Source: Paenibacillus ihbetae (GTDB taxonomy: Bacteria; Bacillota; Bacilli; Paenibacillales; Paenibacillaceae). From it: a stretch of DNA of 64,000 nt. The notes under the pieces are model-generated. The model had not been told where the DNA came from. It worked only from the letters and a program-made list of their open reading frames with translations, and ran no database searches. The DNA lies in NCBI RefSeq assembly GCF_002741055.1, contig NZ_CP016809.1:3326501-3390500 (forward strand), written 5' to 3'. The translations under genes and the position numbers were made by a program. This document shows positions 1 to 64,000 of this stretch, piece after piece; within the stretch, counting starts at the first letter, position 1, and each line of letters starts with the position of its first letter.

Positions 1-43
1 GATGGGCTTCAAATTGATCTGTCAGCCAATTGGTGTCGGTCAT
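1..43 (-). CDS. N-terminal fragment of a probable ECF (SigJ-type) RNA polymerase sigma factor
   Basis: A minus-strand reading frame starts with ATG at 43-41 and runs off the left edge of the window. A good ribosome binding site (GAAGGGAG) lies about 9 bases upstream, around 51-60. Only 14 residues are visible (MTDTNWLTDQFEAH). This opening closely resembles the usual start of ECF sigma factors of the SigJ/ECF41 kind, where the helix of region 2 follows. The call rests on that resemblance alone and no conserved sigma-2 motif is in view. A different short-headed cytoplasmic protein cannot be excluded. Confidence 0.45.
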   Translation of the reverse strand, partial: MTDTNWLTDQFEAH

Positions 44-352
44 CGTAATAATCTCCCTTCAATAAGCTCTCATTGGATTGACGTATGGAAACGTGCTGAT
101 GTGACAGATTGAAAAATAATGATGCCCACCGCATCAAACAAAGCTGAGCGAAGCTCCTTTTCGTGGAGACTTCAACATTCGGCATAGCTGCTTGATGCCC
201 GGGGGCTGGACTCGCCTCTATGCTTACACTTTATCTTTAATATTACGAAACCAGAAGCAATATTTGGGAGGTGCCAAATCAAGCAGCTTAAATGTTTTAA
301 AAGGAGAGCGGTACCAAGTTTCTATGCCTAAAAGGACCCGGAATCGATGCCT
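44..352. other. Intergenic region with one possible folded element
   Basis: No convincing gene lies between the sigma-factor start and the hydrolase terminator. A 7-bp complementary pair (GCATCAA at 131-137 with TTGATGC at 192-198) encloses smaller pairings such as CTCC/GGAG, so the stretch 131-198 could fold. A 92-codon frame beginning at 192 has no ribosome binding site and runs through the terminator hairpin, so it is not called. Confidence 0.3.
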
Positions 353-382
353 AAAGGCTGCCAGCACGCTGGCAGCCTTTTT
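353..382 (+). terminator. Rho-independent terminator hairpin
   Basis: A 12-bp perfect stem (AAAGGCTGCCAG with CTGGCAGCCTTT) closes a CACG loop and is followed by five T residues on the plus strand. On the minus strand the hairpin lies just beyond the stop codon of the hydrolase gene ending at 412 but has only a short T run there. It may act in both directions. Confidence 0.7.
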
Positions 383-411
383 CTGTACTACTTCTTCGGA
401 TATCGTTTCAA

Positions 412-1134
412 TTAAGCGATACGACCCAGGAAGGATTGCAGAATGCGCTGCAAATCTCCCGGCTTGCTGAGCATCGGCAAGTGGCCGGATTCCAGTTGTT
501 CAACGGAATGCGGGGATAGATGCGAGATCATTTTATTTTGCAGGGAAGAAGGGAATTCCTTGTCCTTCGTCAGCTTGACGTACAGCTTCGGCACAGCCGG
601 GACGGTCGCCTGAGCCCGGTCTGTGTATACGCGTATGGCCTCGGGAACGAACCCTTGCACGAGCCCCGCCGTTTGTTCCTCTGACAGGTCATTGCATAAG
701 CCGGCGCAGATGACGGATTCCGGCGGTTTGGTACCCCATTTGCGCAATATGGCTGTTATGAGCATTCGTTTAGGGAAAGGAAGAACCGACACGAATGAAC
801 CGCCGTTCTTAGGGATCGCTGCCCCCACCGCGACAAAGCCGGCCAATCGATCAGAGAATTTGGAAGCGAGCTTTAGGGCTAGAACGCCTCCGAGTGAATG
901 TGCGACGATCACAAACCGCTGGATGCCCCATTGACTTACTTGATGTTCCATATGGCTGACATAATCCTCTAAAGCCAAGTCGCTTCTTGAATCGACCGGG
1001 CCTTTCCTGAGCGGAAAATCGAGGAGTAAAGAAGGCTGAGCCAATCCCTCCGCAACGTTACTCCAGATTCGGCCCTCCAATCCCGCTCCATGGATAAATA
1101 CAAAACCGATCTCTTCGTTGGTGTTCTTCTTCAT
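412..1134 (-). CDS. Alpha/beta hydrolase
   Basis: This 240-residue cytoplasmic protein has the alpha/beta hydrolase pattern: an oxyanion-hole region near the start (FVFIHGAGLEG), the nucleophile elbow AHSLGG with the catalytic serine near residue 99, and a late histidine in the ESGHLPML segment. The acid is probably the aspartate of TKDKEF. It resembles the salicylate-esterase/EstA-like group of small hydrolases, but the substrate cannot be told. There is no signal peptide. The ATG at 1134 follows a GAGGGGAG ribosome binding site. It diverges from a WYL regulator across a 126-bp gap holding a palindrome, so that regulator probably controls it. Confidence 0.85.
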   Translation of the reverse strand: MKKNTNEEIGFVFIHGAGLEGRIWSNVAEGLAQPSLLLDFPLRKGPVDSRSDLALEDYVSHMEHQVSQWGIQRFVIVAHSLGGVLALKLASKFSDRLAGFVAVGAAIPKNGGSFVSVLPFPKRMLITAILRKWGTKPPESVICAGLCNDLSEEQTAGLVQGFVPEAIRVYTDRAQATVPAVPKLYVKLTKDKEFPSSLQNKMISHLSPHSVEQLESGHLPMLSKPGDLQRILQSFLGRIA

Positions 1135-1194
1135 ATAAATTAACTCCCCTCACAGGTTGATATCCTGCGTGCTATTTGTGAACATCGTATCACG

Positions 1195-1232
1195 TAAATA
1201 AGACAAATCATGTCTTATTTAAATGCTATAAT
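1195..1232 (+). promoter_or_regulatory. 27-bp palindromic operator beside the -10 box of the WYL regulator
   Basis: Two 11-bp half-sites, TAAATAAGACA (1195-1205) and TGTCTTATTTA (1211-1221), form a perfect inverted repeat around a 5-bp centre. A TATAAT -10 box lies at 1227-1232, so the palindrome covers the place where the -35 region should be. It sits in the divergent gap between the hydrolase and the regulator. It is most simply read as the autoregulatory site of the regulator, but binding is inferred. Confidence 0.6.
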
Positions 1233-1260
1233 GAAAAAAACTTCGAAGAGAAGGTGACTC

Positions 1261-2202
1261 ATGCAAAAGTCGCAGCGTCTCATTCAACTGATTATGATGA
1301 TTAATGCGAAAAAGTCATTTACCGTTCGAGAGCTTGCCGATGAATTTGGGCTGTCTACTCGAACAATTACCCGTGATTTGCAGGAGCTGTCCGAGCTCGG
1401 CATCCCGATCTATTCCATTCAGGGGAGAGGGGGAGGGTACAAGCTGCTTCAAGACAGGATGCTGCCGCCCATCAGCCTGTCGGAAAGCGAGGCCATTGCG
1501 ATGTTCTTCGCGTGCCAGTCACTGGACTACTTCGGCTCCCTGCCATTTGGCGAGGGGGCCGGGTCCGCACTGCAAAAGTTCTATCATTATCTGCCTGCCG
1601 ATATCAAAGAGCAGATCGATCGGCTGGACGGGCGAATCATGTTATGGAGTCCGTACCGTTCAATGGCTCGGGGGATTCTTGAAACCCTGATGCAGGCCAT
1701 CATGATAGGCGGAGTGGTCACCATGGAGTACAACTCCAGCAGCGGGGCGGCCAAGCGGGATATTCAGCCGATCGGCCTCTACACGAGCTCGGGTTATTGG
1801 TATTGCCCGGCTTATTGTTTTGAGCGGGGGGATATCCGTCAATTCAGGGCGGATCGGATCCTGTCGGCAGCGCTCAACCCATCGGTCCCTCCCCGGGATG
1901 AGATCCGGAAGATGACGCTGATGAATAAGCCGGAGAAAGGCCATCTGGAGCAAACGGTGCTGCATATCGAGATCACCAAGAAGGGAGTATGGCTTCTGGA
2001 ATCCAATCCCCGGTTTGCCCCGAGTATACAGCGCAACGAAGACGGAAGCGGAACGGCAGCCATTCAGATTGCCGCGGAGGATTTACGTTTCTATGTAGAC
2101 TTGATCTGGAATCTCGGGAGCGAGGTCAAGATTAAGGGGCCGGTTGAAGCGGTCACGTACATTCAGGAAAAAGCTGAAGCTATGCGTTCCTTGTATAGCT
2201 AA
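1261..2202 (+). CDS. YafY-type HTH/WYL-domain transcriptional regulator
   Basis: This is a 313-residue DNA-binding regulator. Residues about 5-60 form a DeoR/HTH_11-like winged helix (VRELADEFGLSTRTITRDLQ). Residues about 140-225 match a WYL effector domain, and the remainder resembles the WCX extension usual in this family. The length is typical. WYL regulators sense small ligands, often nucleotides or metabolites, but the ligand here is unknown. The ATG at 1261 is preceded by GAGAAGGTG. The gene diverges from the alpha/beta hydrolase, with a palindrome over its own promoter that suggests autorepression and control of the hydrolase. Confidence 0.88.
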   Translation: MQKSQRLIQLIMMINAKKSFTVRELADEFGLSTRTITRDLQELSELGIPIYSIQGRGGGYKLLQDRMLPPISLSESEAIAMFFACQSLDYFGSLPFGEGAGSALQKFYHYLPADIKEQIDRLDGRIMLWSPYRSMARGILETLMQAIMIGGVVTMEYNSSSGAAKRDIQPIGLYTSSGYWYCPAYCFERGDIRQFRADRILSAALNPSVPPRDEIRKMTLMNKPEKGHLEQTVLHIEITKKGVWLLESNPRFAPSIQRNEDGSGTAAIQIAAEDLRFYVDLIWNLGSEVKIKGPVEAVTYIQEKAEAMRSLYS

Positions 2203-2260
2203 GCATTATTTCAGAAAAATCCAGCAAGTTTGACGACTGTGGAGCATCCGAAAAAGAATA

Positions 2261-2312
2261 CGCCCTTTCGCCGCCGGTGTAACCTGAGGGAAGCGAAAGG
2301 GCGTTTTGTTTT
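2261..2312. terminator. Bidirectional terminator between convergent genes
   Basis: CGCCCTTTCG (2261-2270) pairs with CGAAAGGGCG (2294-2303) around a G/C-rich loop and is followed by TTTTGTTTT on the plus strand. A-rich sequence on the left gives a T-rich tail on the minus strand. It lies between the regulator gene (plus) and the ABC permease gene (minus), serving both. Confidence 0.75.
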
Positions 2313-2322
2313 AACGCGGGCG

Positions 2323-3186
2323 TCATCCCTTCTCCGAACCAAGCATGACGCCTTTGGCGAAATACTTTTGGGCGAACGGATAAATCAGCAGCACGGGAAT
2401 CATGGAGATGAAGATGGTGGCGTTCTTCACCGCGTCCGGCATCAGCGCTTTCGTTCCTTCCACCTGTGATTCCTCCGCATACTGCAGAATCAGCATATCC
2501 CTGAGCACGACCTGCAAGGGGTATTTGTCCACGTCATTCAGATAAATCATGGGGAGAAAGTAGCTGTTCCAGTGCCCCATGAAATAGAACAGTCCGATCG
2601 ACGCAAGCGCCGGCTTCGACAGCGGGATGATAATGCTCCATAAAATGCGAAACTCCGTCGCGCCGTCCAAAATGGCCGATTCCCGCAGCGATTCGGACAT
2701 ATTCTCATAGAAGCTCTTCAAAATAAGCAGCTCCATCGTCCAGATGGCGTTTGGAAGGACGATGGCCCAGATGCTGTTCAGAAGACCCAGCTTGTCGACG
2801 ACCAAGTAGGTCGGAATCATGCCCCCGTTCAGGAACATTGTCAGGACGATGCCGATAACAAAGAACTTCCGCCAGAACAAACCGGGACGGGAGAGCGGGT
2901 ATGCAGCGACGGCGGTCATGACGAGATTTATGAGCGTGCCGAGCGCCGTATACAAGATGGTGTTCAAATAGGCCGAAGGAATCCGGTCCTCCGAGAAGAT
3001 ATAGCGATACGCATCGAGATTAAAGCCTACCGGCCACAGAAACACTTTGCCTTGCGCAATCGCCGAGGATTCACTGAACGAGATAGCGATAATATAAATG
3101 ACCGGATACAGCGTGGCGACCGCTACAGCGGATAAGATGAGCGTGTTGAAGATCGTGAACAGACTCCATCTTTTTTCTCCTACCAT
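2323..3186 (-). CDS. Carbohydrate ABC transporter permease, YtcP/LplC type
   Basis: This 287-residue integral membrane protein is one of the two permease halves of a type I sugar or oligosaccharide importer (MalG/YtcP branch). It has about six membrane helices and the EAA-type coupling loop near residues 180-200 (ESAILDGATEFRILWSIIIPL), which docks to a cytoplasmic ATPase. The start overlaps the end of the upstream permease gene by 7 bp. A GGGGGG tract about 8 bases before the ATG serves as a weak ribosome binding site. It is the last gene of a three-gene minus-strand operon (binding protein, LplB-like permease, this permease). No ATPase gene is present, as usual where a shared MsmX-like ATPase is used. 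Confidence 0.9.
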   Translation of the reverse strand: MVGEKRWSLFTIFNTLILSAVAVATLYPVIYIIAISFSESSAIAQGKVFLWPVGFNLDAYRYIFSEDRIPSAYLNTILYTALGTLINLVMTAVAAYPLSRPGLFWRKFFVIGIVLTMFLNGGMIPTYLVVDKLGLLNSIWAIVLPNAIWTMELLILKSFYENMSESLRESAILDGATEFRILWSIIIPLSKPALASIGLFYFMGHWNSYFLPMIYLNDVDKYPLQVVLRDMLILQYAEESQVEGTKALMPDAVKNATIFISMIPVLLIYPFAQKYFAKGVMLGSEKG

Positions 3187-4142
3187 AAGCTTTTGCCCCC
3201 CATTCTTCTGCTGATCAGATTTGCGGCAACGAGCATGATCAAAGCGATCAAGGCTTCAAAAATCCCCACGGCGGCTGCGAAGCTGTAGTCGCGCTCAATC
3301 AAACCTTTTCGATAGACATACGTCGAGAATACGTCCGCCACCTCGTACGTCATCGGGTTATACAGAAGGAGCACTTTTTCGAAGCCGATTCGGAACATGG
3401 AGCCCGCCTTCAGGATAAATAGGACAAGGATGGTCGGCAATAGCGAAGGAAACGTAATGTAGCGCATCAGATGCCAGCGCTTCGCGCCGTCCACCTTGGC
3501 GGCTTCGTACAGGGACGGGTTAATGCCGGCAATGGCGGCAAGATAGATGATCGCTTCATACCCCATCGAGGCCCAAATATCCGAGGCGACATAGATCGTT
3601 CTAAACCATTCGGGCGCGATCATGAAATAGATTTTCTCGAGCCCGATCCATTGCAGGAATTGATTGAACAGACCGCGTCCTGGCGACAGGAAGTCGATAA
3701 CCATGCTGCAGATGATGACGATGGACAGGAACGCGGGCAGATAGCTGAACGTTTGCACCGACTTTTTAAAGCGCTTGTTGCGCACTTCGTTCAATAGGAT
3801 GGCGAACAGGATCGGGAACGGAAATCCCCACAGTAAGCTGTACAGCCCGAGGAGCAGGGTGTTTTTGAACAAGAGCCAGAAGTCGTTGCTGCTGAAAAAG
3901 GTGCGAAAATGCTCGAGGCCAACCCATTCACTGCCTAGAATGCCTTCAAACACGCTGTAGTCTTTGAACGCGATAATGAGCCCGTAAATAGGGCCGTAAC
4001 GGAACAAAATGTAAAACACGATACAAGGGAGCAGCATCAGCAAAAACTGCCGGTCTCTCTTCATGTGCTGAAGCTGGGAGATCAACCAGGACGGTTTGGC
4101 TCTGGACGGCCCGGCTTCACCTGCGCTCATCTTCGGATTCAT
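3180..4142 (-). CDS. Carbohydrate ABC transporter permease, LplB type
   Basis: This 320-residue permease is the partner of the YtcP-type subunit. A cytoplasmic N-terminus precedes about six helices, and the coupling loop reads YEAAKVDGAKRWHLMRYI. The LplB family imports oligosaccharides, often products of extracellular polysaccharide lyases. Two ATG codons lie in frame at 4148 and 4142. The AAGGAGG ribosome binding site is only one base from the first and seven from the second, so 4142 is chosen. The gene is translationally coupled to the next permease (7-bp overlap) and follows the binding-protein gene by about 80 bp. Confidence 0.9.
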   Translation of the reverse strand: MNPKMSAGEAGPSRAKPSWLISQLQHMKRDRQFLLMLLPCIVFYILFRYGPIYGLIIAFKDYSVFEGILGSEWVGLEHFRTFFSSNDFWLLFKNTLLLGLYSLLWGFPFPILFAILLNEVRNKRFKKSVQTFSYLPAFLSIVIICSMVIDFLSPGRGLFNQFLQWIGLEKIYFMIAPEWFRTIYVASDIWASMGYEAIIYLAAIAGINPSLYEAAKVDGAKRWHLMRYITFPSLLPTILVLFILKAGSMFRIGFEKVLLLYNPMTYEVADVFSTYVYRKGLIERDYSFAAAVGIFEALIALIMLVAANLISRRMGGKSLW

Positions 4143-4223
4143 CGACATACCTCCTTGAACAAATAGGACCGTACGCCCAATGAAGGGAGGGGGTACGGTC
4201 TCTCGGTCATCTTCTAGCTCTCC

Positions 4224-5834
4224 TTACTCGGCATCATAACGCGCTTGCGCCGCATTATACGCACCGACGAACTCATCTTCGCCGAGTTTCTTTGCTTGCT
4301 GAAGCCACGCATCCCATTCCGCCTGACCGTGGGAAGCGGTTAAGACGTATTTCGCGCTGAATTCCTCGCCCGCCTTTTGCAGCGCTTGGGTGAGCTCCGC
4401 GATCGTGGAGGTCTCCTCGTCGGTAAATTTCAGGACCGGATCAAGCGCAAGCTTCTTATCCTTCATCATATCCTGCGCTTCCTGCTCTTTCTCGGTGAAG
4501 TTATAGTACACGCTGCGGGAATCGGTGCGGACATAGAAGCCTTGCGTCCACAAGCCGTATTTATCCTCAAGCGCTTTAATATCAACGAGCTCAAGGTCCT
4601 TCAGCTCCGGATAGACAGGTCTGCCGTTCTCGTCAAGCTCATAGTTGACGCCTTCCTGGCCCACCGTCATCAGCTCTGCGCCGGACGGGCTTGTCAAATA
4701 ATCCAGGAGCTTCATGGAGACTTCGGTGTTTTTGTTCTTTGCCACCGCATGGCCGAACGTCGCGATTGTCGGCAGGCTGAGCGTTTTGCCGGATGGGCCG
4801 ATCGGATTGCCGTACCGGAGATCATAGTCCGGAATGGCGTCTTTCGCTTGGGTTGCGAACATGTCGAGACGGCCGATCCAGTCATAGGTGACAAATGAAT
4901 TGTTGCTGGTCATCTTGGCAGTCCAGTTGGCGGACGTATCGGTCATAAACTCCGGATCAAGCAGTCCCTCATTATAAAGCTTCTTCATGAAATCCAGCAT
5001 TTCTTTAAACTCCGGCTGGGTGAACGAGAACTCCCATTGCTTCGTTTCCTCGTCATAATTGTTCGGGTAACCGCTGAGCCCCCAGCTGTGTCCCCAATCC
5101 CGGAAGATGTTGGCCTGCGTCTTGGAAGAGTACGGGACGGAGTTCGGATACAATTCCTTCAGCTTCTTCAGCGCCTGATAAAATTCGTCCTGATTGGTCC
5201 AAAGCGGGATATTATGCTTGTCGAAAATGTCTTTGCGGTACAGGAAGCCGTGATTCACTTCGCGGTTGATGCCGTAAGTCGGCCATGTGTACAGATTTCC
5301 CTTCTCATCGGAGTAAGACTTCATGACCCAATTGTTCTCCGGATTGTCTACGTAAAGTGCCTTGAAGTTGGGCAGCTGGTCGAGGTAATCGTTGATGGCG
5401 GCGAAAGCGCCTTTGCCGCCGAGGTCGTTGAGCTCCGCGAGCGAAGGGCCGTGAATAATATCCGGTAAATCCCCGGAAGCCAGAATGAAATTCAGCTTTT
5501 CTTTGAACGTGGCGGTGGAGTAAAATTCGAGGTTGACCTTAACGCCGGTTCGCCTTTCCAGCTCTTGGACGGCCCACTTCTCGTTCAGCTTGGTAGAGTC
5601 GCTGACGACAAGCATCTTAATCGTGGTCGGTTTATCGACGAGAGGGAGGGCAAGACCTCCAGTATCGCCGTAATCGGCGGTCGCCGCTTGCCCGCCGCCG
5701 GAGCCGGCCGGCGCAGGCGATCCGTCGGAACCGGCGGCAGGCGGGTTATTCCCGCTGCCGTTCCCGCTGCATGCTGCAAGAAGCGAGATTAGAAGCGTCA
5801 AAACCAGTGCTGCAGAAAACATCTTTTTTGACAT
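4224..5834 (-). CDS. Extracellular sugar-binding lipoprotein of the ABC importer
   Basis: This 536-residue family 1 solute-binding protein has a lipoprotein signal peptide and lipobox (LLAAC, lipidated Cys 22), then a Gly/Ser/Pro-rich linker and the two-lobe binding fold. The length fits the large LplA/YtcQ group that captures oligosaccharides. The frame continues upstream to 5879, but the strong AAAGGAGGAG ribosome binding site sits six bases before the ATG at 5834, and the signal peptide starts there. It is the first gene of the importer operon and diverges from the family 8 lyase gene. That suggests it collects the unsaturated oligosaccharides the lyase releases (inference). Confidence 0.92.
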   Translation of the reverse strand: MSKKMFSAALVLTLLISLLAACSGNGSGNNPPAAGSDGSPAPAGSGGGQAATADYGDTGGLALPLVDKPTTIKMLVVSDSTKLNEKWAVQELERRTGVKVNLEFYSTATFKEKLNFILASGDLPDIIHGPSLAELNDLGGKGAFAAINDYLDQLPNFKALYVDNPENNWVMKSYSDEKGNLYTWPTYGINREVNHGFLYRKDIFDKHNIPLWTNQDEFYQALKKLKELYPNSVPYSSKTQANIFRDWGHSWGLSGYPNNYDEETKQWEFSFTQPEFKEMLDFMKKLYNEGLLDPEFMTDTSANWTAKMTSNNSFVTYDWIGRLDMFATQAKDAIPDYDLRYGNPIGPSGKTLSLPTIATFGHAVAKNKNTEVSMKLLDYLTSPSGAELMTVGQEGVNYELDENGRPVYPELKDLELVDIKALEDKYGLWTQGFYVRTDSRSVYYNFTEKEQEAQDMMKDKKLALDPVLKFTDEETSTIAELTQALQKAGEEFSAKYVLTASHGQAEWDAWLQQAKKLGEDEFVGAYNAAQARYDAE

Positions 5835-5899
5835 AAATGCTCCTCCTTTTTTAATCTGGCGGTCTTCATTGAAGCCCATTGCATGAGAGACGTCTTGCT

Positions 5900-5927
5900 T
5901 CTATATGTGGTAAGGCACTCTCAACAA
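5900..5927 (-). promoter_or_regulatory. Possible promoter of the sugar-importer operon
   Basis: Read on the minus strand, TTGTTG (5927-5922) and TATAGA (5905-5900) are 16 bp apart, about 65 bases upstream of the binding-protein start. The match to the sigma-A consensus is moderate. The cre site at 5988-6001 lies about 60 bp upstream of it. Confidence 0.35.
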
Positions 5928-5986
5928 AAAAGGATGAAAACTAATTATGAATTAGATATAATGCAGTATGGCGGTTAATTTAATTG

Positions 5987-6016
5987 TTGACAGCGTTTTC
6001 AAATGTTTATTAGAAT
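5987..6016 (+). promoter_or_regulatory. Lyase promoter overlapped by a cre (CcpA) site
   Basis: TTGACA (5987-5992) and TAGAAT (6011-6016) are spaced 18 bp apart, upstream of the polysaccharide lyase gene. The 14 bases at 5988-6001 (TGACAGCGTTTTCA) fit the catabolite-responsive element consensus TGWNANCGNTNWCA at every fixed position and overlap the -35 box. Known biology of CcpA predicts repression of the lyase, and possibly of the divergent importer, when preferred sugars are present. Confidence 0.65.
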
Positions 6017-6081
6017 GTAGTTGTCAATTAGATAATATGCATAACGTAATGGTCTGTCAAGAACTAATTGGGAGGTGCATG

Positions 6082-9000
6082 ATGAAACGCGCGATTGCAA
6101 TGATGCTCATGGTGGCGATGGTGTTCATGCTTGCAGAGCCTGCAGCTGCCGGCTCGGGAGCGGGCGGGGATGAGTTCGACCGGTTAAGGGCGAAGTGGCG
6201 CAATTATCTTACCGGCGGGGATATGTATGAGCTTCCGGTTCAGGATCCCGCTGTTCAGGCCCGCATCGATTCGATTTCGGCAGGCGGGCAATCCGCTTGG
6301 GACAGCATGAACAAGGAGCCCGGCAGAACGTACTTGTGGGAAGATGCGGTAGAAGCCAAATTCCCCAGCTCGTCTTATATTTATGAGAATTATAAGCGGC
6401 TGTACCGAATGGCGCTGGCGTACAGCACGAAAGGTTCGGAGCTGTACGGCGACGCGGCATTGCTGAGCGATCTGATTGGAGGCTTGGACTGGGTATACGA
6501 GAATCAGTACAACGAGCGGCTGGACTGGAAGGTCAACTACCATCATTGGGAAATTAACGTACCGACCGTTCTAAGCAATATTACAACACTGCTGTACGAG
6601 CAGCTCGGACCTGAACGGGTGGACCATTATATGGACGCTGTCCACCGGTTCGCGAATGACCCGACGACGTACGCGCTGTCCGTGGTTCCTTCTTATGGAG
6701 CGAATCGGCTGTCGGAATCCCTGCCCATCGCGCTTCGCGGCATACTGGTGAAGGACGGCAGCAGGCTGGCGCTCGTCCGGGACCGGCTGAGCGATTATGA
6801 AGCGCTGATCTTTCCCTATGTTCAAGAAGGGAACGGCTGGTACAGAGACGGCTCCTTTATCTCCCATGACAGGCACGCGTATAACGGAACCTACGGATTG
6901 GAGCAGTACAGCATATTAATTACGTTAATGTACTTGCTGGACGGCTCGTCCTGGGAGCTGTCCGATCCAAGGGTGGAGAATGTATACCAATGGACGGACG
7001 ACGGCTATCTTCCGCTCGTCTATAACGGGCGGCTGATGGATATGGTGAACGGGAGATCGACTGCAAGGCAAGGGGCGAGCGATCACGTCCAAGGCAACAA
7101 GCTGATCGATTCTTTGCTGATCCTAAGCGAGTTCGCGGAGCCGGAACGGGCGTCCGTGTACAAACAGGCGATCAAGGCTTGGGTCCTGGGTAAGGACCAG
7201 CTTGATTACCGCAGCACCGCGTCGATCCCGATGCTGCTTCGCGTGAACAGAATTGTGCAGGACGCGACCATTCCCGCGGCGGTCCAGCCGGTCTACATGC
7301 AATATGCCGGCATGGACCGTGCCGTTCAGCAGCGGCCTGGCTATGCATTCGGCCTGAGCATGTTTTCGAACCGGATTTACGATTTTGAGACGGTGAACGG
7401 AGAGAACAAGAAGGGGTGGTATACGTCGTCCGGGATGACCTATCTCTACGATGATGATGATCTGCAGTATAACAACAATTATTGGGCGACGGTGAATATG
7501 AAGCGGCTTCCGGGCATCACCGTAGACGCGGAATACGACCGTCCGGAGATGGACAGTAACAAGCTGAGCACCAAAAGCTGGGTCGGCGGCGTGGAAATAT
7601 CGGGCGAATTCGGCGCTTCGGGCATGGAGCTGGAGGGGTACCGGACGACGCTGAGCGCCAAAAAGTCTTGGTTTGCCTTCGATAACGAGATTGTGGCGCT
7701 CGGTTCAGACATCAACAGCACGGATGGTCGGACGATCGAGACCATGATCGAGAACCGCAAACTGAGCGGGGACGGAGGGCAGGCGCTCACCGTCAACGGA
7801 CAACTTCAGCCATCGTCGCTAGGCTGGAGCGCAGCGATGGAGCATGTCCGGCATATTCATCTTGAGGGACCTGCGGGCAGTGCCGGCACCGGGTACGTAT
7901 TTCCGATCGAAGGAACAACGGTGCACGCGCTCCGGGAGGAGCGAAGCGGCACTTGGGGCGAAGTGTCCAACCAGGCGACGGACCCGACCGTGTATAAGAA
8001 CCGATTCCTGAACCTATGGTTCGATCACGGTAAAAGCCCGGCGGGCGGCTCGTATGCTTATACGCTGCTTCCGAACCGTACGGCCGGTGAAGTGGCCGAT
8101 TATTCGGCGCAGCAGGACGTGACGATTCTGGAGCAGGACGATTATGTTCATGCGGTAAGGGAGAATCGATTGCAGCTGACAGCGGCTTTGTTCTGGGAAG
8201 ACGTGAAACGCACGGTCGATCAGTTGATTACGGTGGATAAGAAGTCCGCGGTAGCGGTGCGGGAAACGGGGGACGAATTGGAGGTTGCCGTATCCGACCC
8301 GACGCAAGAGAACCGGGGAATCATTGAGGTGGAAATTCACCGGGCCGCCGCCGGTGTCGTAGCTTCCGATCCGTCCATTAAAGTGCTGAGCATGTCGCCG
8401 ACAATCAAGCTGGCCGTTCAGACAGGAGGAACCCTGGGACGGACGCAGTCGATCACGTTCTCGAAGGCAGGCGTAGAAACGCCGCCAAGACTTGCGTTAT
8501 CCCCGGTTGCGGATGCATCTGTTCACAACGGGGATGAAGCGGCAGAGGCGTTCGGATCGGCATCGACCATGTCGGCTAAGGACGACGGTGACGTTAGGAA
8601 CAACCGGAAGGCATACATGAAGTTCGACCTGACTTCGGTGGAGACGGTAAACAGGGCCGTGTTGCGCGCGAAGACCTTTAATCCGGAAGGCAAGTCCGCG
8701 GTGCTGAACGTGCTAGGCGCCGGTGACGGCTGGGATGAACAGGATATGACATGGCTGAACGCGCCTGCTGAAGAGACCGGACCGCTGGATTCGGTATGGA
8801 TTAACGGTATGGAGCAGTATTACGAGTGGGATGTAACCGAGTACGTTCGCGGTCAATTGGCGGGCGATCGAACAGCGACCCTTGTCGTAACGGGCGCGGA
8901 TTACGAAGGAGTCAACATGGCGCTTCACAGCAAGGAGCATTCCTACGGTGCTCCGCAGCTTGTCATTGAGGGAAGCTTCGCATCCGGGGGTCCGGTTCCG

Positions 9001-12000
9001 CCCGAGGAGCCGGCTTACGGCGAAGCAGTGACGGCGGCGCTTGACGAGCCATTCGACGCGACTGCTCCGGGCGAGCGGCCTCCGGGGTGGACGGCCGAGC
9101 CGGAGGGCGGGTCGGCAATCGTCTGGGAGCAGCCGGGCGCAATGAATGACCGGGAGCTGCGGCTGGCAGCAGGCTCTGAAGGATTAACGGCGGGCATTGA
9201 GTTTGAAGCCCAAGAGGGCTTGCTTTATGCGCAGTTAAGGATTCGAGCGGAGCAAGCCTCTGTGCCGCTGCACATCGATTTGCTGCCTGCTGCCGGGGAA
9301 TCGCAGGCAATACGCATTTCGATGAACGGCAAGGGACGGATGACGGCCAGCGACGGCTCCTCGGTTGCCAATCTGCAGGCTTACGCTGCGGATACCTGGT
9401 ATAAGGTGAAGCTGGTCATCGACACGCAGGCCGGCAGCTACGACGTGTACATTGACGAGGCAAGGAAAGCCGCAAGACTGGGCATGCCGCCGCAGACAGC
9501 GGTTGACGGAATCCGGTTTGCGGCCGGTACCGGAGGGCAGTTTCTCATCGATGATATAGCGGCAGGACTCGCGAATCGGATGGAGCCGGCACCCTCGCCG
9601 CAGGACAAACAGAACAGCGATGCTTCGGCCGCGGTGCTGCCGCCTTACACGGTGAGCGACCATTTTAATGCGGCGGATGCGGAATCGCTGGTTGGCTGGG
9701 CGCTGAGTCCGACCGGCGGTACCATCGGGCTGTCCGATATGCCGAGCGAGGCCAACCGAAGCTTGACGATTCACAATACGGGCGCGGGATCGACTTCGGC
9801 CACCAGATTATTCGATGCTCCCGACGGCCGCGCGGCCATCGAGTTCTGGCTGAAGCCCGAGCAGAGCAATCAGACGTTCGGCGCGCCCTATATCCGTGAT
9901 GCCGGCAATCGGGATATCGCGATTATCCTGTTTAATAACAGCGGCAATATTACGGCGTTCAACGGAGCAACATCGACGGTGGTAACCCCTTATCAGGCGG
10001 GAAAATGGTATCACATGCGGGTTGAGCTCGACCCGAGCGCCAAAACCTACGATTTATACGTTAACGGCCAATTGGCCGCAGACGACTTCGGATACCGCAA
10101 TACGAGCAGCGGCCGCGTCAGCCGGCTCCTCTTCTTCAGCAACGCTTCGGCCGGAGCCATGCATATCGATAACGTTCGCGTTATTTCGGAAGAAGACGAG
10201 TTTGAAGCTCCTCCGCCGGGAGCCAGTCCTTCCATCGCCCTGGTCGCGCCGGAAGAAGCAGGACCAGGCGAGGCCGTGCAGGTGAAGCTCGATCTCCTGA
10301 CGCTGGGATACCGGGTATTGCCGGAGCGGCTGGTGCTGGGCTATGACGAGGATGTATTGGAGTTCGAAGGGCTGGCGGCAGGTGATCCGAATGCGGTATA
10401 CGATGTGTTCAACACCGGAACGGGCGAGCTAATTATCACCTGGACCAACGGCGCCCATGCTGAGGCCAGCGAGAGTCTCCCGGCACTGAACTTCCGGGTG
10501 AAGGAAGCGCCCGGATCTACGGAAACGATACTCCGGCTGTTCTCTTCCGAGCTTTATCTGCTGCCAAACGGCGTATCGATCCGGACCCAGCAGGATGAAG
10601 CAGGGCTAATCCTTACTTCGGAAACGGCGTTCGATTATACGGTGAACGATAGCTTCAACATCATCGGAAGCGAAGCGCCTTCCGGCTGGCAGCTGAATCA
10701 GACCGGAGGGGAAGTATCGCTCGCGGATATTCCGAGCGTGGATAACCGCAGCTTGAGCCTCCGCAATACGAAGGCAGGCCAGACGGCAGCGATCCGAGCG
10801 TTCGATTCATTAGAAGGCGAGGTGACCGTGGAGTATTGGGTCAGACCGGAGCAGACCGACCAGACCTTCGGCGCGCCGTACATCAAGGATGCCGCAGGCC
10901 GCGACACCGCGGTCATCCTGTTTGTGAACAACGGTACGATTCATGCCTACGACGGCGCATCGGCTCGGACGCTGATGCCATATGAAGCGGGGCAGTGGTA
11001 TCACATGAGAATGGCGGCCGATACGGAGTCGAGAACCTACGATCTGTATATCAACGGTACGCTCGCTGCAGACGGCTTCGCCTTCCGTAATCCAGACAGC
11101 ATGGGCATCGATAAGCTGCAATTTTTCAGCAACGCCTTGACGGGAACGCTGCTTCTCGATAATGTCCGGGTCATTTCGGAGGAGGACCGTGCAAACCATC
11201 CCAGCCCTGAGAATATGCCGGGCCTGACGCTCGCCGCCCCGGAAGAGGTAAGAAGCGGGGAGCAGTTCCAGGCGACGCTTGAACCGAAAGCCGGCAGCCC
11301 CGGATTGGACGTGCGGACGGAACGGGCAGTGCTTGTTTATGACGAGACGCTGTTTGACTATGAAGGATCAGCCGAGGAGGGGTCGGGTCAGGCCTATACC
11401 GTACAAGAAGGAATGCCCGGCCGGCTGATCCTCACTTGGAACCGCAGCGGCGACGCGGACGGGAGCGCCGGAGCGGCTGTCTTGAATTTCCGCATGAAGG
11501 AGGCTGCGGAAGAGGCTGCGGGCTCGCTGCGTCTGCATGCAGGGGAGGTGCTATTACTGCCGGGCGGGATACCCGTTCAGGCACCTGAGGTTGAAGTGGT
11601 TGTGAGGGCAATTACCGACTCGAAGGCTCCGGTTACGGTGATGACCATGCTTCCTGAAGCCCCTGACGGAGCGAACGGCTGGTATGTGTCTCCTGTAAGC
11701 ATCAAGCTGAGTGCCACCGACGAAGGGTCAGGCGTAAGCCGGATCGAATACAGCCTGAACGGCGGCGCGGAATGGCTGACCGCGGGGAGGGACAGCGCCG
11801 AATTGGCATTCGAGTCGGACGGGGAATACCATCTGATCTATCGCGCGGTGGACCTGGCCGGACATATGGAAGCGAAGCGCGAGGCGGCATTCCGGATTGA
11901 TCGAACCCCGCCGAGCGTTCAGACCAACGTGGTGACCGGAGCGGTTTACGCGAATGACGAAGTGCTCAAGCTGCAGGTGATCACGCATGATGAGGGATCC

Positions 12001-12378
12001 GGCCCGGACAGCTCGCGCACCGCCTTGCTGCTTGACGGCCGGCCGATCGCTTCGGATGAGAGCGTTCCACTGTATCTGCTCGAGCCCGGCCCTCATACGC
12101 TTGTGGTCAGCGGAAGCGATATGGCGGGCAATTCGAGTCAAGCCGAAGTGGTCTTTCATACGGAAACGAGCGCGGCGGTGCTCAGCCGCTTGGTCGACCT
12201 GTTTGAAGCATCGGGCGCGATTGATAACGGCGGGATTGCGAACAGCCTTCGCCGGAAGTTAGGCAGCGGGGAGCTGCAGGCGTTCCTGCATCAAGTCGAG
12301 GCCCAGAGAGGCAAGCATATTGCGGAAGCGGAAGCCGATATTTTGATCCGGGACGCCTTGTCCTTGCTCGACTCCTGA
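6082..12378 (+). CDS. Secreted multidomain polysaccharide lyase family 8 (hyaluronate/chondroitin/xanthan lyase type)
   Basis: This 2,098-residue secreted enzyme cleaves uronic-acid polysaccharides by beta-elimination. A signal peptide (about 1-23) precedes a PL8 catalytic region (about 30-790). That region has the aromatic-patch motif NYHHWEINVP (152-161) and the catalytic set Asn208 (GAN), His262 and Tyr271 in FISHDRHAYNGTYG, and Arg325 (GRSTAR). Next come a DNRLRE/CBM96-like module (about 806-965), three LamG-like sandwiches (983-1167, 1192-1374, 1517-1702), two cohesin-like modules (1382-1510, 1713-1843), two Ig-like domains (1846-2030) and a helical FIMAH-like end (2032-2098). Residues 1192-1510 and 1517-1843 are an internal duplication. 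There is no SLH or LPXTG anchor. The start is set by GGGAGGTG at 6070; an adjacent ATG lies at 6079. The substrate (glycosaminoglycan or xanthan-like) cannot be decided from the motifs. Confidence 0.92.
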   Translation: MKRAIAMMLMVAMVFMLAEPAAAGSGAGGDEFDRLRAKWRNYLTGGDMYELPVQDPAVQARIDSISAGGQSAWDSMNKEPGRTYLWEDAVEAKFPSSSYIYENYKRLYRMALAYSTKGSELYGDAALLSDLIGGLDWVYENQYNERLDWKVNYHHWEINVPTVLSNITTLLYEQLGPERVDHYMDAVHRFANDPTTYALSVVPSYGANRLSESLPIALRGILVKDGSRLALVRDRLSDYEALIFPYVQEGNGWYRDGSFISHDRHAYNGTYGLEQYSILITLMYLLDGSSWELSDPRVENVYQWTDDGYLPLVYNGRLMDMVNGRSTARQGASDHVQGNKLIDSLLILSEFAEPERASVYKQAIKAWVLGKDQLDYRSTASIPMLLRVNRIVQDATIPAAVQPVYMQYAGMDRAVQQRPGYAFGLSMFSNRIYDFETVNGENKKGWYTSSGMTYLYDDDDLQYNNNYWATVNMKRLPGITVDAEYDRPEMDSNKLSTKSWVGGVEISGEFGASGMELEGYRTTLSAKKSWFAFDNEIVALGSDINSTDGRTIETMIENRKLSGDGGQALTVNGQLQPSSLGWSAAMEHVRHIHLEGPAGSAGTGYVFPIEGTTVHALREERSGTWGEVSNQATDPTVYKNRFLNLWFDHGKSPAGGSYAYTLLPNRTAGEVADYSAQQDVTILEQDDYVHAVRENRLQLTAALFWEDVKRTVDQLITVDKKSAVAVRETGDELEVAVSDPTQENRGIIEVEIHRAAAGVVASDPSIKVLSMSPTIKLAVQTGGTLGRTQSITFSKAGVETPPRLALSPVADASVHNGDEAAEAFGSASTMSAKDDGDVRNNRKAYMKFDLTSVETVNRAVLRAKTFNPEGKSAVLNVLGAGDGWDEQDMTWLNAPAEETGPLDSVWINGMEQYYEWDVTEYVRGQLAGDRTATLVVTGADYEGVNMALHSKEHSYGAPQLVIEGSFASGGPVPPEEPAYGEAVTAALDEPFDATAPGERPPGWTAEPEGGSAIVWEQPGAMNDRELRLAAGSEGLTAGIEFEAQEGLLYAQLRIRAEQASVPLHIDLLPAAGESQAIRISMNGKGRMTASDGSSVANLQAYAADTWYKVKLVIDTQAGSYDVYIDEARKAARLGMPPQTAVDGIRFAAGTGGQFLIDDIAAGLANRMEPAPSPQDKQNSDASAAVLPPYTVSDHFNAADAESLVGWALSPTGGTIGLSDMPSEANRSLTIHNTGAGSTSATRLFDAPDGRAAIEFWLKPEQSNQTFGAPYIRDAGNRDIAIILFNNSGNITAFNGATSTVVTPYQAGKWYHMRVELDPSAKTYDLYVNGQLAADDFGYRNTSSGRVSRLLFFSNASAGAMHIDNVRVISEEDEFEAPPPGASPSIALVAPEEAGPGEAVQVKLDLLTLGYRVLPERLVLGYDEDVLEFEGLAAGDPNAVYDVFNTGTGELIITWTNGAHAEASESLPALNFRVKEAPGSTETILRLFSSELYLLPNGVSIRTQQDEAGLILTSETAFDYTVNDSFNIIGSEAPSGWQLNQTGGEVSLADIPSVDNRSLSLRNTKAGQTAAIRAFDSLEGEVTVEYWVRPEQTDQTFGAPYIKDAAGRDTAVILFVNNGTIHAYDGASARTLMPYEAGQWYHMRMAADTESRTYDLYINGTLAADGFAFRNPDSMGIDKLQFFSNALTGTLLLDNVRVISEEDRANHPSPENMPGLTLAAPEEVRSGEQFQATLEPKAGSPGLDVRTERAVLVYDETLFDYEGSAEEGSGQAYTVQEGMPGRLILTWNRSGDADGSAGAAVLNFRMKEAAEEAAGSLRLHAGEVLLLPGGIPVQAPEVEVVVRAITDSKAPVTVMTMLPEAPDGANGWYVSPVSIKLSATDEGSGVSRIEYSLNGGAEWLTAGRDSAELAFESDGEYHLIYRAVDLAGHMEAKREAAFRIDRTPPSVQTNVVTGAVYANDEVLKLQVITHDEGSGPDSSRTALLLDGRPIASDESVPLYLLEPGPHTLVVSGSDMAGNSSQAEVVFHTETSAAVLSRLVDLFEASGAIDNGGIANSLRRKLGSGELQAFLHQVEAQRGKHIAEAEADILIRDALSLLDS

Positions 12379-12433
12379 ATGTTGGATAGAAAGCTGGCTT
12401 ATCAAACGATAAAAAATGGAGGAAACCAGACTG

Positions 12434-13432
12434 ATGAAAAGCGTCGTAACGTATGAACAGCAGGTGACAATTGTTGAGAGCGAGAGGCCGCTCATTAAAC
12501 CGAACCACGTTCTTATGAAAACCAGCTATTCGATGGTAAGCCCGGGCACGGAATTATCGATCATTCATCGAAGCGGAGGGGCGCAGAGCAAGCTTGGATA
12601 CAGCGCAGCCGGTATCGCGGTGGAGGTCGCAGACGAGGTGACGGATATTCGCGTCGGCCAGCAGGTGGCTTGCTACGGCGCACCGTACGTGAACCATTCC
12701 GAATATTTGCTGGTGCCCAAGCATTTGATCGCCCCCGTTCCAGACCATGTCAGCCTGAAGGAAGCCTCGGCCGCCGGCCTGGGCGCCATTGCCATACACG
12801 GTTTGCGCCAGTCGGGTCTCGTATTCGGCGAATGCGCCGTTGTCATCGGGCTTGGCGTCATCGGCCAGCTGGTCGCCCGAATCGCTCATGCTGCCGCCAT
12901 AAAGGTCATTGCCATCGACCTATACGAGGAGCGGCGCAAGACGCTTCAGGAGGTCGCGGGCATTACAGTGTGCGCAAGCTTCGAGGAGGTAGAGGCGGCC
13001 ATCGGCAGCGTGACGGGCCATATCGGCGCAGACGCCGTCCTTCACTGCGCATCCGGCGCCCAGAAAGAGCTGTTGGACCGCAGCTTCGATTGGATTCGGG
13101 ACCGCGGGAAAATCGTCATCGTCGGGGATATGGTGATGGAATTCAGCCGGGGGCAAATGTTCAAGAAGGAAGCGGACGTCGTCATTTCCCGGGCCGGCGG
13201 ACCGGGGCGGTATGACCCGGAATATGAAAGGGAAGGGCGCGATTATCCGATCGGATTCGTCAGATGGACGGAAGGCCGGAACATGAAGGAATATATCCGC
13301 CTGCTGGCGGAAGGGCGAATTTCAGCAGGATCGCTCATTACGACACAAGTGCCGTTAATCCATGCCGCGGATATTTATCGGGATTATACGTCCAGACCGG
13401 ACCAAATCCTTGGAGCGGTTATCTCGTACTAA
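12434..13432 (+). CDS. Medium-chain dehydrogenase lacking the catalytic zinc ligands
   Basis: This 332-residue protein is of the alcohol/threonine-dehydrogenase-like MDR superfamily. The Rossmann fingerprint GLGVIGQL lies near residues 140-147 and is followed by an acidic residue after strand beta 2 (VIAIDLYEERR), favouring NAD(H). The usual zinc-binding CGSD and GHE motifs are replaced by VSPGTE and GYSAAG, so the catalytic-zinc Cys and His are missing. The frame opens at 12416, but GGAGG at 12418-12422 places the start at the ATG at 12434. It lies 55 bp behind the lyase and probably shares its transcript, ending at the terminator at 13451. A role in sugar-acid oxidation or reduction is inferred from position only. 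Confidence 0.8.
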   Translation: MKSVVTYEQQVTIVESERPLIKPNHVLMKTSYSMVSPGTELSIIHRSGGAQSKLGYSAAGIAVEVADEVTDIRVGQQVACYGAPYVNHSEYLLVPKHLIAPVPDHVSLKEASAAGLGAIAIHGLRQSGLVFGECAVVIGLGVIGQLVARIAHAAAIKVIAIDLYEERRKTLQEVAGITVCASFEEVEAAIGSVTGHIGADAVLHCASGAQKELLDRSFDWIRDRGKIVIVGDMVMEFSRGQMFKKEADVVISRAGGPGRYDPEYEREGRDYPIGFVRWTEGRNMKEYIRLLAEGRISAGSLITTQVPLIHAADIYRDYTSRPDQILGAVISY

Positions 13433-13450
13433 TTGTTACGCAGCGCAGCG

Positions 13451-13477
13451 AAGGCGCCCGGTTGTGGGCGCCTTTTT
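13451..13477 (+). terminator. Rho-independent terminator after the lyase-dehydrogenase unit
   Basis: AAGGCGCCC and GGGCGCCTT form a 9-bp G/C-rich stem with a short loop, followed by TTTTT. It lies 18 bp after the dehydrogenase stop codon. Confidence 0.85.
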
Positions 13478-13591
13478 ACAATTGCGCCTTCATATCAGCG
13501 GCGGCCGCGTGTGCTAAGCCATCGGCGCGCTTGCAAGCGGGCTTCAGTTTGTGTATGATGCTGATGAAAATAGGGATCGGAGGTCGGGCGA

Positions 13592-14980
13592 ATGTCTGAC
13601 AAGCAAAGCAGAAAAACGTTCAGGACGCGGATGGAAGAGATGATCCGGACGCTGAGGGAACAGATTATGGCCGGCCATTACGCGGTAGGGGAGTATCTCC
13701 CCTCGGAACTGGATTTAAGCCGGAAGTTCCAGCTCAGCAACAATTCCGTCCGCAAAGGCTTGGACACATTGGTGGAAGAAGGATTGGTAGAGAAAATTCC
13801 GAGAGTCGGCAACCGCATCAAAGCACCTTCGAGCGAGGATCAAATCGTCATCCGCCTGGGCTATTATCCGATAATCGATTCTCAAGGCGAGCTTCCTTAT
13901 TTATTGAATGAGTTTCAGAAGCGGCATCCGCATATTCGGGTAGAGCCGATCCAAATCAGCGACGCCCGGGGATATGTGCGGGATCTGCTGACCCATGACA
14001 TGATCGACATGGCCATGATGAACACGTATCTGTATCAGGATCTGCTGGAGGAACAGGCGGTAGAATTGCTGGAGCCGCAAGAACCGTTTGAAGAGATGTA
14101 CCCTTTTTTGAAAAAAGCCTTTCAATATAAGGACGAGCTATATGCGCAGCCGTTCATCTTTTCTCCGGTGATTCTTTGTTATAACCGGGAGCACTTTGCC
14201 TCGCTTCAGCTTCCGGAGCCGGACAGCAGCTGGACATGGGACGACTTGATCGCAAACGCTTCCAAGCTGGCGATTCACAACGAGCGGTTCGGCTTTTATT
14301 ATCACCTGCTCAGTCCGAACCGGTGGATCGTGTTTCTGCTCCAGAGCGGGGAAGTGTTCCGAAGAGATGAAGACGGGCGATACCGGGTTCATGAAACGAG
14401 ACTGCTGGACGGCATTGAGAAGGTAAGGGACATCTTGTACCAGCCCGGCGTATATCCGCTCCTGTTGTCCGCAAGCAGCGGAGAGGCGGAGCGGCTGTTC
14501 AAGGAGCAGCAGGTATCCATCATCATGACGACGTACTTTTCCATTAACAATCTAAAGGAAGCGGACTTCGAATTCGACGTCGCTCCGCTTCCTCATTTAA
14601 ACAGCTTTAATACGTTAAACCTTACGATCGGCCTTGCGATCCATAAACGTTCCAAAGTGAAATCGGCGGCCAAACAGCTGGTCGATTTTCTCGTATCGGA
14701 CGAAGCCCAGCGGGTTATACGGAAGGAGACGTTCAGCATTCCGGCCCATAAGCAGGCGGCGCAATGGACCGGGCAGACGGTATATCCGACCCGCTATCAG
14801 ATGTACAAGGAGATTATTCCGAGCTTCAGTACGTTTACCGACACGGGACTGACGCTGAAGCAGCTGGAGGACATGCTGTCGGAGTGCAAGCTCTATTGGT
14901 CGGGACTTCGGACCAAAGAGAGGCTCGCCGCCGGCATCGAAGCGATATTGAATCAGGATGGGACCGGGCGATACTCATAA
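13592..14980 (+). CDS. GntR-type regulator fused to a solute-binding-protein fold
   Basis: This 462-residue protein has a GntR winged helix at residues about 8-75 (YLPSELDLSRKFQLSNNSVRKGL). From about residue 85 onward it looks like a family 1 extracellular sugar-binding protein without a signal peptide (LPYLLNEFQKRHPHIRVEPI, then the lobe-2 segments). It therefore seems to be a cytoplasmic regulator that senses an imported oligosaccharide with a periplasmic-type ligand fold. The start ATG at 13592 follows GGAGGTCGGG. Lying between the lyase unit and the propeller gene, it is the best candidate for the local regulator of this locus. The 3' end overlaps the convergent propeller gene by 28 bp. 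Confidence 0.88.
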   Translation: MSDKQSRKTFRTRMEEMIRTLREQIMAGHYAVGEYLPSELDLSRKFQLSNNSVRKGLDTLVEEGLVEKIPRVGNRIKAPSSEDQIVIRLGYYPIIDSQGELPYLLNEFQKRHPHIRVEPIQISDARGYVRDLLTHDMIDMAMMNTYLYQDLLEEQAVELLEPQEPFEEMYPFLKKAFQYKDELYAQPFIFSPVILCYNREHFASLQLPEPDSSWTWDDLIANASKLAIHNERFGFYYHLLSPNRWIVFLLQSGEVFRRDEDGRYRVHETRLLDGIEKVRDILYQPGVYPLLLSASSGEAERLFKEQQVSIIMTTYFSINNLKEADFEFDVAPLPHLNSFNTLNLTIGLAIHKRSKVKSAAKQLVDFLVSDEAQRVIRKETFSIPAHKQAAQWTGQTVYPTRYQMYKEIIPSFSTFTDTGLTLKQLEDMLSECKLYWSGLRTKERLAAGIEAILNQDGTGRYS

Positions 14981-16851
14981 AGCCCGGTTCCTTTTACCGT
15001 ATAGATGGTGCCCCCGTTCCCCGAATCCCGCGCAAACAGCGTCCCGCCTTCCGCCAGCACCTGAAGCTCACCGGAGCGAACATCGAATTGGAACAGCTTC
15101 TCCAGACAGTTGCCGTAGAGCATGCCGGTGTTCTCTTCGTATTGAAGATAGACGCCTCTCCAGAACAAATCGAGTCCTTCCCAGTTCAAGGGCGGGAACA
15201 GATCGATGATACGCTCGATTCGGCGCTCGGCCAGGTTAAAGGCAAACAAGCTGCCGGTGGTCATTCCCCATATCATTCCGTTCTCGCCGGGAGCCAGGGC
15301 GGCAACCGCCTTTTCCCCCGGGACCGGCACGCCTTCCCATACCGTCTTCTTGACGGAACCATCCCATACGAATAACGTTCCGTCTTTCCCGCTAGGCGGG
15401 CAGCCCAAGCCGCCGAATGCGGAGGAGCCTCCGATAACCAAGCCGTCCGTATAACAGAGCGCGATAACGCTATGTTCCGGGACTGGCTCGGCAAAGCATT
15501 CATACTGTTCCGAATCCGGGTCGTAGAATGCGATGGCGCCGCCTAATTTTCCATAAGCGGGGATCGTGCCGATGACAAGCCGGTCCCCGGCCGCGGCGAA
15601 TGTGAACGGCCGGTCTTGACCGTGCCGCTTGAGGGAGAAGAGCAGCCGAGGATTGACGCCATGCTCCCAGGGCTGATCGGGATCGTATTGATAAATTCTG
15701 GCTCCCGGATACACGCCAAGATACAGCCGGTCCTTGAACCAGAACAGGTTCTCGGATTGGCCGAAACGCTCGCAGGGACTGAATGCGCCGGTCACCGGAT
15801 CGTAAGAGGCGAATCCGCCCGCGAAATAACCGCCGAGATACAGCTTGCCGTCGCCGCCGAGCGCGATGGATTGTATGCCGACCGGGGAGCCGTCAAGCTC
15901 GACCTCGACATGTTTGGCACGATGCGTGGCCGGATTATAGATGAAATATCCACCGGAGTACATGCTGATGAGGCTTTGTCCAGGGAAGCCCGGCTCGGGC
16001 CAAGCAATCCATCCGAAATCGTAAGCGCCCTCGTCATGGGCAAGCGGGCACGGGGTCAGCTCGAGCGTATCCAGATGGAGGGCGTGCAGCTTCTGGTCGC
16101 AGAACAAATAGACGCGCCGGTCTTTGCCCGGCGGCGAAACGTCAAGCCCCATCGCTTGATCGATGCGGTGGATCCAGCAGCGCTTCGTCAGATCGTATAC
16201 GAGCAGATCCGCCGATTCCGTAAACCGCGCAAACAGCTTGTCTTCGTGAACATCAAGGTCGTATACGAACGTGCTTGCTTCCTGTCCTTCCGGCATCGGC
16301 AGCTTGATAGTCTCTCCGGTTGCCGTGTCGAGCTCTATAATCGCGGCTTCCATCGCGCCGGTGCCGATATATAATTTTCCGTTCGGGCCGATATCCATGC
16401 TGCGGGCGTATTGATTGCCCGGCACCAGCGTGCCGTAATCGCGGAACGCGCGGTCAGCCGGACGGTATTGGAACACTTTGCCGCCGGGGTATGTGCCGCC
16501 GTATACATTGCCGCTCTCGTCCGCCGCCATTCTCCAGAAATAGATTTCCCCATCGATTGCTTGCCCCAAATGGTCAAGGGTATCCGACCGGGGATCGTAC
16601 CGGTACAGAAAACCGTCGCCGCCTACATATACCGACCCGTCGCTTGTCACGCATATGCCCCAGGAGTGATTGGAGCCGGTAAGCGGCAAGCTGGTCACCA
16701 TTTGCCCGGTCAGTGCGTCGATCGCAACGAATCTGCACGGCTTGCCTTGGGCCACCGTATAAATGCGGTATCCGCCGTCCTCCATCGGCTGATAAGCCGC
16801 GCTGCATATTTTGAACGTCGACAACGGCTCCCCCAGTTTCAACAACCCCAT
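14953..16851 (-). CDS. Cytoplasmic beta-propeller protein of unknown function
   Basis: This 632-residue protein has no signal peptide or membrane segment. It is built of repeated four-strand blades: recurring GDGKLYLGGY / GPNGKLYIGTG / SDGSVYVGGDG segments with following YDP or FQYRP strands, typical of a seven- or eight-bladed propeller (SMP-30/PQQ/WD40-like). A GTG at 16860 could start the frame, but GGGGAGA is only two bases from it and about eight from the ATG at 16851, so 16851 is used. Its place beside the lyase locus suggests a role with sugar-acid products, for example a propeller-type lyase or lactonase. No catalytic motif was recognised to prove it. Confidence 0.7.
   Translation of the reverse strand: MGLLKLGEPLSTFKICSAAYQPMEDGGYRIYTVAQGKPCRFVAIDALTGQMVTSLPLTGSNHSWGICVTSDGSVYVGGDGFLYRYDPRSDTLDHLGQAIDGEIYFWRMAADESGNVYGGTYPGGKVFQYRPADRAFRDYGTLVPGNQYARSMDIGPNGKLYIGTGAMEAAIIELDTATGETIKLPMPEGQEASTFVYDLDVHEDKLFARFTESADLLVYDLTKRCWIHRIDQAMGLDVSPPGKDRRVYLFCDQKLHALHLDTLELTPCPLAHDEGAYDFGWIAWPEPGFPGQSLISMYSGGYFIYNPATHRAKHVEVELDGSPVGIQSIALGGDGKLYLGGYFAGGFASYDPVTGAFSPCERFGQSENLFWFKDRLYLGVYPGARIYQYDPDQPWEHGVNPRLLFSLKRHGQDRPFTFAAAGDRLVIGTIPAYGKLGGAIAFYDPDSEQYECFAEPVPEHSVIALCYTDGLVIGGSSAFGGLGCPPSGKDGTLFVWDGSVKKTVWEGVPVPGEKAVAALAPGENGMIWGMTTGSLFAFNLAERRIERIIDLFPPLNWEGLDLFWRGVYLQYEENTGMLYGNCLEKLFQFDVRSGELQVLAEGGTLFARDSGNGGTIYTVKGTGLYEYRPVPS
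14963..14995 (+). terminator. Terminator embedded in overlapping convergent gene ends
   Basis: ACCGGGC (14963-14969) pairs with GCCCGGT (14982-14988), followed by TCCTTTT. The left arm lies inside the last codons of the GntR-fusion gene. The whole hairpin lies inside the 3' coding end of the minus-strand propeller gene. Confidence 0.55.
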
Positions 16852-16907
16852 CCTTGTCACTCTCCCCGCTTCGTTATACCGATAAGTTTAGGGGAGGGAG
16901 CTGGCAA

Positions 16908-16921
16908 TGTAAACCCTTTCA
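16908..16921 (-). promoter_or_regulatory. cre-like site upstream of the propeller gene
   Basis: On the minus strand TGAAAGGGTTTACA matches the CcpA consensus TGWNANCGNTNWCA except at the central C. It lies about 57 bp before the propeller start, a usual place for catabolite control. One mismatch is in the core CG, so this is tentative. Confidence 0.3.
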
Positions 16922-17106
16922 AGCGAGCGTTAATTTTAAAATTTCCCCTTACTATACCAACCTTGCAGATCTATGAATCCTCCTGAACAATCCCATGTAC
17001 AGTTTTTCTTCAGAATGAAGTGATACAATCCTTGAGTGGCAAATCCCGGTGCGGATTTAGGGTTGTATCAAGGCGCGGCTCCGCAGTGAATGGAGGTTTA
17101 AGCAGT

Positions 17107-18213
17107 TTGGAATGGCGATATGGACGTAAAGTCCTGTGGACAGGACTTGGCTTATTATTAGGCGCGGTTGTAGGAATCGGGGGATTCCTTACGCAAGCCA
17201 AAGGGGACAATCCAACGAAACGTTTTATCACGATTAATATGATCAACGCTAACGGTACGCTGGCTACCTATTTACAGAAGGCGGAATCGGTCAATCCTGA
17301 TCTGGCAGCAGGACGAGAGGCGCTCTCCGAATCCCTTGGGTTTTGGATGCAGGCGGCGATTGAAAGCCGCGATCTGGCCGAGTTTGAGAAGAGTTATGAC
17401 CTGTTAACCCGCTATTTTATCGCCGACCGCGATTATATTGTGTGGAAGCTAAGTCCCGAGGGGGAGGCGAAGGTCAGCACCAATGCGCTTGGCGACGATT
17501 TGCGGATTATCGGGGCGCTGCTGGAGGGTTCCAAGGTATGGAAGAAGGGCAACCCGGAATGGAAGCAGACGGCCAGGGAGCTTACGGAAGTCTTGCTAAA
17601 CAGGTCCCAAAACAACGGGTATCTGGTGGATTTCTATGATTTCTCCAGGCAGGAAATGCCCGATACGCTAAGTCTGGCCTATGTGGATCTCCCGGCACTT
17701 AAAGGGCTCCAGAACGAAGGCATCCTGGATCAGGAAACCTATATTCGATATCATTCCCTGCTTCGAAACATGCCGGATGACGGCGTATTCTATCCCAAGT
17801 CCTTTCATGTCGTGACGCGGGAGTATATCTATGAAGACAAGGTGAATCTGATCGATCAGCTGCTGATCGCGATGTATGCCGGAGAAACGGGAAGGGATCA
17901 GGCACCGCTGCACCAATTTCTGAAGGAGGAGTTCGGGCAGGCGGGGAAATTGGCAGGGCAGTATACACGCGCCGACCGAAAGGCCGCGGTGAATTACGAG
18001 TCTCCGTCGGTGTATGGTCTCGCCATCAAGTTTGCGCTTCAAATGGGAGACAAGGCTCTGGCAGAACAGCTGTATGAGCGTCTGCAGACCTTTAAGGGGC
18101 GGGATCCCCAATATCCCGGAGGATACGTGTTCGGGAGAAATACGCATATTTTTGATAACTTGCTTCCTTTATTAGGGGAATACGCAATTCAACGAGGTGG
18201 ACATGGAAAATAA
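17107..18213 (+). CDS. ydaJ: Membrane-anchored glycoside hydrolase family 8 protein, YdaJ-like
   Basis: This 368-residue protein has an N-terminal signal anchor (about 8-28). Its alpha/alpha-barrel segments match GH8 endoglucanases: SESLGFW contains the probable acid Glu75, and NALGDDL contains Asp130/Asp131. In cellulose-like secretion systems a GH8 enzyme trims the nascent exopolysaccharide; BcsZ, Listeria PssZ and B. subtilis YdaJ are the models. The frame extends up to a GTG at 17020. However, GGAGG at 17092-17096 lies 10 bases before TTG at 17107, directly ahead of the anchor, so TTG is preferred. It begins a tight operon with a degenerate GGDEF protein (11-bp overlap), a small protein and a GT2 synthase. 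The symbol is by analogy. Confidence 0.8.
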   Translation: MEWRYGRKVLWTGLGLLLGAVVGIGGFLTQAKGDNPTKRFITINMINANGTLATYLQKAESVNPDLAAGREALSESLGFWMQAAIESRDLAEFEKSYDLLTRYFIADRDYIVWKLSPEGEAKVSTNALGDDLRIIGALLEGSKVWKKGNPEWKQTARELTEVLLNRSQNNGYLVDFYDFSRQEMPDTLSLAYVDLPALKGLQNEGILDQETYIRYHSLLRNMPDDGVFYPKSFHVVTREYIYEDKVNLIDQLLIAMYAGETGRDQAPLHQFLKEEFGQAGKLAGQYTRADRKAAVNYESPSVYGLAIKFALQMGDKALAEQLYERLQTFKGRDPQYPGGYVFGRNTHIFDNLLPLLGEYAIQRGGHGK

Positions 18214-19078
18214 AAGATTCATCCAGCGCATGGTCTGGGGATACGTACTGCTGATCGGATTAGCCATCCTGCAGGAATTGCTGATCTATTGGAATGTGTT
18301 TAGGGATCAATCCTTCACGTTGCTTGAGCTGGGATTCTCCATTGGATGCATTGCGGCTCTGCTGCTGGGCTTTTTAGCCCCGCCAGGGGTCTCGGTCGTC
18401 GGTATTTTCGTTTATATCGTCGCTTATTTTGTATGGCTTACAACGCATGCCGAGGTCGATGTGCTGTCCATCTCCTGGCTGTGGCTGCTGCCGGCTAACG
18501 TGGCCGTGGCCACGTCTATCAAATCCGGGCTGATCCGCAATAAACGGCTCATGGAGCGGCTGGAAGAGCTGCAGCGAAGGAACCCGGAAGTGGACTTGGC
18601 AACGTCGCTGGGCAATAAGGAGGCCTTTAAAGAAACGCTGATCAAGCAGTCCAACCTGGCCAATCGTTATTCGGATACCTATAACTTCTGCCTGGCCATG
18701 TTTAAAATCGAATTTCTGCCGATGGTACGGGAATCCCTTGGTTCACAGGGCTACGTCCAGCTGCTTGCTTCCTTGTCGGAAGGAATACGGAATCATATTC
18801 GCTATGAGGATTACAAGTTCGCGCTTGATGAGGGAAGGTTTATCGTGCTGCTACCGATGACCAACCAGGAGTATCTGAAGGCATTGACGGACCGGATCAA
18901 GCATGCGCTCATGGACATGCCGTTTCAGGATCGGAAAGGCGGGGAGCTGAAGCTGGTGATCCGTGCAGGGGCGCTGGTGTTTGCCAAGGAGCAGTTCCGT
19001 AAATACGAAGATGCGGATGCCGTCATTGCCGCGCTCGAGCGCAATACCGAGACCGATTTGATCGGTGAATATATCTAG
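18203..19078 (+). CDS. ydaK: Membrane protein with degenerate GGDEF domain and intact I-site (YdaK-like c-di-GMP receptor)
   Basis: This 291-residue protein has four or so membrane helices (about 8-110), then a GGDEF-fold domain from about residue 125. The active-site signature is DEGRF (209-213) instead of GGDEF, so cyclase activity is not expected. Exactly five residues before it stands RYED (200-203), an intact RxxD inhibitory-site motif of the kind that binds c-di-GMP. This is the arrangement of B. subtilis YdaK, a c-di-GMP receptor controlling exopolysaccharide made by the neighbouring synthase. The ATG at 18203 is chosen over GTG at 18197 because GAGG at 18194-18197 would overlap the latter. 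It overlaps the GH8 gene by 11 bp. Confidence 0.82.
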   Translation: MENKRFIQRMVWGYVLLIGLAILQELLIYWNVFRDQSFTLLELGFSIGCIAALLLGFLAPPGVSVVGIFVYIVAYFVWLTTHAEVDVLSISWLWLLPANVAVATSIKSGLIRNKRLMERLEELQRRNPEVDLATSLGNKEAFKETLIKQSNLANRYSDTYNFCLAMFKIEFLPMVRESLGSQGYVQLLASLSEGIRNHIRYEDYKFALDEGRFIVLLPMTNQEYLKALTDRIKHALMDMPFQDRKGGELKLVIRAGALVFAKEQFRKYEDADAVIAALERNTETDLIGEYI

Positions 19079-19119
19079 ATTATGGCTATTGGATTTAAAT
19101 AGCAGGAGGGGAAAACGAG

Positions 19120-19263
19120 ATGTCTTATACGGCGTGGTTTGTTCCGCTTTGCAAAATCGTCAGCCTGTTTTTTGCCGTTGCGGTGCTGGGGCTGTTCATC
19201 GCAACGCTGACCCTTCGGGTTCGCGTACATCGAAAATACGACCGGAGGAAGATCAGTGGCTGA
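19120..19263 (+). CDS. Small single-pass membrane protein in the exopolysaccharide operon
   Basis: A 47-codon frame has a strong GGAGGGG ribosome binding site about nine bases before its ATG and overlaps the next gene's GTG start by 8 bp. Its product has one hydrophobic helix (about residues 12-31) and a basic tail (RVRVHRKYDRRKISG). This looks like an accessory subunit of the synthase, similar in size and place to PgaD- or BcsF-like helpers, though no homology is recognised. Position and coupling are the evidence that it is real. Confidence 0.7.
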   Translation: MSYTAWFVPLCKIVSLFFAVAVLGLFIATLTLRVRVHRKYDRRKISG

Positions 19264-20557
19264 CCTATTATTGATGTTCTGCATTATCAGCATTTGGGCT
19301 GCCGTGTTAGAGTCGATCCTCATTATGGGGGGAGCGATCCGGTTCATATTCCGGCAAAGCCGCAGGGAATGGACCATTCCCGATGTGGAAGAGATGGGGC
19401 ATTTCCCCAAGGTAACCGTTATGGTTCCTGCGCACAATGAAGAACTGGTGATCGCGGCAACGGCGGAGAATATTTTACGGCTGAATTATCCGAAGGATAA
19501 GGTGCAGCTTATTGTCATTGCCGATAATTGCAGCGATGATACCGCCGGAAAATTGAGGGCGTTGAAAGCCAAGGAAGCGTATCGCGACCGGGATTTCATG
19601 ATTTTTGAACGTACGGGAACGGGCGGCAAGTCCGGAGCGCTTAATGATGCGCTGGAGTATGCCAAGCATGAATGGATTTGCATTTTCGACGCGGATGCTG
19701 CGCCGGAGCGGAACGCATTGTATTTTCTGATCGAGAAAGCAATGGAAGACCCGGAAACCTACGGAGCGGTATTTGGACGGAATAAGGCCCGGAACCGCGG
19801 GCAGAATTTCCTCTCCAAATGCATTAATCTCGAGCTGGTTACCGCGCAGCGCATCTATCATACCGGGCTGTGGGAGCTGTTCAAGCTGGGGACGATCCCG
19901 GGGACGAATTTTATTGTGAAAACAGAGCTGATGCGCGAGATCGGCGGCTGGGATACGGAGGCCATCACGGAGGATACGGCCATCTCGTTCGAGATTATGA
20001 CAAGGGGACAGCTGATCGCCCTGGCTCCGCAGGCGGAAGCTTATCAGCAGGAACCGGAGCAGCTCAGCGTATACCTGAAGCAGCGGGAACGATGGGCCAA
20101 AGGGAATTTCTCCGTCGTGGTTGATAACATCCATCATTTGTTCAATCGGTCGAGCTGGCGGATCAAGCTGCAAGTGCTGTACTACGCGGCGAGTTATTTC
20201 TGGTTTTTGTTATCCATTATCGTCTCGGATATCATCATCCTCGTCAACGTGGCCTACTGGGTCGTGGCGCTGTTCAATCCGGACGTAGTATCGCCGTTCC
20301 AATTCGCCGATGATGTATACGTTTATCTGATGGTGGCCTGGGGATTGATGTATTACTTGTTTGTGCTGCAGATCAATTTGGCGCTGGCAACCGATGTCGG
20401 ACAGAGCACGATCCAAAACTTTATTCTGTCCTGCATATCGTATTTCACGTATGCCCAGCTATTTCTGCTCATTTCCTTGCGCGCGCTTTACTCGTTCGTC
20501 GTAGACAAAGTGACGGGGAGAAAAGCCAAGTGGTACAAAACGCAGCGGTTTGGATAA
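19256..20557 (+). CDS. ydaM: Processive family 2 glycosyltransferase (exopolysaccharide synthase), YdaM-like
   Basis: This 433-residue membrane synthase has an N-terminal helix (about 5-25), then a GT-A domain with DAD (145-147), TED (238-240, catalytic base region) and QRERW (276-280). These are the D,D,D,QxxRW set of processive beta-glycan synthases such as BcsA, PgaC and YdaM. Several C-terminal helices (about 300-420) form the export channel. It has no PilZ domain, so c-di-GMP control would have to come through the YdaK-like partner. The start is GTG at 19256, with GGAGG eight bases upstream, overlapping the small gene. No DUF2334 (YdaL) or BcsB-like (YdaN) gene follows, unlike B. subtilis. 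Confidence 0.88.
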   Translation: MADLLLMFCIISIWAAVLESILIMGGAIRFIFRQSRREWTIPDVEEMGHFPKVTVMVPAHNEELVIAATAENILRLNYPKDKVQLIVIADNCSDDTAGKLRALKAKEAYRDRDFMIFERTGTGGKSGALNDALEYAKHEWICIFDADAAPERNALYFLIEKAMEDPETYGAVFGRNKARNRGQNFLSKCINLELVTAQRIYHTGLWELFKLGTIPGTNFIVKTELMREIGGWDTEAITEDTAISFEIMTRGQLIALAPQAEAYQQEPEQLSVYLKQRERWAKGNFSVVVDNIHHLFNRSSWRIKLQVLYYAASYFWFLLSIIVSDIIILVNVAYWVVALFNPDVVSPFQFADDVYVYLMVAWGLMYYLFVLQINLALATDVGQSTIQNFILSCISYFTYAQLFLLISLRALYSFVVDKVTGRKAKWYKTQRFG

Positions 20558-20660
20558 AGGTCTCGTTTGACGGACCCGCTTCCCATTCGGCCGTTGGCCG
20601 CGAACCGCGAAGGAGTCAGCGCAGGCAAGTCGAGGGGACATAGGCTTCTTAAGCCATGCA

Positions 20661-20691
20661 AAAAAGAGCCTGCCGGGTTGGTCAGGCTCTT
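20661..20691 (-). terminator. Terminator of the short minus-strand gene, also facing the synthase operon
   Basis: AAGAGCCTG (20664-20672) pairs with CAGGCTCTT (20683-20691). On the minus strand the stem is followed by TTTTTT, giving a strong terminator for the gene at 20777-20962. On the plus strand the tail is ATAAAA, so it may only weakly end the synthase transcript. Confidence 0.75.
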
Positions 20692-20776
20692 ATAAAATTC
20701 CCTATCAATACTCTCCGGCAATTCGGGGAGCAGGGTTTAGAAACACAAACAACGATGGACTAACATCAAGACGCGG

Positions 20777-20962
20777 CTAATGGCACCACTTTCCGGCCTG
20801 CAAATTTTTCTTTCTTTTACGTGAATCAAGAATCTGCGTGAGTTTACGACGTCCCTGCTTACGCTCTTCCAATACCCGTTTGACTCCCTGGATCAATAGC
20901 TTGTATCTCATTTCGTCGTCATGGCTGAATTTGCGCATCTCTTCGAAGTAATTTTTGTTCAC
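20777..20962 (-). CDS. Short charged protein of unknown function
   Basis: This 61-residue frame begins with GTG at 20962 and ends upstream of a good minus-strand terminator, which supports it. The product is rich in Lys, Arg and Glu with a helical central part (MRYKLLIQGVKRVLEERKQG) and a basic C-terminus. No family is recognised and no clear ribosome binding site precedes the GTG, which lowers confidence. Confidence 0.45.
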   Translation of the reverse strand: MNKNYFEEMRKFSHDDEMRYKLLIQGVKRVLEERKQGRRKLTQILDSRKRKKNLQAGKWCH

Positions 20963-21172
20963 TTACAAGCTCACTGCCCTTTTCTGTTTTTATTTTAAGC
21001 GTAACATGGGTCTCTGAAGAATTTCTAAATATGACCTGCGTAACAAGATCGTTAAGAAGGATAGGTGGCTGGTCCCAAATAAGGATGTTATATTCCTGTT
21101 ATAGGAATCGTTCAGCGAAGAGATCGAAACGTCAATAGGATATTATTCATAGGATCCGGGAGGAGAAGGGAC

Positions 21173-21934
21173 ATGCACACGAAAGAAAGCTTAATGGAGC
21201 AATTGGAGCAGCTGGGCATTGACGGGCAGGGGACGCTGCTGGTTCATTCATCGATGAAAAGCATGGGGCCGGTCGAGGGCGGCGCGGATACGGTATTGGA
21301 TGCATTGTCGGCATATATGAAGGATGGACTGCTGGTATTGCCTACCCATACTTGGTCTTACATCAATGCGGAAAATCCGAGGTTTTACGTGGACCGTTCG
21401 CCTTCCTGCGTCGGGATTCTGCCCGAGCTGTTTCGCAAGCGGCCCGGCGTGGTGCGTTCGCTGCACCCCACGCATTCGGTAGCGGCATTGGGCCGGGAAT
21501 CCGAAGCGTTCACAAGCGACGACCATCGCTTTGATACGCCTTGTGCCAGAGGCTCCGCCTGGGGGAAGCTGCTCGACCGAAAGGCGACCATTTTGTTAGT
21601 CGGGGTTGATTTAAGGCGCAACACCTTTATTCATGGCGTTGAGGAATGGGTGGACATCCCGGGGAGGTTAACGGATGACCATGAGCAGCTGTACACGGTA
21701 TTGCCGGATGGAACGGAAATCGCGGTGCCTTCCCGCAGACATTGCGGGCTGCCGTGGTCGGAGCATTTCTGGAAGGTCGACGAGGTCCTTGAACGTGAAG
21801 GCGCGATGCACAAGGGGCAGCTTGGCGATGCCGTTGTAAGGGTGTGTGATGCAGCTGCGGTGGCGAAGGTCATTACGGCGATGCTGAAGAACAATCCGGA
21901 TTTGTTCTCGGATAACCATCCCTTGGATCATTGA
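21173..21934 (+). CDS. AAC(3)-family acetyltransferase (YokD-like)
   Basis: This 253-residue protein is of the AAC(3)/FrbF fold, which moves an acetyl group from acetyl-CoA to an amine. Visible family motifs are VHSSMKSMG near residue 24, LPTHTWSY, the acetyl-CoA/substrate segment LHPTHSVAALG near residues 98-108, and NTFIHGVEE. The length is usual. Many Bacillota chromosomal members (YokD) have no proven role in aminoglycoside resistance, so resistance should not be assumed. The ATG at 21173 follows GGGAGGAGAAGGG. It appears to be a single gene. A small perfect hairpin (ATTCCT/AGGAAT, about 21090-21106) lies upstream and could be an operator. Confidence 0.88.
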   Translation: MHTKESLMEQLEQLGIDGQGTLLVHSSMKSMGPVEGGADTVLDALSAYMKDGLLVLPTHTWSYINAENPRFYVDRSPSCVGILPELFRKRPGVVRSLHPTHSVAALGRESEAFTSDDHRFDTPCARGSAWGKLLDRKATILLVGVDLRRNTFIHGVEEWVDIPGRLTDDHEQLYTVLPDGTEIAVPSRRHCGLPWSEHFWKVDEVLEREGAMHKGQLGDAVVRVCDAAAVAKVITAMLKNNPDLFSDNHPLDH

Positions 21935-21971
21935 CGCGTCTGCATTAGAGATTGGATTAGGAGAGGGATAT

Positions 21972-22004
21972 TTGTTGGCAAAAGACTCCCCAAGTTATTT
22001 ATGA
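21972..22004 (+). CDS. Possible 10-codon leader peptide coupled to the hybrid kinase
   Basis: TTG at 21972 lies five bases after AGGAGAGGG (21959-21967) and opens a frame LLAKDSPSYL ending in TGA at 22002-22004. This overlaps the ATG of the kinase gene (ATGA). The kinase ATG at 22001 has no Shine-Dalgarno sequence at normal distance, so translation reinitiation from this leader would explain how it is started. No sequence conservation could be checked. Confidence 0.35.
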   Translation: MLAKDSPSYL

Positions 22005-25000
22005 AAAAGAGCCATATTGTATTGTTCATCGGATTGTTATTAGTCATTTTATCCGGCCTGCGCGTGTTATGGATGGAGTTGCTCCCTCATCAAATGCAGG
22101 TGTCCATTAAGAAAGGTCAATTGGATTTGCGTCATTGGAATGCAGAAGAAAGCGGCGTTCTGCTGCTTGATGGGGAGTGGGAGTTTTATCCCTCGGCGTG
22201 GTTGTCGGAACGCAAGCAGCATGGTGCAAGCGGTCCGGAGCCAAAGCTGCTTCAGGTCCCGGGGCAATGGGAGGAAGCTTTACACCGTGAAGGTGAAGAG
22301 GGAACCCCGTATGGATTCGGGTCCTATCGCCTGCGTATTTTGGTAAATCCGGACAATGATTTGAATTATAGCGTTCGCTTGCCCAGCGTGCGGACTGCAT
22401 CGGAAGTGTACGTAAACGGCCGGCTGCTTGCCAAATCGGGTCAGGTGGGGGAGACAAAGGAAGAATATACGGCGAAGAACCTCCCGTATTCCACAAGCTT
22501 TACGGCAGATGAGAACGGGGTCATCGAGCTGGTGGTTCAGGCGGCGAATTATGTGGATAGTCGAAGCGGTGGCATTGCCAGATCGGTTAAATTCGGCTCA
22601 GAGGAGGCCGTAGCGCAGGAAATGAAGCTCTCCGTATCGATGCAGACGCTGGGAGCGGTCATATTTCTTATGCATTCTGTCTATGCGCTAATTTTGTTCT
22701 TACTGGGGAACCGGGAGAAAAGACTGCTTTATTTTTCCTTACTGACGCTCTGCGTCACGCTCCCCAGCGTCTTGAGCAGCGATGAGAAGCTGTTTCACCA
22801 ATTGTTCTATATCGGCAGCGATTGGGATTTTCGGCTGGCGAATGCCACGGCGATCCTCGGCTGCTACGCGCTGCTCCAATGTACGGAGCATCGGGAGCTT
22901 CCTTATTGGAGAAGGGTGTATCCGGCCTATGCCGCAGCGAGTCTGGGGACGGCTGCCGTTACGTTGTTTCTGGCTCCCCATCAGATCATCACACTCTTCC
23001 CGGTTTATTATTTATTGGGCTGTGTTGCAACTGTTGTTGCGATCGCTGCCATTTTTAAAAAGGTATTCAAGGATATCAAAAACCATCTGCTGCAGCTCTT
23101 ATCGATGTTTGCGCTGGTTCATCATTTCGTGTGGACCTTATTCTGGCGGGAGAGCGGCCTCAGCATTACCCACTATCCGTTTGACCTGATCATTTCGATC
23201 GGATGCCTGGCTTCGGTATGGTTTCGGGATTATTTCAACATGCATGCCCATACCAAGGAGATTGCCGCAACGCTGCAGCGGGTGAACGAGCATAAGGATC
23301 AATTTTTGGCCAACACCTCGCATGAATTCAAAAATCCGCTCCACAGCATCCTTAACATGTCCCAATCGGTGTTGAGCAGGGAACGGGATGTACTGCAGGA
23401 TCGAAGCATTAAAGAGCTTGAAACGGTGTTATCCGTTGGGCGCCGTCTGACGCTGATATTAAACGATCTGATGGATGGAATGAGTCTGCGGGAAGGCAAT
23501 CCGCGGTTACAGAAAAAGGCCGTGGCGATTCAGCCGATCGTGACCGGCGTCATGGATATGCTGCAATGGAACGCGGACATGAAATCGGTTCAAATCGTCA
23601 ATCAGATCCCTGACGATTTTCCTCCCGTCATTGCCGATGAGAACCGGGTCATTCAGGTCGTGTTCAATCTGCTTCATAATGCGGTAAAATTCACGAACGA
23701 CGGCATGATCTCGGTTCGAGCACGTGTAGAGAATGGAAAAGCCTATATCACCATTGCCGATACGGGGATCGGAATGGATGAAGATCTGCTGGAGCGCTTA
23801 TTTCTTCCTTATGAGCAGGTAAGCGCGAGCGAGACGATGGTTGAGGGAGGCTTTGGATTAGGCTTAAGCATAAGCAAGCAATTGATCGAGCTGCATGGAG
23901 GGACGTTAGAGGTGTCCTCCGCATTAGGGAAAGGCTCGACATTTACATTTTCGTTAGAGTTGGCGGGGGTAGACGTGGAGAAAGAGGAGGCTCATGCATC
24001 GTTTGGAACAATTGCCTTACAGTCGATGCCGGTTCGGGACACGGCTTGGACAGATATGGATCAAGAGCACAGGGGCTTGCCGGCTGAGCCGGCACCCTTG
24101 CCTGGATTGGGCCGTCATCGTCCGCTCCTGTTAGTCGTTGATGATGACCCTGTCAATCTTCGGGTGCTGGAAGCGATCCTGCCGCCGGGTGAGTATGACC
24201 TCACGACGGCAACGAGCGGTAAAGAAGCGTTGGCGCTCCTGGATACGAAGGAATGGGATCTGGTCATTACCGATATCATGATGCCGCAGATGTCCGGTTA
24301 TGAGCTGACAAGGCGGATTCGGGAGCGGTTTACGCTCACCGAGCTGCCTATATTGCTTCTTACGGCAAGAAGCCAGCCGAATGATATCCAGAGCGGCTTT
24401 ATGGCGGGAGCCAACGATTATGTGACCAAGCCGGTGGAAGCCATTGAAATCCGGTCGCGGATTCAGGCGCTGACAACGATTAAGCAGACGGTTCGGGAGC
24501 AGCTGCGATTGGAGGCGGCATGGCTGCAGGCGCAAATTCAGCCTCATTTCTTATTCAATGCTTTAAATGCGATAACGGCGTTAAGCGGCATTGATTTGGA
24601 TAAGATGCGGGGGTTGCTTGAGGAGTTCAGCCATTTTTTGCGGAGCCGATTCAGGTTCCAGGATACGGATGGGCTTGTTCCGATCGAAGAGGAGCTCAAG
24701 ATGGTTCGCTCGTATCTATATATTGAACAGGTCCGGTTCGGGGAGCGGCTGCAGGTTGTTTGGGAGATCGATAAACACAAGCCGTTAAAAATCCCGTTCC
24801 TCTCGATCCAGCCTTTGGTTGAAAATGCGATCAGACACGGGATCATGAAGCGATCCTGCGGGGGAACGGTCCGGATCCGGATCTCGGTCCGGGCGGATGA
24901 CGTCGCGATCACCGTTCAAGACGATGGCGTCGGAATGGACGAAGCGCAATTGCAGCAGCTCCTGGATAGACGCGCAGAACACGCCGGAGTCGGGTTAATC

Positions 25001-25114
25001 AATACGGATCTGCGATTAAAACGGCACTTCGGAACAGGACTGCATATCAAGAGCACGCTGGGAGAAGGCACCGAGGTAACCTTCCGTGCGCGCCTCTTGG
25101 CAAAGCCGAAGTGA
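22001..25114 (+). CDS. 7TMR-DISM hybrid sensor with two histidine-kinase modules and a receiver
   Basis: This 1,037-residue membrane signalling protein has, in order: an N-terminal helix, an extracellular sandwich like 7TMR-DISMED2 (about 40-190), a seven-helix 7TMR-DISM region (about 205-410), a HisKA domain with phospho-His441 (SHEFKNPL), HATPase (about 545-655), a receiver with Asp758 (ITDIMMP) and Lys in TKPVE, a LytS-type kinase domain with His849 (QPHFLFN), and a second HATPase with PLVENAIRHG. DISM sandwiches usually bind carbohydrates or small molecules. No output regulator follows, so the partner is elsewhere. The ATG at 22001 is far from a ribosome binding site; a coupled leader may be used. 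Hybrid proteins of this build are known in Paenibacillus. Confidence 0.9.
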   Translation: MKKSHIVLFIGLLLVILSGLRVLWMELLPHQMQVSIKKGQLDLRHWNAEESGVLLLDGEWEFYPSAWLSERKQHGASGPEPKLLQVPGQWEEALHREGEEGTPYGFGSYRLRILVNPDNDLNYSVRLPSVRTASEVYVNGRLLAKSGQVGETKEEYTAKNLPYSTSFTADENGVIELVVQAANYVDSRSGGIARSVKFGSEEAVAQEMKLSVSMQTLGAVIFLMHSVYALILFLLGNREKRLLYFSLLTLCVTLPSVLSSDEKLFHQLFYIGSDWDFRLANATAILGCYALLQCTEHRELPYWRRVYPAYAAASLGTAAVTLFLAPHQIITLFPVYYLLGCVATVVAIAAIFKKVFKDIKNHLLQLLSMFALVHHFVWTLFWRESGLSITHYPFDLIISIGCLASVWFRDYFNMHAHTKEIAATLQRVNEHKDQFLANTSHEFKNPLHSILNMSQSVLSRERDVLQDRSIKELETVLSVGRRLTLILNDLMDGMSLREGNPRLQKKAVAIQPIVTGVMDMLQWNADMKSVQIVNQIPDDFPPVIADENRVIQVVFNLLHNAVKFTNDGMISVRARVENGKAYITIADTGIGMDEDLLERLFLPYEQVSASETMVEGGFGLGLSISKQLIELHGGTLEVSSALGKGSTFTFSLELAGVDVEKEEAHASFGTIALQSMPVRDTAWTDMDQEHRGLPAEPAPLPGLGRHRPLLLVVDDDPVNLRVLEAILPPGEYDLTTATSGKEALALLDTKEWDLVITDIMMPQMSGYELTRRIRERFTLTELPILLLTARSQPNDIQSGFMAGANDYVTKPVEAIEIRSRIQALTTIKQTVREQLRLEAAWLQAQIQPHFLFNALNAITALSGIDLDKMRGLLEEFSHFLRSRFRFQDTDGLVPIEEELKMVRSYLYIEQVRFGERLQVVWEIDKHKPLKIPFLSIQPLVENAIRHGIMKRSCGGTVRIRISVRADDVAITVQDDGVGMDEAQLQQLLDRRAEHAGVGLINTDLRLKRHFGTGLHIKSTLGEGTEVTFRARLLAKPK

Positions 25115-25130
25115 TATTCCCTACATTTAT

Positions 25131-25160
25131 GAAAGCCGCAGCACGGATGCTGCGGCTTTC
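25131..25160. terminator. Hairpin between convergent sensor genes
   Basis: A 13-bp stem (GAAAGCCGCAGCA with TGCTGCGGCTTTC) and a 4-base loop lie between the stops of the hybrid sensor (plus) and the kinase (minus). T tails are poor on both strands, but the stem is long and position-appropriate for shared termination. Confidence 0.55.
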
Positions 25161-25185
25161 ATTGTACACCAAGTCCCTCTTGACC

Positions 25186-26523
25186 CTATTCCTCAAGCGG
25201 CAAGTAGATCGTGAACACCGAGCCCTCGCCGACCACGCTTTCCACCTCGATGAAGCCTTGATGAGCAAGGATATTGTGCTGCGCAATCGCGAGCCCCAGT
25301 CCGGTTCCGCCGCCAGGGCGCGCCCGGGAATGGTCCGCCCGATAGAATCGGTCGAAGATATGGGGCAGATCCGCTTCGGAGATGCCGGTGCCGTTGTCTT
25401 CAACCCGGATTCGGGCGTATCGCTGCTGCCGGTCAGGCAGGTGCACCGTTTCCGCATGGATGCGGATATGTCCGCCTGCTTTCGTATAGTACACGGCATT
25501 CGTCAGGATGTTGTACAGCGCCTGAAGAATACGGGATTTCTCCACCGAGACGGAGATCATCTGCTCTTCAGCATGCAGGGACAGCTCGATTTCTTTATCC
25601 TCGGCCATGAAGCGGGTTTTCGCCAGTAAGTCCTCCAGCAGCGCAACCAGGTTCTCCTCTTTAGGATGCATCTCTGTCATGCCGGCCTCAAGCCGGGACA
25701 GATCCAGCACATCATGAACCAATCGCGATAACCGCAATACTTCATCAAGAATCGAGGCTTGCTTGGCGGTAGTGAGGGGAGAGCCCGTCTCGTGCGCCAG
25801 CTCCAATTCCCCTTGGATGATCATCAGCGGGGTTTTCAATTCATGGGCGACGTCGGACATCAGCTGTTTTCGGGTACGCTCCGCTTCTGCGAGCGATTCG
25901 CTCATCTCAAGAAGGGCCTTGGAAATCGCACCGAATTCATCCTTACGATGCGCGGGTAAGATTACGGGTGCGCCGCCTTGTTTGATGGCCTCGATCCCGT
26001 TAATGATTTTGCGTATAGGGCTTGTCAGCCGCCACGACAACAACAGGATGATGAGCAGCGCGGCAATGCCGGTGATCAGCAGCGAAGCGATCCCGATATT
26101 GGGCAGCATGCCGTACCACATGGTTTTGAACTCGTAGATTTTGGACTGCCGCTCGTTCATCACGTACAGTCTGCCGATCCTCTGGTCCCCCTGATCAAGC
26201 GCCAGCATGTAGCCGTCGCCGCGGAGCTTATCTACGCTTAAACTTCCTTGCCGATATAAGATTTGTTCTTCGGCGGACAACACGATATCAACGAAGGGGG
26301 CGACGGATTCAAAGCTTGCGCTCCCTACGTCCTCCCAAGAATCCCCGTGACTCCGGTAATATTGCACAAACTCCTTCCTCAAGGCTTCAAAGGCATCCTT
26401 CTCCTCCAGATAGGCCAAATCGCGGGTGATATAAAACTGCACGTGCGTGACGGCAAGCAGGACAAGCATAATCAATACGATCAATCCGCCCATCGACAGG
26501 GTCAGCCTGGTTCTAATTTTCAT
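25186..26523 (-). CDS. Two-component sensor histidine kinase (OmpR-system type)
   Basis: This 445-residue kinase has two membrane helices (about 10-32 and 155-177) around an extracellular sensor region, a HAMP-like linker, and HisKA with the phospho-histidine in VAHELKTPL. A HATPase follows with the N box (LYNILTNAVYYT), DNGTGI and GGTGLGLAI. The frame extends to 26586, but the ATG at 26523 (MKIRTRLTL) lies inside the end of the response-regulator gene, giving an 11-bp coupling overlap, and starts the first helix. The gene pair diverges from the multicopper oxidase gene, so copper or oxidative stress is a reasonable but unproven stimulus. Confidence 0.9.
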   Translation of the reverse strand: MKIRTRLTLSMGGLIVLIMLVLLAVTHVQFYITRDLAYLEEKDAFEALRKEFVQYYRSHGDSWEDVGSASFESVAPFVDIVLSAEEQILYRQGSLSVDKLRGDGYMLALDQGDQRIGRLYVMNERQSKIYEFKTMWYGMLPNIGIASLLITGIAALLIILLLSWRLTSPIRKIINGIEAIKQGGAPVILPAHRKDEFGAISKALLEMSESLAEAERTRKQLMSDVAHELKTPLMIIQGELELAHETGSPLTTAKQASILDEVLRLSRLVHDVLDLSRLEAGMTEMHPKEENLVALLEDLLAKTRFMAEDKEIELSLHAEEQMISVSVEKSRILQALYNILTNAVYYTKAGGHIRIHAETVHLPDRQQRYARIRVEDNGTGISEADLPHIFDRFYRADHSRARPGGGTGLGLAIAQHNILAHQGFIEVESVVGEGSVFTIYLPLEE

Positions 26524-27211
26524 GTTCTGCTCCGAATCGATAGCCGAAGCCGTATACCGTCTGAATATAATCGGCCGTTCGGCCAACCTTCTCCATCTTC
26601 TTCCGCAGCTTGCTGATGTGCGAATCTACCGTCCGTTCGTCGACGATGAACTCCTCCTCGAAGGCATGCCGCAGCAGCTGCATGCGGCTGTATACCCGCC
26701 CCGGCTTTGACGCCAGCAGGTGCAAGAGCCTGAATTCGGTCGGTGTGAGATGCAGCTCCTGATCGCCAATAAACACCTGCAGGCTGCTCTCATCAATCGT
26801 CAGATCCCCTCTTCGAAGCACAGCGCCGGCCCCGTCATTTCCTGTGTGGTTCATGCGCCGCAATAAGGAACGGATGCGTGCGGACAGCTCCCTTAAGCTG
26901 AAGGGCTTTGTCAGATAATCGTCCGCGCCCATTTCGAGGCCCACGATTTTGTCGGCTTCCTCCGACTTGGCCGTAACCATGATGATGCCGGGGGATCCTG
27001 TCTGTCTGAGCTGACGGCAGGTGTCCAGCCCGTTCAATTGCGGAAGCATCCAGTCCAATATCACAATCTCCGGTTTATGCTGCGCATACAGCTGCAGGGC
27101 GGTTTTGCCGTCCATCGCGGTCAGGCAATCATATCCTTCGGCTTGAAGATACGATTCCATAAGCGACGCAATTTTCGCTTCATCCTCAACGATCAGCACT
27201 TTGATTCCCAT
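26513..27211 (-). CDS. OmpR/PhoB-family response regulator
   Basis: This 232-residue regulator has an N-terminal receiver with acidic pocket VEDE (8-11), phospho-acceptor Asp53 (VILDWMLP) and Lys in TKPFS. A C-terminal winged helix has the usual RLLHLLASKPGRVYSR and VDSHISKLRKK segments. The frame extends to 27271, but the ATG at 27211 begins the canonical first strand (IKVLIVEDE) after a GGGGGTG ribosome binding site. It overlaps the kinase gene by 11 bp. Its likely target is the divergent multicopper oxidase promoter or its own promoter in the 27212-27435 gap. Confidence 0.92.
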   Translation of the reverse strand: MGIKVLIVEDEAKIASLMESYLQAEGYDCLTAMDGKTALQLYAQHKPEIVILDWMLPQLNGLDTCRQLRQTGSPGIIMVTAKSEEADKIVGLEMGADDYLTKPFSLRELSARIRSLLRRMNHTGNDGAGAVLRRGDLTIDESSLQVFIGDQELHLTPTEFRLLHLLASKPGRVYSRMQLLRHAFEEEFIVDERTVDSHISKLRKKMEKVGRTADYIQTVYGFGYRFGAEHEN

Positions 27212-27435
27212 TCCCACACCCCCAGACCTATCCATTTTGATTGCTACTTCAAGAATATGGGCTGCCTCCACAATCTGTAAATACCTTCACCACAAGTTCG
27301 CAACATTTCGCTAGTAATATGATCATCAAAGATAACGTTTGGCAGATGGAAACTTGAGTGAAAAATCATCCATTAAAGAAAAATGATACCGGGCGTGCAG
27401 GTTATCGAAGCATCCGGTTACAAGGAGTGAACACC

Positions 27436-29556
27436 ATGTTCGAAACCATATTCACCATCATCATTACGGTCATAATGACCCTGCTGTGGGGAATCGCCGC
27501 CATTGCGGCAGCGGCCCTCCCCTACGCCAAGACCAGCCAAATCTTGAACCAACGGAGCACATTTCTGTTCTGGGTGGCTGGTACTGCCCTGGTACTTAGC
27601 ACTGCTTGGTACGGAGCGATTATCCTCCAGTTTATCAAGGACGGCTGGTTGTTTGTCGAAGGGACGGTAAAAATGCTGATCCCGCTGACGCTGGTGCCTC
27701 AGCTGTATATCGCGGGCGACATTCTTCCTCGGTTAAAAGGCTTCAGGAATTCCGGCGAAAAGCCGATGACGCCAGCGGCACGGGAAGCTGCGGCCCATCC
27801 TTCCATATCAATATCCTTTTTAGCGGCTGCGCTTGTATCCGGCATCTCCGCGCTCAGTACGTTCTTTGTCCAACCGGTTCTGCCCAGCCTATCTCAGATC
27901 GGCTCCCGCTTCTTGCTGGTTGCGCTCCTGTTGCTCGTGCCTGCGATTTTTGCAAACAGAAGGTACTTGAGATTGAAGCAGGGGAAACCACTACGGCGCG
28001 GGTTTGGTGTCAGGCTTATAAGCTTTGTATCGGCAGGTCTGCTCACGGCCATGGTGGCTATAACCCTTCTGGTTGCCAACGTACTGGTCGGAGTCCAGGT
28101 CTCCAAGCTGCCGGAAGCCTCTGACATGATGAATCACGACTGGATTGACGAGGGAGGCGGCTCCCCTACGCTTATGTCGGGAAGCTCCAATCATCAGCAT
28201 CACGCCCATCATGCGTCGGCTTCAGCAGATCCAAGCCAAGTCGAAGTAGCTTCGCTGACAGGGGATATTTCGCAGCCCGCCGATCGGAGATTCGAGCTCG
28301 TGGCCCAGCGGAAGAAGGTGACACTCGCTTCCGGGGCAGTCATTGATGCCTGGACATATAACGGAGAGATCGCTCCCGAGCTTAGGGTGAAGCAAGGCGA
28401 AATGATTGAAGTGAAGCTGGTCAATCAAGATATCGATCGCGGCGTCACCATCCATTGGCATGGCTATAACGTGCCGAATGCGATGGACGGCGTGCCGGGC
28501 ATGACACAAAATGTCGTGAAGCCCGGCCAATCGTTCACCTACAAGTTTCGGGCCAATCAGGAAGGAACCTACTGGTTTCACTCGCATCAGCAAGCGGCGG
28601 AGCAAGTGGTGCGAGGGCTGTTCGGTACCCTGATCGTCGAGCAGAAACAGAAAACGGAAGATTATGATGAAGAGATAACCTTGATTAACCATCGATGGGA
28701 AACCGACCGAGGATACCTAAAAGCATTTGGAAACCAAGATGAGTTCCAGTGGAAGCAGGTGAAGCCGGGGGATACCGTGAAGCTGCGAATCATCAATGCG
28801 TATAACTATTCGGAGAAATTCCTCCTTCAAGGTACCGAATTCCGAATCACCAGTATTGACGGCATGCGGATTCAAGCCCCCCAGCCCTTGTCCGGCCAAA
28901 CGGCTTTTCGGCTCGGGGCCGGCGGCCGATACGACGTGGTCTTCACGATGCCGGATCGTCCGGTCTTCTTGAAACTCGGCGATGCCAAGAACGAGAGCAA
29001 TCCGGGCATCGTGTTTTATGCAGGGAGCCGTCCAGAGAGACCGGTCTTTCAGCCCGAATCGGCCGAGTTTGACCCGTCTGATTACGGGAAGCCCGTCATG
29101 AATGAGGTTACGGCAGCGGACCCATTCGATCGGGAATTCCATATGATTCTCGGCAACAGAATGGGATTTTACAACGGCCAGATTAATTTCCTATGGACGA
29201 TCAACGGGGAGGTGTATCCCCGGGTTCCAACCTTCGTCGTCAAAGAGGGCGACAGGGTCAAAACGACGTTCGTGAATCGAAGCTTGGGCGAGCATCCGAT
29301 GCATCTGCACGGGCATCATATGACGGTGTTGAAGAAGAACGGCAAGAAGGTGGCCACGCCGTGGCTGACCGATACGTTAAATGTCTTGCCAGGTGAATCG
29401 TATGAGGTCGGATTTATCGCAGATAACCCGGGTATGTGGATGGACCACTGTCATAACCTCGATCATGCGGCGACCGGGATGACGCTGCATCTCATGTATG
29501 ATCATGTGCTTCCTTCTTATGAGGTAGGAACACGCTCAGGAAATATACCGGATTAG
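27436..29556 (+). CDS. Multicopper oxidase (laccase type) with N-terminal membrane domain
   Basis: This 706-residue protein has about six hydrophobic helices in residues 1-235, a His-rich stretch (SSNHQHHAHHAS), then a two- or three-domain cupredoxin oxidase outside the membrane. All four copper motifs are present: HWHG (His340, 342), HSH (His382, 384), HPMHLHG (His620, 623, 625), and HCHNLDH with Cys672, His671/673/677 and Met682 as axial T1 ligand. The methionine implies a low-potential laccase-like or cuprous-oxidase enzyme. The start is set by AAGGAGTG before the ATG at 27436; the frame extends further to GTG at 27358. It diverges from an OmpR-type two-component pair. Confidence 0.9.
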   Translation: MFETIFTIIITVIMTLLWGIAAIAAAALPYAKTSQILNQRSTFLFWVAGTALVLSTAWYGAIILQFIKDGWLFVEGTVKMLIPLTLVPQLYIAGDILPRLKGFRNSGEKPMTPAAREAAAHPSISISFLAAALVSGISALSTFFVQPVLPSLSQIGSRFLLVALLLLVPAIFANRRYLRLKQGKPLRRGFGVRLISFVSAGLLTAMVAITLLVANVLVGVQVSKLPEASDMMNHDWIDEGGGSPTLMSGSSNHQHHAHHASASADPSQVEVASLTGDISQPADRRFELVAQRKKVTLASGAVIDAWTYNGEIAPELRVKQGEMIEVKLVNQDIDRGVTIHWHGYNVPNAMDGVPGMTQNVVKPGQSFTYKFRANQEGTYWFHSHQQAAEQVVRGLFGTLIVEQKQKTEDYDEEITLINHRWETDRGYLKAFGNQDEFQWKQVKPGDTVKLRIINAYNYSEKFLLQGTEFRITSIDGMRIQAPQPLSGQTAFRLGAGGRYDVVFTMPDRPVFLKLGDAKNESNPGIVFYAGSRPERPVFQPESAEFDPSDYGKPVMNEVTAADPFDREFHMILGNRMGFYNGQINFLWTINGEVYPRVPTFVVKEGDRVKTTFVNRSLGEHPMHLHGHHMTVLKKNGKKVATPWLTDTLNVLPGESYEVGFIADNPGMWMDHCHNLDHAATGMTLHLMYDHVLPSYEVGTRSGNIPD

Positions 29557-29577
29557 GGAATGGAACTCATAGAGAAG

Positions 29578-29602
29578 AGGATTCTGCATGTAACAGAATC
29601 CT
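29578..29602 (+). terminator. Hairpin after the multicopper oxidase
   Basis: AGGATTCTG pairs with CAGAATCCT around a 7-base loop 20 bp after the oxidase stop. There is no real T tract, so termination strength is uncertain. It also lies past the end of the convergent GH16 gene. Confidence 0.4.
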
Positions 29603-29694
29603 CCGAGTACGCTACGTGAGATTTGCGGGGCTTATCTACAAACCCGAGCAGAAACGTTTCCCCAAATCCAATGTATTGTCTATGCTAAACTTGC

Positions 29695-32334
29695 TTATTC
29701 CGGTGTCCCCTGAGTCACCCCATGCACATACGTCTGCCAAGGGGTATCCAGTGCTCCTTGCCCCGGGTTATAGGTAAAGAAATACTCGACCGTATCCCCA
29801 TGCTTCAGGTTATTGACAGGGTAGGTGTAGTTGCCGTTCCCCGTAGGGTTCATGGCAACGTTCAGCTGCACGCCGTTGTTGACCTTATAGTGCAAATCGG
29901 CAAAGGTGGCGCCGTTAACATAGAACAGCAGGTCATCGCCGATTTTCTTCAGACCCTTCACCTCATCGCCAATGACGATGACGGTGGCTGGAGGCGGCAC
30001 AACGGTGATCGTGGAGCTGGCGGTTTTATTGCCGTCGGCGGTTGTCGCCGTGAGGGTTGTCGTGCCCGGAGCGAGCCCGGTTACGAGACCGCTCGGGCTT
30101 ACGGATGCGGTGCTACCGCTCGCAACCGACCACGTTACCTGCTTATTCGTTGCATTGGAAGGCGCAACACTGGCGTTTAATTGAACGCTTTGCCCGACTT
30201 CCACCTGCGCCGTGCTTGGATTGACTGTTACGCTGGTAACGGGCACGTTCCCGGGATTCTGGCCGCCGCCGTCCCCTTCTTTGTACACCCGGACATAGTC
30301 CACCTGCATCGTTGCAGGGATATCGGACGGATCCGGGGTCCGGCCGCCGTCGAAGGTTCCGCCGATCGCCAGGTTTATAATGAGGTAGAACGGCTGATCG
30401 AACGGGGCGTTCGGATTGTTCGGCGCCGCTGCCGAATACCATTGATCCCGGGTCACTTTAAAGAAGAATTTGCCGTCCACATACCATTTAATATTGTCCT
30501 CTTCCCAGACAACCGAATAGACATGATAGTCATTGGCGAAGGTCTGACCTTCCGGGAAGTGGTATTCGCCGGAAAGATGCCGGTTCGTCGGCCATTGCCC
30601 GCCGAAGTGAACGGCGCCGCTTGTTACGCCAGGCAAGCGTCCTCTTGCTTCCATCACATCGATCTCACCCGAGGATGCCCATGTTCCATACACATTATCC
30701 TGCGGAAGCATCCAGAGCGCAGGCCAGATGCCGTTACCGGTTGGCAGCTTGGCGCGGAAGTCGACTCTCCCGTACTTGAGGGAAAAATGATCCTTGGTGT
30801 TGATCTTCCCGGAGGAGTATTGTGCATACCGATTTGGATCCTGCGGGAAGGATTTTGGCTCGTTCAAGGCTCTGATATTAAGCTTTCCGTCCTGTACAAA
30901 AACATTTTGCGCACTATTGGTGTAGTGCTGCAGCTCCGAGTTGCCCCAACCCCAGGTATTCGGATCATCATTGAGATAATACCCTGTCTCATAATTCCAT
31001 TTGCTGTTATCCAGCGTCGTCCCGTTAAACTCATCCTGCCAGATCAGATTCATGCCTTGGATGGTCGGATCGCTTGGCGTTCCGATCGGAATATCCTCCT
31101 GATCGGTGATATCCGGACGAGGAGCATCGGGATTCCCGATCAAGGTATAGTTAACGTAATTGCTGCCCACGCTTCCACCTGCCTGCCCGTTTAATGGATA
31201 GCCGATACGGATCTGCATGTCCTCCTGAATTGGCTGGAACCACAGTCCGTAGATATGATCGGCCCAATATCCCCACTGATTGGCAGGGGACATGTTATTG
31301 TAGCCGTTCGCCGAGTATACAAATCCGCTCTGGCTTGAGTTGTCCAGATCCACCCACTGCCCGTTGATGTTAATCTGGTATACGAAATTGCCAAGCTCCG
31401 TGCCGATTGGCGCACTTCCATCAATCTTAGGCAGGGGAATCCCGATAGCGCCGCTCGCATCGGCTGTAAAGGTCGTTCCTTCATAAGGCGTAAGCACATA
31501 TGAATTTCTTACAGGCTCGTTAAAGGTGATGGTATACACGATGTTAGCGGAAGAGGTCTTCGATTCCAACTTGACGTTGATCGACTCCGTGACGTTAAAC
31601 CAGTAGCCGCCGCCTCCATCCGTGAACTGACCGAAGTTCTGATCATAGATCCAGCCACTGGCGGCATTGTTGTCAATATCGATCCATTCACTGCTGTTTA
31701 CAGGCTTAACATACACCTTTAAATCGTCCGCGACGGCTTCATAGGTGATGGCTGGATCATTGTTGAAGATCGGGTAGGTAAAGCCGGCACCGCCCGTAAA
31801 GCCTGCCGTAATTTGCGGCCCTTGCGTCGGGGTCATCGCCGTGATGGTCGTTTTGTTGATGTTTTGAAAGACCAGCCTGTAATCCAGCGTCACCCCATTC
31901 GCTTTGGAATAAAGCTGAATCTCCGTGGTTGCGGAGAGGGTGAACCAATAGCCGGTAAAGCCGCCGTCGTTCCAGTGCCCCCAGTTCTGGTTATAGACAA
32001 AGCTGCCGACACTGTCGATATCAACCCAGCTGCCGTTCACCTTCACCTTTACTCCCAAGTCTTGGGCAACATCATTCCAGGTGGCGGCGCCTCCGTTGAA
32101 GACCGGCATGACAAAACCATAGCTGGCCTGGCCAACCCCTGATTTGGTAATGACCGGTCCGTCTGCCGCGGAAAAGTAAGACATCGAGGTAATAGTGGTT
32201 CCAGCCTCTTCGGCTGCCTGAACCTTCGACGCCGGCATGAGACCGAGGCTAACCAGCAGTACGATCGCCAAGAACAAGCTCAGTCCCTTACGCCTAAACC
32301 GCCTTTCCGTAGAGTGATAGTGAGATCGCTTCAT
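29695..32334 (-). CDS. Secreted GH16 endo-beta-1,3-glucanase (laminarinase) with CBM56
   Basis: This 879-residue secreted enzyme hydrolyses beta-1,3-glucans. A signal peptide (1-40, cut after VQA) is followed by three related modules of about 115 residues (45-160, 162-275, 277-400) that share patterns such as WVDIDNN...GWIYDQNFG. The GH16 domain (428-685) has catalytic GEIDVME with nucleophile Glu557 and acid/base Glu562. A Big_2 immunoglobulin-like domain (697-775) and a C-terminal beta-1,3-glucan-binding CBM56 (783-877) follow. The triple module at the front is probably a carbohydrate or wall-binding repeat, family not recognised. AAGGGAGGG precedes the ATG. A cre-like site lies about 55 bp upstream, predicting catabolite repression. 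Confidence 0.93.
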   Translation of the reverse strand: MKRSHYHSTERRFRRKGLSLFLAIVLLVSLGLMPASKVQAAEEAGTTITSMSYFSAADGPVITKSGVGQASYGFVMPVFNGGAATWNDVAQDLGVKVKVNGSWVDIDSVGSFVYNQNWGHWNDGGFTGYWFTLSATTEIQLYSKANGVTLDYRLVFQNINKTTITAMTPTQGPQITAGFTGGAGFTYPIFNNDPAITYEAVADDLKVYVKPVNSSEWIDIDNNAASGWIYDQNFGQFTDGGGGYWFNVTESINVKLESKTSSANIVYTITFNEPVRNSYVLTPYEGTTFTADASGAIGIPLPKIDGSAPIGTELGNFVYQININGQWVDLDNSSQSGFVYSANGYNNMSPANQWGYWADHIYGLWFQPIQEDMQIRIGYPLNGQAGGSVGSNYVNYTLIGNPDAPRPDITDQEDIPIGTPSDPTIQGMNLIWQDEFNGTTLDNSKWNYETGYYLNDDPNTWGWGNSELQHYTNSAQNVFVQDGKLNIRALNEPKSFPQDPNRYAQYSSGKINTKDHFSLKYGRVDFRAKLPTGNGIWPALWMLPQDNVYGTWASSGEIDVMEARGRLPGVTSGAVHFGGQWPTNRHLSGEYHFPEGQTFANDYHVYSVVWEEDNIKWYVDGKFFFKVTRDQWYSAAAPNNPNAPFDQPFYLIINLAIGGTFDGGRTPDPSDIPATMQVDYVRVYKEGDGGGQNPGNVPVTSVTVNPSTAQVEVGQSVQLNASVAPSNATNKQVTWSVASGSTASVSPSGLVTGLAPGTTTLTATTADGNKTASSTITVVPPPATVIVIGDEVKGLKKIGDDLLFYVNGATFADLHYKVNNGVQLNVAMNPTGNGNYTYPVNNLKHGDTVEYFFTYNPGQGALDTPWQTYVHGVTQGTPE

Positions 32335-32384
32335 AAATACCCTCCCTTAATAATAGATGGTTGCTTCCAGTGCATGGGTTTATC

Positions 32385-32398
32385 GGAAAACGCTTACA
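32385..32398 (-). promoter_or_regulatory. cre-like site of the laminarinase gene
   Basis: On the minus strand TGTAAGCGTTTTCC differs from the CcpA consensus TGWNANCGNTNWCA only in the last base. It lies about 50 bp upstream of the GH16 start, in the separate 190-bp gap behind the kinase gene, so the glucanase probably has its own promoter. Confidence 0.5.
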
Positions 32399-32523
32399 CC
32401 GGTAAACATCTTTATTCTATCGAAGATCATGAACCGATGAACAGGCACAATTTTTTTGGTAGGGTCTCATTATTTCGGGTGATTGCCGGCTTCGGGGGGA
32501 GGGAGAAGGTTCATGGTTCACAT

Positions 32524-33435
32524 TCACATCTGGGTTCGGTTGAGGGGGAGGTGGATGTTCAGAATAAACCAGCCATCCTGCAGCACTGCATCCATGCTCC
32601 CATTCATTTTTTCGACCAACTTTTTGGACAGATACAGACCGATCCCGCTGGATTCCGTGTTCGTTCTGCTGCTGACTTCGGTATAGAAGCGCGTAAATAC
32701 CTTTTCAATGGCAACCTTACTGTCGGGCTTGATGTCATTTTTAATGCTAAATATGAGATGATTGTCTTCCTCAAGGTAACGGATAACCGCCTGGCTATTG
32801 GCGTAACGAAGAATATTTTGAACGATATTCTGAATCACCCGTGTCAGCAATAAGGGGTCTGCAATGATGGTAGGTCTTTCATGGACTGGTTCGGGAAATT
32901 GGAGCTCGATATGCTTTTCCTCGAATTGCTCATAGAAGGACAAGAAGATTTCTTCAACCAGGTTGGAGAGAGAAATCGAAGAGAGCGCCATTTCTTTCTG
33001 GTTCATTTCAATGCGTGCCAGGTCATAAAAGTGGTCGGTCATTTCCATCAGACGCTTCACGGCGTGTTCAATGATCTTCAGGTATTGCGCCTTCTTCGTT
33101 TCATCTGTGGCTGCGTGGAAAAGCTGAACATAGCCGTGGATCGACGTGAGCGGGGTCCGCAAATCATGAGAGAGCCCGGCAATGGATAACTTCACATTTT
33201 CCTCCATCCGTTTAGCCTGCCGATTTTTCTCCTCAAATGTATCGATCATCTGATTCAATTCATCGACCAGCTCCATGATGGCCTTTTCACGAAAATCGAC
33301 ATATAGCCTCGACCCATAACTGGCGTTCGTCGGAATCTCTTGGATCTCCTGCTTCAATTTCCGCAGCTCCTGCTTTAAGAAGAAGATATAAAGAAGGAGC
33401 GCGAAGGCCAGGAAGACAAAGATCCATCCCCACAT
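32524..33435 (-). CDS. Sensor histidine kinase of the antibiotic-type ABC transporter operon
   Basis: This 303-residue kinase has a single N-terminal membrane helix (about 2-20), no obvious extracellular domain, a coiled segment, then HisKA with His90 (LSHDLRTPLTSIHG) and HATPase with NIVQNILRYA and SSGIGLYLSKKL. Small kinases of this kind in peptide-detoxification operons sense through the transporter rather than by an outer domain. ATG at 33435 is chosen because AAAGGAG is well spaced to it and almost touches the upstream GTG at 33444. It is last in a four-gene operon (ATPase, permease, regulator, kinase). Confidence 0.88.
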   Translation of the reverse strand: MWGWIFVFLAFALLLYIFFLKQELRKLKQEIQEIPTNASYGSRLYVDFREKAIMELVDELNQMIDTFEEKNRQAKRMEENVKLSIAGLSHDLRTPLTSIHGYVQLFHAATDETKKAQYLKIIEHAVKRLMEMTDHFYDLARIEMNQKEMALSSISLSNLVEEIFLSFYEQFEEKHIELQFPEPVHERPTIIADPLLLTRVIQNIVQNILRYANSQAVIRYLEEDNHLIFSIKNDIKPDSKVAIEKVFTRFYTEVSSRTNTESSGIGLYLSKKLVEKMNGSMDAVLQDGWFILNIHLPLNRTQM

Positions 33436-33456
33436 GCCATTCACGCTCCTTTCCCT

Positions 33457-34128
33457 TTAATCAAATTTGAAGCCGATGCCCCATACGGTTTTAATGTAAT
33501 TCGTGTCATCCAGGTTCAGCTTGTTTCGTAAATTGCTGATATGCATGTTAATCGTCTTATCGCTATCGAAAAAGGGCTCGTTCCACACGCTTTCGTAAAT
33601 GTTGGCTCGGCTGAATACTTTTTGCGGATGCTCCAGGAATAGCAGCAGGATTGCGTACTCGCGTCCCGTTAGGTGAACCGCCCGGTCATTGATTTTCACT
33701 TCGCGCGTGTCTAAGTTGATGCTGATATTCTTGTAATGAATTTCATTCGAATGACCGGATGAAGCCTTTGCTGCATGGCGAAGCTGGATGTGAATTCGTG
33801 CAAGCAGCTCCTTCACGTCGAAAGGCTTGGTAATGTAGTCATCCGCTCCGCTTGTCAACAGCTCCAATTTCGAATGCTGGTCATTTTTGGCGGAAATCAC
33901 AATCACGGGAGTCGTTGAGTTAAGCCGAATTTGCTCTAGAAATTCATCTCCATCCATCCCCGGCAGCATCAAATCCAGGAGAACGAGATCGACCTGCTGT
34001 TGTTCGAACAATAGTTTTCCTTCCGTGCCTGAATAGGCGCTTTGCGTGTGAAAACCATGCAGCTCCAAGGCTTCCTTGATGAGGGAATGAATGGCCGTAT
34101 CGTCCTCAATAATTAACACCGTTGGCAT
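33457..34128 (-). CDS. OmpR-family response regulator of the transporter operon
   Basis: This 223-residue regulator has a receiver with acidic residues IEDD (7-10), Asp52 (LVLLDLMLP) and Lys in TKPFD, followed by a winged helix (AILLLFLEHPQKVFSRANIYESVW). It lies 10 bp behind the permease gene and 21 bp ahead of the kinase. ATG at 34128 starts the standard first strand; a TTG at 34137 is also in frame. A pair of 11-bp direct repeats upstream of the operon (35895-35916) is the best candidate for its binding site. Confidence 0.9.
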   Translation of the reverse strand: MPTVLIIEDDTAIHSLIKEALELHGFHTQSAYSGTEGKLLFEQQQVDLVLLDLMLPGMDGDEFLEQIRLNSTTPVIVISAKNDQHSKLELLTSGADDYITKPFDVKELLARIHIQLRHAAKASSGHSNEIHYKNISINLDTREVKINDRAVHLTGREYAILLLFLEHPQKVFSRANIYESVWNEPFFDSDKTINMHISNLRNKLNLDDTNYIKTVWGIGFKFD

Positions 34129-34138
34129 ACATATCAAC

Positions 34139-34918
34139 CTACTTTATGTCGGTTCGTGCAAACCGAAGGATTCCTATAGCTGATGATACCACGATTGTAA
34201 TGAGACTGACCAATATCATCTCGGGGAACTTACCGATATCCGCCGGTTTGGCGAAATCGGAATAGAACACGAAGGATAACGAAAACCAGTAGGTGAGCTG
34301 CTTGAAGTGCTCGGTTTGCAGAAAGACGGGAGCGCCAAAGCCAGTCGCAATCGTATAAATAAAAGTCCAAATCAGCGAGATGCCGCTATTTTTGGTGAGG
34401 AAGCCAATCATCATGTAGATTGATACGTTTGACAACATTAAGAAGTACAGCGTAATAAACGCTTTGATCGCATAGCTAAAGTAATCGTTAATCCCGGCAA
34501 CTTCGCCGAAACCAAACGCGATGGAGAAGCTGATCATGCCAAGCGCGGTCAAAATGATAACACCAGCGAGGGTGAGGAGTCCGGCAACCACAAATTTGGA
34601 CAAATAATAATGCGTGCGGCTGCGGCCTAATGACAGCGCATTTCGAATCGTCCCATTCTGAAATTCTTCCCCAATAAAGAAACTGATAAAAGCACCGATG
34701 ACGAGTAAAATCGTCAATCCATTCTTCTCCATCATCAGAATACCTGTCGCTCCATTGACGACGGTATCGACGGGCTGGACGAGCTCGTTCCCATAATGGA
34801 CGGCCATTAGGCTGTTAGCGACCTGGAAGATCGGAAGCAACGATAAAATGGCTAGGACAATCCACAGCTTCTTGCTTCGGCGCAGCTTGATTCTTTCGGC
34901 AGTTAAAAGATTAAGCAT
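34139..34918 (-). CDS. ABC-2 type permease (BcrB/lantibiotic-immunity type)
   Basis: This 259-residue membrane protein has six helices, an N-terminal cytoplasmic LTAERIKLRRSKKLW segment and no domain besides the membrane region. This is typical of permeases of bacitracin- or lantibiotic-protection transporters. Its ATG at 34918 lies inside the last codons of the ATPase gene (8-bp overlap), after an AGGAGG ribosome binding site. With the ATPase, it should export or expel a membrane-active peptide, or remove it from its target. The substrate is unknown. Confidence 0.85.
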   Translation of the reverse strand: MLNLLTAERIKLRRSKKLWIVLAILSLLPIFQVANSLMAVHYGNELVQPVDTVVNGATGILMMEKNGLTILLVIGAFISFFIGEEFQNGTIRNALSLGRSRTHYYLSKFVVAGLLTLAGVIILTALGMISFSIAFGFGEVAGINDYFSYAIKAFITLYFLMLSNVSIYMMIGFLTKNSGISLIWTFIYTIATGFGAPVFLQTEHFKQLTYWFSLSFVFYSDFAKPADIGKFPEMILVSLITIVVSSAIGILRFARTDIK

Positions 34919-35828
34919 GGGAGGTACCTCCTGTTAATTGTAAGAAATAATCCTCGAGCTTCTGTCTGGTTGTGCCGATTCGCAAAACGTCCACGTTAGC
35001 CAGCACCAATGAACGGTTAATGGCGGCCACGTCATCCAGGCGTTCGTAGATGTTAATTTCCGTTCCGTTAATGACCTCATAGTCCCGGATCCCGAATTCG
35101 TCCAGCACGATAACGGCGGCATGAACCTCCGTTGTTTCTAATTCAATGTACTGACGGGTTTCGTTTGCCAGCTCCTCCTGCGAGAGTTCGCTAATGAGCC
35201 TGCCGTTATGCAAAATCCCGTAATGCGTAGCGACCTGTGAAAGCTCATCCAGCAAATGGCTCGATAGCAAGACGGTCATTCCGCGTTCGGTCACCAACCG
35301 CTGAATGATTTCACGCATTTCAACAATGCCTGACGGATCCAGACCGTTCGTCGGCTCGTCCAGGATTAGGAACTCAGGGTTCGTAATCAGGGTAGAGGCA
35401 ATCGCCAGACGTTGGCGCATGCCTAATGAGAAGTTCTTGGCTTTCTTCTTGCCGGTATTCCCCAGGTTCATTAAGCGGAGCAAATCGTCAATCTCCCGTT
35501 CGCTAACACCGCCGTTTGCCGCTTGGACTTGCAGGTTCTCCCGGGCCGTTAATTCCGGATACAGAGCCGGCGTTTCAATGGATTGGCCCATCTTTCTTCG
35601 TGCACGCTGCAAGCCCTGCATCCCCGTCTGCCCGAACAGTTCGATATCGCCCTCGTCGATGGAGATTAACCCCATGATGATGCGCATAAATGTCGATTTT
35701 CCCGCGCCATTCTCCCCGATCAAGCCGTAAATCATCCCGCGCTTAATCTCGATCGATACTTTATCGAGTGCCTTGTGTTTGCCGTATATTTTGGAAATGT
35801 TCGTTGCTTTCAGAATCGTATCGGACAT
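34911..35828 (-). CDS. ABC transporter ATP-binding protein (BcrA type)
   Basis: This 305-residue ATPase shows Walker A GENGAGKST (38-46), signature FSLGMRQRL, Walker B EFLILDEPTNGLDP and the switch His in SSHLLDEL. It has the C-terminal extension usual in BcrA-like proteins. The frame extends to 35957, but the ATG at 35828 (MSDTILKATNISKIYG) follows AAAGGATGG and begins the conserved first strand. It is the first gene of an operon with permease, response regulator and kinase. Confidence 0.92.
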   Translation of the reverse strand: MSDTILKATNISKIYGKHKALDKVSIEIKRGMIYGLIGENGAGKSTFMRIIMGLISIDEGDIELFGQTGMQGLQRARRKMGQSIETPALYPELTARENLQVQAANGGVSEREIDDLLRLMNLGNTGKKKAKNFSLGMRQRLAIASTLITNPEFLILDEPTNGLDPSGIVEMREIIQRLVTERGMTVLLSSHLLDELSQVATHYGILHNGRLISELSQEELANETRQYIELETTEVHAAVIVLDEFGIRDYEVINGTEINIYERLDDVAAINRSLVLANVDVLRIGTTRQKLEDYFLQLTGGTSHA

Positions 35829-36155
35829 CCGTAATCCATCCTTTCGGGTGTTGATGAGTATAGGATAAGCGGCAGGTTTAAATATTTGGACCAGAAAAGT
35901 ATAAAGAAAGTGTAAAGAATGAGCCTGACTTTGCCCGTACCGGCGGTATGGGTACATGCAATGCCTGCCTAGGATCCGTACGCACGTTGTACAGAGGCCA
36001 TAACTGGATCAACCTACGGCGAATGGAATTATGCAATGCATGGTGGTATGACTCAAAATAATATACGGTTTAGACGTATCGTACGCGAGGACAAGTTTTA
36101 ACTTTAGGTGGGCATAATGGAACCAGTGCTTGTTTAACGGAAAGGAAGGAATTGC
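35829..36155 (-). promoter_or_regulatory. Divergent gap with direct-repeat operator for the transporter operon
   Basis: Read on the minus strand, two adjoining 11-bp repeats, TTTACACTTTC (35916-35906) and TTTATACTTTT (35905-35895), match at 9 of 11 positions. Head-to-tail 11-bp spacing fits OmpR-family regulators. A TATACT at about 35860 could be the -10 box, so the repeats would lie about 35-60 bp upstream of it. The rest of this 327-bp gap (35917-36155) holds no recognisable gene. The uracil-glycosylase promoter must lie there. Confidence 0.5.
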
Positions 36156-36749
36156 ATGTCTAAGGAAATGGATCATTCCTGTGTCATCTTGCCAGAAGAG
36201 CAAGCGCCCGAGGATATGCAGCATTGTGAACGCTTCGAATTGTGCAAACAGCCGAATCGAATCATCTGGGGGGAAGGGAATCCGCAGAGCTCGTTGATGT
36301 TAATTCTGGATAACCCGGGAGCCAGGGAGGACCGGGAAGGCAATCCGTTCTTGTGCGGGACCCGGGAGACCCTCCAACTCGGCATGAGGGAAGCGGGGAT
36401 CGATATCCGCTCGGTGTACGTCACCTATTTGCTGAAACGCCGGCCAACCCGCGCTTACGATAAGCCTGCCACCCGTGCAGCATGCCTGCCGCATCTGCAG
36501 GCGCAGCTCCTTCAGAAGCAGCCGCTTGTCCTATTTGGATTTGGCAATGTCGTGGTCGGGGGATTATTCCCGCAGAAGGAGCAAGCTTCCGTCAAGGAGC
36601 TGCGGGGTAGCTGGCATGAGTTCCAGGGGATCCCGATCGGCTTTACCTATCACCCGCTGGCAGTAAGAAGAAGACCCAATTTGCTAAGGTTTTTTGTCGA
36701 GGATTTGAAAGGTTTGAGGGAGAAGTGGGAGGAGCGGGGAGGGACGTAG
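36156..36749 (+). CDS. Uracil-DNA glycosylase superfamily protein
   Basis: This 197-residue protein has the family 4-like glycosylase pattern: a Cys pair CERFELC near residues 24-30 of the kind that binds an iron-sulfur cluster, the substrate-pocket segment LILDNPGAREDREGNPF (about 50-66), and the late active-site motif TYHPLAVRR near residue 166. The enzyme would remove uracil from DNA, starting base-excision repair. The LDNPGARED version differs from the usual GEAPGANED, so its exact subfamily and lesion specificity are open. AAAGGAAGG precedes the ATG. It is a single gene. Confidence 0.75.
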   Translation: MSKEMDHSCVILPEEQAPEDMQHCERFELCKQPNRIIWGEGNPQSSLMLILDNPGAREDREGNPFLCGTRETLQLGMREAGIDIRSVYVTYLLKRRPTRAYDKPATRAACLPHLQAQLLQKQPLVLFGFGNVVVGGLFPQKEQASVKELRGSWHEFQGIPIGFTYHPLAVRRRPNLLRFFVEDLKGLREKWEERGGT

Positions 36750-36834
36750 ATCATCTTGGCTTATATGAAAAGGGGAAGGGAAAATCGCTTCAATTTCATC
36801 ACTTTTGATCAGTTCTCTCACTGACAACGGAAAA

Positions 36835-36865
36835 GAAAAACCTTGAGGAATCTATTCCTCAAGGT
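36835..36865 (-). terminator. Rho-independent terminator of the orphan minus-strand gene
   Basis: ACCTTGAGGAA and TTCCTCAAGGT form an 11-bp perfect stem with a 4-base loop. On the minus strand it is followed by TTTTT, ten bases after the stop codon of the gene at 36875-37267. Confidence 0.85.
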
Positions 36866-36874
36866 AAGTAGTAA

Positions 36875-37267
36875 CTATTCGCAATAGATTGAAATGAACT
36901 GTATGGGTGCCTCTATTTCGTTCCAATCATCAATATCCTCTAATTCAAAACATACTCCAGGATATTCAGGTAGTTTGTACACATAGTCTTCTTTAACCCA
37001 CTTAATACCTAAATCATTTAGGTCAGAGAGTGTACCTCCTATACCGATTTTTTTAAGGAATTTTCCCGTATACTCACCAAACACCGATATTTGGGTTACG
37101 TTACTTTGATCTTTATCAATCCAAAACTTAATAGAGTCTGTTGATAGGGTAAAGTGATTGTCTAACTCTTCCTCAGTAAAATCAAGGTCTTTTATTTTTT
37201 CCTTTATTTCTTCAAGTCCGCATCCAAGTTGATAGGAGTCAACGCCAACACCGTTCATACTTCTCAT
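36875..37267 (-). CDS. Acidic protein of unknown function, possibly immunity-like
   Basis: This 130-residue acidic cytoplasmic protein (many Asp and Glu, ELEDIDDWNEIEAPIQFISIY at the end) has AT-rich codons unlike the G/C-rich neighbours. A GAGGAAGGG ribosome binding site and a strong terminator show that it is a real transcription unit. No family motif is recognised. Its size, acidity and base composition resemble single immunity proteins left from contact-dependent toxin loci, but no toxin gene is next to it, so this is only a guess. Confidence 0.7.
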   Translation of the reverse strand: MRSMNGVGVDSYQLGCGLEEIKEKIKDLDFTEEELDNHFTLSTDSIKFWIDKDQSNVTQISVFGEYTGKFLKKIGIGGTLSDLNDLGIKWVKEDYVYKLPEYPGVCFELEDIDDWNEIEAPIQFISIYCE

Positions 37268-37439
37268 CGCCCTTCCTCATTTCCTGCACAATCCGCTCTG
37301 CCGCGAAAGGAGAATGTTCACGCACGTCCGGCTGCATGATCGGGGTTTAGGCTAGGCGAGCATAGAATGCAAAATTCAATTGCCGGGTTTTCGGAAAGGG
37401 TGTACACTGAGTGCCGAAGTGACCATTATAGAACAGGGT

Positions 37440-39284
37440 GTGTTTCATATTTTCAGAAGACTGCGCCAATTCTATTTAAATCATTTGAAGCGAAAGATGT
37501 TCAACAAGATCGTCGTGCTGTATTCAACCGTCATGATCGTGCTGTTTGCGATTGCGGCAACGCTGGTTTATCAATACCAGGAGCAGCGCATACTCCGTGA
37601 GCAGACCGATGCGAATCTCAAATCCGCGCATGTGCTGAACATTTATTTGAGCCGGCAGTATGAGGGCATACAGAATATATTTCAGCAGATTTACGGAGAT
37701 GCCACGCTAAGCGATGAGCTGATCTATTTTCTAAACCACGAATATGAGAGTTACCTGAAATACCGGTTGGATTTGTACACCAGGGCAGGAGAGCAGCGAT
37801 TACGGTCTTTCAATACCTTGATAAGAAATTATCTGGAGCAGGAATCAAGCGCCAGAAGCGTCTCGATCTACAGCTATCCGAACAATTTTTACATGCATAT
37901 CAGTCGGACCAACCAGCAGTTGAATAATGATGCCGGTTCCAAGAACAAGTGGGAGACCTGGTTTGCCCGCCGGGAGCAGCACAGCTGGGATACCATGCCT
38001 CCAAATGAATCCTCGCGTTCATCCGGAGGCTCCAGTCCAAGATCGTATTCCTATTCCAGAGAACTGAAGGACCCCTGGACCCTGAATCGGGTGGGGATGA
38101 TGAATGTGGAGTTCGACGCCCGGCAAATTTCATCCTGGCTGGAGAGCCGAGCTTCGGTCAAAGGCCGGATTATGGTGTTGAACGCCCAAGGAACGGTCAT
38201 TTACGATTCGGAGGATGAGTATTACGGGCAGACCTACCCCTACCGTTTGGAGCAGGAAAAAGCCGGGGATTGGGTGCAGCTGGATGAACCCTCCAAAGTG
38301 AACATATTGAATGTCAGCAATGCGGGCTTGTCGGTGGTGGGGATTGTGTCGCAATCCCTGATCAAAGAGAGCACGGAGAGTTTAAGAACGGGACTGATTC
38401 TGGTCACCCTTCTGTTTATGGCGGCTAGTTTTGCGATTACGTTTACGATTATTCGCAGGTTCTCCAAGAAAGTGCAGCGGATTATCCGTTCCATGAACCG
38501 GATCGGCGAAGGCGATCTGTCGACGCGCATTCAGATGTCCGGCGAAGATGAGCTCCAGCAGATTTCCCGCCGGTTTAACGATATGGGTGACCGTTTGGAG
38601 CAATATATTGATAAAATGTACACCTCAGAAATTAAGCAAAAAAACGCGGAGCTCGTTGCCCTGCAATCCCAGATTAACCCCCATTTTCTGTACAATACGC
38701 TCGAATCCATTCGCATGAAGGCATACTTTGTGGGCGCGAAGGAAGTGGGTCAAATGATATACAGCTTGTCGGTGATGTTCAAGAACATGGTAAAAAAAAG
38801 CACCGTGGTTACCGTTGAAGAGGAAATGGACATGTGTTCCGTCTACCTCGACTTGTTCCGCATTCGCTATGAAGGACGGCTGGAGACGGAAATCGAGGTG
38901 GATCCGGAGATCCAAAATGCCAGCATCATCAAGCTGCTGGTCCAGCCGATCGTGGAGAATTATATCGTTCACGGATTCCGTCCGCTGGACGACAACAATA
39001 AAATTTCGGTCCATGCCCGCCGGGCGGGGGACCGGGTTGTCATCATCGTATCCGACAACGGAACGGGCATACCGGAGGAAAAGCTGGCCCAAATCCGCAG
39101 CACGCTGGACAAGGTTCTCCAGCCTCCCGACAAGGGATACCGTTCGATCGGACTGATGAACGTGCACGAGCGAATCGTGCTGAACTACGGGAGTGATTAC
39201 GGAGTGACCATCAACAGCACGGAAGGACAGGGAACCGAGGTCCGTATGGAAATACCGATGCTGCGCAAGGGGGAGACGACATGA
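37440..39284 (+). CDS. YesM-type sensor histidine kinase
   Basis: This roughly 614-residue kinase has two membrane helices (about 22-42 and 320-342) with a large extracellular dCache-like region between them. A HAMP domain (about 345-398), a His_kinase domain with His415 (QINPHFLYNTLESI) and a HATPase (PIVENYIVHG, DNGTGI) follow. YesM kinases sense extracellular sugars and act with YesN regulators on nearby ABC importers. The frame extends up to 37380 and the true start is unclear. GTG at 37440 fits the usual short basic N-terminus (FRRLRQFYLNHLKRK), but its ribosome binding site is poor. It is coupled to the regulator by a 4-bp ATGA overlap. Confidence 0.88.
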   Translation: MFHIFRRLRQFYLNHLKRKMFNKIVVLYSTVMIVLFAIAATLVYQYQEQRILREQTDANLKSAHVLNIYLSRQYEGIQNIFQQIYGDATLSDELIYFLNHEYESYLKYRLDLYTRAGEQRLRSFNTLIRNYLEQESSARSVSIYSYPNNFYMHISRTNQQLNNDAGSKNKWETWFARREQHSWDTMPPNESSRSSGGSSPRSYSYSRELKDPWTLNRVGMMNVEFDARQISSWLESRASVKGRIMVLNAQGTVIYDSEDEYYGQTYPYRLEQEKAGDWVQLDEPSKVNILNVSNAGLSVVGIVSQSLIKESTESLRTGLILVTLLFMAASFAITFTIIRRFSKKVQRIIRSMNRIGEGDLSTRIQMSGEDELQQISRRFNDMGDRLEQYIDKMYTSEIKQKNAELVALQSQINPHFLYNTLESIRMKAYFVGAKEVGQMIYSLSVMFKNMVKKSTVVTVEEEMDMCSVYLDLFRIRYEGRLETEIEVDPEIQNASIIKLLVQPIVENYIVHGFRPLDDNNKISVHARRAGDRVVIIVSDNGTGIPEEKLAQIRSTLDKVLQPPDKGYRSIGLMNVHERIVLNYGSDYGVTINSTEGQGTEVRMEIPMLRKGETT

Positions 39285-40831
39285 GGAAGGTATTTTTTGT
39301 TGATGACGAGCCTTTGATTGCCCAGGGCTTGGCCACCATCGTGGATTGGCAGAATTACGACCTGCATGTGTCAGGTTCGGCCAACGATGGGGTGCAAGCG
39401 CTTGAACGGTTAAGGGAAGATCCTGTGGATCTGCTGATCACGGACATTATGATGCCCAGAATGAACGGGCTCGAACTGATTAAGAAGGTAAAAGAAATGC
39501 ATCCACGCACCAAATTTATCGTGCTGAGCGGGTACGAAGAATTTGAATATGTGAAGGTGGGGATCACGCTCGGCATTCAGAATTATATTCTGAAGCCGAT
39601 CAGCATCGAGGAGCTGGAAGCGACGATTAAGCATATCCGCGGCGATTGGGAGCGCGAGGAATTGAGCCGCTTTCGCTCCGAGGAGGATTGGAGGATCCTG
39701 CGCAGCAATATTTTGCAGCGGTGGGTTAACGGCGATATCAAGAGCTCGGAATTAAAGCAGAGAGCTGAACTTCTCGGAATTCCGCTCAATTATGCGTCTT
39801 ACCAGGTGTATGTTCTGCGGCTCATATCCGATGAGCGCCCGGTGTCCCAGCTCTATCGCTTGACCAGCCTAGCCGACGAATGCAGCCGTGCTTGTTCGGA
39901 AGTGCTTGGGGGAGACCACGAGGTGATCTGTTTCCCTGATGCGGATGACGATATCGTTGTGATGTCGGCCGCGAGGAATGAACGGAGGGACTCGGAGCGA
40001 GAGGGCATAACAAATGCCATGGCCCGGCTGCGGGAGCTGACGGGCTTGCGCATTTGGTGCTCCGAAGGCAATGCAGGCTTCAATGATTTCAAAGATATTC
40101 AAGCGAGCTACAGGAAGGCGAAGGACCTCTTCAGCGCCTGCCTGATTGCCGGAGATGATATGCTCCTATACAGTCCGGCTGCCGAACCGGAGGCCGTTCA
40201 GGCTTCTGGGCCGTCCGCTCGTCCCGATACGTTCGCGAAGCTGCTGATCGAGGGAGACATTCCCTCCCTTCGGGCTTATATCGAGTCCGTTCTGAGCGGT
40301 GACAACAGGGAACCGATGGTCCCTCGGGAGACCTGCTTGAATGCAGCAGTCCAGCTGATGGTCGCGGCGAAGGATATGGAGAAAAACCCCGATTACAGCG
40401 AGGTATTTACGCCAATGCACCGGATTAATACGCTCCAGGGGCTTCGAAATCATGTATGGTGCATCGTCGAACGCAGTCTTGCGCGCCTGGAAGAAGCGGA
40501 GCAGGGCTACAGCCCGCATGTCTCGTTTCTTGTGGAGCAGGTGCAGCATCACTATCCGGAAGAGCTTTCCCTGAAGACGCTGAGCCAGCGGCTGCAGATG
40601 CATCCGAATTATTTAGGTCAGCTGTTTCAGCAGGAGGTCGGCGCCAGCTTCTCGGATTATTTGAACCAATACCGCATCGAGAAAGCCACGCAGCTCCTGC
40701 TGCATACCGATCAAAAGACGGCGGATATTGCGTTCAGCGTAGGTTATACGGATAGCTCGTACTTTTACAGACAGTTCAAAAAATATACGGGCGTATCTCC
40801 GACCGAGATGAGATCCATGTATCGGATCTAA
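39281..40831 (+). CDS. YesN-type response regulator with AraC DNA-binding domain
   Basis: This 516-residue regulator has a receiver with acidic pocket VDDE (7-10) and Asp55 (LITDIMMP), a middle region of about 250 residues typical of YesN proteins, and a C-terminal AraC double helix-turn-helix (about 415-516; LSQRLQMHPNYLGQLF and TADIAFSVGYTDSSYFYRQFKKYTG, split here as two motifs). Overlap ATGA with the kinase gene shows co-translation. The importer operon that starts 270 bp downstream is its probable target. Confidence 0.93.
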   Translation: MRKVFFVDDEPLIAQGLATIVDWQNYDLHVSGSANDGVQALERLREDPVDLLITDIMMPRMNGLELIKKVKEMHPRTKFIVLSGYEEFEYVKVGITLGIQNYILKPISIEELEATIKHIRGDWEREELSRFRSEEDWRILRSNILQRWVNGDIKSSELKQRAELLGIPLNYASYQVYVLRLISDERPVSQLYRLTSLADECSRACSEVLGGDHEVICFPDADDDIVVMSAARNERRDSEREGITNAMARLRELTGLRIWCSEGNAGFNDFKDIQASYRKAKDLFSACLIAGDDMLLYSPAAEPEAVQASGPSARPDTFAKLLIEGDIPSLRAYIESVLSGDNREPMVPRETCLNAAVQLMVAAKDMEKNPDYSEVFTPMHRINTLQGLRNHVWCIVERSLARLEEAEQGYSPHVSFLVEQVQHHYPEELSLKTLSQRLQMHPNYLGQLFQQEVGASFSDYLNQYRIEKATQLLLHTDQKTADIAFSVGYTDSSYFYRQFKKYTGVSPTEMRSMYRI

Positions 40832-40853
40832 ATCGACGGGGAAACCAATTGCG

Positions 40854-40891
40854 ACAGGCCCAGGGCGGATAACCCTGCGGCCTGTTTTTTG
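40854..40891 (+). terminator. Rho-independent terminator after the two-component pair
   Basis: ACAGGCC (40854-40860) pairs with GGCCTGT (40879-40885), with a further inner CAGGG/CCCTG stem, followed by TTTTTTG. It separates the regulator pair from the importer operon. Confidence 0.85.
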
Positions 40892-40966
40892 TTAAAACCC
40901 GACTTTTTGAACACGCACTTATAAGGGATTCTTTAATTTGTCCATCCCGTTCTAGTATTTTTCAAC

Positions 40967-40996
40967 TTGAGCGCGATAACGCTTACTTGGCACAAT
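40967..40996 (+). promoter_or_regulatory. Possible promoter of the second sugar importer with weak cre-like spacer
   Basis: TTGAGC (40967-40972) and CACAAT (40991-40996) are 18 bp apart, about 100 bp before the first permease. The spacer bases 40974-40987 read on the minus strand as AGTAAGCGTTATCG, two mismatches from the CcpA consensus. AraC-type activation by the upstream regulator would suit the weak promoter. Confidence 0.35.
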
Positions 40997-41102
40997 GATA
41001 GTAGTTAAGGGCAAGTGATAAATAGCCGCATCGACAAAGATCATGGGGATCTTCTACTGCAGTCGCATCACTTGTATTTAACAGGGAAGAGGAGGAGTGC
41101 TC

Positions 41103-42032
41103 ATGTCGGGGTTCATCAAAAAGGTCATACGCAACCGGTTTATGCTGCTGATGATCCTGCCCGGAACCATATGGTTTCTTATCTTTGCTTACTTGCCTAT
41201 GTTCGGTACCGTTCTCGCTTTTAAGGATTTCCGCATTAGCCCGGACGGTTTTTTTGCAAGCGTGCTCAACAGCGAATGGGTAGGATTCAAAAACTTCGAA
41301 TATCTGTTTACAACCAATGATGCCTATATCATTACGAGGAATACGATTCTGTACAACCTGGCCTTTATCATTCTGGGCTTGGTCATTGCAGTGGGCTTTG
41401 CGATCATGCTAAGCGAGCTTGTCAACAAGCGTACGGCCAAGGTATATCAGACCGGCATGTTTCTGCCGCATTTTTTGTCGTGGGTTATCATCAGTTATTT
41501 TGCGTTCACGTTTCTTAGCGTAGACAAAGGGACGCTCAATCAAATTATCACTTATTTCGGGGGAGAGCCGATCAGCTGGTACTCGGAAGCGAAGTATTGG
41601 CCCTTCATTCTCGTTTTCGTCGGTATCTGGAAAGGCGTAGGCTACAACAGCGTTATCTATCTTGCGGCTATTACAGGGATCGACAAATCGTATTATGAAG
41701 CGGCCGTCATTGACGGAGCCAGCAAGTGGAAGCAGGTGCGGTACATCACGATTCCGCTGCTGAAGCCGCTCATGATCATCCTGACCATACTGGCGATCGG
41801 CGGCATCTTCCGTTCCGATTTCGGATTGTTCTACCAGCTTCCGAAGGATTCGGGCGCGCTGTACCCGGTTACGAACGTCATCGATACCTTCGTCTACCGC
41901 GGGCTGATGAACATGGGAGACATCGGCATGAGCACGGCAGCGGGCTTGTACCAATCGTTTGTCGGACTGGTTCTGATTTTGGTTGCCAACTATATCGTTC
42001 GACGAATTGAAAAAGATCATGCAATCTTCTAA
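41103..42032 (+). CDS. Carbohydrate ABC transporter permease, LplB type (second importer)
   Basis: This 309-residue membrane permease has about six helices and the coupling loop YEAAVIDGASKWKQVRYITI. It is the first gene of an importer operon ordered permease, permease, binding protein, the reverse of the first importer. GAGGAGG lies eight bases before ATG at 41103; an in-frame GTG at 41097 is too close to it. Its position behind YesMN-type genes implies induction by an extracellular sugar, probably the oligosaccharide set free by the GH85 enzyme downstream (inference). Confidence 0.92.
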   Translation: MSGFIKKVIRNRFMLLMILPGTIWFLIFAYLPMFGTVLAFKDFRISPDGFFASVLNSEWVGFKNFEYLFTTNDAYIITRNTILYNLAFIILGLVIAVGFAIMLSELVNKRTAKVYQTGMFLPHFLSWVIISYFAFTFLSVDKGTLNQIITYFGGEPISWYSEAKYWPFILVFVGIWKGVGYNSVIYLAAITGIDKSYYEAAVIDGASKWKQVRYITIPLLKPLMIILTILAIGGIFRSDFGLFYQLPKDSGALYPVTNVIDTFVYRGLMNMGDIGMSTAAGLYQSFVGLVLILVANYIVRRIEKDHAIF

Positions 42033-42053
42033 TCCGAGGGAGGTGTACCGTTC

Positions 42054-43001
42054 ATGACGCAGCTATCTACGCAAACCGCGAATCAACCGGCAAAGCGTTC
42101 AAAGAAGAGAGACTACAACGCCATCTCCCCATTGTGGAATACGATTTTCAATATCGTGATCGGCCTCTTCTCGTTTTCCTGTATCTTTCCGTTTCTATTT
42201 GTTATTATTATTTCCCTGACGGACGAACAGACACTGGTTTCGGAAGGCTTCAGGCTGCTGCCAAGTCAGTTCAGTACCGCAGCGTATGAATATATTTTCG
42301 AAACGGGCAGCGAGCTTTTGTCCTCATTCGGCTTAACGCTTCTGATCACGGTGCTGGGGACGCTGGTGAGTCTGGCATTGGTTACGACTTATGCCTATGC
42401 ATTGTCCCGTCGAAATTTTGAATTCAGAGGCTTCTTCAGCTTCCTTGCATTTTTCACCATGCTGTTCTCAGGTGGTATGGTGCCTGGTTATATCGTGATG
42501 ACCCAGTTCCTGCATCTGCAGAACACGATCTGGGCGTTGATCTTTCCATTATCCTTGAGCGCGTTCTCTATCATCGTCATGAGGACCTTCTTCCAAACGA
42601 CGATTCCGGATGAAATTATCGAGTCCGCCAAAATTGATGGCGCCGGCGAGTTTCTGACCTTTATCCGAATCGTACTGCCGGTTTCGCTCCCGGGGATTGC
42701 AACCATTGGTTTGTTCAGCTCGCTGGGGTACTGGAACGACTGGTTTAACGCCTTGCTGTATTATAACGATCCACAAGCGACACCGCCGCTGCAGTTCATG
42801 CTGATGAAGATCGAGAAGAACATGGACTTTCTGACGCAGAATGCGCAGAATATCGGTTCCTTCGATGCAGCAGCAAGCCTGCCGACGGAGACGGTAAGAA
42901 TGGCGATGGTCGTATTGGCGACCCTGCCGATTGTTATGGCGTATCCGTTCTTCCAGCGGTATTTTGTCCAGGGCCTGACGGTAGGCTCAGTCAAAGGCTA
43001 A
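42054..43001 (+). CDS. Carbohydrate ABC transporter permease, YtcP type (second importer)
   Basis: This 315-residue permease with a basic cytoplasmic head and six helices has the coupling loop IESAKIDGAGEFLTFIRIVLP. It ends in the FVQGLTVGSVKG motif typical of YtcP proteins. It lies 21 bp behind its partner after a GGGAGGTG ribosome binding site. A separate ATPase gene is again absent. Confidence 0.92.
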   Translation: MTQLSTQTANQPAKRSKKRDYNAISPLWNTIFNIVIGLFSFSCIFPFLFVIIISLTDEQTLVSEGFRLLPSQFSTAAYEYIFETGSELLSSFGLTLLITVLGTLVSLALVTTYAYALSRRNFEFRGFFSFLAFFTMLFSGGMVPGYIVMTQFLHLQNTIWALIFPLSLSAFSIIVMRTFFQTTIPDEIIESAKIDGAGEFLTFIRIVLPVSLPGIATIGLFSSLGYWNDWFNALLYYNDPQATPPLQFMLMKIEKNMDFLTQNAQNIGSFDAAASLPTETVRMAMVVLATLPIVMAYPFFQRYFVQGLTVGSVKG

Positions 43002-43116
43002 TTTCATAAGGTTGTACCCGCATCGCACACGGCCGGAGTAATCCGGCTTTCACGTCCGAGGTGTGTAAGCGGTGTCAATATAGCATTAACCATTAAGTGA
43101 TACAGGGGGAAAACAC

Positions 43117-44640
43117 ATGTTTAAGAAAAAGGCTTCTATACTGTCCCTTGCTCTTGTGCTTTTGCTCACGGTCGTCTTATCGGCTTGCGGCGGCAAGGAA
43201 GGCGCTAAGTCTGGCGAGCCCGCGAAGGAAGAGGCTGCCATTCAGAGCGACGGCACGGTGGATGCATCCAAGCTGGATCCGGTCAAGCTCAAAATGTACA
43301 TGATCGGGCCTAACCAGAAGGATCTTCCTAAGGTTCAAGAGGAGATCAATAAATACTTGACGGAGAAAATCAACGCTACGATCGAGATCAACATGATCGA
43401 CTGGGGCGATTACAGCCAGCGGATGCAGGTCATTACCAGCTCCGGCGAGAATTACGACATCGCCTTCACCAGCTCGTGGGCATTTGATTATCTTCCAAAC
43501 GCGGCGAAGGGTGCCTTCAAGCCGCTGAATGACTTGCTTGATCAGTATGGACAAGGCATCAAGGAAGCGCTGGATCCCCGTTTCCTGGAAGGAACGAAGG
43601 TCAATGGCGTCAACTATGGCATCCCGGCCAATAAGGAACTGGCACAGCAGTTTGTATGGCGTTTCAACAAGAAGTATCTGGATAAGTACAACCTGGACAT
43701 TTCCAACGTGACAACGCTTGAGGATCTGGAGCCGCTTCTGAAGACGATTAAAGAGAACGAGCCGGCGGATATTACACCGCTTGCCGTACCGAAAAGCTTT
43801 AAGCCGTACTTGCCGGTTGACTTCCCGCTTGGTGATGAAATTCCGATCGGGATGTACCTGGACACCAAAGACTTTAAATTTGTGAATTTGCTGGATACAC
43901 CTGAACTGAAATCGGCTTTGGCCACGATGCGCAAATACTATAAAGCGGGTTATGTGCGCGAGGATGTAGCGACGCTGGACGGCATTGATAACATCAAAAC
44001 CGGCAAATGGCTCGTGGACCGCGAGATTACGCAGCCATATGCAGAGCTCGGCTGGTCCAGAAACGCGGGATATGACATTGTGACGAGACCGATGCATGAT
44101 CCGGTGATTTACACCAGCTCCGCAGCGGGTTCGATGATGGCGATTTCTTCGTACTCCAAAAATCCGGAGCGGGCGATGATGTTCTTGAACCTGCTGAACA
44201 CGGATGAGAAACTGCGCAATATGATTCAATACGGTTTGGAAGGAACGCATTACAAGAAGCTTGAAGGGCCATACATCGAAGATATGCCTGCTATGCAGGA
44301 AAACTATGCAATGCCTGGATTTGCGCTTGGCAATATGTTCCTGACGTACCTTCATGAAGGCGAGCCTGAAGACAAGTGGGAAGCATTCGAGAAATTTAAC
44401 AGCTCCGCTCTGGTAGCTCCTACGTTCGGCTTTAACTTCGACACGGCTCCGGTCAAAACAGAAGTTGCAGCCGTCACGAACGTAGCGAAGGAATTCATCC
44501 CTGCATTGTATACCGGCTCCATCGATCCTGACGAATACTTGCCTAAAGCAAAACAAAAGTTCCAGGATGCTGGAATTGACAAGGTTATTGCTGAGGCTCA
44601 AAAGCAGTTCGATGAGTGGAAGGCAGCTCAGAACAAGTAA
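43117..44640 (+). CDS. Extracellular sugar-binding lipoprotein (second importer)
   Basis: This 507-residue family 1 solute-binding protein has a lipoprotein signal and lipobox LSAC (Cys24), then the two-lobe fold. In DUF3502-containing YtcQ-like relatives the last part resembles the segment seen here from about residue 420. It completes the permease pair 115 bp upstream. Codon use and GC are like the neighbours. An open antisense frame of 474 codons lies in the same place but is judged a shadow. Confidence 0.92.
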   Translation: MFKKKASILSLALVLLLTVVLSACGGKEGAKSGEPAKEEAAIQSDGTVDASKLDPVKLKMYMIGPNQKDLPKVQEEINKYLTEKINATIEINMIDWGDYSQRMQVITSSGENYDIAFTSSWAFDYLPNAAKGAFKPLNDLLDQYGQGIKEALDPRFLEGTKVNGVNYGIPANKELAQQFVWRFNKKYLDKYNLDISNVTTLEDLEPLLKTIKENEPADITPLAVPKSFKPYLPVDFPLGDEIPIGMYLDTKDFKFVNLLDTPELKSALATMRKYYKAGYVREDVATLDGIDNIKTGKWLVDREITQPYAELGWSRNAGYDIVTRPMHDPVIYTSSAAGSMMAISSYSKNPERAMMFLNLLNTDEKLRNMIQYGLEGTHYKKLEGPYIEDMPAMQENYAMPGFALGNMFLTYLHEGEPEDKWEAFEKFNSSALVAPTFGFNFDTAPVKTEVAAVTNVAKEFIPALYTGSIDPDEYLPKAKQKFQDAGIDKVIAEAQKQFDEWKAAQNK

Positions 44641-44663
44641 GGCATAAGAGTAGTTGAAGAGTA

Positions 44664-44695
44664 GAAACGGCTGATGATAGCCGTTTCTCTCTATT
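44664..44695 (+). terminator. Terminator after the second importer
   Basis: GAAACGGCT (44664-44672) pairs with AGCCGTTTC (44679-44687), followed by TCTCTATTTAT. The tail is imperfect, so some read-through into the GH85 gene is possible. Confidence 0.6.
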
Positions 44696-44762
44696 TATCA
44701 TCACGTTCCTGTAAAATATTAGAATATCTGCATGATCATTATCCGTATAGGAGGTTTTTTGA

Positions 44763-47543
44763 GTGAAAAAAATCAAACCGGGTTATTTTACTAAAGCTCA
44801 GTGGAAGCGAAGAATGACCGTATGGATGAGCACAGCCGTGCTGGCAGCATCCCTGACGGGTTTTGCTGGAGAAGCCGAAGCGGCGCAGCCTCATTCGTCC
44901 TATTGGTATCCGAACACGCTGCTGGAATGGTCGCCGTCAACCGATAAGGATGCGCTTTTTAACCGGGGAACGGTGAAGCTGGAGACCAAGCGGGTTCAGG
45001 GCCATAAGGTCAACAGCCATGCCAAGGAGGAAGTGAAGGTACTATCGATTGCTTCCATGTATCCAAGCACAAGCGGTGCTCCTTCCCAAGGCTCGGAGAA
45101 GTTCCATACGTATACGTTCAGTAACTGGCAATATATTGACAAGCTGGTGATGTGGGGCGGCTCGGCAGGTGAAGGCTTGATCGTTCCGCCAAGCGCCGAC
45201 GTGATCGATGCAGCCCACAAGAATGGCGTGCCTGTGTTTGGAACCGTTTTCTTGCCGCAAACCGAGCATGGAGGCAAAATCCAGTGGCTGCATGATCTGT
45301 TACAGCAGCGGGAGGACGGATCCTTCCCGGTTGCAGACAAACTGATTGAGGTTGCTGGGTATTACGGATTTGACGGCTGGTTCATCAATCAGGAAACGCA
45401 GGGCGGAACGCCTGAGGATGCCGCCAAGATGGCTGAATTTTTAACGTATCTTCAGCAGAAGAAGGCACCGGGCATGGAAGTGATCTGGTATGATTCCATG
45501 ATCAAGGACGGGCCGGTGAAGTGGCAGGGGGCTTTGACGGATCAGAACAAGATGTTCTTCCAGGAGGGAAATCAGCGCGTTTCCGACAACATGTTTATCG
45601 ATTTCCGCTGGCAGTTCAAGGACGAGAAGAACGGCAAATACGATTATATCACGCCGTTCTTGAACTCCCCGGCGAAGGCGGCCGAGCTTGGCCGCAGTCC
45701 GTATGATCTGTACGCCGGCATCGATGTGGAGGCAAACGGCTACGAAAGCAGGTTCAATTGGCCGGTCGTGTTCCCGGAAGGCAAGAAAGCGACTACCTCC
45801 CTCGGCATCTACCGTCCGAATTGGGCGTTCAACAGCTCTGAGACGCATGAGGAATATATGAACAAGGAGCAGATTTTCTGGACTGGGCCCCGCATGAACC
45901 CGGCGAATACCTCCCAGCCTGAAGGAACCGACCCGCTCGCCTGGAGAGGGATTGCCCATGATGTCGTTGCCAAAACGGTGCTTACTGATTCCGAGTTCGT
46001 CACCCATTTTAATACGGGGAACGGCCATATGTTTGCGGTGGACGGCAAAGTGCTGCGGAGCAGCGATTGGAGCAACCGGAGTCTACAGGATATTTTGCCG
46101 ACCTGGCGCTGGATCACGGAAACCAACGGCAAGGGCGAAGCCCTCAAGCCTGGATTTGATTTCAGCAAATCCTACTACGGAGGCAGCTCGCTTCAGGTAG
46201 CAGGTCCCGTCAGCAAAGGTTCTTCTACCCATATCAAGCTGTATAAGGCGGATATCCCGGTCGAGGCAACGACGGAAGTATCGCTTGTTTATACGGATAA
46301 TGCGAAGGACGCCAAGGTGAAGATCGGGTTGGCCTTCTCCGATGCGCCGGATGACTATGTGTTCTTCGAGCCGTCCAAGTGGACCCAGGCAGGCGCGGAT
46401 CAGGATTGGAAGCAGGGAAGCGTCAGACTGAACAAGTTTAAAGGACGTACGATTGCGGGAATTTCGCTTCAATTCGAATCCGCGGCGGACATGGCCAATT
46501 ATCAGGCCAATATCGGCAAACTGGCCGTTACGCAGGTGAATGATAAGGCGAAGAAGCCGCATCAGGTGACCGATCTGCAGGTGATCGAGAACGACTTCCG
46601 CGACGGAATCTATGGGGATGCGCGGTTGTCCTGGAAGGCACCGAAACAGGCGGAGGACGTAATGTATTATCAGGTGTACCGGGTTCATCCGGACGGCAAG
46701 TACGAGTTGATGGGCATGACGGGCAACACCGTTTATTATGTGCCTGAAATGAAGCGTCTGCAAAAAGAGCAGTCTACCAAAATGGTCGTGATTCCGGTGA
46801 ACCGCCATTATGAACAAGGAAAAGCAGCGTCCGTAAGCTTTGACTGGCCGGAATATCCGAAGCCGACGGCAGCCTTCAAGGCGGACAAGACGCTGATCGC
46901 ACCGGGAGAAACGGTACAGTTTACGGATCTTTCATCGGAAGTAACAGAGTCCTGGAGCTGGAGCTTCCCGGGCGGACAGCCGGCGTCCAGCACGGAGCAG
47001 AATCCTAAGGTGACCTATCCGGAAGAAGGAACGTTCGAAGTGACGCTAACCGCTAAAAATAGCATTGGCGAGGACTCCGTTCAGAAGAAGCTCATTACGG
47101 TTACACGGGAAGCGGAGAATGGCGTTGGCAATCTTGCCCTTGGCAAGCAAACGTCAGCATCCAGCTTCGTGAATGAGAAGGAAGCACCTGCATTTGCGGT
47201 GGACGGCAATGCCGCCACGAAATGGTGTGCGGTCGGAGACGGGCCACATTCTCTGACGGTGAATCTCGGAGCTGAGCACAAGATCAGCGAATTCGTGATC
47301 AAGCATGCGGAAGCGGGAGGCGAGCCGGCCGCATTCAACACGCGGGCATTCACCATACAGGTAAGCTCGGACGGTAAGGAATGGAAGGATGCGGTTTCAG
47401 TCAAAGACAATACGAAAGCGGTCAGCAGCCATGCCATCGAGCTTACCTCCGCACAGTACGTTCGTCTTCAAGTCGAGAAGGCGACCCAAGGCGGGGATAC
47501 GGCCGCACGGATTTATGATTTTGAGGTATTGGGCTTGAAATAA
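44763..47543 (+). CDS. Secreted GH85 endo-beta-N-acetylglucosaminidase
   Basis: This 926-residue secreted enzyme cuts between the two core N-acetylglucosamines of N-glycans. A signal peptide (about 1-41, AEAA) precedes a GH85 barrel (about 50-400). Its catalytic pair is Asn209 and Glu211 in DGWFINQET; asparagine assists and glutamate is the acid/base. A middle beta-sandwich region (about 480-690), a PKD domain (about 700-777, WSWSFPGG) and a C-terminal F5/8-type C carbohydrate-binding domain (about 790-926) follow. It starts at GTG 44763 with GGAGG a few bases upstream. There is no wall anchor. Placement behind a YesMN-controlled importer suggests that host or fungal glycoprotein glycans are the substrate of the locus. 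Confidence 0.93.
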   Translation: MKKIKPGYFTKAQWKRRMTVWMSTAVLAASLTGFAGEAEAAQPHSSYWYPNTLLEWSPSTDKDALFNRGTVKLETKRVQGHKVNSHAKEEVKVLSIASMYPSTSGAPSQGSEKFHTYTFSNWQYIDKLVMWGGSAGEGLIVPPSADVIDAAHKNGVPVFGTVFLPQTEHGGKIQWLHDLLQQREDGSFPVADKLIEVAGYYGFDGWFINQETQGGTPEDAAKMAEFLTYLQQKKAPGMEVIWYDSMIKDGPVKWQGALTDQNKMFFQEGNQRVSDNMFIDFRWQFKDEKNGKYDYITPFLNSPAKAAELGRSPYDLYAGIDVEANGYESRFNWPVVFPEGKKATTSLGIYRPNWAFNSSETHEEYMNKEQIFWTGPRMNPANTSQPEGTDPLAWRGIAHDVVAKTVLTDSEFVTHFNTGNGHMFAVDGKVLRSSDWSNRSLQDILPTWRWITETNGKGEALKPGFDFSKSYYGGSSLQVAGPVSKGSSTHIKLYKADIPVEATTEVSLVYTDNAKDAKVKIGLAFSDAPDDYVFFEPSKWTQAGADQDWKQGSVRLNKFKGRTIAGISLQFESAADMANYQANIGKLAVTQVNDKAKKPHQVTDLQVIENDFRDGIYGDARLSWKAPKQAEDVMYYQVYRVHPDGKYELMGMTGNTVYYVPEMKRLQKEQSTKMVVIPVNRHYEQGKAASVSFDWPEYPKPTAAFKADKTLIAPGETVQFTDLSSEVTESWSWSFPGGQPASSTEQNPKVTYPEEGTFEVTLTAKNSIGEDSVQKKLITVTREAENGVGNLALGKQTSASSFVNEKEAPAFAVDGNAATKWCAVGDGPHSLTVNLGAEHKISEFVIKHAEAGGEPAAFNTRAFTIQVSSDGKEWKDAVSVKDNTKAVSSHAIELTSAQYVRLQVEKATQGGDTAARIYDFEVLGLK

Positions 47544-47557
47544 TATGAAATAACATT

Positions 47558-47596
47558 GGAGCGTTTCCCTCAAGAGGGGAACGCTCCTTTTTAAGC
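47558..47596 (+). terminator. Rho-independent terminator after the GH85 gene
   Basis: GGAGCGTTTCCC pairs with GGGGAACGCTCC with a small loop and a TTTTT tail, 15 bp after the stop codon. Confidence 0.88.
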
Positions 47597-47709
47597 TGCC
47601 GGCCAAGTGGGATCATGAAATAAGAGCTGAAGCTTCATTCCTCTTGCCCTCGATTCTTGTCCATTCATTATGGTTAACCGGATGATCTTCAGCCAAGGGC
47701 TAGATAAGG

Positions 47710-48150
47710 TTAAACACTCGTCCCCAAACCCCAATCCATCGTTAAAATCCGCTTAAGCTGATCCGCTTGCTCTTCTCCGATCGAGGCGATGATTTTGGCC
47801 TCAAGCTTTGCTTTGATCGCTTCGTTGTGCTCAAAGCATTCTTCGCCGAACTTCGTGAGGCGGATGCACTTGTCTTTATTGTTATGCTGCGCTTGGCTAA
47901 TCTCGACTAATCCTTTGGCTTCCAGATTTTTAATGAATTTATGGGTAGCCTGACGGGAGATATCCACTTGTTTGGCGACATGGGATATCGTCGTTTGTTT
48001 CTTATAAATTCTTGCCATAATAAACCATTCGGAGTTGGATATATGAAGGTCATGGCTTTTATGCCACAAGCGGTCGTTTAAGGTGCGGAGAAGGACATGA
48101 CGTTCGCTTATCAGGTCGATCAGATCCAGGGTTTTCACTTCTACATGCAT
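47710..48150 (-). CDS. MarR-family transcriptional regulator
   Basis: This 146-residue winged-helix regulator has the family pattern HVAKQVDISRQATHKFIKNLEAKGLVE for the recognition helix and following wing (given here as two parts: ISRQATHKF, then GLVEIS). The flanking helices are used for dimerisation. AAAGGA lies nine bases before ATG at 48150. It diverges from a CarD-type gene, with two near-identical palindromes in the gap that fit a MarR dimer. It probably represses itself and the CarD gene. The ligand is unknown. Confidence 0.9.
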   Translation of the reverse strand: MHVEVKTLDLIDLISERHVLLRTLNDRLWHKSHDLHISNSEWFIMARIYKKQTTISHVAKQVDISRQATHKFIKNLEAKGLVEISQAQHNNKDKCIRLTKFGEECFEHNEAIKAKLEAKIIASIGEEQADQLKRILTMDWGLGTSV

Positions 48151-48206
48151 TGGTCACCATTCCTTTCAGCAATTCCTCCACCAATATACAAAAGTTCACG
48201 ATTCTT

Positions 48207-48261
48207 CGTCAACTAAGTTGACGATAGTGTATAATAGAGATACATAGTCAACCAAGTTGAC
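48207..48261. promoter_or_regulatory. Two 15-bp palindromic operators in the MarR/CarD divergent promoter
   Basis: GTCAACTAAGTTGAC (48208-48222) and GTCAACCAAGTTGAC (48247-48261) differ at one base and are 39 bp apart centre to centre. The first is extended to CGTCAAC/GTTGACG. The TTGAC arms double as -35 boxes: TTGACG at 48218-48223 lies 17 bp from TACATA, and on the minus strand TTGACG lies 17 bp from GTATAT. A TATAAT is found at 48230-48235 between the two. Binding would block both promoters. Confidence 0.72.
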
Positions 48262-48281
48262 AACGTGAGGAGGACAACAGC

Positions 48282-48773
48282 GTGTTTGAAACGGGTCATT
48301 TGGTTATCTATTCAGTCCATGGCATATGCCAAATTGATGGGATCAGCGAGAAAGAAGTCTTGGGCACAACCCGACGTTATTATGAGCTGCATCCGGTAAG
48401 CAACGTGAAATTAAAGATCAGTACGCCGGTGGACAACGACAGCCTGCTTATGATCGACCTGATCGATCGGGAGGCAGCCGAGAAGGTCATGCTATCCTTT
48501 AAATCGCCGGGAACGGGATGGATTGAAAAAAATACGGAGCGTTTGCAGACTTATTCCAAACTAATTAGATCAGGCGACCGGGAGGAAATCGCTAACATTA
48601 TCAATGCCTTAATGCGCCAAAAGCAAAAGGCTGAAAGCAACAACAAAAAGCTGAACCAACAAGATCAGGTGATGTTAGCATCGGCTCAGAATGTCTTGTT
48701 TCAGGAAATGGCAATCGCTTTGGATACATCCTATGAATCGATATTGGGCAAGGTAAACGGCATGCTGGCGTAA
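48282..48773 (+). CDS. CarD/CdnL-family transcription factor
   Basis: This 163-residue protein has an N-terminal CarD Tudor-like RNA-polymerase-interacting domain (FETGHLVIYSVHGICQIDGI, about 1-60) and a helical C-terminal part that contacts promoter DNA. Family members (Mycobacterium CarD, Myxococcus CdnL) stabilise open promoter complexes. Start is GTG at 48282 with GAGGAGG at good distance. Its promoter carries MarR-type palindromes, so this copy is probably inducible, unlike the constitutive housekeeping CarD of other groups. Confidence 0.88.
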   Translation: MFETGHLVIYSVHGICQIDGISEKEVLGTTRRYYELHPVSNVKLKISTPVDNDSLLMIDLIDREAAEKVMLSFKSPGTGWIEKNTERLQTYSKLIRSGDREEIANIINALMRQKQKAESNNKKLNQQDQVMLASAQNVLFQEMAIALDTSYESILGKVNGMLA

Positions 48774-48849
48774 ACGCTGGACGGCCGAATTTCAGCAAGG
48801 CGAGGGCAGAGAGACTGTATGTATGCGATCCAAACTTCATTACTACAAT

Positions 48850-48887
48850 AAAAATCACCAATTCCTTATAGGTTGGTGATTTTTTTG
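48850..48887 (+). terminator. Rho-independent terminator after the CarD-family gene
   Basis: AAAATCACCAA pairs with TTGGTGATTTT around a loop and is followed by TTTTTTG. A-rich sequence on the left allows some action on the minus strand. Confidence 0.85.
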
Positions 48888-49011
48888 TTTGGGGCGTTTT
48901 ATTCTCTATTTTCATTCAGATAATTATTCACAAACTGTTCACTTATGAGGAGCCCCCCTATATCGCTAAAATAACACGGTGACACATTAGATGAAAGGTT
49001 GATGATAGGAG

Positions 49012-49527
49012 ATGGCAAACCAGAAGCACGTAGAGACAAGACTGCCTAGAAACGGCAAAGAGGGGATATTATTTTTACTGATCATATCGATTATTTCGGT
49101 CAACACGATCGCGCCGATCATTATTGGATTGGAGCGCGGCTTCAGTAAAGCGGTTTATCTGGATAGTCTAAAAGTGATTCCTATCATGTGGGTCATCGTC
49201 GTGTTATGCGTAAAGCTGATCGCTGGCCCGATTGTTGGCAAGGTGATGCCTAAATTCGTAGGGCAGACTGATGGGTTCAATGCAAGAGTATTACTAAACA
49301 TCGTACTTAATGTAACGGTGTTATCGCTGCTGCTCTCTATTATTGGCCCCATGGTGGGTACCAAACACATCAGTCTGGATCCGTTCAAAAATTTCCTCCA
49401 TACCTGGCCACGAAACTTTGGCATTGCGTTCTGGATTGAAGTGTTGATCGCACAGCCGATCGCAAGATACGCGATGAAGGCTCTGCATTCAAGACAAGCA
49501 AGTAAAGCTGCGAGCGTACAAGTGTAA
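49012..49527 (+). CDS. DUF2798-like integral membrane protein
   Basis: This 171-residue protein has four membrane helices in two similar halves (FLLIISIISVNTIAPIIIG and VLLNIVLNVTVLSLLLSIIG), the pattern of DUF2798 proteins. Function is unknown in the family. TAGGAG lies directly before the ATG. It stands alone between two terminators. Confidence 0.75.
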   Translation: MANQKHVETRLPRNGKEGILFLLIISIISVNTIAPIIIGLERGFSKAVYLDSLKVIPIMWVIVVLCVKLIAGPIVGKVMPKFVGQTDGFNARVLLNIVLNVTVLSLLLSIIGPMVGTKHISLDPFKNFLHTWPRNFGIAFWIEVLIAQPIARYAMKALHSRQASKAASVQV

Positions 49528-49535
49528 GAGAGTGG

Positions 49536-49560
49536 GGCCGTCGATTCGTCGATGGCCTTC
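49536..49560 (+). terminator. Terminator after the DUF2798 gene
   Basis: GGCCGTCGA (49536-49544) pairs with TCGATGGCC (49549-49557) with one G-T pair and a TTCG loop. The tail is TTCTGTTGT, which is weak. Confidence 0.6.
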
Positions 49561-49719
49561 TGTTGTATCTATGCGTAAGGTTTCGTCCGAGCGGGTTCAA
49601 ACCGCGTTCACATCCAAATTCTTTGAATTGACACCTCCCTGCTCCCCGTCTAAGATAGATAAAATATTTATTTTAGGTATGTGATTTCTTACCCCGGATA
49701 GAGGAGAGGGAATTTTTTT

Positions 49720-50679
49720 ATGCTTAAAGGACGGGCCCGCACCGTTACCATCATCTTGCTGACAGCCTATACGGTTCTTATGCTCTATTTCTTATATATC
49801 GGGTTTAACAGAGCAAGTGATATTCATGACGGAGGGTATCGATATAATCTCATACCTGATGGAATTCCATTATATTTACCGATCGGCCATAACTTGAAAA
49901 TTTGGTTTTTTAACTTTGCCAACTTTGCAGCCTTTCTGCCCTACGGAATTCTCGTTCCGCAGCTATTTCCATGCCGTTTTCTTCGGTTCATCAGTATATT
50001 TCTGGTTTCTATTGTGCTGCTTGAAACGGTTCAAATGGTAACGCATTTAGGAAGCTTTGATATTGATGATGTGCTCATCAATACATTGGGGGCAGCGATT
50101 GGATTTCTCGCACAACAATTAGTGCGGCCTCCAAAAGATTCCGTTAAGGGCCTGAGTAAAATCGTCTTCATAACGATCCTCCTTTCCATTGGGACTACCG
50201 TAACGATTCAAGGAGTGAATCATTTATTTGCACAGGCAACAAAAATCGAAGCAGGCAAGGAAATAGGGCTGCACGAGCTCCCGTTAAAGAGTGGTTCTGT
50301 AGCTTGGGAGACAGGCCTTACCGGTTTTGAAGCGGGCCGTAAAGAAGTGGAGCCTCAAATGAATGTGTTGAGCAGGAATAATTCAGGGAACTGCACATTC
50401 ACTTATCAATTGGATGGGAAGTATCTGACATTCTCCAGCTACAGCGCCATTCCGGACGATATTTTCCATGGCGAGAGCACCGTCATCATTACCGTAGATG
50501 GGGTCGAAGCAAGCAGGAGCACTTATATCGCAGATGGAAAGGAACGAGAGGTTCCTGCTTATTCCGAAATGGACATTCAAGGAGCACAGGAGCTTACCAT
50601 CTCGATAATGAATGAAGACCAAAATCCGAATATAAATGTATTAATGTGGGATGCAATCCTTACAGAAATAAAGAAATAA
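49720..50679 (+). CDS. VanZ-like membrane protein with C-terminal extracytoplasmic domain
   Basis: This 319-residue protein has a VanZ-like membrane domain in its first 165 residues, with the usual NFANFAAFLPYGILVPQLF and DIDDVLINTLGAAIGF segments. A further helix and a C-terminal region of about 130 residues follow, resembling an NPCBM-like sandwich (STVIITVDGVEASRSTYIADG). VanZ proteins confer low teicoplanin resistance in some enterococci, but most chromosomal ones have unknown roles. The extension suggests cell-envelope binding. The start is ATG at 49720, after GAGAGGGA. Confidence 0.8.
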   Translation: MLKGRARTVTIILLTAYTVLMLYFLYIGFNRASDIHDGGYRYNLIPDGIPLYLPIGHNLKIWFFNFANFAAFLPYGILVPQLFPCRFLRFISIFLVSIVLLETVQMVTHLGSFDIDDVLINTLGAAIGFLAQQLVRPPKDSVKGLSKIVFITILLSIGTTVTIQGVNHLFAQATKIEAGKEIGLHELPLKSGSVAWETGLTGFEAGRKEVEPQMNVLSRNNSGNCTFTYQLDGKYLTFSSYSAIPDDIFHGESTVIITVDGVEASRSTYIADGKEREVPAYSEMDIQGAQELTISIMNEDQNPNINVLMWDAILTEIKK

Positions 50680-50716
50680 TTGGCCGGGAAGCCACTATTG
50701 CAGGAGGAAGAGCCTG

Positions 50717-51247
50717 ATGCTTAAAGATTTGCAAGGTGAGGCAAATATGTCCCCGATCGTTGGGATGTTATATTCTGCGGTGAAAGAGAACAGCCAGCGA
50801 CTTCAGTTGATTACGAAGGGAATGTCGCAGGAAGAAGTCGATTACAAGGGCCCCGATGGCAGCTTTAACAGCACCGCTCAATTAATGAGACATATCCTGT
50901 ATGTTGATTTGAATTGGGTGTATCGAATGAAAGGGGAGCCGCTTCCTTATTCGTTACAAGAACAATACGGCCCCATGATCGATGCGAACAACCGGCTGCC
51001 GATGATCATAGGCAAGTCGCTCAACACGCTGATATCGGAGTATGAAGAGGTGTTAAGCATCCTGAAAGACACCTGTTCCCAATTGCAGGATGCTGATTTA
51101 GATCGGGTGGTCACCTTTGGTCATGAGAATGAAAAGCAAGCAACCATCCGCTGGGGATTATGGCATATGGCTGACCATAACCGTTATCATCAGGCACATA
51201 TTAATCTGCTAAGAAAATGGTATGCAGAGCATTCGCTTTCAAAATAA
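50717..51247 (+). CDS. DinB-family protein
   Basis: This 176-residue four-helix-bundle protein has the three metal-binding histidine positions of the DinB/YfiT family: His in LMRHILYVD, and His residues in WHMADHNRYHQAHI near the end. Members are metal-dependent thiol transferases or damage-inducible proteins of unclear function. GGAGGAAGAG lies before ATG at 50717. A second good start exists at codon 11 (MSPIVG). It lies 38 bp behind the VanZ-like gene and may share its transcript. Confidence 0.8.
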   Translation: MLKDLQGEANMSPIVGMLYSAVKENSQRLQLITKGMSQEEVDYKGPDGSFNSTAQLMRHILYVDLNWVYRMKGEPLPYSLQEQYGPMIDANNRLPMIIGKSLNTLISEYEEVLSILKDTCSQLQDADLDRVVTFGHENEKQATIRWGLWHMADHNRYHQAHINLLRKWYAEHSLSK

Positions 51248-51321
51248 AGGGATATCACGTAAAGATTCGGCACCTGCGGATGTATTCTATTTGTAAGAAA
51301 GATTTGACGTTGGTTTGACTT

Positions 51322-51347
51322 AAGCCATCCTGTGCGGGATGGCTTTT
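51322..51347 (+). terminator. Rho-independent terminator after the DinB-like gene
   Basis: AAGCCATCC pairs with GGATGGCTT across a short loop and ends in TTTT. An 84-codon frame that begins within the stem is not a gene. Confidence 0.75.
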
Positions 51348-51571
51348 AAGTGCTTCCTTTCGCATTTCAAAAGTGAGGGAGATCGCCCATTTGCATGGCT
51401 TGTCGTCCGAGCGTCGCTGATCATCGTGCAGCAGTCATCATTACACCGCGCGCTGGGAGAGGCACGCGGTAATTGTACTCCTCCGCTGTGCAGAAATTCT
51501 CATTGCATCGAGGCTTCTTCGGAGCTTAATAATAAGCAGTCATGTATAGATTTTAGTGCCAAAAGTCGCGA
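51348..51571. other. Intergenic stretch without recognised gene
   Basis: No coding frame with a ribosome binding site is seen. The stretch lies between the DinB terminator and the promoter region of the first c-di-GMP riboswitch. Composition falls from G/C-rich to A/T-rich along it. Confidence 0.4.
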
Positions 51572-51600
51572 TTTACCAAAATACGACAAATAGTGATAAT
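51572..51600 (+). promoter_or_regulatory. Possible promoter of the first riboswitch transcript
   Basis: TTTACC (51572-51577) and GATAAT (51595-51600) are 17 bp apart. A second TATAAT at 51660-51665 lacks a good -35 box. If the first is used, the leader starts about 85 bp before the aptamer. Confidence 0.35.
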
Positions 51601-51692
51601 ATACTACAAAAATAAGGCCGTAGAACCTAATTTAATCCGCTGTAATAATATACCTTTAGTATAATAGTTAATGTTTCTCAATTACATACAAG
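51576..51692 (+). repeat. 117-bp upstream leader segment, copy A of a duplication
   Basis: This segment and the one at 56260-56376 have the same length and share blocks such as CGACAAATAG, AAAATAAG, AGAACCTAA, ATAATATAC and TTTCTCA.TTACATA in the same order, immediately upstream of riboswitches 1 and 2. The duplication therefore covers promoter, leader and aptamer. Confidence 0.7.
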
Positions 51693-51801
51693 GTCGTACG
51701 ATCATGGCAAACCCATTGAAAAGTGGGGACGCAAAGCTATAGGGGCTAACGGATTTGCTGCAATACGCAAATTCTACTGCCAGCCAGCTACCGAATACGG
51801 C
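51693..51801 (+). promoter_or_regulatory. Cyclic di-GMP class I (GEMM-I) riboswitch aptamer 1
   Basis: The RNA contains the class I core in order: GGCAAACC, a GAAA tetraloop hairpin, GGGACGCAAAGC, GGGGCTAA, a second hairpin (GGATTTG/CAAATTC) and CAGCCAGCTACCGA. The closing stem P1 is GTCGTA (51693-51698) with TACGGC (51796-51801). These are the hallmarks of the GEMM-I fold that binds c-di-GMP. It lies 190 bp before an SLH-anchored surface protein gene on the same strand. Confidence 0.93.
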
Positions 51802-51848
51802 GGAGGCCTCCGTCCAGCGTTTGACCGCTTTGACGGAGGTTTTTTTTT
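51799..51848 (+). terminator. Expression platform of riboswitch 1 (antiterminator and terminator)
   Basis: A terminator stem CCTCCGTC (51807-51814) / GACGGAGG (51832-51839) with inner AGCG/CGCT is followed by nine T residues. A competing hairpin GGCGGA (51799-51804) / TCCGTC (51809-51814) shares its right arm with the terminator and its left arm with the 3' strand of P1. Ligand-stabilised P1 would weaken that hairpin and favour the terminator. Confidence 0.75.
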
Positions 51849-51990
51849 GCAACGGGGGTGGTGCTTATCGATGGTATATATGTTTAGTTCTTTATACATT
51901 GCCGGGTTTACCCACCTGTTAGTCACTCTAACGGGTGAATCTTGATGAATGCTGCATGACATTTAATGAATGTAAATAGGAGGTAGAGAG

Positions 51991-54900
51991 ATGTTTGCCA
52001 AAGGCAGTAAGTACTACTGGAAAAGGCAGTTAGCCATTTTGCTTTCAATCGTGGTCGTAGCTGGCGGCTTTCCACTTGCGTTGGCTCCTCAGACAGCAAA
52101 TGCTGCTGCGAACGGTCCGGGCGGGGTTAGCCAGGATTTGGTCTCCTGGTTCGAGTTAACGAAAGGGATGGACAGCGGGTTTGAAGATAACGGAACCTAT
52201 ATCACCAAATTGCAGGATTTAGCCGATCCCAACAGGGTATGGGTCCCTTATCACACGGACAGGGTTCTAAAACTTGAGGATATCGGCAAGGCGATGATCA
52301 ACTATCACCCGGTAACCGTATCTTTTACAGCAACTAAGAAAATGCAATTTAAAACAAACTCTGAATTAGCTATTCCCGCCACTGGTGCAAGAGAAGTATT
52401 CTCTGTACAAATCAATGGTACGACCGGCTTCCCGTGGGAATTTGGGGGGAACGAAACCAGCTCGTCGGCTTATCAACAAAATAATATTTCGACGCATTTT
52501 GGAACGTCCGCATTGAAGAGCTTTACACCTGCAGAGACGATTACCGTCCCTCACATTCTTAACGCCAGGGCGGGGAATGACTGGGCTCTTTCCATTAATG
52601 GTTATCTGGAAAAGGCGGAACCAACGAATAGCGTGGACTGGACAAGAAATATGGGTGGAACAGCCGGTTATCATTATATTGGCGCAGCCCACAATAGAAC
52701 TTTTGATGGCGGACAAATTGCAGAAGTGCTTGTGTTTAACCGCAAATTGAATGAGGAAGAGCGGGAAAAGGTAAACAGTTATCTCGCGCTGAAATATGGC
52801 ATTACATTGAAAACCGAAGCAGGTGATCCTGCCGACTATGTTGCAAGTAACGGCACATTAATGTGGGCAGCAGCTGACAACAGCGGTTTTGGGCATAGGA
52901 TCACAGGGATCGGAAAAGATGTTGCCGGAGGGCTTGAGCAGACCCAATCCAAGTCCCAGGTTGAGGGAGCGAACGTCGCCATAGCTCTTGGTGATTTTGA
53001 AGCTTCCAACAAGGAAAATGCGCAGAAGAATCCGATCGCTACGGATACGACTTTTCTAACATTTAGTGACAATGGTAATCCAGCTGATTACGTGAATGTA
53101 ATTGACGATACGGATTTGCCTCAAGCATTAAAGCATGCGAATGACACGACACAATCTCCGGCAACTATGATGTCGCGAGTGTATAAAGTCGAGAAAAGCG
53201 CCGATTGGACCGATGCGCCGATTACTTTGCAAGTCGACGGCGCAGATCAAGAGAAGTATCGAATCTACCTGTTAACGAGCAATAGTCCGACGTTTGAGCA
53301 GGCAGCAGTAACCGTGGTCCCAGCGGACAAAGTGACCGGCAAGGCAACTTTGAACAGCAGCCAGCTTGCTGACGGAAGCTACTTTACTTTTGTCACTCAG
53401 GTGGATAAAAGGGATCTGGAACAACGCGCGAATGAAATCCAAGCCGAAAACTTGCAAGAGGAAAACTACTCGGCAGCAAGCTGGGCAGCTTTCGATCAAG
53501 CTCTGAAAGAAGCTGAAGCCGCATTGCAAAATCCGGCTGCTACCCAGAAGGAAGTCGATGATGCGCTGAAAGCGCTCGATGATGCGCGTAATGGATTGAC
53601 TGCAGATAAATCGGCATTGCAGAACAGAGTGGACGAGCTGGAGGCCGAAAATCTTGCTGAGGAGAACTACTCCAAGGACTCCTGGGATGCCTTTCAAGCT
53701 GCGTTGACGCACGCAGAGGAAGTTCTGCAAAATCCGGCTGCTACCCAAAAAGAAGTCGATGAGGCTCTGCAAGCTTTGAATGAGGCGCGCGATGGACTGC
53801 GGGCCGATAAAACCGAGCTTGAAGCGACGGTCAATGAAATTGATAATTTCATGACGAGTGGCGGCTATGATGAAAATAACTATACTTCGGAGAGTCTGAC
53901 ACCGTTTAAGGATGCTCTGCAGAATGCTCAAGATGTATTGAGCAAACCGGACGCTACGCAGCAGGAAATTGATGAAGCAAATCAAGCCTTAAGAGAAGCG
54001 TATGAAAATCTGGTTACGAAGGACGCGATTCTTGAGAAGCTGGAATTGAAGGTATTTGATGCACAGGGCGGAGCAGAAATTCAGTTAGAGCCTCCGTTCG
54101 ATGGCCATCAATATCTGAATTATCAAGCCGCTGTAACGGAGAGCGTCTATAGCGCTAAGCTTGCATTTGAGGAATTGCACCCGGACAGCGAGGTTGAGGT
54201 TACATTCCACGGTCAAAAGGTTGACCAATGGGACGACCTGCAGCTTCAGCCGGGCCCGAATGAGATTGCCGTAACCGTAGACTATCAGGGCAAGAAAAAC
54301 ACCTACACCGTTATCATTTATAAGACGGATAAGACCGAGCTTCGAGAGCTGGTTAATCAAGTTGATGGTGATATCAACACGGGTACATTGAAAGAGGAAG
54401 ATTACACACCAGAAAGCTGGGCACAATTCCAGCAAGCTTTGCAGGCAGCCAAAGACGTGCTGGAAAACAAGAACGCAACCCAGCAGGAGGTCGACGCTGC
54501 ACAGCAAGCGTTGCAAGAAGCACAGGATCGCTTGGTTAAAAAGCCGGCCGTGGTGGACAAGTCCGAGCTTCAGCAGAAAGTAGACGAAATCCAAGGCAAG
54601 AAGAACGATGGCAGCTTAAAGGAGTCTAACTACACGCCAGACAGCTGGAGAAACCTTGAAGAGGCATTGAAAAAGGCCGAAGATGTATTGAAGAAGCCGG
54701 ACGCGACGCAGCAAGAAATAAATGATGCGAAAAAAGCATTGGAAGAGGCATTTAATTTATTAAAACCGGCCACTTCCGGCGGAGGTAATAACGGCGGGGA
54801 AACGCCAGTGACCAATCCGGAACCGTCCAAGCCTTCCGATGTTCCAGGACCGTCCAAGTCTACCGATATTAAAACCACGGTAAACGGCGAAAATGGCTCT

Positions 54901-56121
54901 TTTGCTACCGGAAGCACCAAGAAAGACGGGGACCACGAAATCATCGTGGTGGAGGTCGACAAAGGAAAGTTGTCCGACATCTTGTCCAAGGGTAATGGTC
55001 AGAAGCTGGAGATTCAGGTCCCTGGCGGCAAGGACGTAGAGGTGAAAGGTCTGACCGCTGCCGATGTGAAGAAGCTGGCTGATACGGGCTCGACGCTGAC
55101 GATTGAGGACGAGCTGCTGGCTATTTATCCGGTTCCTAGCAAACAGCTGGATTTAGGTGAGATAGCGAAGCAATGGAATGGCGCTGAGTTGCAAGATATT
55201 GCTCTGAACATCACGATCAAACGCACTTCGCAAGAGCTGGCAGACAGCGCTCGCAAACAGGCTGAAGCCAAAGGCTATGAGCATCTCCTTCATCCGGTCG
55301 ATCTTGACATGACCTTCACGCATGACGGCAAGACAGTAAGATCCGAACAGCTGAACGGCTATGCGCCGAAATACATCGCGCTTCCGGAAGGCATTGACCC
55401 GAACCGAATCACGACAGGCGTTATTGTGAATCCGGACGGCAGCGTGTACCATGTACCGACGGTCGTAACAAAGGTCAATAACCGGTACTTCGCACTCATC
55501 AATGACCTGCGCAGCAGTGGTACTTATTCAGTGATCTGGAATCCGCAGGATTTCGAGGATGTGCAGTATCACTGGGGCAGAGCAGACGTGAACAATATTG
55601 CCGCAAGACTCGATCTGAAAGGCAATGGCGACAACACGTTCTCGCCGAACCGGCATGTGACACGCTCCGAATTTGCTGAAATTGTCGTGTTGGGCCTGGG
55701 CTTAATGCGTCAAGACGCACCGCAAAACATCTACCCAGACGTACCGACTACGGCATGGTATCGGAATGCCGTTGCGCTCGCGGACGAATTTGATATCGTT
55801 CGGGGTTATACGGACGGCAATTTCAAGGGTAGTCAGCAAATTACAAGAGAGCAAGGATTTGCGATGATTGCCCGTGCGTACCGCTTGATTCAATCCGAAA
55901 ACGTGCCGAGTCAGGAGGAAATCGCTTCCACGCTGGCCCGATATGCGGATGGAGATAAAGTCGCTTCATGGGCTAAAGGAGATGTCGCCCAGCTGATCGC
56001 AGCGGGAATTATCCAAGGCAACGGACCTGATCATCTGAGTCCAAAAGCGCAAATGACACGCGCGGAAGTAACCGCATTGATCGCAAGAATGCTGAAAGTG
56101 ACGAACCTAATCGATAAGTAA
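51991..56121 (+). CDS. SLH-anchored multidomain surface protein (adhesin-like) under riboswitch 1
   Basis: This 1,376-residue surface protein has a signal peptide (about 1-38), an N-terminal LamG/DUF8202-like sandwich (about 45-270, ending in GGQIAEVLVFNRKLNEEE) and an associated beta region (280-465). Three FIVAR-type helical repeats (about 471-680), a cadherin-like sandwich (681-785), two more FIVAR repeats (786-930), a Pro/Ser linker and a region of unknown fold (960-1180) follow. Three S-layer homology domains (about 1188-1376, FSPNRHVTRSEFAEIV, ITREQGFAMIARA, MTRAEVTALIARML) bind pyruvylated wall polysaccharide. ATG at 51991 follows AGGAGG. Expression should depend on the upstream c-di-GMP riboswitch. 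The N-terminal part is paralogous to the gene at 61156. Adhesion is inferred from architecture. Confidence 0.92.
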   Translation: MFAKGSKYYWKRQLAILLSIVVVAGGFPLALAPQTANAAANGPGGVSQDLVSWFELTKGMDSGFEDNGTYITKLQDLADPNRVWVPYHTDRVLKLEDIGKAMINYHPVTVSFTATKKMQFKTNSELAIPATGAREVFSVQINGTTGFPWEFGGNETSSSAYQQNNISTHFGTSALKSFTPAETITVPHILNARAGNDWALSINGYLEKAEPTNSVDWTRNMGGTAGYHYIGAAHNRTFDGGQIAEVLVFNRKLNEEEREKVNSYLALKYGITLKTEAGDPADYVASNGTLMWAAADNSGFGHRITGIGKDVAGGLEQTQSKSQVEGANVAIALGDFEASNKENAQKNPIATDTTFLTFSDNGNPADYVNVIDDTDLPQALKHANDTTQSPATMMSRVYKVEKSADWTDAPITLQVDGADQEKYRIYLLTSNSPTFEQAAVTVVPADKVTGKATLNSSQLADGSYFTFVTQVDKRDLEQRANEIQAENLQEENYSAASWAAFDQALKEAEAALQNPAATQKEVDDALKALDDARNGLTADKSALQNRVDELEAENLAEENYSKDSWDAFQAALTHAEEVLQNPAATQKEVDEALQALNEARDGLRADKTELEATVNEIDNFMTSGGYDENNYTSESLTPFKDALQNAQDVLSKPDATQQEIDEANQALREAYENLVTKDAILEKLELKVFDAQGGAEIQLEPPFDGHQYLNYQAAVTESVYSAKLAFEELHPDSEVEVTFHGQKVDQWDDLQLQPGPNEIAVTVDYQGKKNTYTVIIYKTDKTELRELVNQVDGDINTGTLKEEDYTPESWAQFQQALQAAKDVLENKNATQQEVDAAQQALQEAQDRLVKKPAVVDKSELQQKVDEIQGKKNDGSLKESNYTPDSWRNLEEALKKAEDVLKKPDATQQEINDAKKALEEAFNLLKPATSGGGNNGGETPVTNPEPSKPSDVPGPSKSTDIKTTVNGENGSFATGSTKKDGDHEIIVVEVDKGKLSDILSKGNGQKLEIQVPGGKDVEVKGLTAADVKKLADTGSTLTIEDELLAIYPVPSKQLDLGEIAKQWNGAELQDIALNITIKRTSQELADSARKQAEAKGYEHLLHPVDLDMTFTHDGKTVRSEQLNGYAPKYIALPEGIDPNRITTGVIVNPDGSVYHVPTVVTKVNNRYFALINDLRSSGTYSVIWNPQDFEDVQYHWGRADVNNIAARLDLKGNGDNTFSPNRHVTRSEFAEIVVLGLGLMRQDAPQNIYPDVPTTAWYRNAVALADEFDIVRGYTDGNFKGSQQITREQGFAMIARAYRLIQSENVPSQEEIASTLARYADGDKVASWAKGDVAQLIAAGIIQGNGPDHLSPKAQMTRAEVTALIARMLKVTNLIDK

Positions 56122-56132
56122 TAAAGCACCGC

Positions 56133-56175
56133 AATCAACCATTGATGACTTTGATGTCATCAATGGTTGATTTTT
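56133..56175 (+). terminator. Rho-independent terminator after the SLH gene
   Basis: A 17-bp near-perfect stem, AATCAACCATTGATGAC with GTCATCAATGGTTGATT, is followed by TTTTT. It ends the first surface-protein transcript before the next promoter. Confidence 0.9.
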
Positions 56176-56259
56176 CATATTTTTGCTCCCGTGGCGCTTT
56201 CGACGGGATCGGCAGCATTTTGTTTACAAGTGTAGAGGAAGGTAGGGAGTTGTATCTTC

Positions 56260-56376
56260 CCAAAAATCGACAAATAGAGAGAAATAACTACGAAAATAAG
56301 ACCAAAGAACCTAACTTATCATACCTTTATAATATACTTTTAAATCAATGGTTAAATTTCTCAGTTACATATAAGC
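56260..56376 (+). repeat. 117-bp upstream leader segment, copy B of a duplication
   Basis: Equal in length to copy A (51576-51692), with shared blocks as listed there. It lies directly before riboswitch 2. An 86-codon frame across it has no ribosome binding site and is not called. Confidence 0.7.
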
Positions 56377-56486
56377 TCGTACGAACATGGCAAACCCATT
56401 GAAAAATGGGGACGCAAAGCTAAAGGGGCTAACGGATTTGCATCAGAACGATGCAAATGCTACTGCCAGCCAGCTGCCGAATACGA
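56377..56486 (+). promoter_or_regulatory. Cyclic di-GMP class I (GEMM-I) riboswitch aptamer 2
   Basis: It has the same core as aptamer 1: GGCAAACC, GAAA loop, GGGACGCAAAGC, GGGGCTAA, a hairpin GGATTTGCATC/GATGCAAATGC and CAGCCAGCTGCCGA. P1 is TCGTA (56377-56381) with TACGA (56482-56486). Compensating changes in the stems relative to copy 1 support an RNA structure under selection. Confidence 0.93.
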
Positions 56487-56527
56487 CGGACAACTCCGTC
56501 TATTTTGGATGGGGTTTTTTATTTTTT
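56485..56527 (+). terminator. Expression platform of riboswitch 2
   Basis: A hairpin GACGGA (56485-56490) / TCCGTC (56495-56500) overlaps the 3' strand of P1. It competes with a terminator stem CTCCGTC (56494-56500) / GATGGGG (56508-56514), followed by TTTTTTATTTTTT. The layout is the same as in copy 1, although the sequences differ. Confidence 0.72.
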
Positions 56528-56770
56528 AAGATATTAAAATTTTAGCTATTGTTAGTCGAGGGATTAAACCTTGTCTATAGATGAGATGACTCGGGTCCGG
56601 CGATGATTGATTGATTACCCGAACTAGGCTGGTTCCCGATGGGAAGTAGGAAACACCATCTTAGAGTGGGAGGTGAATACTCGATCTGGGGGAAACCCGT
56701 GAATTAAAAACTGTTCAAGAATTGACCCAAAAACTTCCCAGAATACCATATCAAAAAGAGGTGACAAAAC
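56528..56770 (+). other. 243-bp leader with several short hairpins before the second surface-protein gene
   Basis: Between riboswitch 2 and the start codon lie TCGGGT/ACCCGA (56591-56596 with 56617-56622), TTCCC/GGGAA (about 56633-56645), GAGT/ACTC (56664-56682) and GGG-GGAAA-CCC (about 56688-56698). The packed G/C-rich pairings in an otherwise A/T-rich area suggest an additional folded RNA. No known riboswitch class is matched with confidence. Confidence 0.4.
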
Positions 56771-59700
56771 TTGAAGCTGAAATCAAAAGTAAAAAAGAGT
56801 TTACATAACAGTCTAATATGCTTAATGGCAATGCTCATTGTATTTAGCGGAATCTCACCAGTACAAGCTGCAACCCTGCCAAGTACGCCCATTGATCAGC
56901 ATCCAAAGGCAACCATGTTAGGGGGTGTAGGTGAAGGAAAATATATTGATGCGGACTATTCGTTTACACCAAGGCTTACAGACGAAACGGAAGTGTCTGT
57001 TACACCAGGACCGAATACTAGATTAATAACGGTAGAAGAAATGTGCAGTAAAGTTCCTCAATCTACGTGTGATAGTTGGAAAACGCAAAGTTCAGCTAAT
57101 TTTTTTGAAGATACATCTGGGGGACGTTCACCATCAGCAACCCTCAGTTTTACGAATGTCGGAATTTACAACAATCAGAAAATAGACATGGTGGTTGAAA
57201 CTACGTCCGAGAGTACAGATGTGCTTAACAGTGCTTTTGATGTGTCTGGTGCATCCAGAAATTCATCAGCGTCGTCGCAAACTGCTTTTACACGTAAGGC
57301 GACTTTTATATCTCATGAAACTGGGCAACCAGTTGAGGTAAAAGGATATATCTCTTTTAGTGCCATAAACGCAGCAAAAACAATGTTGTTTGATTTACCG
57401 ATAAAGGACATATTTGCTATTAGTGGATCAACGATCCTTTATGATAATGGGATTACTAATGGAGAGCCTTTGTTCGTGAAGGGTACAGCTCCAGGAGGAA
57501 CTGGCACACCAGATACCATGATGACTCTTGTCTTTGAGGAAACATCTACCATCACCTTTACGGAGACTTATGCTGGTGCATCAAATGTCCGACAAACTCA
57601 TGGGACTAGAATTGATCAATTCAGCTTAACTGGAATTGAGCCTCCTGCACCTGTAAAGTTCGGGTATTCAGTAGCAGATAAAAAGATAGGTCAAAACGAG
57701 TACCCGGATTCTCGGGAGCCTATTTACCAAATCGTCCAGTCCGTTCCTTATGCAGATCCAATCAATTACTACAAGTCATTTGAGATCACGGATGCTTTGA
57801 ATGAGGTACTAATCGTCGAAGAGAAAGACATTGAAATCAAAAATACCATCGGGGTTGATGTATCCAGTCTATTTGACGTATCCGTTATCGATCATCAACT
57901 ATCGATCAAAGCAAAAGATGCTGCGCTTTCCAACGCCAATTTTTATAATCAACAATATACGATTACAATTAAGGGCGCATTGGATTTAACAAGTGATTAT
58001 GACAAATATATGGATCAAGATGGCAATATTTTAGTTTCCAATAAAGCGATAACGACGATTGATAATGTACCAAAAAGCAGCAATGAAGCTAATGCGAAGT
58101 TTAAGTTTAAAACGCCTGTGCTTGAGTCTCAAAAGACTGCTTCTATCGAGCAAAAGGCAACTGGTAACACGGATCTGAATCATCCGGAAGTGGGAGATAT
58201 CCTCACGTATACGATTCAGACTCGAAACACCGTGGACAACAGCCAAATTAAAAACCTAACGATCAGTGACACCATTCCGCAAGGAATCGAATATGTGTCG
58301 GGTACACTAATTGTAGATGGACAGTCGGTAACGGATGCTGAAGGGGACGACAGCGGCCATTATGCATCCGGTCAGGTTGTCGGCGAAATTGGCACCGTCT
58401 CCGACATGAATCAGCATACGCTTCAATTCAAAGCGGTCGTACAGCCTGGACAAGCCGGGAAGGATATTATCAATATCGCCACGGTGGGAGGCGACAATAT
58501 CATTACGCCGGACAGACCGCGAGCAGAAGTGGAAGTCTACCCTAGAAATCCGCAGATTGAATCCGAGAAGTTTGCCGTGAACAATGTAAGCAAGGCGACG
58601 TATGAAGTCGGAGACACCCTCACCTACACAATTCGTGTAAGAGGTGTGGTCAACGATACGTATCTGGAGAATTTGACGATTACGGATACGTTGCCGGCAG
58701 GCTTGAAATACGTGCCGAACAGCTTAAAGGTGGACGGTGTATCCGTCACCGATGAGAACGATAACGATGCCGGTTATTCTGTAACGGGCGAAGTATACGG
58801 CTCATTTGGCAATGTTAAGGGAACGGATTGGCATACGCTGCAGTTCCAGGCCGTTATTGAATCGGGACAAGGCGGTCAGACGATCCAAAACACGGCTCTA
58901 GTGGAAGGTGACAATATTGATCAACCGGGCACACCAACAGAGAAAATTGTTGTTGAACCAGAACCGCCAATCGATCCTGATCCAGTAGATCCAACGGATC
59001 CGGTAGATCCAACGGACCCGGTAGATCCAACAGATCCAACAGATCCGGCGGATCCAACTGACCCAACAGATCCGACGGACCCAACTGATCCTCCAGTAGA
59101 TCCGGTAGATCCGCCAGTTCCCCCGCCAGTCGATCCGGGTAACGGCGGTGGAGGCGGTTCAGGTGATGTAACGCCGCGCTCTCCGGTCGTTGAATCTGAA
59201 AAGGCTGCAAAGGACCTGAATGGTGGGAGCATCGAGGTCGGGGATACGATCGAGTATACGATCCGTGCCCGCAACACGGTTTCCGGCAGCCAGGTAACCA
59301 GCATGGTGATTTCGGACAAACTGCCTGCAGAACTGGAGTATGTAGCAGGTACATTGAAAGTAAACGGTGTCTCGGTAACGGATAGCGCCGACGGCGACCG
59401 AGGCGAATATACAAACGGTACGGTTAAAGGAAGCTTCGGAACCGTAACGGATACGGCTTGGTATACGCTGGTGTTCCAAGCGAAGATTATCAAGGGCCAA
59501 CATGGGGACGTCATCAAGAATGTGGGTGAAGTGAGTGGAGGTAACCTGAATGTTCCGAGCCGCCCAAGCGAGGAGATCACGATTAACGATCCGACTTCGG
59601 TCGATCCGGCACCTGTCATGGAATCCGGAAAAGAAGTGAAGGATCTGAACGGCGGTACGATTCAAGTTGGGGACGTAATCGAGTATACGATCCGTACGCG

Positions 59701-60364
59701 CAACACCACCCCGAATGCTGTGAAGAATCTTGAGGTCTCGGATGAGCTGCCGAGTGAACTGAAGTACGTAACAGGCAGCTTGAAGGTGGACGGCCAATCG
59801 GTAACGGATGCGCAGGATACCGATCAGGGCTCGTACGTGGATGGCATTGTCAGCGGACAGTTCGGCAACATTACGGATACGGCATGGCATACGATCGTGT
59901 TCCGTGCCGAAGTGGCAGCAGGGCAAGCCGGCCAGACGATCCGCAACGTAGGTGAAGTAACCGGGGATAACCTGGTGATACCGGATCATCCGTACGAAGA
60001 CATCATCATTGGTGGCGGAAGCGGAAGTAATCCGGGGATCCCGGGGGATCCGAATGATGGATCCTCTACCGATCATCCGAACAATCCGGGCGGAGGAGAT
60101 TCGGATTCCACATCTCCAGACTCCAGCCATTCCGGAGGATCCAATGGCACCGGTAGTTCGGATGACACAGTCACAGCTGGTGAATCGGATGGAACTGGAC
60201 AATCCAGTCAATCTGCTTCTTCGAAGGACTCCTGGAACGCAGAGTCCGGAGACCGTAATGGCAACAAGCTGCCAAATACGGCTACCAATATGTACAGCTA
60301 TATGTTGGCTGGATTCATCCTTCTGTTGGCAGGCCTGTTCCTGGTCAGAAGAAGAAAGGCATAA
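56771..60364 (+). CDS. LPNTA sortase-anchored repeat surface protein under riboswitch 2
   Basis: This 1,197-residue wall protein has a signal peptide (about 1-34, VQA), an N-terminal region of unknown fold (35-295), an isopeptide-type fimbrial domain (about 300-450), and two DUF11-like sandwich repeats (453-592, 595-727). A proline-aspartate linker (about 730-790), two more DUF11-like repeats (802-940, 944-1080) and a Ser/Gly stalk follow. The sorting signal is LPNTA (1167-1171), hydrophobic helix and RRRKA. LPNTA rather than LPXTG is known as a class D sortase signal (Bacillus anthracis SrtC). The start is TTG at 56771, eight bases after AGAGGTG. No sortase gene is in the window. It is expected to follow c-di-GMP through the upstream riboswitch. 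Confidence 0.9.
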   Translation: MKLKSKVKKSLHNSLICLMAMLIVFSGISPVQAATLPSTPIDQHPKATMLGGVGEGKYIDADYSFTPRLTDETEVSVTPGPNTRLITVEEMCSKVPQSTCDSWKTQSSANFFEDTSGGRSPSATLSFTNVGIYNNQKIDMVVETTSESTDVLNSAFDVSGASRNSSASSQTAFTRKATFISHETGQPVEVKGYISFSAINAAKTMLFDLPIKDIFAISGSTILYDNGITNGEPLFVKGTAPGGTGTPDTMMTLVFEETSTITFTETYAGASNVRQTHGTRIDQFSLTGIEPPAPVKFGYSVADKKIGQNEYPDSREPIYQIVQSVPYADPINYYKSFEITDALNEVLIVEEKDIEIKNTIGVDVSSLFDVSVIDHQLSIKAKDAALSNANFYNQQYTITIKGALDLTSDYDKYMDQDGNILVSNKAITTIDNVPKSSNEANAKFKFKTPVLESQKTASIEQKATGNTDLNHPEVGDILTYTIQTRNTVDNSQIKNLTISDTIPQGIEYVSGTLIVDGQSVTDAEGDDSGHYASGQVVGEIGTVSDMNQHTLQFKAVVQPGQAGKDIINIATVGGDNIITPDRPRAEVEVYPRNPQIESEKFAVNNVSKATYEVGDTLTYTIRVRGVVNDTYLENLTITDTLPAGLKYVPNSLKVDGVSVTDENDNDAGYSVTGEVYGSFGNVKGTDWHTLQFQAVIESGQGGQTIQNTALVEGDNIDQPGTPTEKIVVEPEPPIDPDPVDPTDPVDPTDPVDPTDPTDPADPTDPTDPTDPTDPPVDPVDPPVPPPVDPGNGGGGGSGDVTPRSPVVESEKAAKDLNGGSIEVGDTIEYTIRARNTVSGSQVTSMVISDKLPAELEYVAGTLKVNGVSVTDSADGDRGEYTNGTVKGSFGTVTDTAWYTLVFQAKIIKGQHGDVIKNVGEVSGGNLNVPSRPSEEITINDPTSVDPAPVMESGKEVKDLNGGTIQVGDVIEYTIRTRNTTPNAVKNLEVSDELPSELKYVTGSLKVDGQSVTDAQDTDQGSYVDGIVSGQFGNITDTAWHTIVFRAEVAAGQAGQTIRNVGEVTGDNLVIPDHPYEDIIIGGGSGSNPGIPGDPNDGSSTDHPNNPGGGDSDSTSPDSSHSGGSNGTGSSDDTVTAGESDGTGQSSQSASSKDSWNAESGDRNGNKLPNTATNMYSYMLAGFILLLAGLFLVRRRKA
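58970..59110 (+). repeat. Tandem 9-base repeats encoding a DPT/DPV linker
   Basis: Units such as GATCCAACG and GATCCGGTA, in 9- and 18-base periods, encode alternating DPT, DPV and DPP triplets. They connect two pairs of DUF11-like domains. Such repeats are prone to slip and may vary in number between strains. Confidence 0.85.
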
Positions 60365-60421
60365 CTTTGCAAGGAAGCAGCATTAAAAAATGGACAAAGC
60401 GGTTGCTGCTTTCTAGGTACA

Positions 60422-60454
60422 CGAAAGGGACCGGAGTGATTCGGTCCCTTTTCA
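60422..60454 (+). terminator. Rho-independent terminator after the LPNTA gene
   Basis: GAAAGGGACCG pairs with CGGTCCCTTTTC around an 8-base loop and is followed by TTTTC, about 60 bp after the stop. Confidence 0.85.
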
Positions 60455-60774
60455 TTAATATATTTGGAGTATTGGCGACTTATACAGCTAATAGAACCCA
60501 AATCATAATACCTATAGGTACAAAGCTTTAAGGGTTTGATGAGTTTTCTAGAGATTCCAAATTAGAGGCATTTCTTTCAGAAGGCTCTATCTATAATCGT
60601 TTTATTCAGAATATATTCAGAAATGTCAAATATAATGTCAAAAGAAACTACCAAAGCACTAAATTAGACATAATCTGATAAAATTCAACAAACTTAAGAC
60701 TTGAGCACCTTGTGCTTTTATGAAATAAGACTCAAAATTTAAGTAGTTTTGTTACCAAGTTTTACATATAGAGC
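60455..60774. other. A/T-rich intergenic stretch before riboswitch 3
   Basis: These 320 bases carry no coding frame with a ribosome binding site and are clearly richer in A/T than the flanking genes. The promoter of the third surface-protein gene must lie here but no good sigma-A pair was found. It does not clearly resemble the duplicated leaders of copies 1 and 2. Confidence 0.4.
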
Positions 60775-60869
60775 TCGTACGATAAGAGCAAACCTGTTGA
60801 AAAGCGGGGACGCAAAGCTAAAGGGGCTAAAGGTTCTATTGACCTATGCCAGCCAGCTGCCGAATACGA
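60775..60869 (+). promoter_or_regulatory. Cyclic di-GMP class I (GEMM-I) riboswitch aptamer 3
   Basis: The core is complete: GAGCAAACC, GAAA loop, GGGGACGCAAAGC, GGGGCTAAAGG, a hairpin closed by AGGTT/GACCT and CAGCCAGCTGCCGA. P1 is TCGTA (60775-60779) with TACGA (60865-60869). It is 14-15 bases shorter than copies 1 and 2 because the second hairpin is smaller. It lies upstream of the third surface-protein gene. Confidence 0.92.
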
Positions 60870-60922
60870 TGGAAACCTCCGTCTATTGGCGTTCTGTTCG
60901 CTATTAGACAGAGGTTTTTTCG
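60868..60922 (+). terminator. Expression platform of riboswitch 3
   Basis: GATGGA (60868-60873) / TCCGTC (60878-60883) overlaps P1. It competes with a terminator stem CCTCCGTCTA (60876-60885) / TAGACAGAGG (60905-60914, one mismatch), followed by six T residues. It is the third case of the same switching layout. Confidence 0.75.
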
Positions 60923-61155
60923 TTTTACCTGAAAGATTCGGTGTTGGTAGGCTTTTATAAAAAGGGTCTGCAGCATTGAAAGGGGTTGATGCTTTTTTGA
61001 AATGCCGTCGGTTGGGTGTGACTTTAAATGGGACTAGACTCTAACTTTGAGGTTAAGAGTAGTGAAAAGTTAAGCAAAGTCCCGAGTAAACTTTAGAATT
61101 TTCGAAGCTTCCTGCAATTGCTGGGAGATACGAAAGAACAGGAGGATGAGAGAGC

Positions 61156-64000
61156 TTGTTTTCAAAAAGCAGTAAATTATTCTGGAAGAGGCAGCTTAAG
61201 GTTTTGCTTGCGTTCGTTGTCGTGGCAAGCAGTTTTCCCGCTGTGTTCGCACCGCAGCCTGTGAGTGCAGCAGGAGTAGTACCTGCCCCCGGTGGAGTGG
61301 ATACTGGGTTGATTTCATGGATTGACGCGGAAAAAAGTATAGATGAAGCGGGACAAGCTGCAGGTAAATCCGATAAATTGATTGACCAGCGTGGGAACAG
61401 AACGTGGACTGGAACTGGTCAGTATTTGACCAGTGCATTTAATTTTAATGGTGGAATTGAATTTCCAGGTTCGGGTCTGTATCAAATCGGGCAATTTAAC
61501 CAGGACGATAATATGCGAGAAATATTTTCAGTTCAAGCAAGCAACGGAGTGAAGAAAACAGCAAGTTTTCCATGGGAGTTTGGTGCAGGGATAACTGAGA
61601 ACAATACTATCTACTGGCCTACAATTCGGACGGCTTTCGGCAGAGAATCCACTCTGGACATTAGTGTGGACGAGGATTTGTTGAAAAATGCCGCGATCAT
61701 GAATATCTGGAGTGCACCAGATGATTGGAGTCTTTCACTTAATGGTGCAGAGAAACGACATGAACCTACCAACACACCTAATTTCTTCTCTCGTACTACC
61801 GGTCAATCGAGATACTATATTGGCGCAGGACATAACAGTATATTTAATGGAAGAATTTCCGAAGTCATTCTCTATAACAGGAAACTTGAAGACTATGAAC
61901 GTCAAAAAGTAAACAGCTACCTAGCGTTGAAGTATGGCTTGACGTTGAAAAATGAAAATGGTCAGCCGATGGATTATATTGCAAGCGACAGCACTAACGG
62001 TACTGATGGGACAAAGATGTGGACAGCGACCAAGAACGTTGGGTACGGCAACCGTATTACAGGGATTGGACTCGACGAAACTGGCAATTTGAATCAAAAG
62101 CAGTCAAAGTCTCAGGAAACGGGAGCAATCGTAACGATTGCATTAGGTAATGAGATTACTACGGCTAATAAAGATGTTCAATCTGAAATTGTAAATGATC
62201 GCTCATTCTTTGTATTCAGCGATGATAATGGAAGCGCAGAGTATAACCAAGCAGTTTCCACAACGGACGTTCCTGGTGATTTACAACGCATGCAACGTAA
62301 TTTTAAGGTGGAAAAAACAAATTGGGCTGATGCCGAAATTACACTGCAAATACCCGATGTAGATGAAGATTATTGTTATTACTTGCTCATTAATGAGACC
62401 ACAGCTAAAGCGTTGGATGTATCCGGTCAAGTAACATTGAGTACCGGTGAGCTTGCAGACGGTGCAACCTTTACATTTGCCAGAGCACTAAAGATTCCTT
62501 TGGCTGCGCCGAATGTTAAATTGGATGTTCATGAGCTAACATGGGAGCCGGTGGAGCATGCTGATAAGTATGAAGTGACGATCACGTTAAACGATAACAC
62601 GGTAAAAATAGTGGAAGTACTTGATGGTAAGACGACGCTTGACTTGACGACTCTGGGATTAGCCCCGGACACCTATAAATTGACGGTTATCGCGAAGTCA
62701 AGCGATCTGGCGTATTCGGAATCCGAAGTGTCAAATGAGGTGGATTACAAAGCCGTCCCAAAGTTGGAGAGACCAGACAACGTTACAGTGAACGGGGACC
62801 AGCTGACATGGGATGCGGTTACAGATGCTGACGGTTACGAAGTAACCATCAAGCATAGTGATGGAACGATCAGCAAAGTTCCGGTACCAAATGGAACAGA
62901 ACTCGACTTATCGAAGATAGAACCTGCCTTGGTTCCAGGGACTTATTCAGTGACTGTAACGGCGAAGTCGGATAATCCAGCAGAATATACGGATTCGGAA
63001 GCATCGGATGCTGTGGAGTATACGGTTGATCAGATGCAGTTAAAGAAACCAACTGCGCAGTTGCAGGACAATAAGCTGATCTGGGAAGCTGTAAACTATG
63101 CAGACAAGTATGAAGTAACCGTTAAGTCAAAAGACGGTGTGGTTATAACTACAGAAACGGTAGAGGGAACAGAATTCGACTTGTTGACGTTGGGATTAGC
63201 ACCAGGAACCTATGAAGTGACTTTAACGGCGAAGTCGAATACTCCGGATGTATATACGGATTCAGAAGCATCGGATGTCGTAGAGTTTACGGCACCGGAA
63301 GGTGTAGATAAAACAGCGTTGAGGAACAAAATCAATGAGGCGAAAAGCCTGACACCTTCCGACTATACGCAAGCAAGCTGGACTAATCAGGAGCGTGTGC
63401 TTGAGGAAGCGAATCGTGTGCTGAAAGATCCAAATGCAACACAAGCCGATGTGGATCAAGCGCTGGACAAGCTGCAAAAAGCGTTGGATAATCTCGTTGT
63501 ATTGAACGGAGAACTAGAGGAGTTGAATCTCGCAGGTTTGAATAACGATGGGAACCAAGCCATTACACTTAACCCAGCGTTCGATCCGAACCAATACAAA
63601 ACCTATCAAGGAACCGTAGCGAACGACGTATACGGCATCAGCTTGAATCCGAAGGCGAAATATCCAGATGATAATCAGGTCAAAGTCTTCGTGAACGGTA
63701 AAGAGTATCCTGTTGACCAGTGGGACAACCTTCCGTTAGAGGAGGGCGTGGATAATGTTGTAAAAGTCGGCGTCTATAGTAAAACCGGTCAGCTGATCAA
63801 CGAGTATACCTATACAATTTTCCGTGAAAGTGCTGTACCAGCCGACAACAAGTTGGAATCGTTAGTTCCTTCTGTAGGAAGCTTGTCTCCGGCATTTGAT
63901 CCGAATCAGGATACCTACACGATGAACGTAAGTAACAGTGTGTACCAGATTCAATTGACGCCGACGGCAGTGGATCCAAACGCGACGATTCAAATACGCG
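61156..64000 (+). CDS. Third riboswitch-controlled surface protein (incomplete, runs off the window)
   Basis: The frame starts at TTG 61156, ten bases after GGAGG, and stays open to the end: 948 codons are visible. A signal peptide (SKLFWKRQLKVLLAFVVV start, cut near VSAAG) is followed by a LamG/DUF8202-like domain (about 35-275). This domain is clearly paralogous to the one in the SLH gene, with GRISEVILYNRKLEDYERQ against GQIAEVLVFNRKLNEEERE. A beta region, three fibronectin-III-like repeats of about 85 residues (about 450-715), one FIVAR repeat (about 717-780) and at least two cadherin-like sandwiches (785-, 895-) follow. A wall anchor, probably SLH, is expected past the edge. Control by riboswitch 3 is inferred from its position 235 bp upstream. 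Confidence 0.9.
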   Translation, partial: MFSKSSKLFWKRQLKVLLAFVVVASSFPAVFAPQPVSAAGVVPAPGGVDTGLISWIDAEKSIDEAGQAAGKSDKLIDQRGNRTWTGTGQYLTSAFNFNGGIEFPGSGLYQIGQFNQDDNMREIFSVQASNGVKKTASFPWEFGAGITENNTIYWPTIRTAFGRESTLDISVDEDLLKNAAIMNIWSAPDDWSLSLNGAEKRHEPTNTPNFFSRTTGQSRYYIGAGHNSIFNGRISEVILYNRKLEDYERQKVNSYLALKYGLTLKNENGQPMDYIASDSTNGTDGTKMWTATKNVGYGNRITGIGLDETGNLNQKQSKSQETGAIVTIALGNEITTANKDVQSEIVNDRSFFVFSDDNGSAEYNQAVSTTDVPGDLQRMQRNFKVEKTNWADAEITLQIPDVDEDYCYYLLINETTAKALDVSGQVTLSTGELADGATFTFARALKIPLAAPNVKLDVHELTWEPVEHADKYEVTITLNDNTVKIVEVLDGKTTLDLTTLGLAPDTYKLTVIAKSSDLAYSESEVSNEVDYKAVPKLERPDNVTVNGDQLTWDAVTDADGYEVTIKHSDGTISKVPVPNGTELDLSKIEPALVPGTYSVTVTAKSDNPAEYTDSEASDAVEYTVDQMQLKKPTAQLQDNKLIWEAVNYADKYEVTVKSKDGVVITTETVEGTEFDLLTLGLAPGTYEVTLTAKSNTPDVYTDSEASDVVEFTAPEGVDKTALRNKINEAKSLTPSDYTQASWTNQERVLEEANRVLKDPNATQADVDQALDKLQKALDNLVVLNGELEELNLAGLNNDGNQAITLNPAFDPNQYKTYQGTVANDVYGISLNPKAKYPDDNQVKVFVNGKEYPVDQWDNLPLEEGVDNVVKVGVYSKTGQLINEYTYTIFRESAVPADNKLESLVPSVGSLSPAFDPNQDTYTMNVSNSVYQIQLTPTAVDPNATIQIR

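Follow-up and report, generated by a model that had tools for sequence, protein, structure and literature searches.

The question raised by this locus is whether three neighbouring genes for large surface proteins are each controlled by a c-di-GMP-I riboswitch of their own and, if so, what the second messenger would do to them. The initial annotation had placed three GEMM-I aptamers here, each ahead of one large exported protein. When the window (the whole 64 kb stretch of DNA analysed) was searched at Rfam gathering thresholds, we obtained three matches, all of the c-di-GMP-I type, and one large open reading frame lies 3' of each (Table 1). Aptamers 1 and 3 matched RF01051 (51696-51795 and 60777-60864) and aptamer 2 matched RF03167, c-di-GMP-I-GGC (56380-56482, 61.9 bits, cut-off 59 bits). 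The RF01051 covariance-model check suggested in the annotation also came out in its favour, with 69.0, 69.0 and 81.0 bits for aptamers 1, 2 and 3 at a cut-off of 35 bits. All three retain the conserved core and are followed by a full expression platform. The GGC variant is defined by a G replacing the A after GACGC (consensus GACGCGAAG), and we take "GGC" in the family name to mean positions 20/47/92. Aptamer 2 reads GACGCAAAGC, and because the diagnostic G is absent the variant label was rejected, despite RF03167 winning the clan competition. In the region 50700-61300 no known RNA family other than c-di-GMP-I members was detected (Rfam E<=1), and ten other leader loci (E<=0.5) likewise gave c-di-GMP-I family members only.

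Table 1. Positions of leader elements, genes and terminators along the row (window coordinates)
Feature	Position	Strand	Basis or remark
Upstream block of leader 1, CGACAAATAG...	51584..51633	+	40/50 vs leader 2 block
c-di-GMP-I aptamer 1 incl. P1	51694..51800	+	RF01051 69.0 bits, alignment; G20
Aptamer 1 P1 strands, UCGUA / UACGG	51694-51698 / 51796-51800	+	
Antiterminator hairpin 1, GGCGGA/UCCGUC	51799..51814	+	two-base overlap with P1 3' strand
Intrinsic terminator 1 + T tract	51803..51848	+	-23.0 kcal/mol
Surface protein 1, 1376 aa	51991..56121	+	DUF8202, FIVAR x5, cadherin-like, SLH x3
Terminator after gene 1	56133..56172	+	17-pair hairpin + T run (terminator scan)
Upstream block of leader 2 (reference copy)	56268..56317	+	ungapped scoring
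c-di-GMP-I aptamer 2 incl. P1	56377..56486	+	RF03167 61.9, RF01051 69.0 bits; G20
Aptamer 2 P1 strands, UCGUA / UACGA	56377-56381 / 56482-56486	+	
Antiterminator 2, AAUA+GACGGA / UCCGUC+UAUU	56480..56504	+	folding energies
Intrinsic terminator 2 + T tract	56492..56526	+	folding + terminator scan
UTR element CTTGTCTATAGATGA of leader 2	56570..56584	+	15 nt, 3' of small hairpin
Surface protein 2, 1197 aa	56771..60364	+	DUF11/isopeptide repeats, LPNTATN sorting signal
Terminator after gene 2	60427..60448	+	GGGACCG/CGGTCCC then T run; by inspection only
Upstream block of leader 3 (diverged, weak)	60666..60715	+	27/50 at exactly -111
c-di-GMP-I aptamer 3 incl. P1	60775..60869	+	RF01051 81.0 bits; A20
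Aptamer 3 P1 strands, UCGUA / UACGA	60775-60779 / 60865-60869	+	
Antiterminator 3, AAUA+GAUGGA / UCCGUC+UAUU	60863..60887	+	folding energies
Intrinsic terminator 3	60872..60920	+	-23.4 kcal/mol
Surface protein 3, first 948 codons	61156..64000	+	gene runs past window end

Along the row the anchors follow the order SLH, LPNTATN, SLH. Proteins 1 and 3 belong to the SLH-anchored class, with three SLH domains (99 bits in protein 1) and a signal peptide judged by eye, as were the signal-peptide-like N-termini of proteins 1 and 2. The DUF8202 domain of protein 1 is PF26628, its name being taken from the title of one match. Protein 2 has the features of a substrate of the LPxTATN-specific class D sortase, since its sorting signal (NF058670, 43.5 bits, cut-off 32) combines LPNTATN, a hydrophobic stretch and a basic tail, and such a sortase is encoded about 5 kb beyond gene 3 (NF058671, 221.6 bits, cut-off 140). 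Gene 3 had been described as truncated, but this only reflects the window edge, since the flanking genome holds the complete gene (L016:1156-5472, 1438 aa; Cadherin-like, FIVAR, SLH x3). Thus, the SLH and LPNTA anchors stand as annotated, and the "different anchoring modes" come down to two, gene 3 being SLH-anchored again. As annotated, each gene has its own leader, and we found a terminator hairpin in all three; because every leader has its own terminator, three separate transcription units are a fair reading of the sequence. The terminator scan that listed the hairpin after gene 1 did not list the one after gene 2.

The initial annotation was silent on polarity, and the leader anatomy predicts OFF. 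In Cd1 of Clostridioides difficile the ligand-bound state is the OFF state (PMC9262584), and the class I switches of this organism are OFF switches, including that of a calcium-binding adhesion protein (PMC11477304). Here, the antiterminator takes up the P1 3' strand together with the 5' arm of the terminator, as in a Cd1-type OFF switch, weakly so in leader 1; it is the antiterminator, and not the 5' arm of the terminator, that overlaps P1. Since this order of P1, antiterminator and terminator is that of the Cd1 OFF switch, c-di-GMP is predicted to silence the row, a prediction that is weakest for leader 1. The energies of antiterminators 1, 2 and 3 were -8.1, -9.8 and -8.1 kcal/mol and fell to -4.1, -3.8 and -4.1 when the P1 strand was blocked; 81, 0 and 21 of 200 shuffles were as stable, the first hairpin being the weakest of the three. 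Across the genome, 12 of 13 leaders carry a terminator hairpin (the tandem pair at 194 kb left out), including the c2a and ATPg leaders with their poor T tracts. Blocking the P1 3' strand weakened the antiterminator in all 12 (from -8.1..-13.3 to -2.6..-5.3 kcal/mol), and at the T tract or ahead of it, forcing P1 increased terminator pairing in 11 of them, the gain being only slight in leader 1 and absent in c2a. In the longest transcripts of 10 of the 12 leaders, over half of the pairing went to the terminator even with no ligand present (0.8 or more in nine), and therefore switching would need to occur kinetically. The GACGGA/UCCGUC hairpin was found again in leaders of other species. A scripted platform test of 33 leaders, which applied a stricter T-tract rule than the 13-leader analysis, failed at the anchor or terminator step for 12, and these were counted neither for nor against.

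The leaders also share sequence outside the switch. A 50-nt upstream block is common to six surface-gene leaders and weak in leader 3. In leader 1 it matches the leader 2 block without gaps at -112, and only 2 of 390032 background positions match as well, this background including the window leaders themselves. The c2a leader reaches the same score as leader 3 (27/50), but at another place, whereas the leader 3 ortholog of the related species G087 and a P. tyrfis leader both score 31/50, the latter 63 nt nearer the aptamer. Ungapped scoring was used because gapped pairwise identity of the upstream regions was uninformative (shuffled background 72%), and a MAFFT alignment of six leaders was poor and left out of the counts. 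The block might serve as promoter or operator; a sigma-70 scan gave 15 sites where 13.7 would be expected by chance, and CGACAAAT may resemble a Spo0A box, a reading that was considered. The pattern CYTGTCTATAGATRA, to which the UTR element of leader 2 corresponds, matches the genome exactly at four places, each of which lies in a c-di-GMP-I leader and precedes an LPNT[AS]TN gene; one mismatch adds one further site elsewhere, and a reversed control pattern gave one site at <=1 mismatch.

Three surface targets are confirmed, but the row that was proposed to set the composition of the whole cell surface is only part of the picture. The genome carries at least 15 c-di-GMP-I aptamers, five of which form a second row about 54 kb further on, and non-adhesin targets also occur among them (GTP cyclohydrolase II, a LuxR-type regulator and a Spo0E-like gene). 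A tandem pair (194068/194219) lies ahead of a transglutaminase gene. When the 15 aptamers, reduced to 13 units by merging two close pairs, were placed at random, 75 of 20000 simulations produced three units on one strand with no more than 20 kb between neighbours; because of duplication, random placement is a weak null. The RF01051 and array scan covered 50 genomes, 10 of them chosen non-randomly.

Probably, the row represents three adjacent, apparently separately transcribed surface genes, each with a transcriptional, Cd1-like OFF c-di-GMP-I riboswitch. Without ligand, the P1 3' strand would pair downstream as antiterminator and RNA polymerase would read through; bound c-di-GMP would hold P1 closed, weaken the antiterminator and let the terminator form, turning the gene off. 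SLH- and sortase-anchored proteins would thus be withheld at high and displayed at low c-di-GMP. The row may have its origin in a leader (upstream block, aptamer and platform) that spread to partly unrelated genes, together with duplication of the SLH gene.

c-di-GMP usually promotes adhesion, and a row of ON switches, in which the messenger raises read-through and surface display, would fit this logic. Such polarity is published for Bc2/cap and the class II adhesin riboswitches of C. difficile (PMC11477304, PMC4933901, PMC6366702), but here P1 is overlapped by the antiterminator and not by the terminator 5' arm, and forced P1 drives terminator pairing up rather than down in those 11 of 12 leaders, so that we regard this reading as quite improbable. 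No better are the prospects of another reading, in which the row is simply what gene duplication and a spreading leader left behind, some of its switches having decayed and their coordinated function being slight. It would account for the 81% identity of the SLH ends of proteins 1 and 3 (over 421 aa), for the c-di-GMP-I aptamer being present in the fetched flank of only 4 of 59 named gene-1-relative loci, for the lowest-scoring genome aptamer (44.5 bits, before the Spo0E-like gene and lacking a terminator) and for two large protein 2 relatives in G087 (~4.20 and ~4.65 Mb) with none of the 10 aptamers listed for G087. Against it stand the conserved cores and full platforms of all three window aptamers and the leader 3 ortholog in G087, which keeps aptamer, upstream block and A20.

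The proposal that one second messenger acts on the row stands as far as three c-di-GMP-I leaders go, but a single ligand is not assured because aptamer 3 carries A in place of the consensus G at RF01051 model column 11, which we take to be the ligand-contact position 20. Aptamers 1 and 2 have G there, so that of the three only aptamer 3 shows the A20 typical of GEMM-Ib (cGAMP) members. Aptamers 1 and 2 might accordingly sense c-di-GMP and aptamer 3 3',3'-cGAMP, or both ligands with a shifted threshold, which we judge unlikely. The A recurs in the G087 ortholog, but in the alignment two more leaders of the genome also carry A20 and two C20. All seven strong GGDEF domains have Asp and none Ser at the residue scored, presumably the Hypr position (two weak domains were left unclassed), and the genome search revealed no SMODS synthase; within these two families, no cGAMP synthase was found. 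Cd1 G11 is equivalent to Vc2 G20, and the base at position 20 is described as a selectivity factor and not a hard filter (PMC9262584), whereas in Gmet_0970 A20G turns cGAMP into c-di-GMP selectivity (PMC6456294), and in a serial array of Desulfobacca acetoxidans one aptamer is of the A type and shows improved binding of cGAMP (PMC9481103).

For three separately transcribed OFF switches we counted the shared upstream block, the nearby class D sortase and the recurring GACGGA/UCCGUC hairpin. Against them stand the shuffle matches of antiterminators 1 and 3, the 12 failures in the scripted test, terminator dominance without ligand, the ON polarity of the closest Bacillota adhesin precedent, Bc2/cap (PMC4933901), the report that Bc1 binds c-di-GMP without regulating its genes in response (PMC11218506) and the warning that polarity cannot be extrapolated (PMC6366702).

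Compared with known systems, the row is real and known in kind; every ingredient has published precedent, and the arrangement is unusual. It shares with Cd1 of C. difficile flgB (PMC9262584, PMC11477304) the aptamer class, the strand order and the predicted OFF polarity, but Cd1 controls flagellar genes in one operon, whereas the present row serves three surface proteins. A c-di-GMP-I leader on one cell-wall-anchored adhesin is also known in Bacillota from Bacillus thuringiensis (Bc2/cap, PMC4933901), but it is single and ON. Several surface adhesins are also under c-di-GMP riboswitches in C. difficile (CD2831/CD3246 with PPEP-1), but there the adhesin switches are class II and ON, and class I acts on the releasing protease (PMC11477304). 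The initial annotation called a serial array with different anchoring modes less usual. This holds for the arrangement, but a serial c-di-GMP-I array as such has a precedent in D. acetoxidans, where several switches are spread over separate genes in a stretch of 7 kb and the final cluster has an A-type ligand base like aptamer 3; those switches are paired with AdoCbl switches and predicted ON, and the section describing the array has no surface-anchor theme (PMC9481103). The tandem c-di-GMP-I switches before transglutaminase yebA in Bacillota (PMC12452182) match the pair at 194068/194219, but act on one unit instead of serially over genes. In literature titles and abstract openings, a scope with subscription papers mostly outside, we found no c-di-GMP-I surface array from Paenibacillus.

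A further-reaching but doubtful reading is that a portable leader was copied onto unrelated surface genes, that rising c-di-GMP silences the coat and that A20 retunes switch 3, so that the coat would change stepwise. Such a leader would comprise the upstream block and the OFF switch, plus in four cases the UTR element marking sortase D substrates, and retuning could be toward another cyclic dinucleotide or toward another threshold. If the OFF reading is true, c-di-GMP would silence rather than promote large surface-anchored proteins in this bacterium, contrary to what is usual for adhesion. Similar platforms and a single changed ligand base make the row a natural test set for single-nucleotide control of ligand choice or threshold, and the shared leader may help to trace the spread of RNA switches to further genes.

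When the window was searched with the Rfam models at gathering thresholds, we found three c-di-GMP-I-type aptamers and no other RNA family; the initial annotation, which had placed a GEMM-I aptamer ahead of each of three large exported proteins, was thus confirmed for all three. The aptamers are separated from these genes by 196, 289 and 292 nt (leaders 1, 2 and 3), and an intrinsic terminator lies 3' of each of them. Protein 1 carries DUF8202, FIVAR, cadherin-like and three SLH domains, and protein 2 carries DUF11/isopeptide repeats and ends with LPNTATN, a hydrophobic stretch and a basic tail. The anchoring modes proposed for these two proteins (SLH, LPNTA) were upheld, but the third protein, which had been described as truncated, is whole in the flanking genome and again carries SLH domains. 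Proteins 1 and 3 are paralogous: they are 39% identical over 495 columns at the N-terminus, and at the SLH end the identity is 81% (421 columns). For protein 2, no relation to protein 1 was detected (best E 0.25).

Among the named relatives of protein 1, those with the best scores belong to Paenibacillus. At four of the 59 named loci with such relatives, the fetched flank contained a c-di-GMP-I aptamer (E<=0.01), and four further weak matches reached E-values of up to 5; five loci lacked upstream sequence (start <500 bases from the match). The two strong sortase genes found in the genome start about 5.3 and 9.6 kb beyond the end of gene 3, and a third, weaker match (39.5 bits) lies outside the window, about 1.4 kb to its left. 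The predicted specificity of the nearer enzyme fits the LPNTATN signal of protein 2.

Features and their locations (window, 64-kb stretch; L016, L019, L021 and L023, stretches of the same genome outside the window; L103, stretch of the related genome G087)
Feature	Location	Remarks
Upstream block, leader 1	window:51584-51633	copies mostly begin CGACAAAT
Upstream block, leader 2	window:56268-56317	
Upstream block, leader 3	window:60666-60715	weak
Motif CYTGTCTATAGATRA	window:56570-56584	3' of small hairpin; also in three other leaders
Membrane protein	window:18197-19078	degenerate GGDEF-like domain (43.2 bits), translation without GGDEF motif
Nearer sortase	L016:10750-11409	class D, LPxTATN-specific; 221.6 bits, cut-off 140
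Second sortase	L016:15056-15691	flanked by genes for response regulator and large collagen-binding/SpaA protein
Second row, five aptamers	L019:2949-12325 (genome 3440949-3450325)	LuxR-type regulator, 247-aa protein, 1819-aa DUF11 protein, Spo0E-like gene
Single aptamer	L021:3831-6093	ahead of 279-aa protein, then ATP-grasp protein
Single aptamer	L023:2900-5103	ahead of GTP cyclohydrolase II plus RibD
Aptamer of G087	L103:13342-17633	ahead of ketosynthase-/reductase-like gene run (by eye); 247-aa gene there in P. ihbetae

The switches of the window are probably OFF switches, in which the ligand silences the gene; this prediction, which we make with moderate confidence, is based on strand layout and P1 forcing, and the shuffle controls lowered our confidence in it slightly. 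We analyzed 13 leaders, i.e. all but the 194-kb tandem pair, and found a terminator hairpin downstream in 12 of them, with poor T tracts in c2a and ATPg (two leaders outside the array). A second hairpin (antiterminator), typically GACGGA/UCCGUC, links the 3' strand of the aptamer closing stem P1 with the terminator's 5' arm. This antiterminator became weaker in 12/12 leaders when the P1 strand was blocked, least so in g1176 (from -9.5 to -5.3 kcal/mol). When P1 was forced, partition functions of growing transcripts indicated earlier terminator pairing in 11 of 12 leaders. The shift was clear for leaders 2 (0.76 vs. 0.01) and 3 (0.51 vs. 0.00) and slight for leader 1 (0.16 vs. 0.00, at one length); c2a did not shift at the lengths tested. 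In the longest transcripts, most pairing resided in the terminator even without ligand (10/12 leaders) and therefore, the decision would have to fall during transcription, as likewise modelled for Cd1 (PMC9262584, excerpt). Of the 21 leaders scored, 13 (leader 2 among them) had an antiterminator whose stability was matched by at most 10 of 200 shuffles. Leaders 1 and 3 were outside this group (81/200 and 21/200).

At model column 11, which from the alignment and the usual numbering we take to be position 20 of Vc2, aptamers 1 and 2 carry a G and aptamer 3 an A. Among the 15 listed aptamers of the genome this selectivity base is G in ten, A in three and C in two, and a scan of 100 genomes of the genus (this one included) yielded the fixed-length A pattern in 13 genomes, against 76 with the G pattern. 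The Cd1 equivalent is G11, and according to excerpts of the literature an A at the selectivity position can favour cGAMP (PMC6456294) and the position is no hard filter (PMC9262584). Neither a Hypr-type GGDEF among the seven strong GGDEF domains nor a SMODS synthase was found in the genome. Aptamer 3 is more simply explained by a shifted threshold for a single ligand.

The genome was scanned as a single contig of 6.59 Mb and contains at least 15 RF01051 matches, all above cut-off; this number is a lower bound because scoring was limited to 150 of the 445 first-look candidates, and a similar limit applies to the aptamer counts of the other genomes. Single aptamers precede a 2072-aa lectin/DUF11 protein, a 1176-aa Big_9 protein and a 769-aa SLH protein, and a tandem pair precedes a transglutaminase and a collagen-binding protein with an LPKTG end. 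With the aptamers before the GTP cyclohydrolase II/RibD and 279-aa/ATP-grasp genes, small-molecule biosynthesis is apparently controlled. In the second row, the LuxR-type regulator has two aptamers (361 nt apart), the 247-aa protein gave no Pfam match and the aptamer of the Spo0E-like gene is the weakest listed (44.5 bits) and lacks a terminator.

We defined a row as a series of at least three units on one strand in which neighbours are no more than 20 kb apart, merged aptamers <500 nt apart and judged the rows by eye. Among 50 genomes (40 including this one, plus 10 chosen mostly for carrying A-type aptamers), many of them drafts in which rows may be hidden, rows were found in two: P. ihbetae (two rows) and G087, the genome of a related species (one row of four units). 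The G087 row matches the second row of P. ihbetae in part (1820-aa protein 97% identical, LuxR-type protein 83%); its fourth unit, a tandem pair ahead of a transglutaminase, is located elsewhere in P. ihbetae. G087 has an ortholog of gene 3 (60% identity, 781 columns) behind an aptamer with an identical 32-nt core, including A20, and none of its 10 listed aptamers is a second one near this gene. In the six loci of G087 that were read, the best match was never an ortholog of gene 1 or 2. Near 4.20 and 4.65 Mb, G087 encodes two more large proteins related to protein 2, with no aptamer among these 10, and thus such proteins are not always switched.

Six of the surface-gene leaders have in common a 50-nt block about 111 nt 5' of the aptamer. 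Scored against leader 2, the block reached 40/50 in leader 1, 39 in c2d, 37 in g2072 and 33 in g1176 (leaders elsewhere in the genome); the match of leader 3 was weak (27/50, at exactly -111). The remaining eight leaders tested scored 19-27, and the 27 of c2a came from a different position. Exact copies of the motif CYTGTCTATAGATRA occur at four places in the genome, in every case within a c-di-GMP-I leader (leader 2, c2d, g2072, g1176), and one additional site with a mismatch lies elsewhere. Among the translated aptamer-controlled genes, exactly these four encode LPNTATN/LPNTSTN ends. A fifth LPNTATN protein adjoins the array on the minus strand; neither a listed aptamer of the same strand nor an exact CYTGTCTATAGATRA site is near it. 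Unrelated proteins (1, 2) thus have similar leaders, and paralogs (1, 3) have diverged ones.

As far as excerpts of the sources go, a single c-di-GMP-I adhesin leader (PMC4933901), OFF class I platforms (PMC9262584, PMC11477304) and tandem class I aptamers (PMC12452182) are in print, as is a serial array in which one aptamer is of the A type (PMC9481103). Our literature search, with subscription papers mostly outside, retrieved neither a comparable Paenibacillus row that covers surface-anchored proteins nor a prior report of the shared leader. The ingredients are published; the row over surface-anchored Paenibacillus proteins and the shared leader are unusual.
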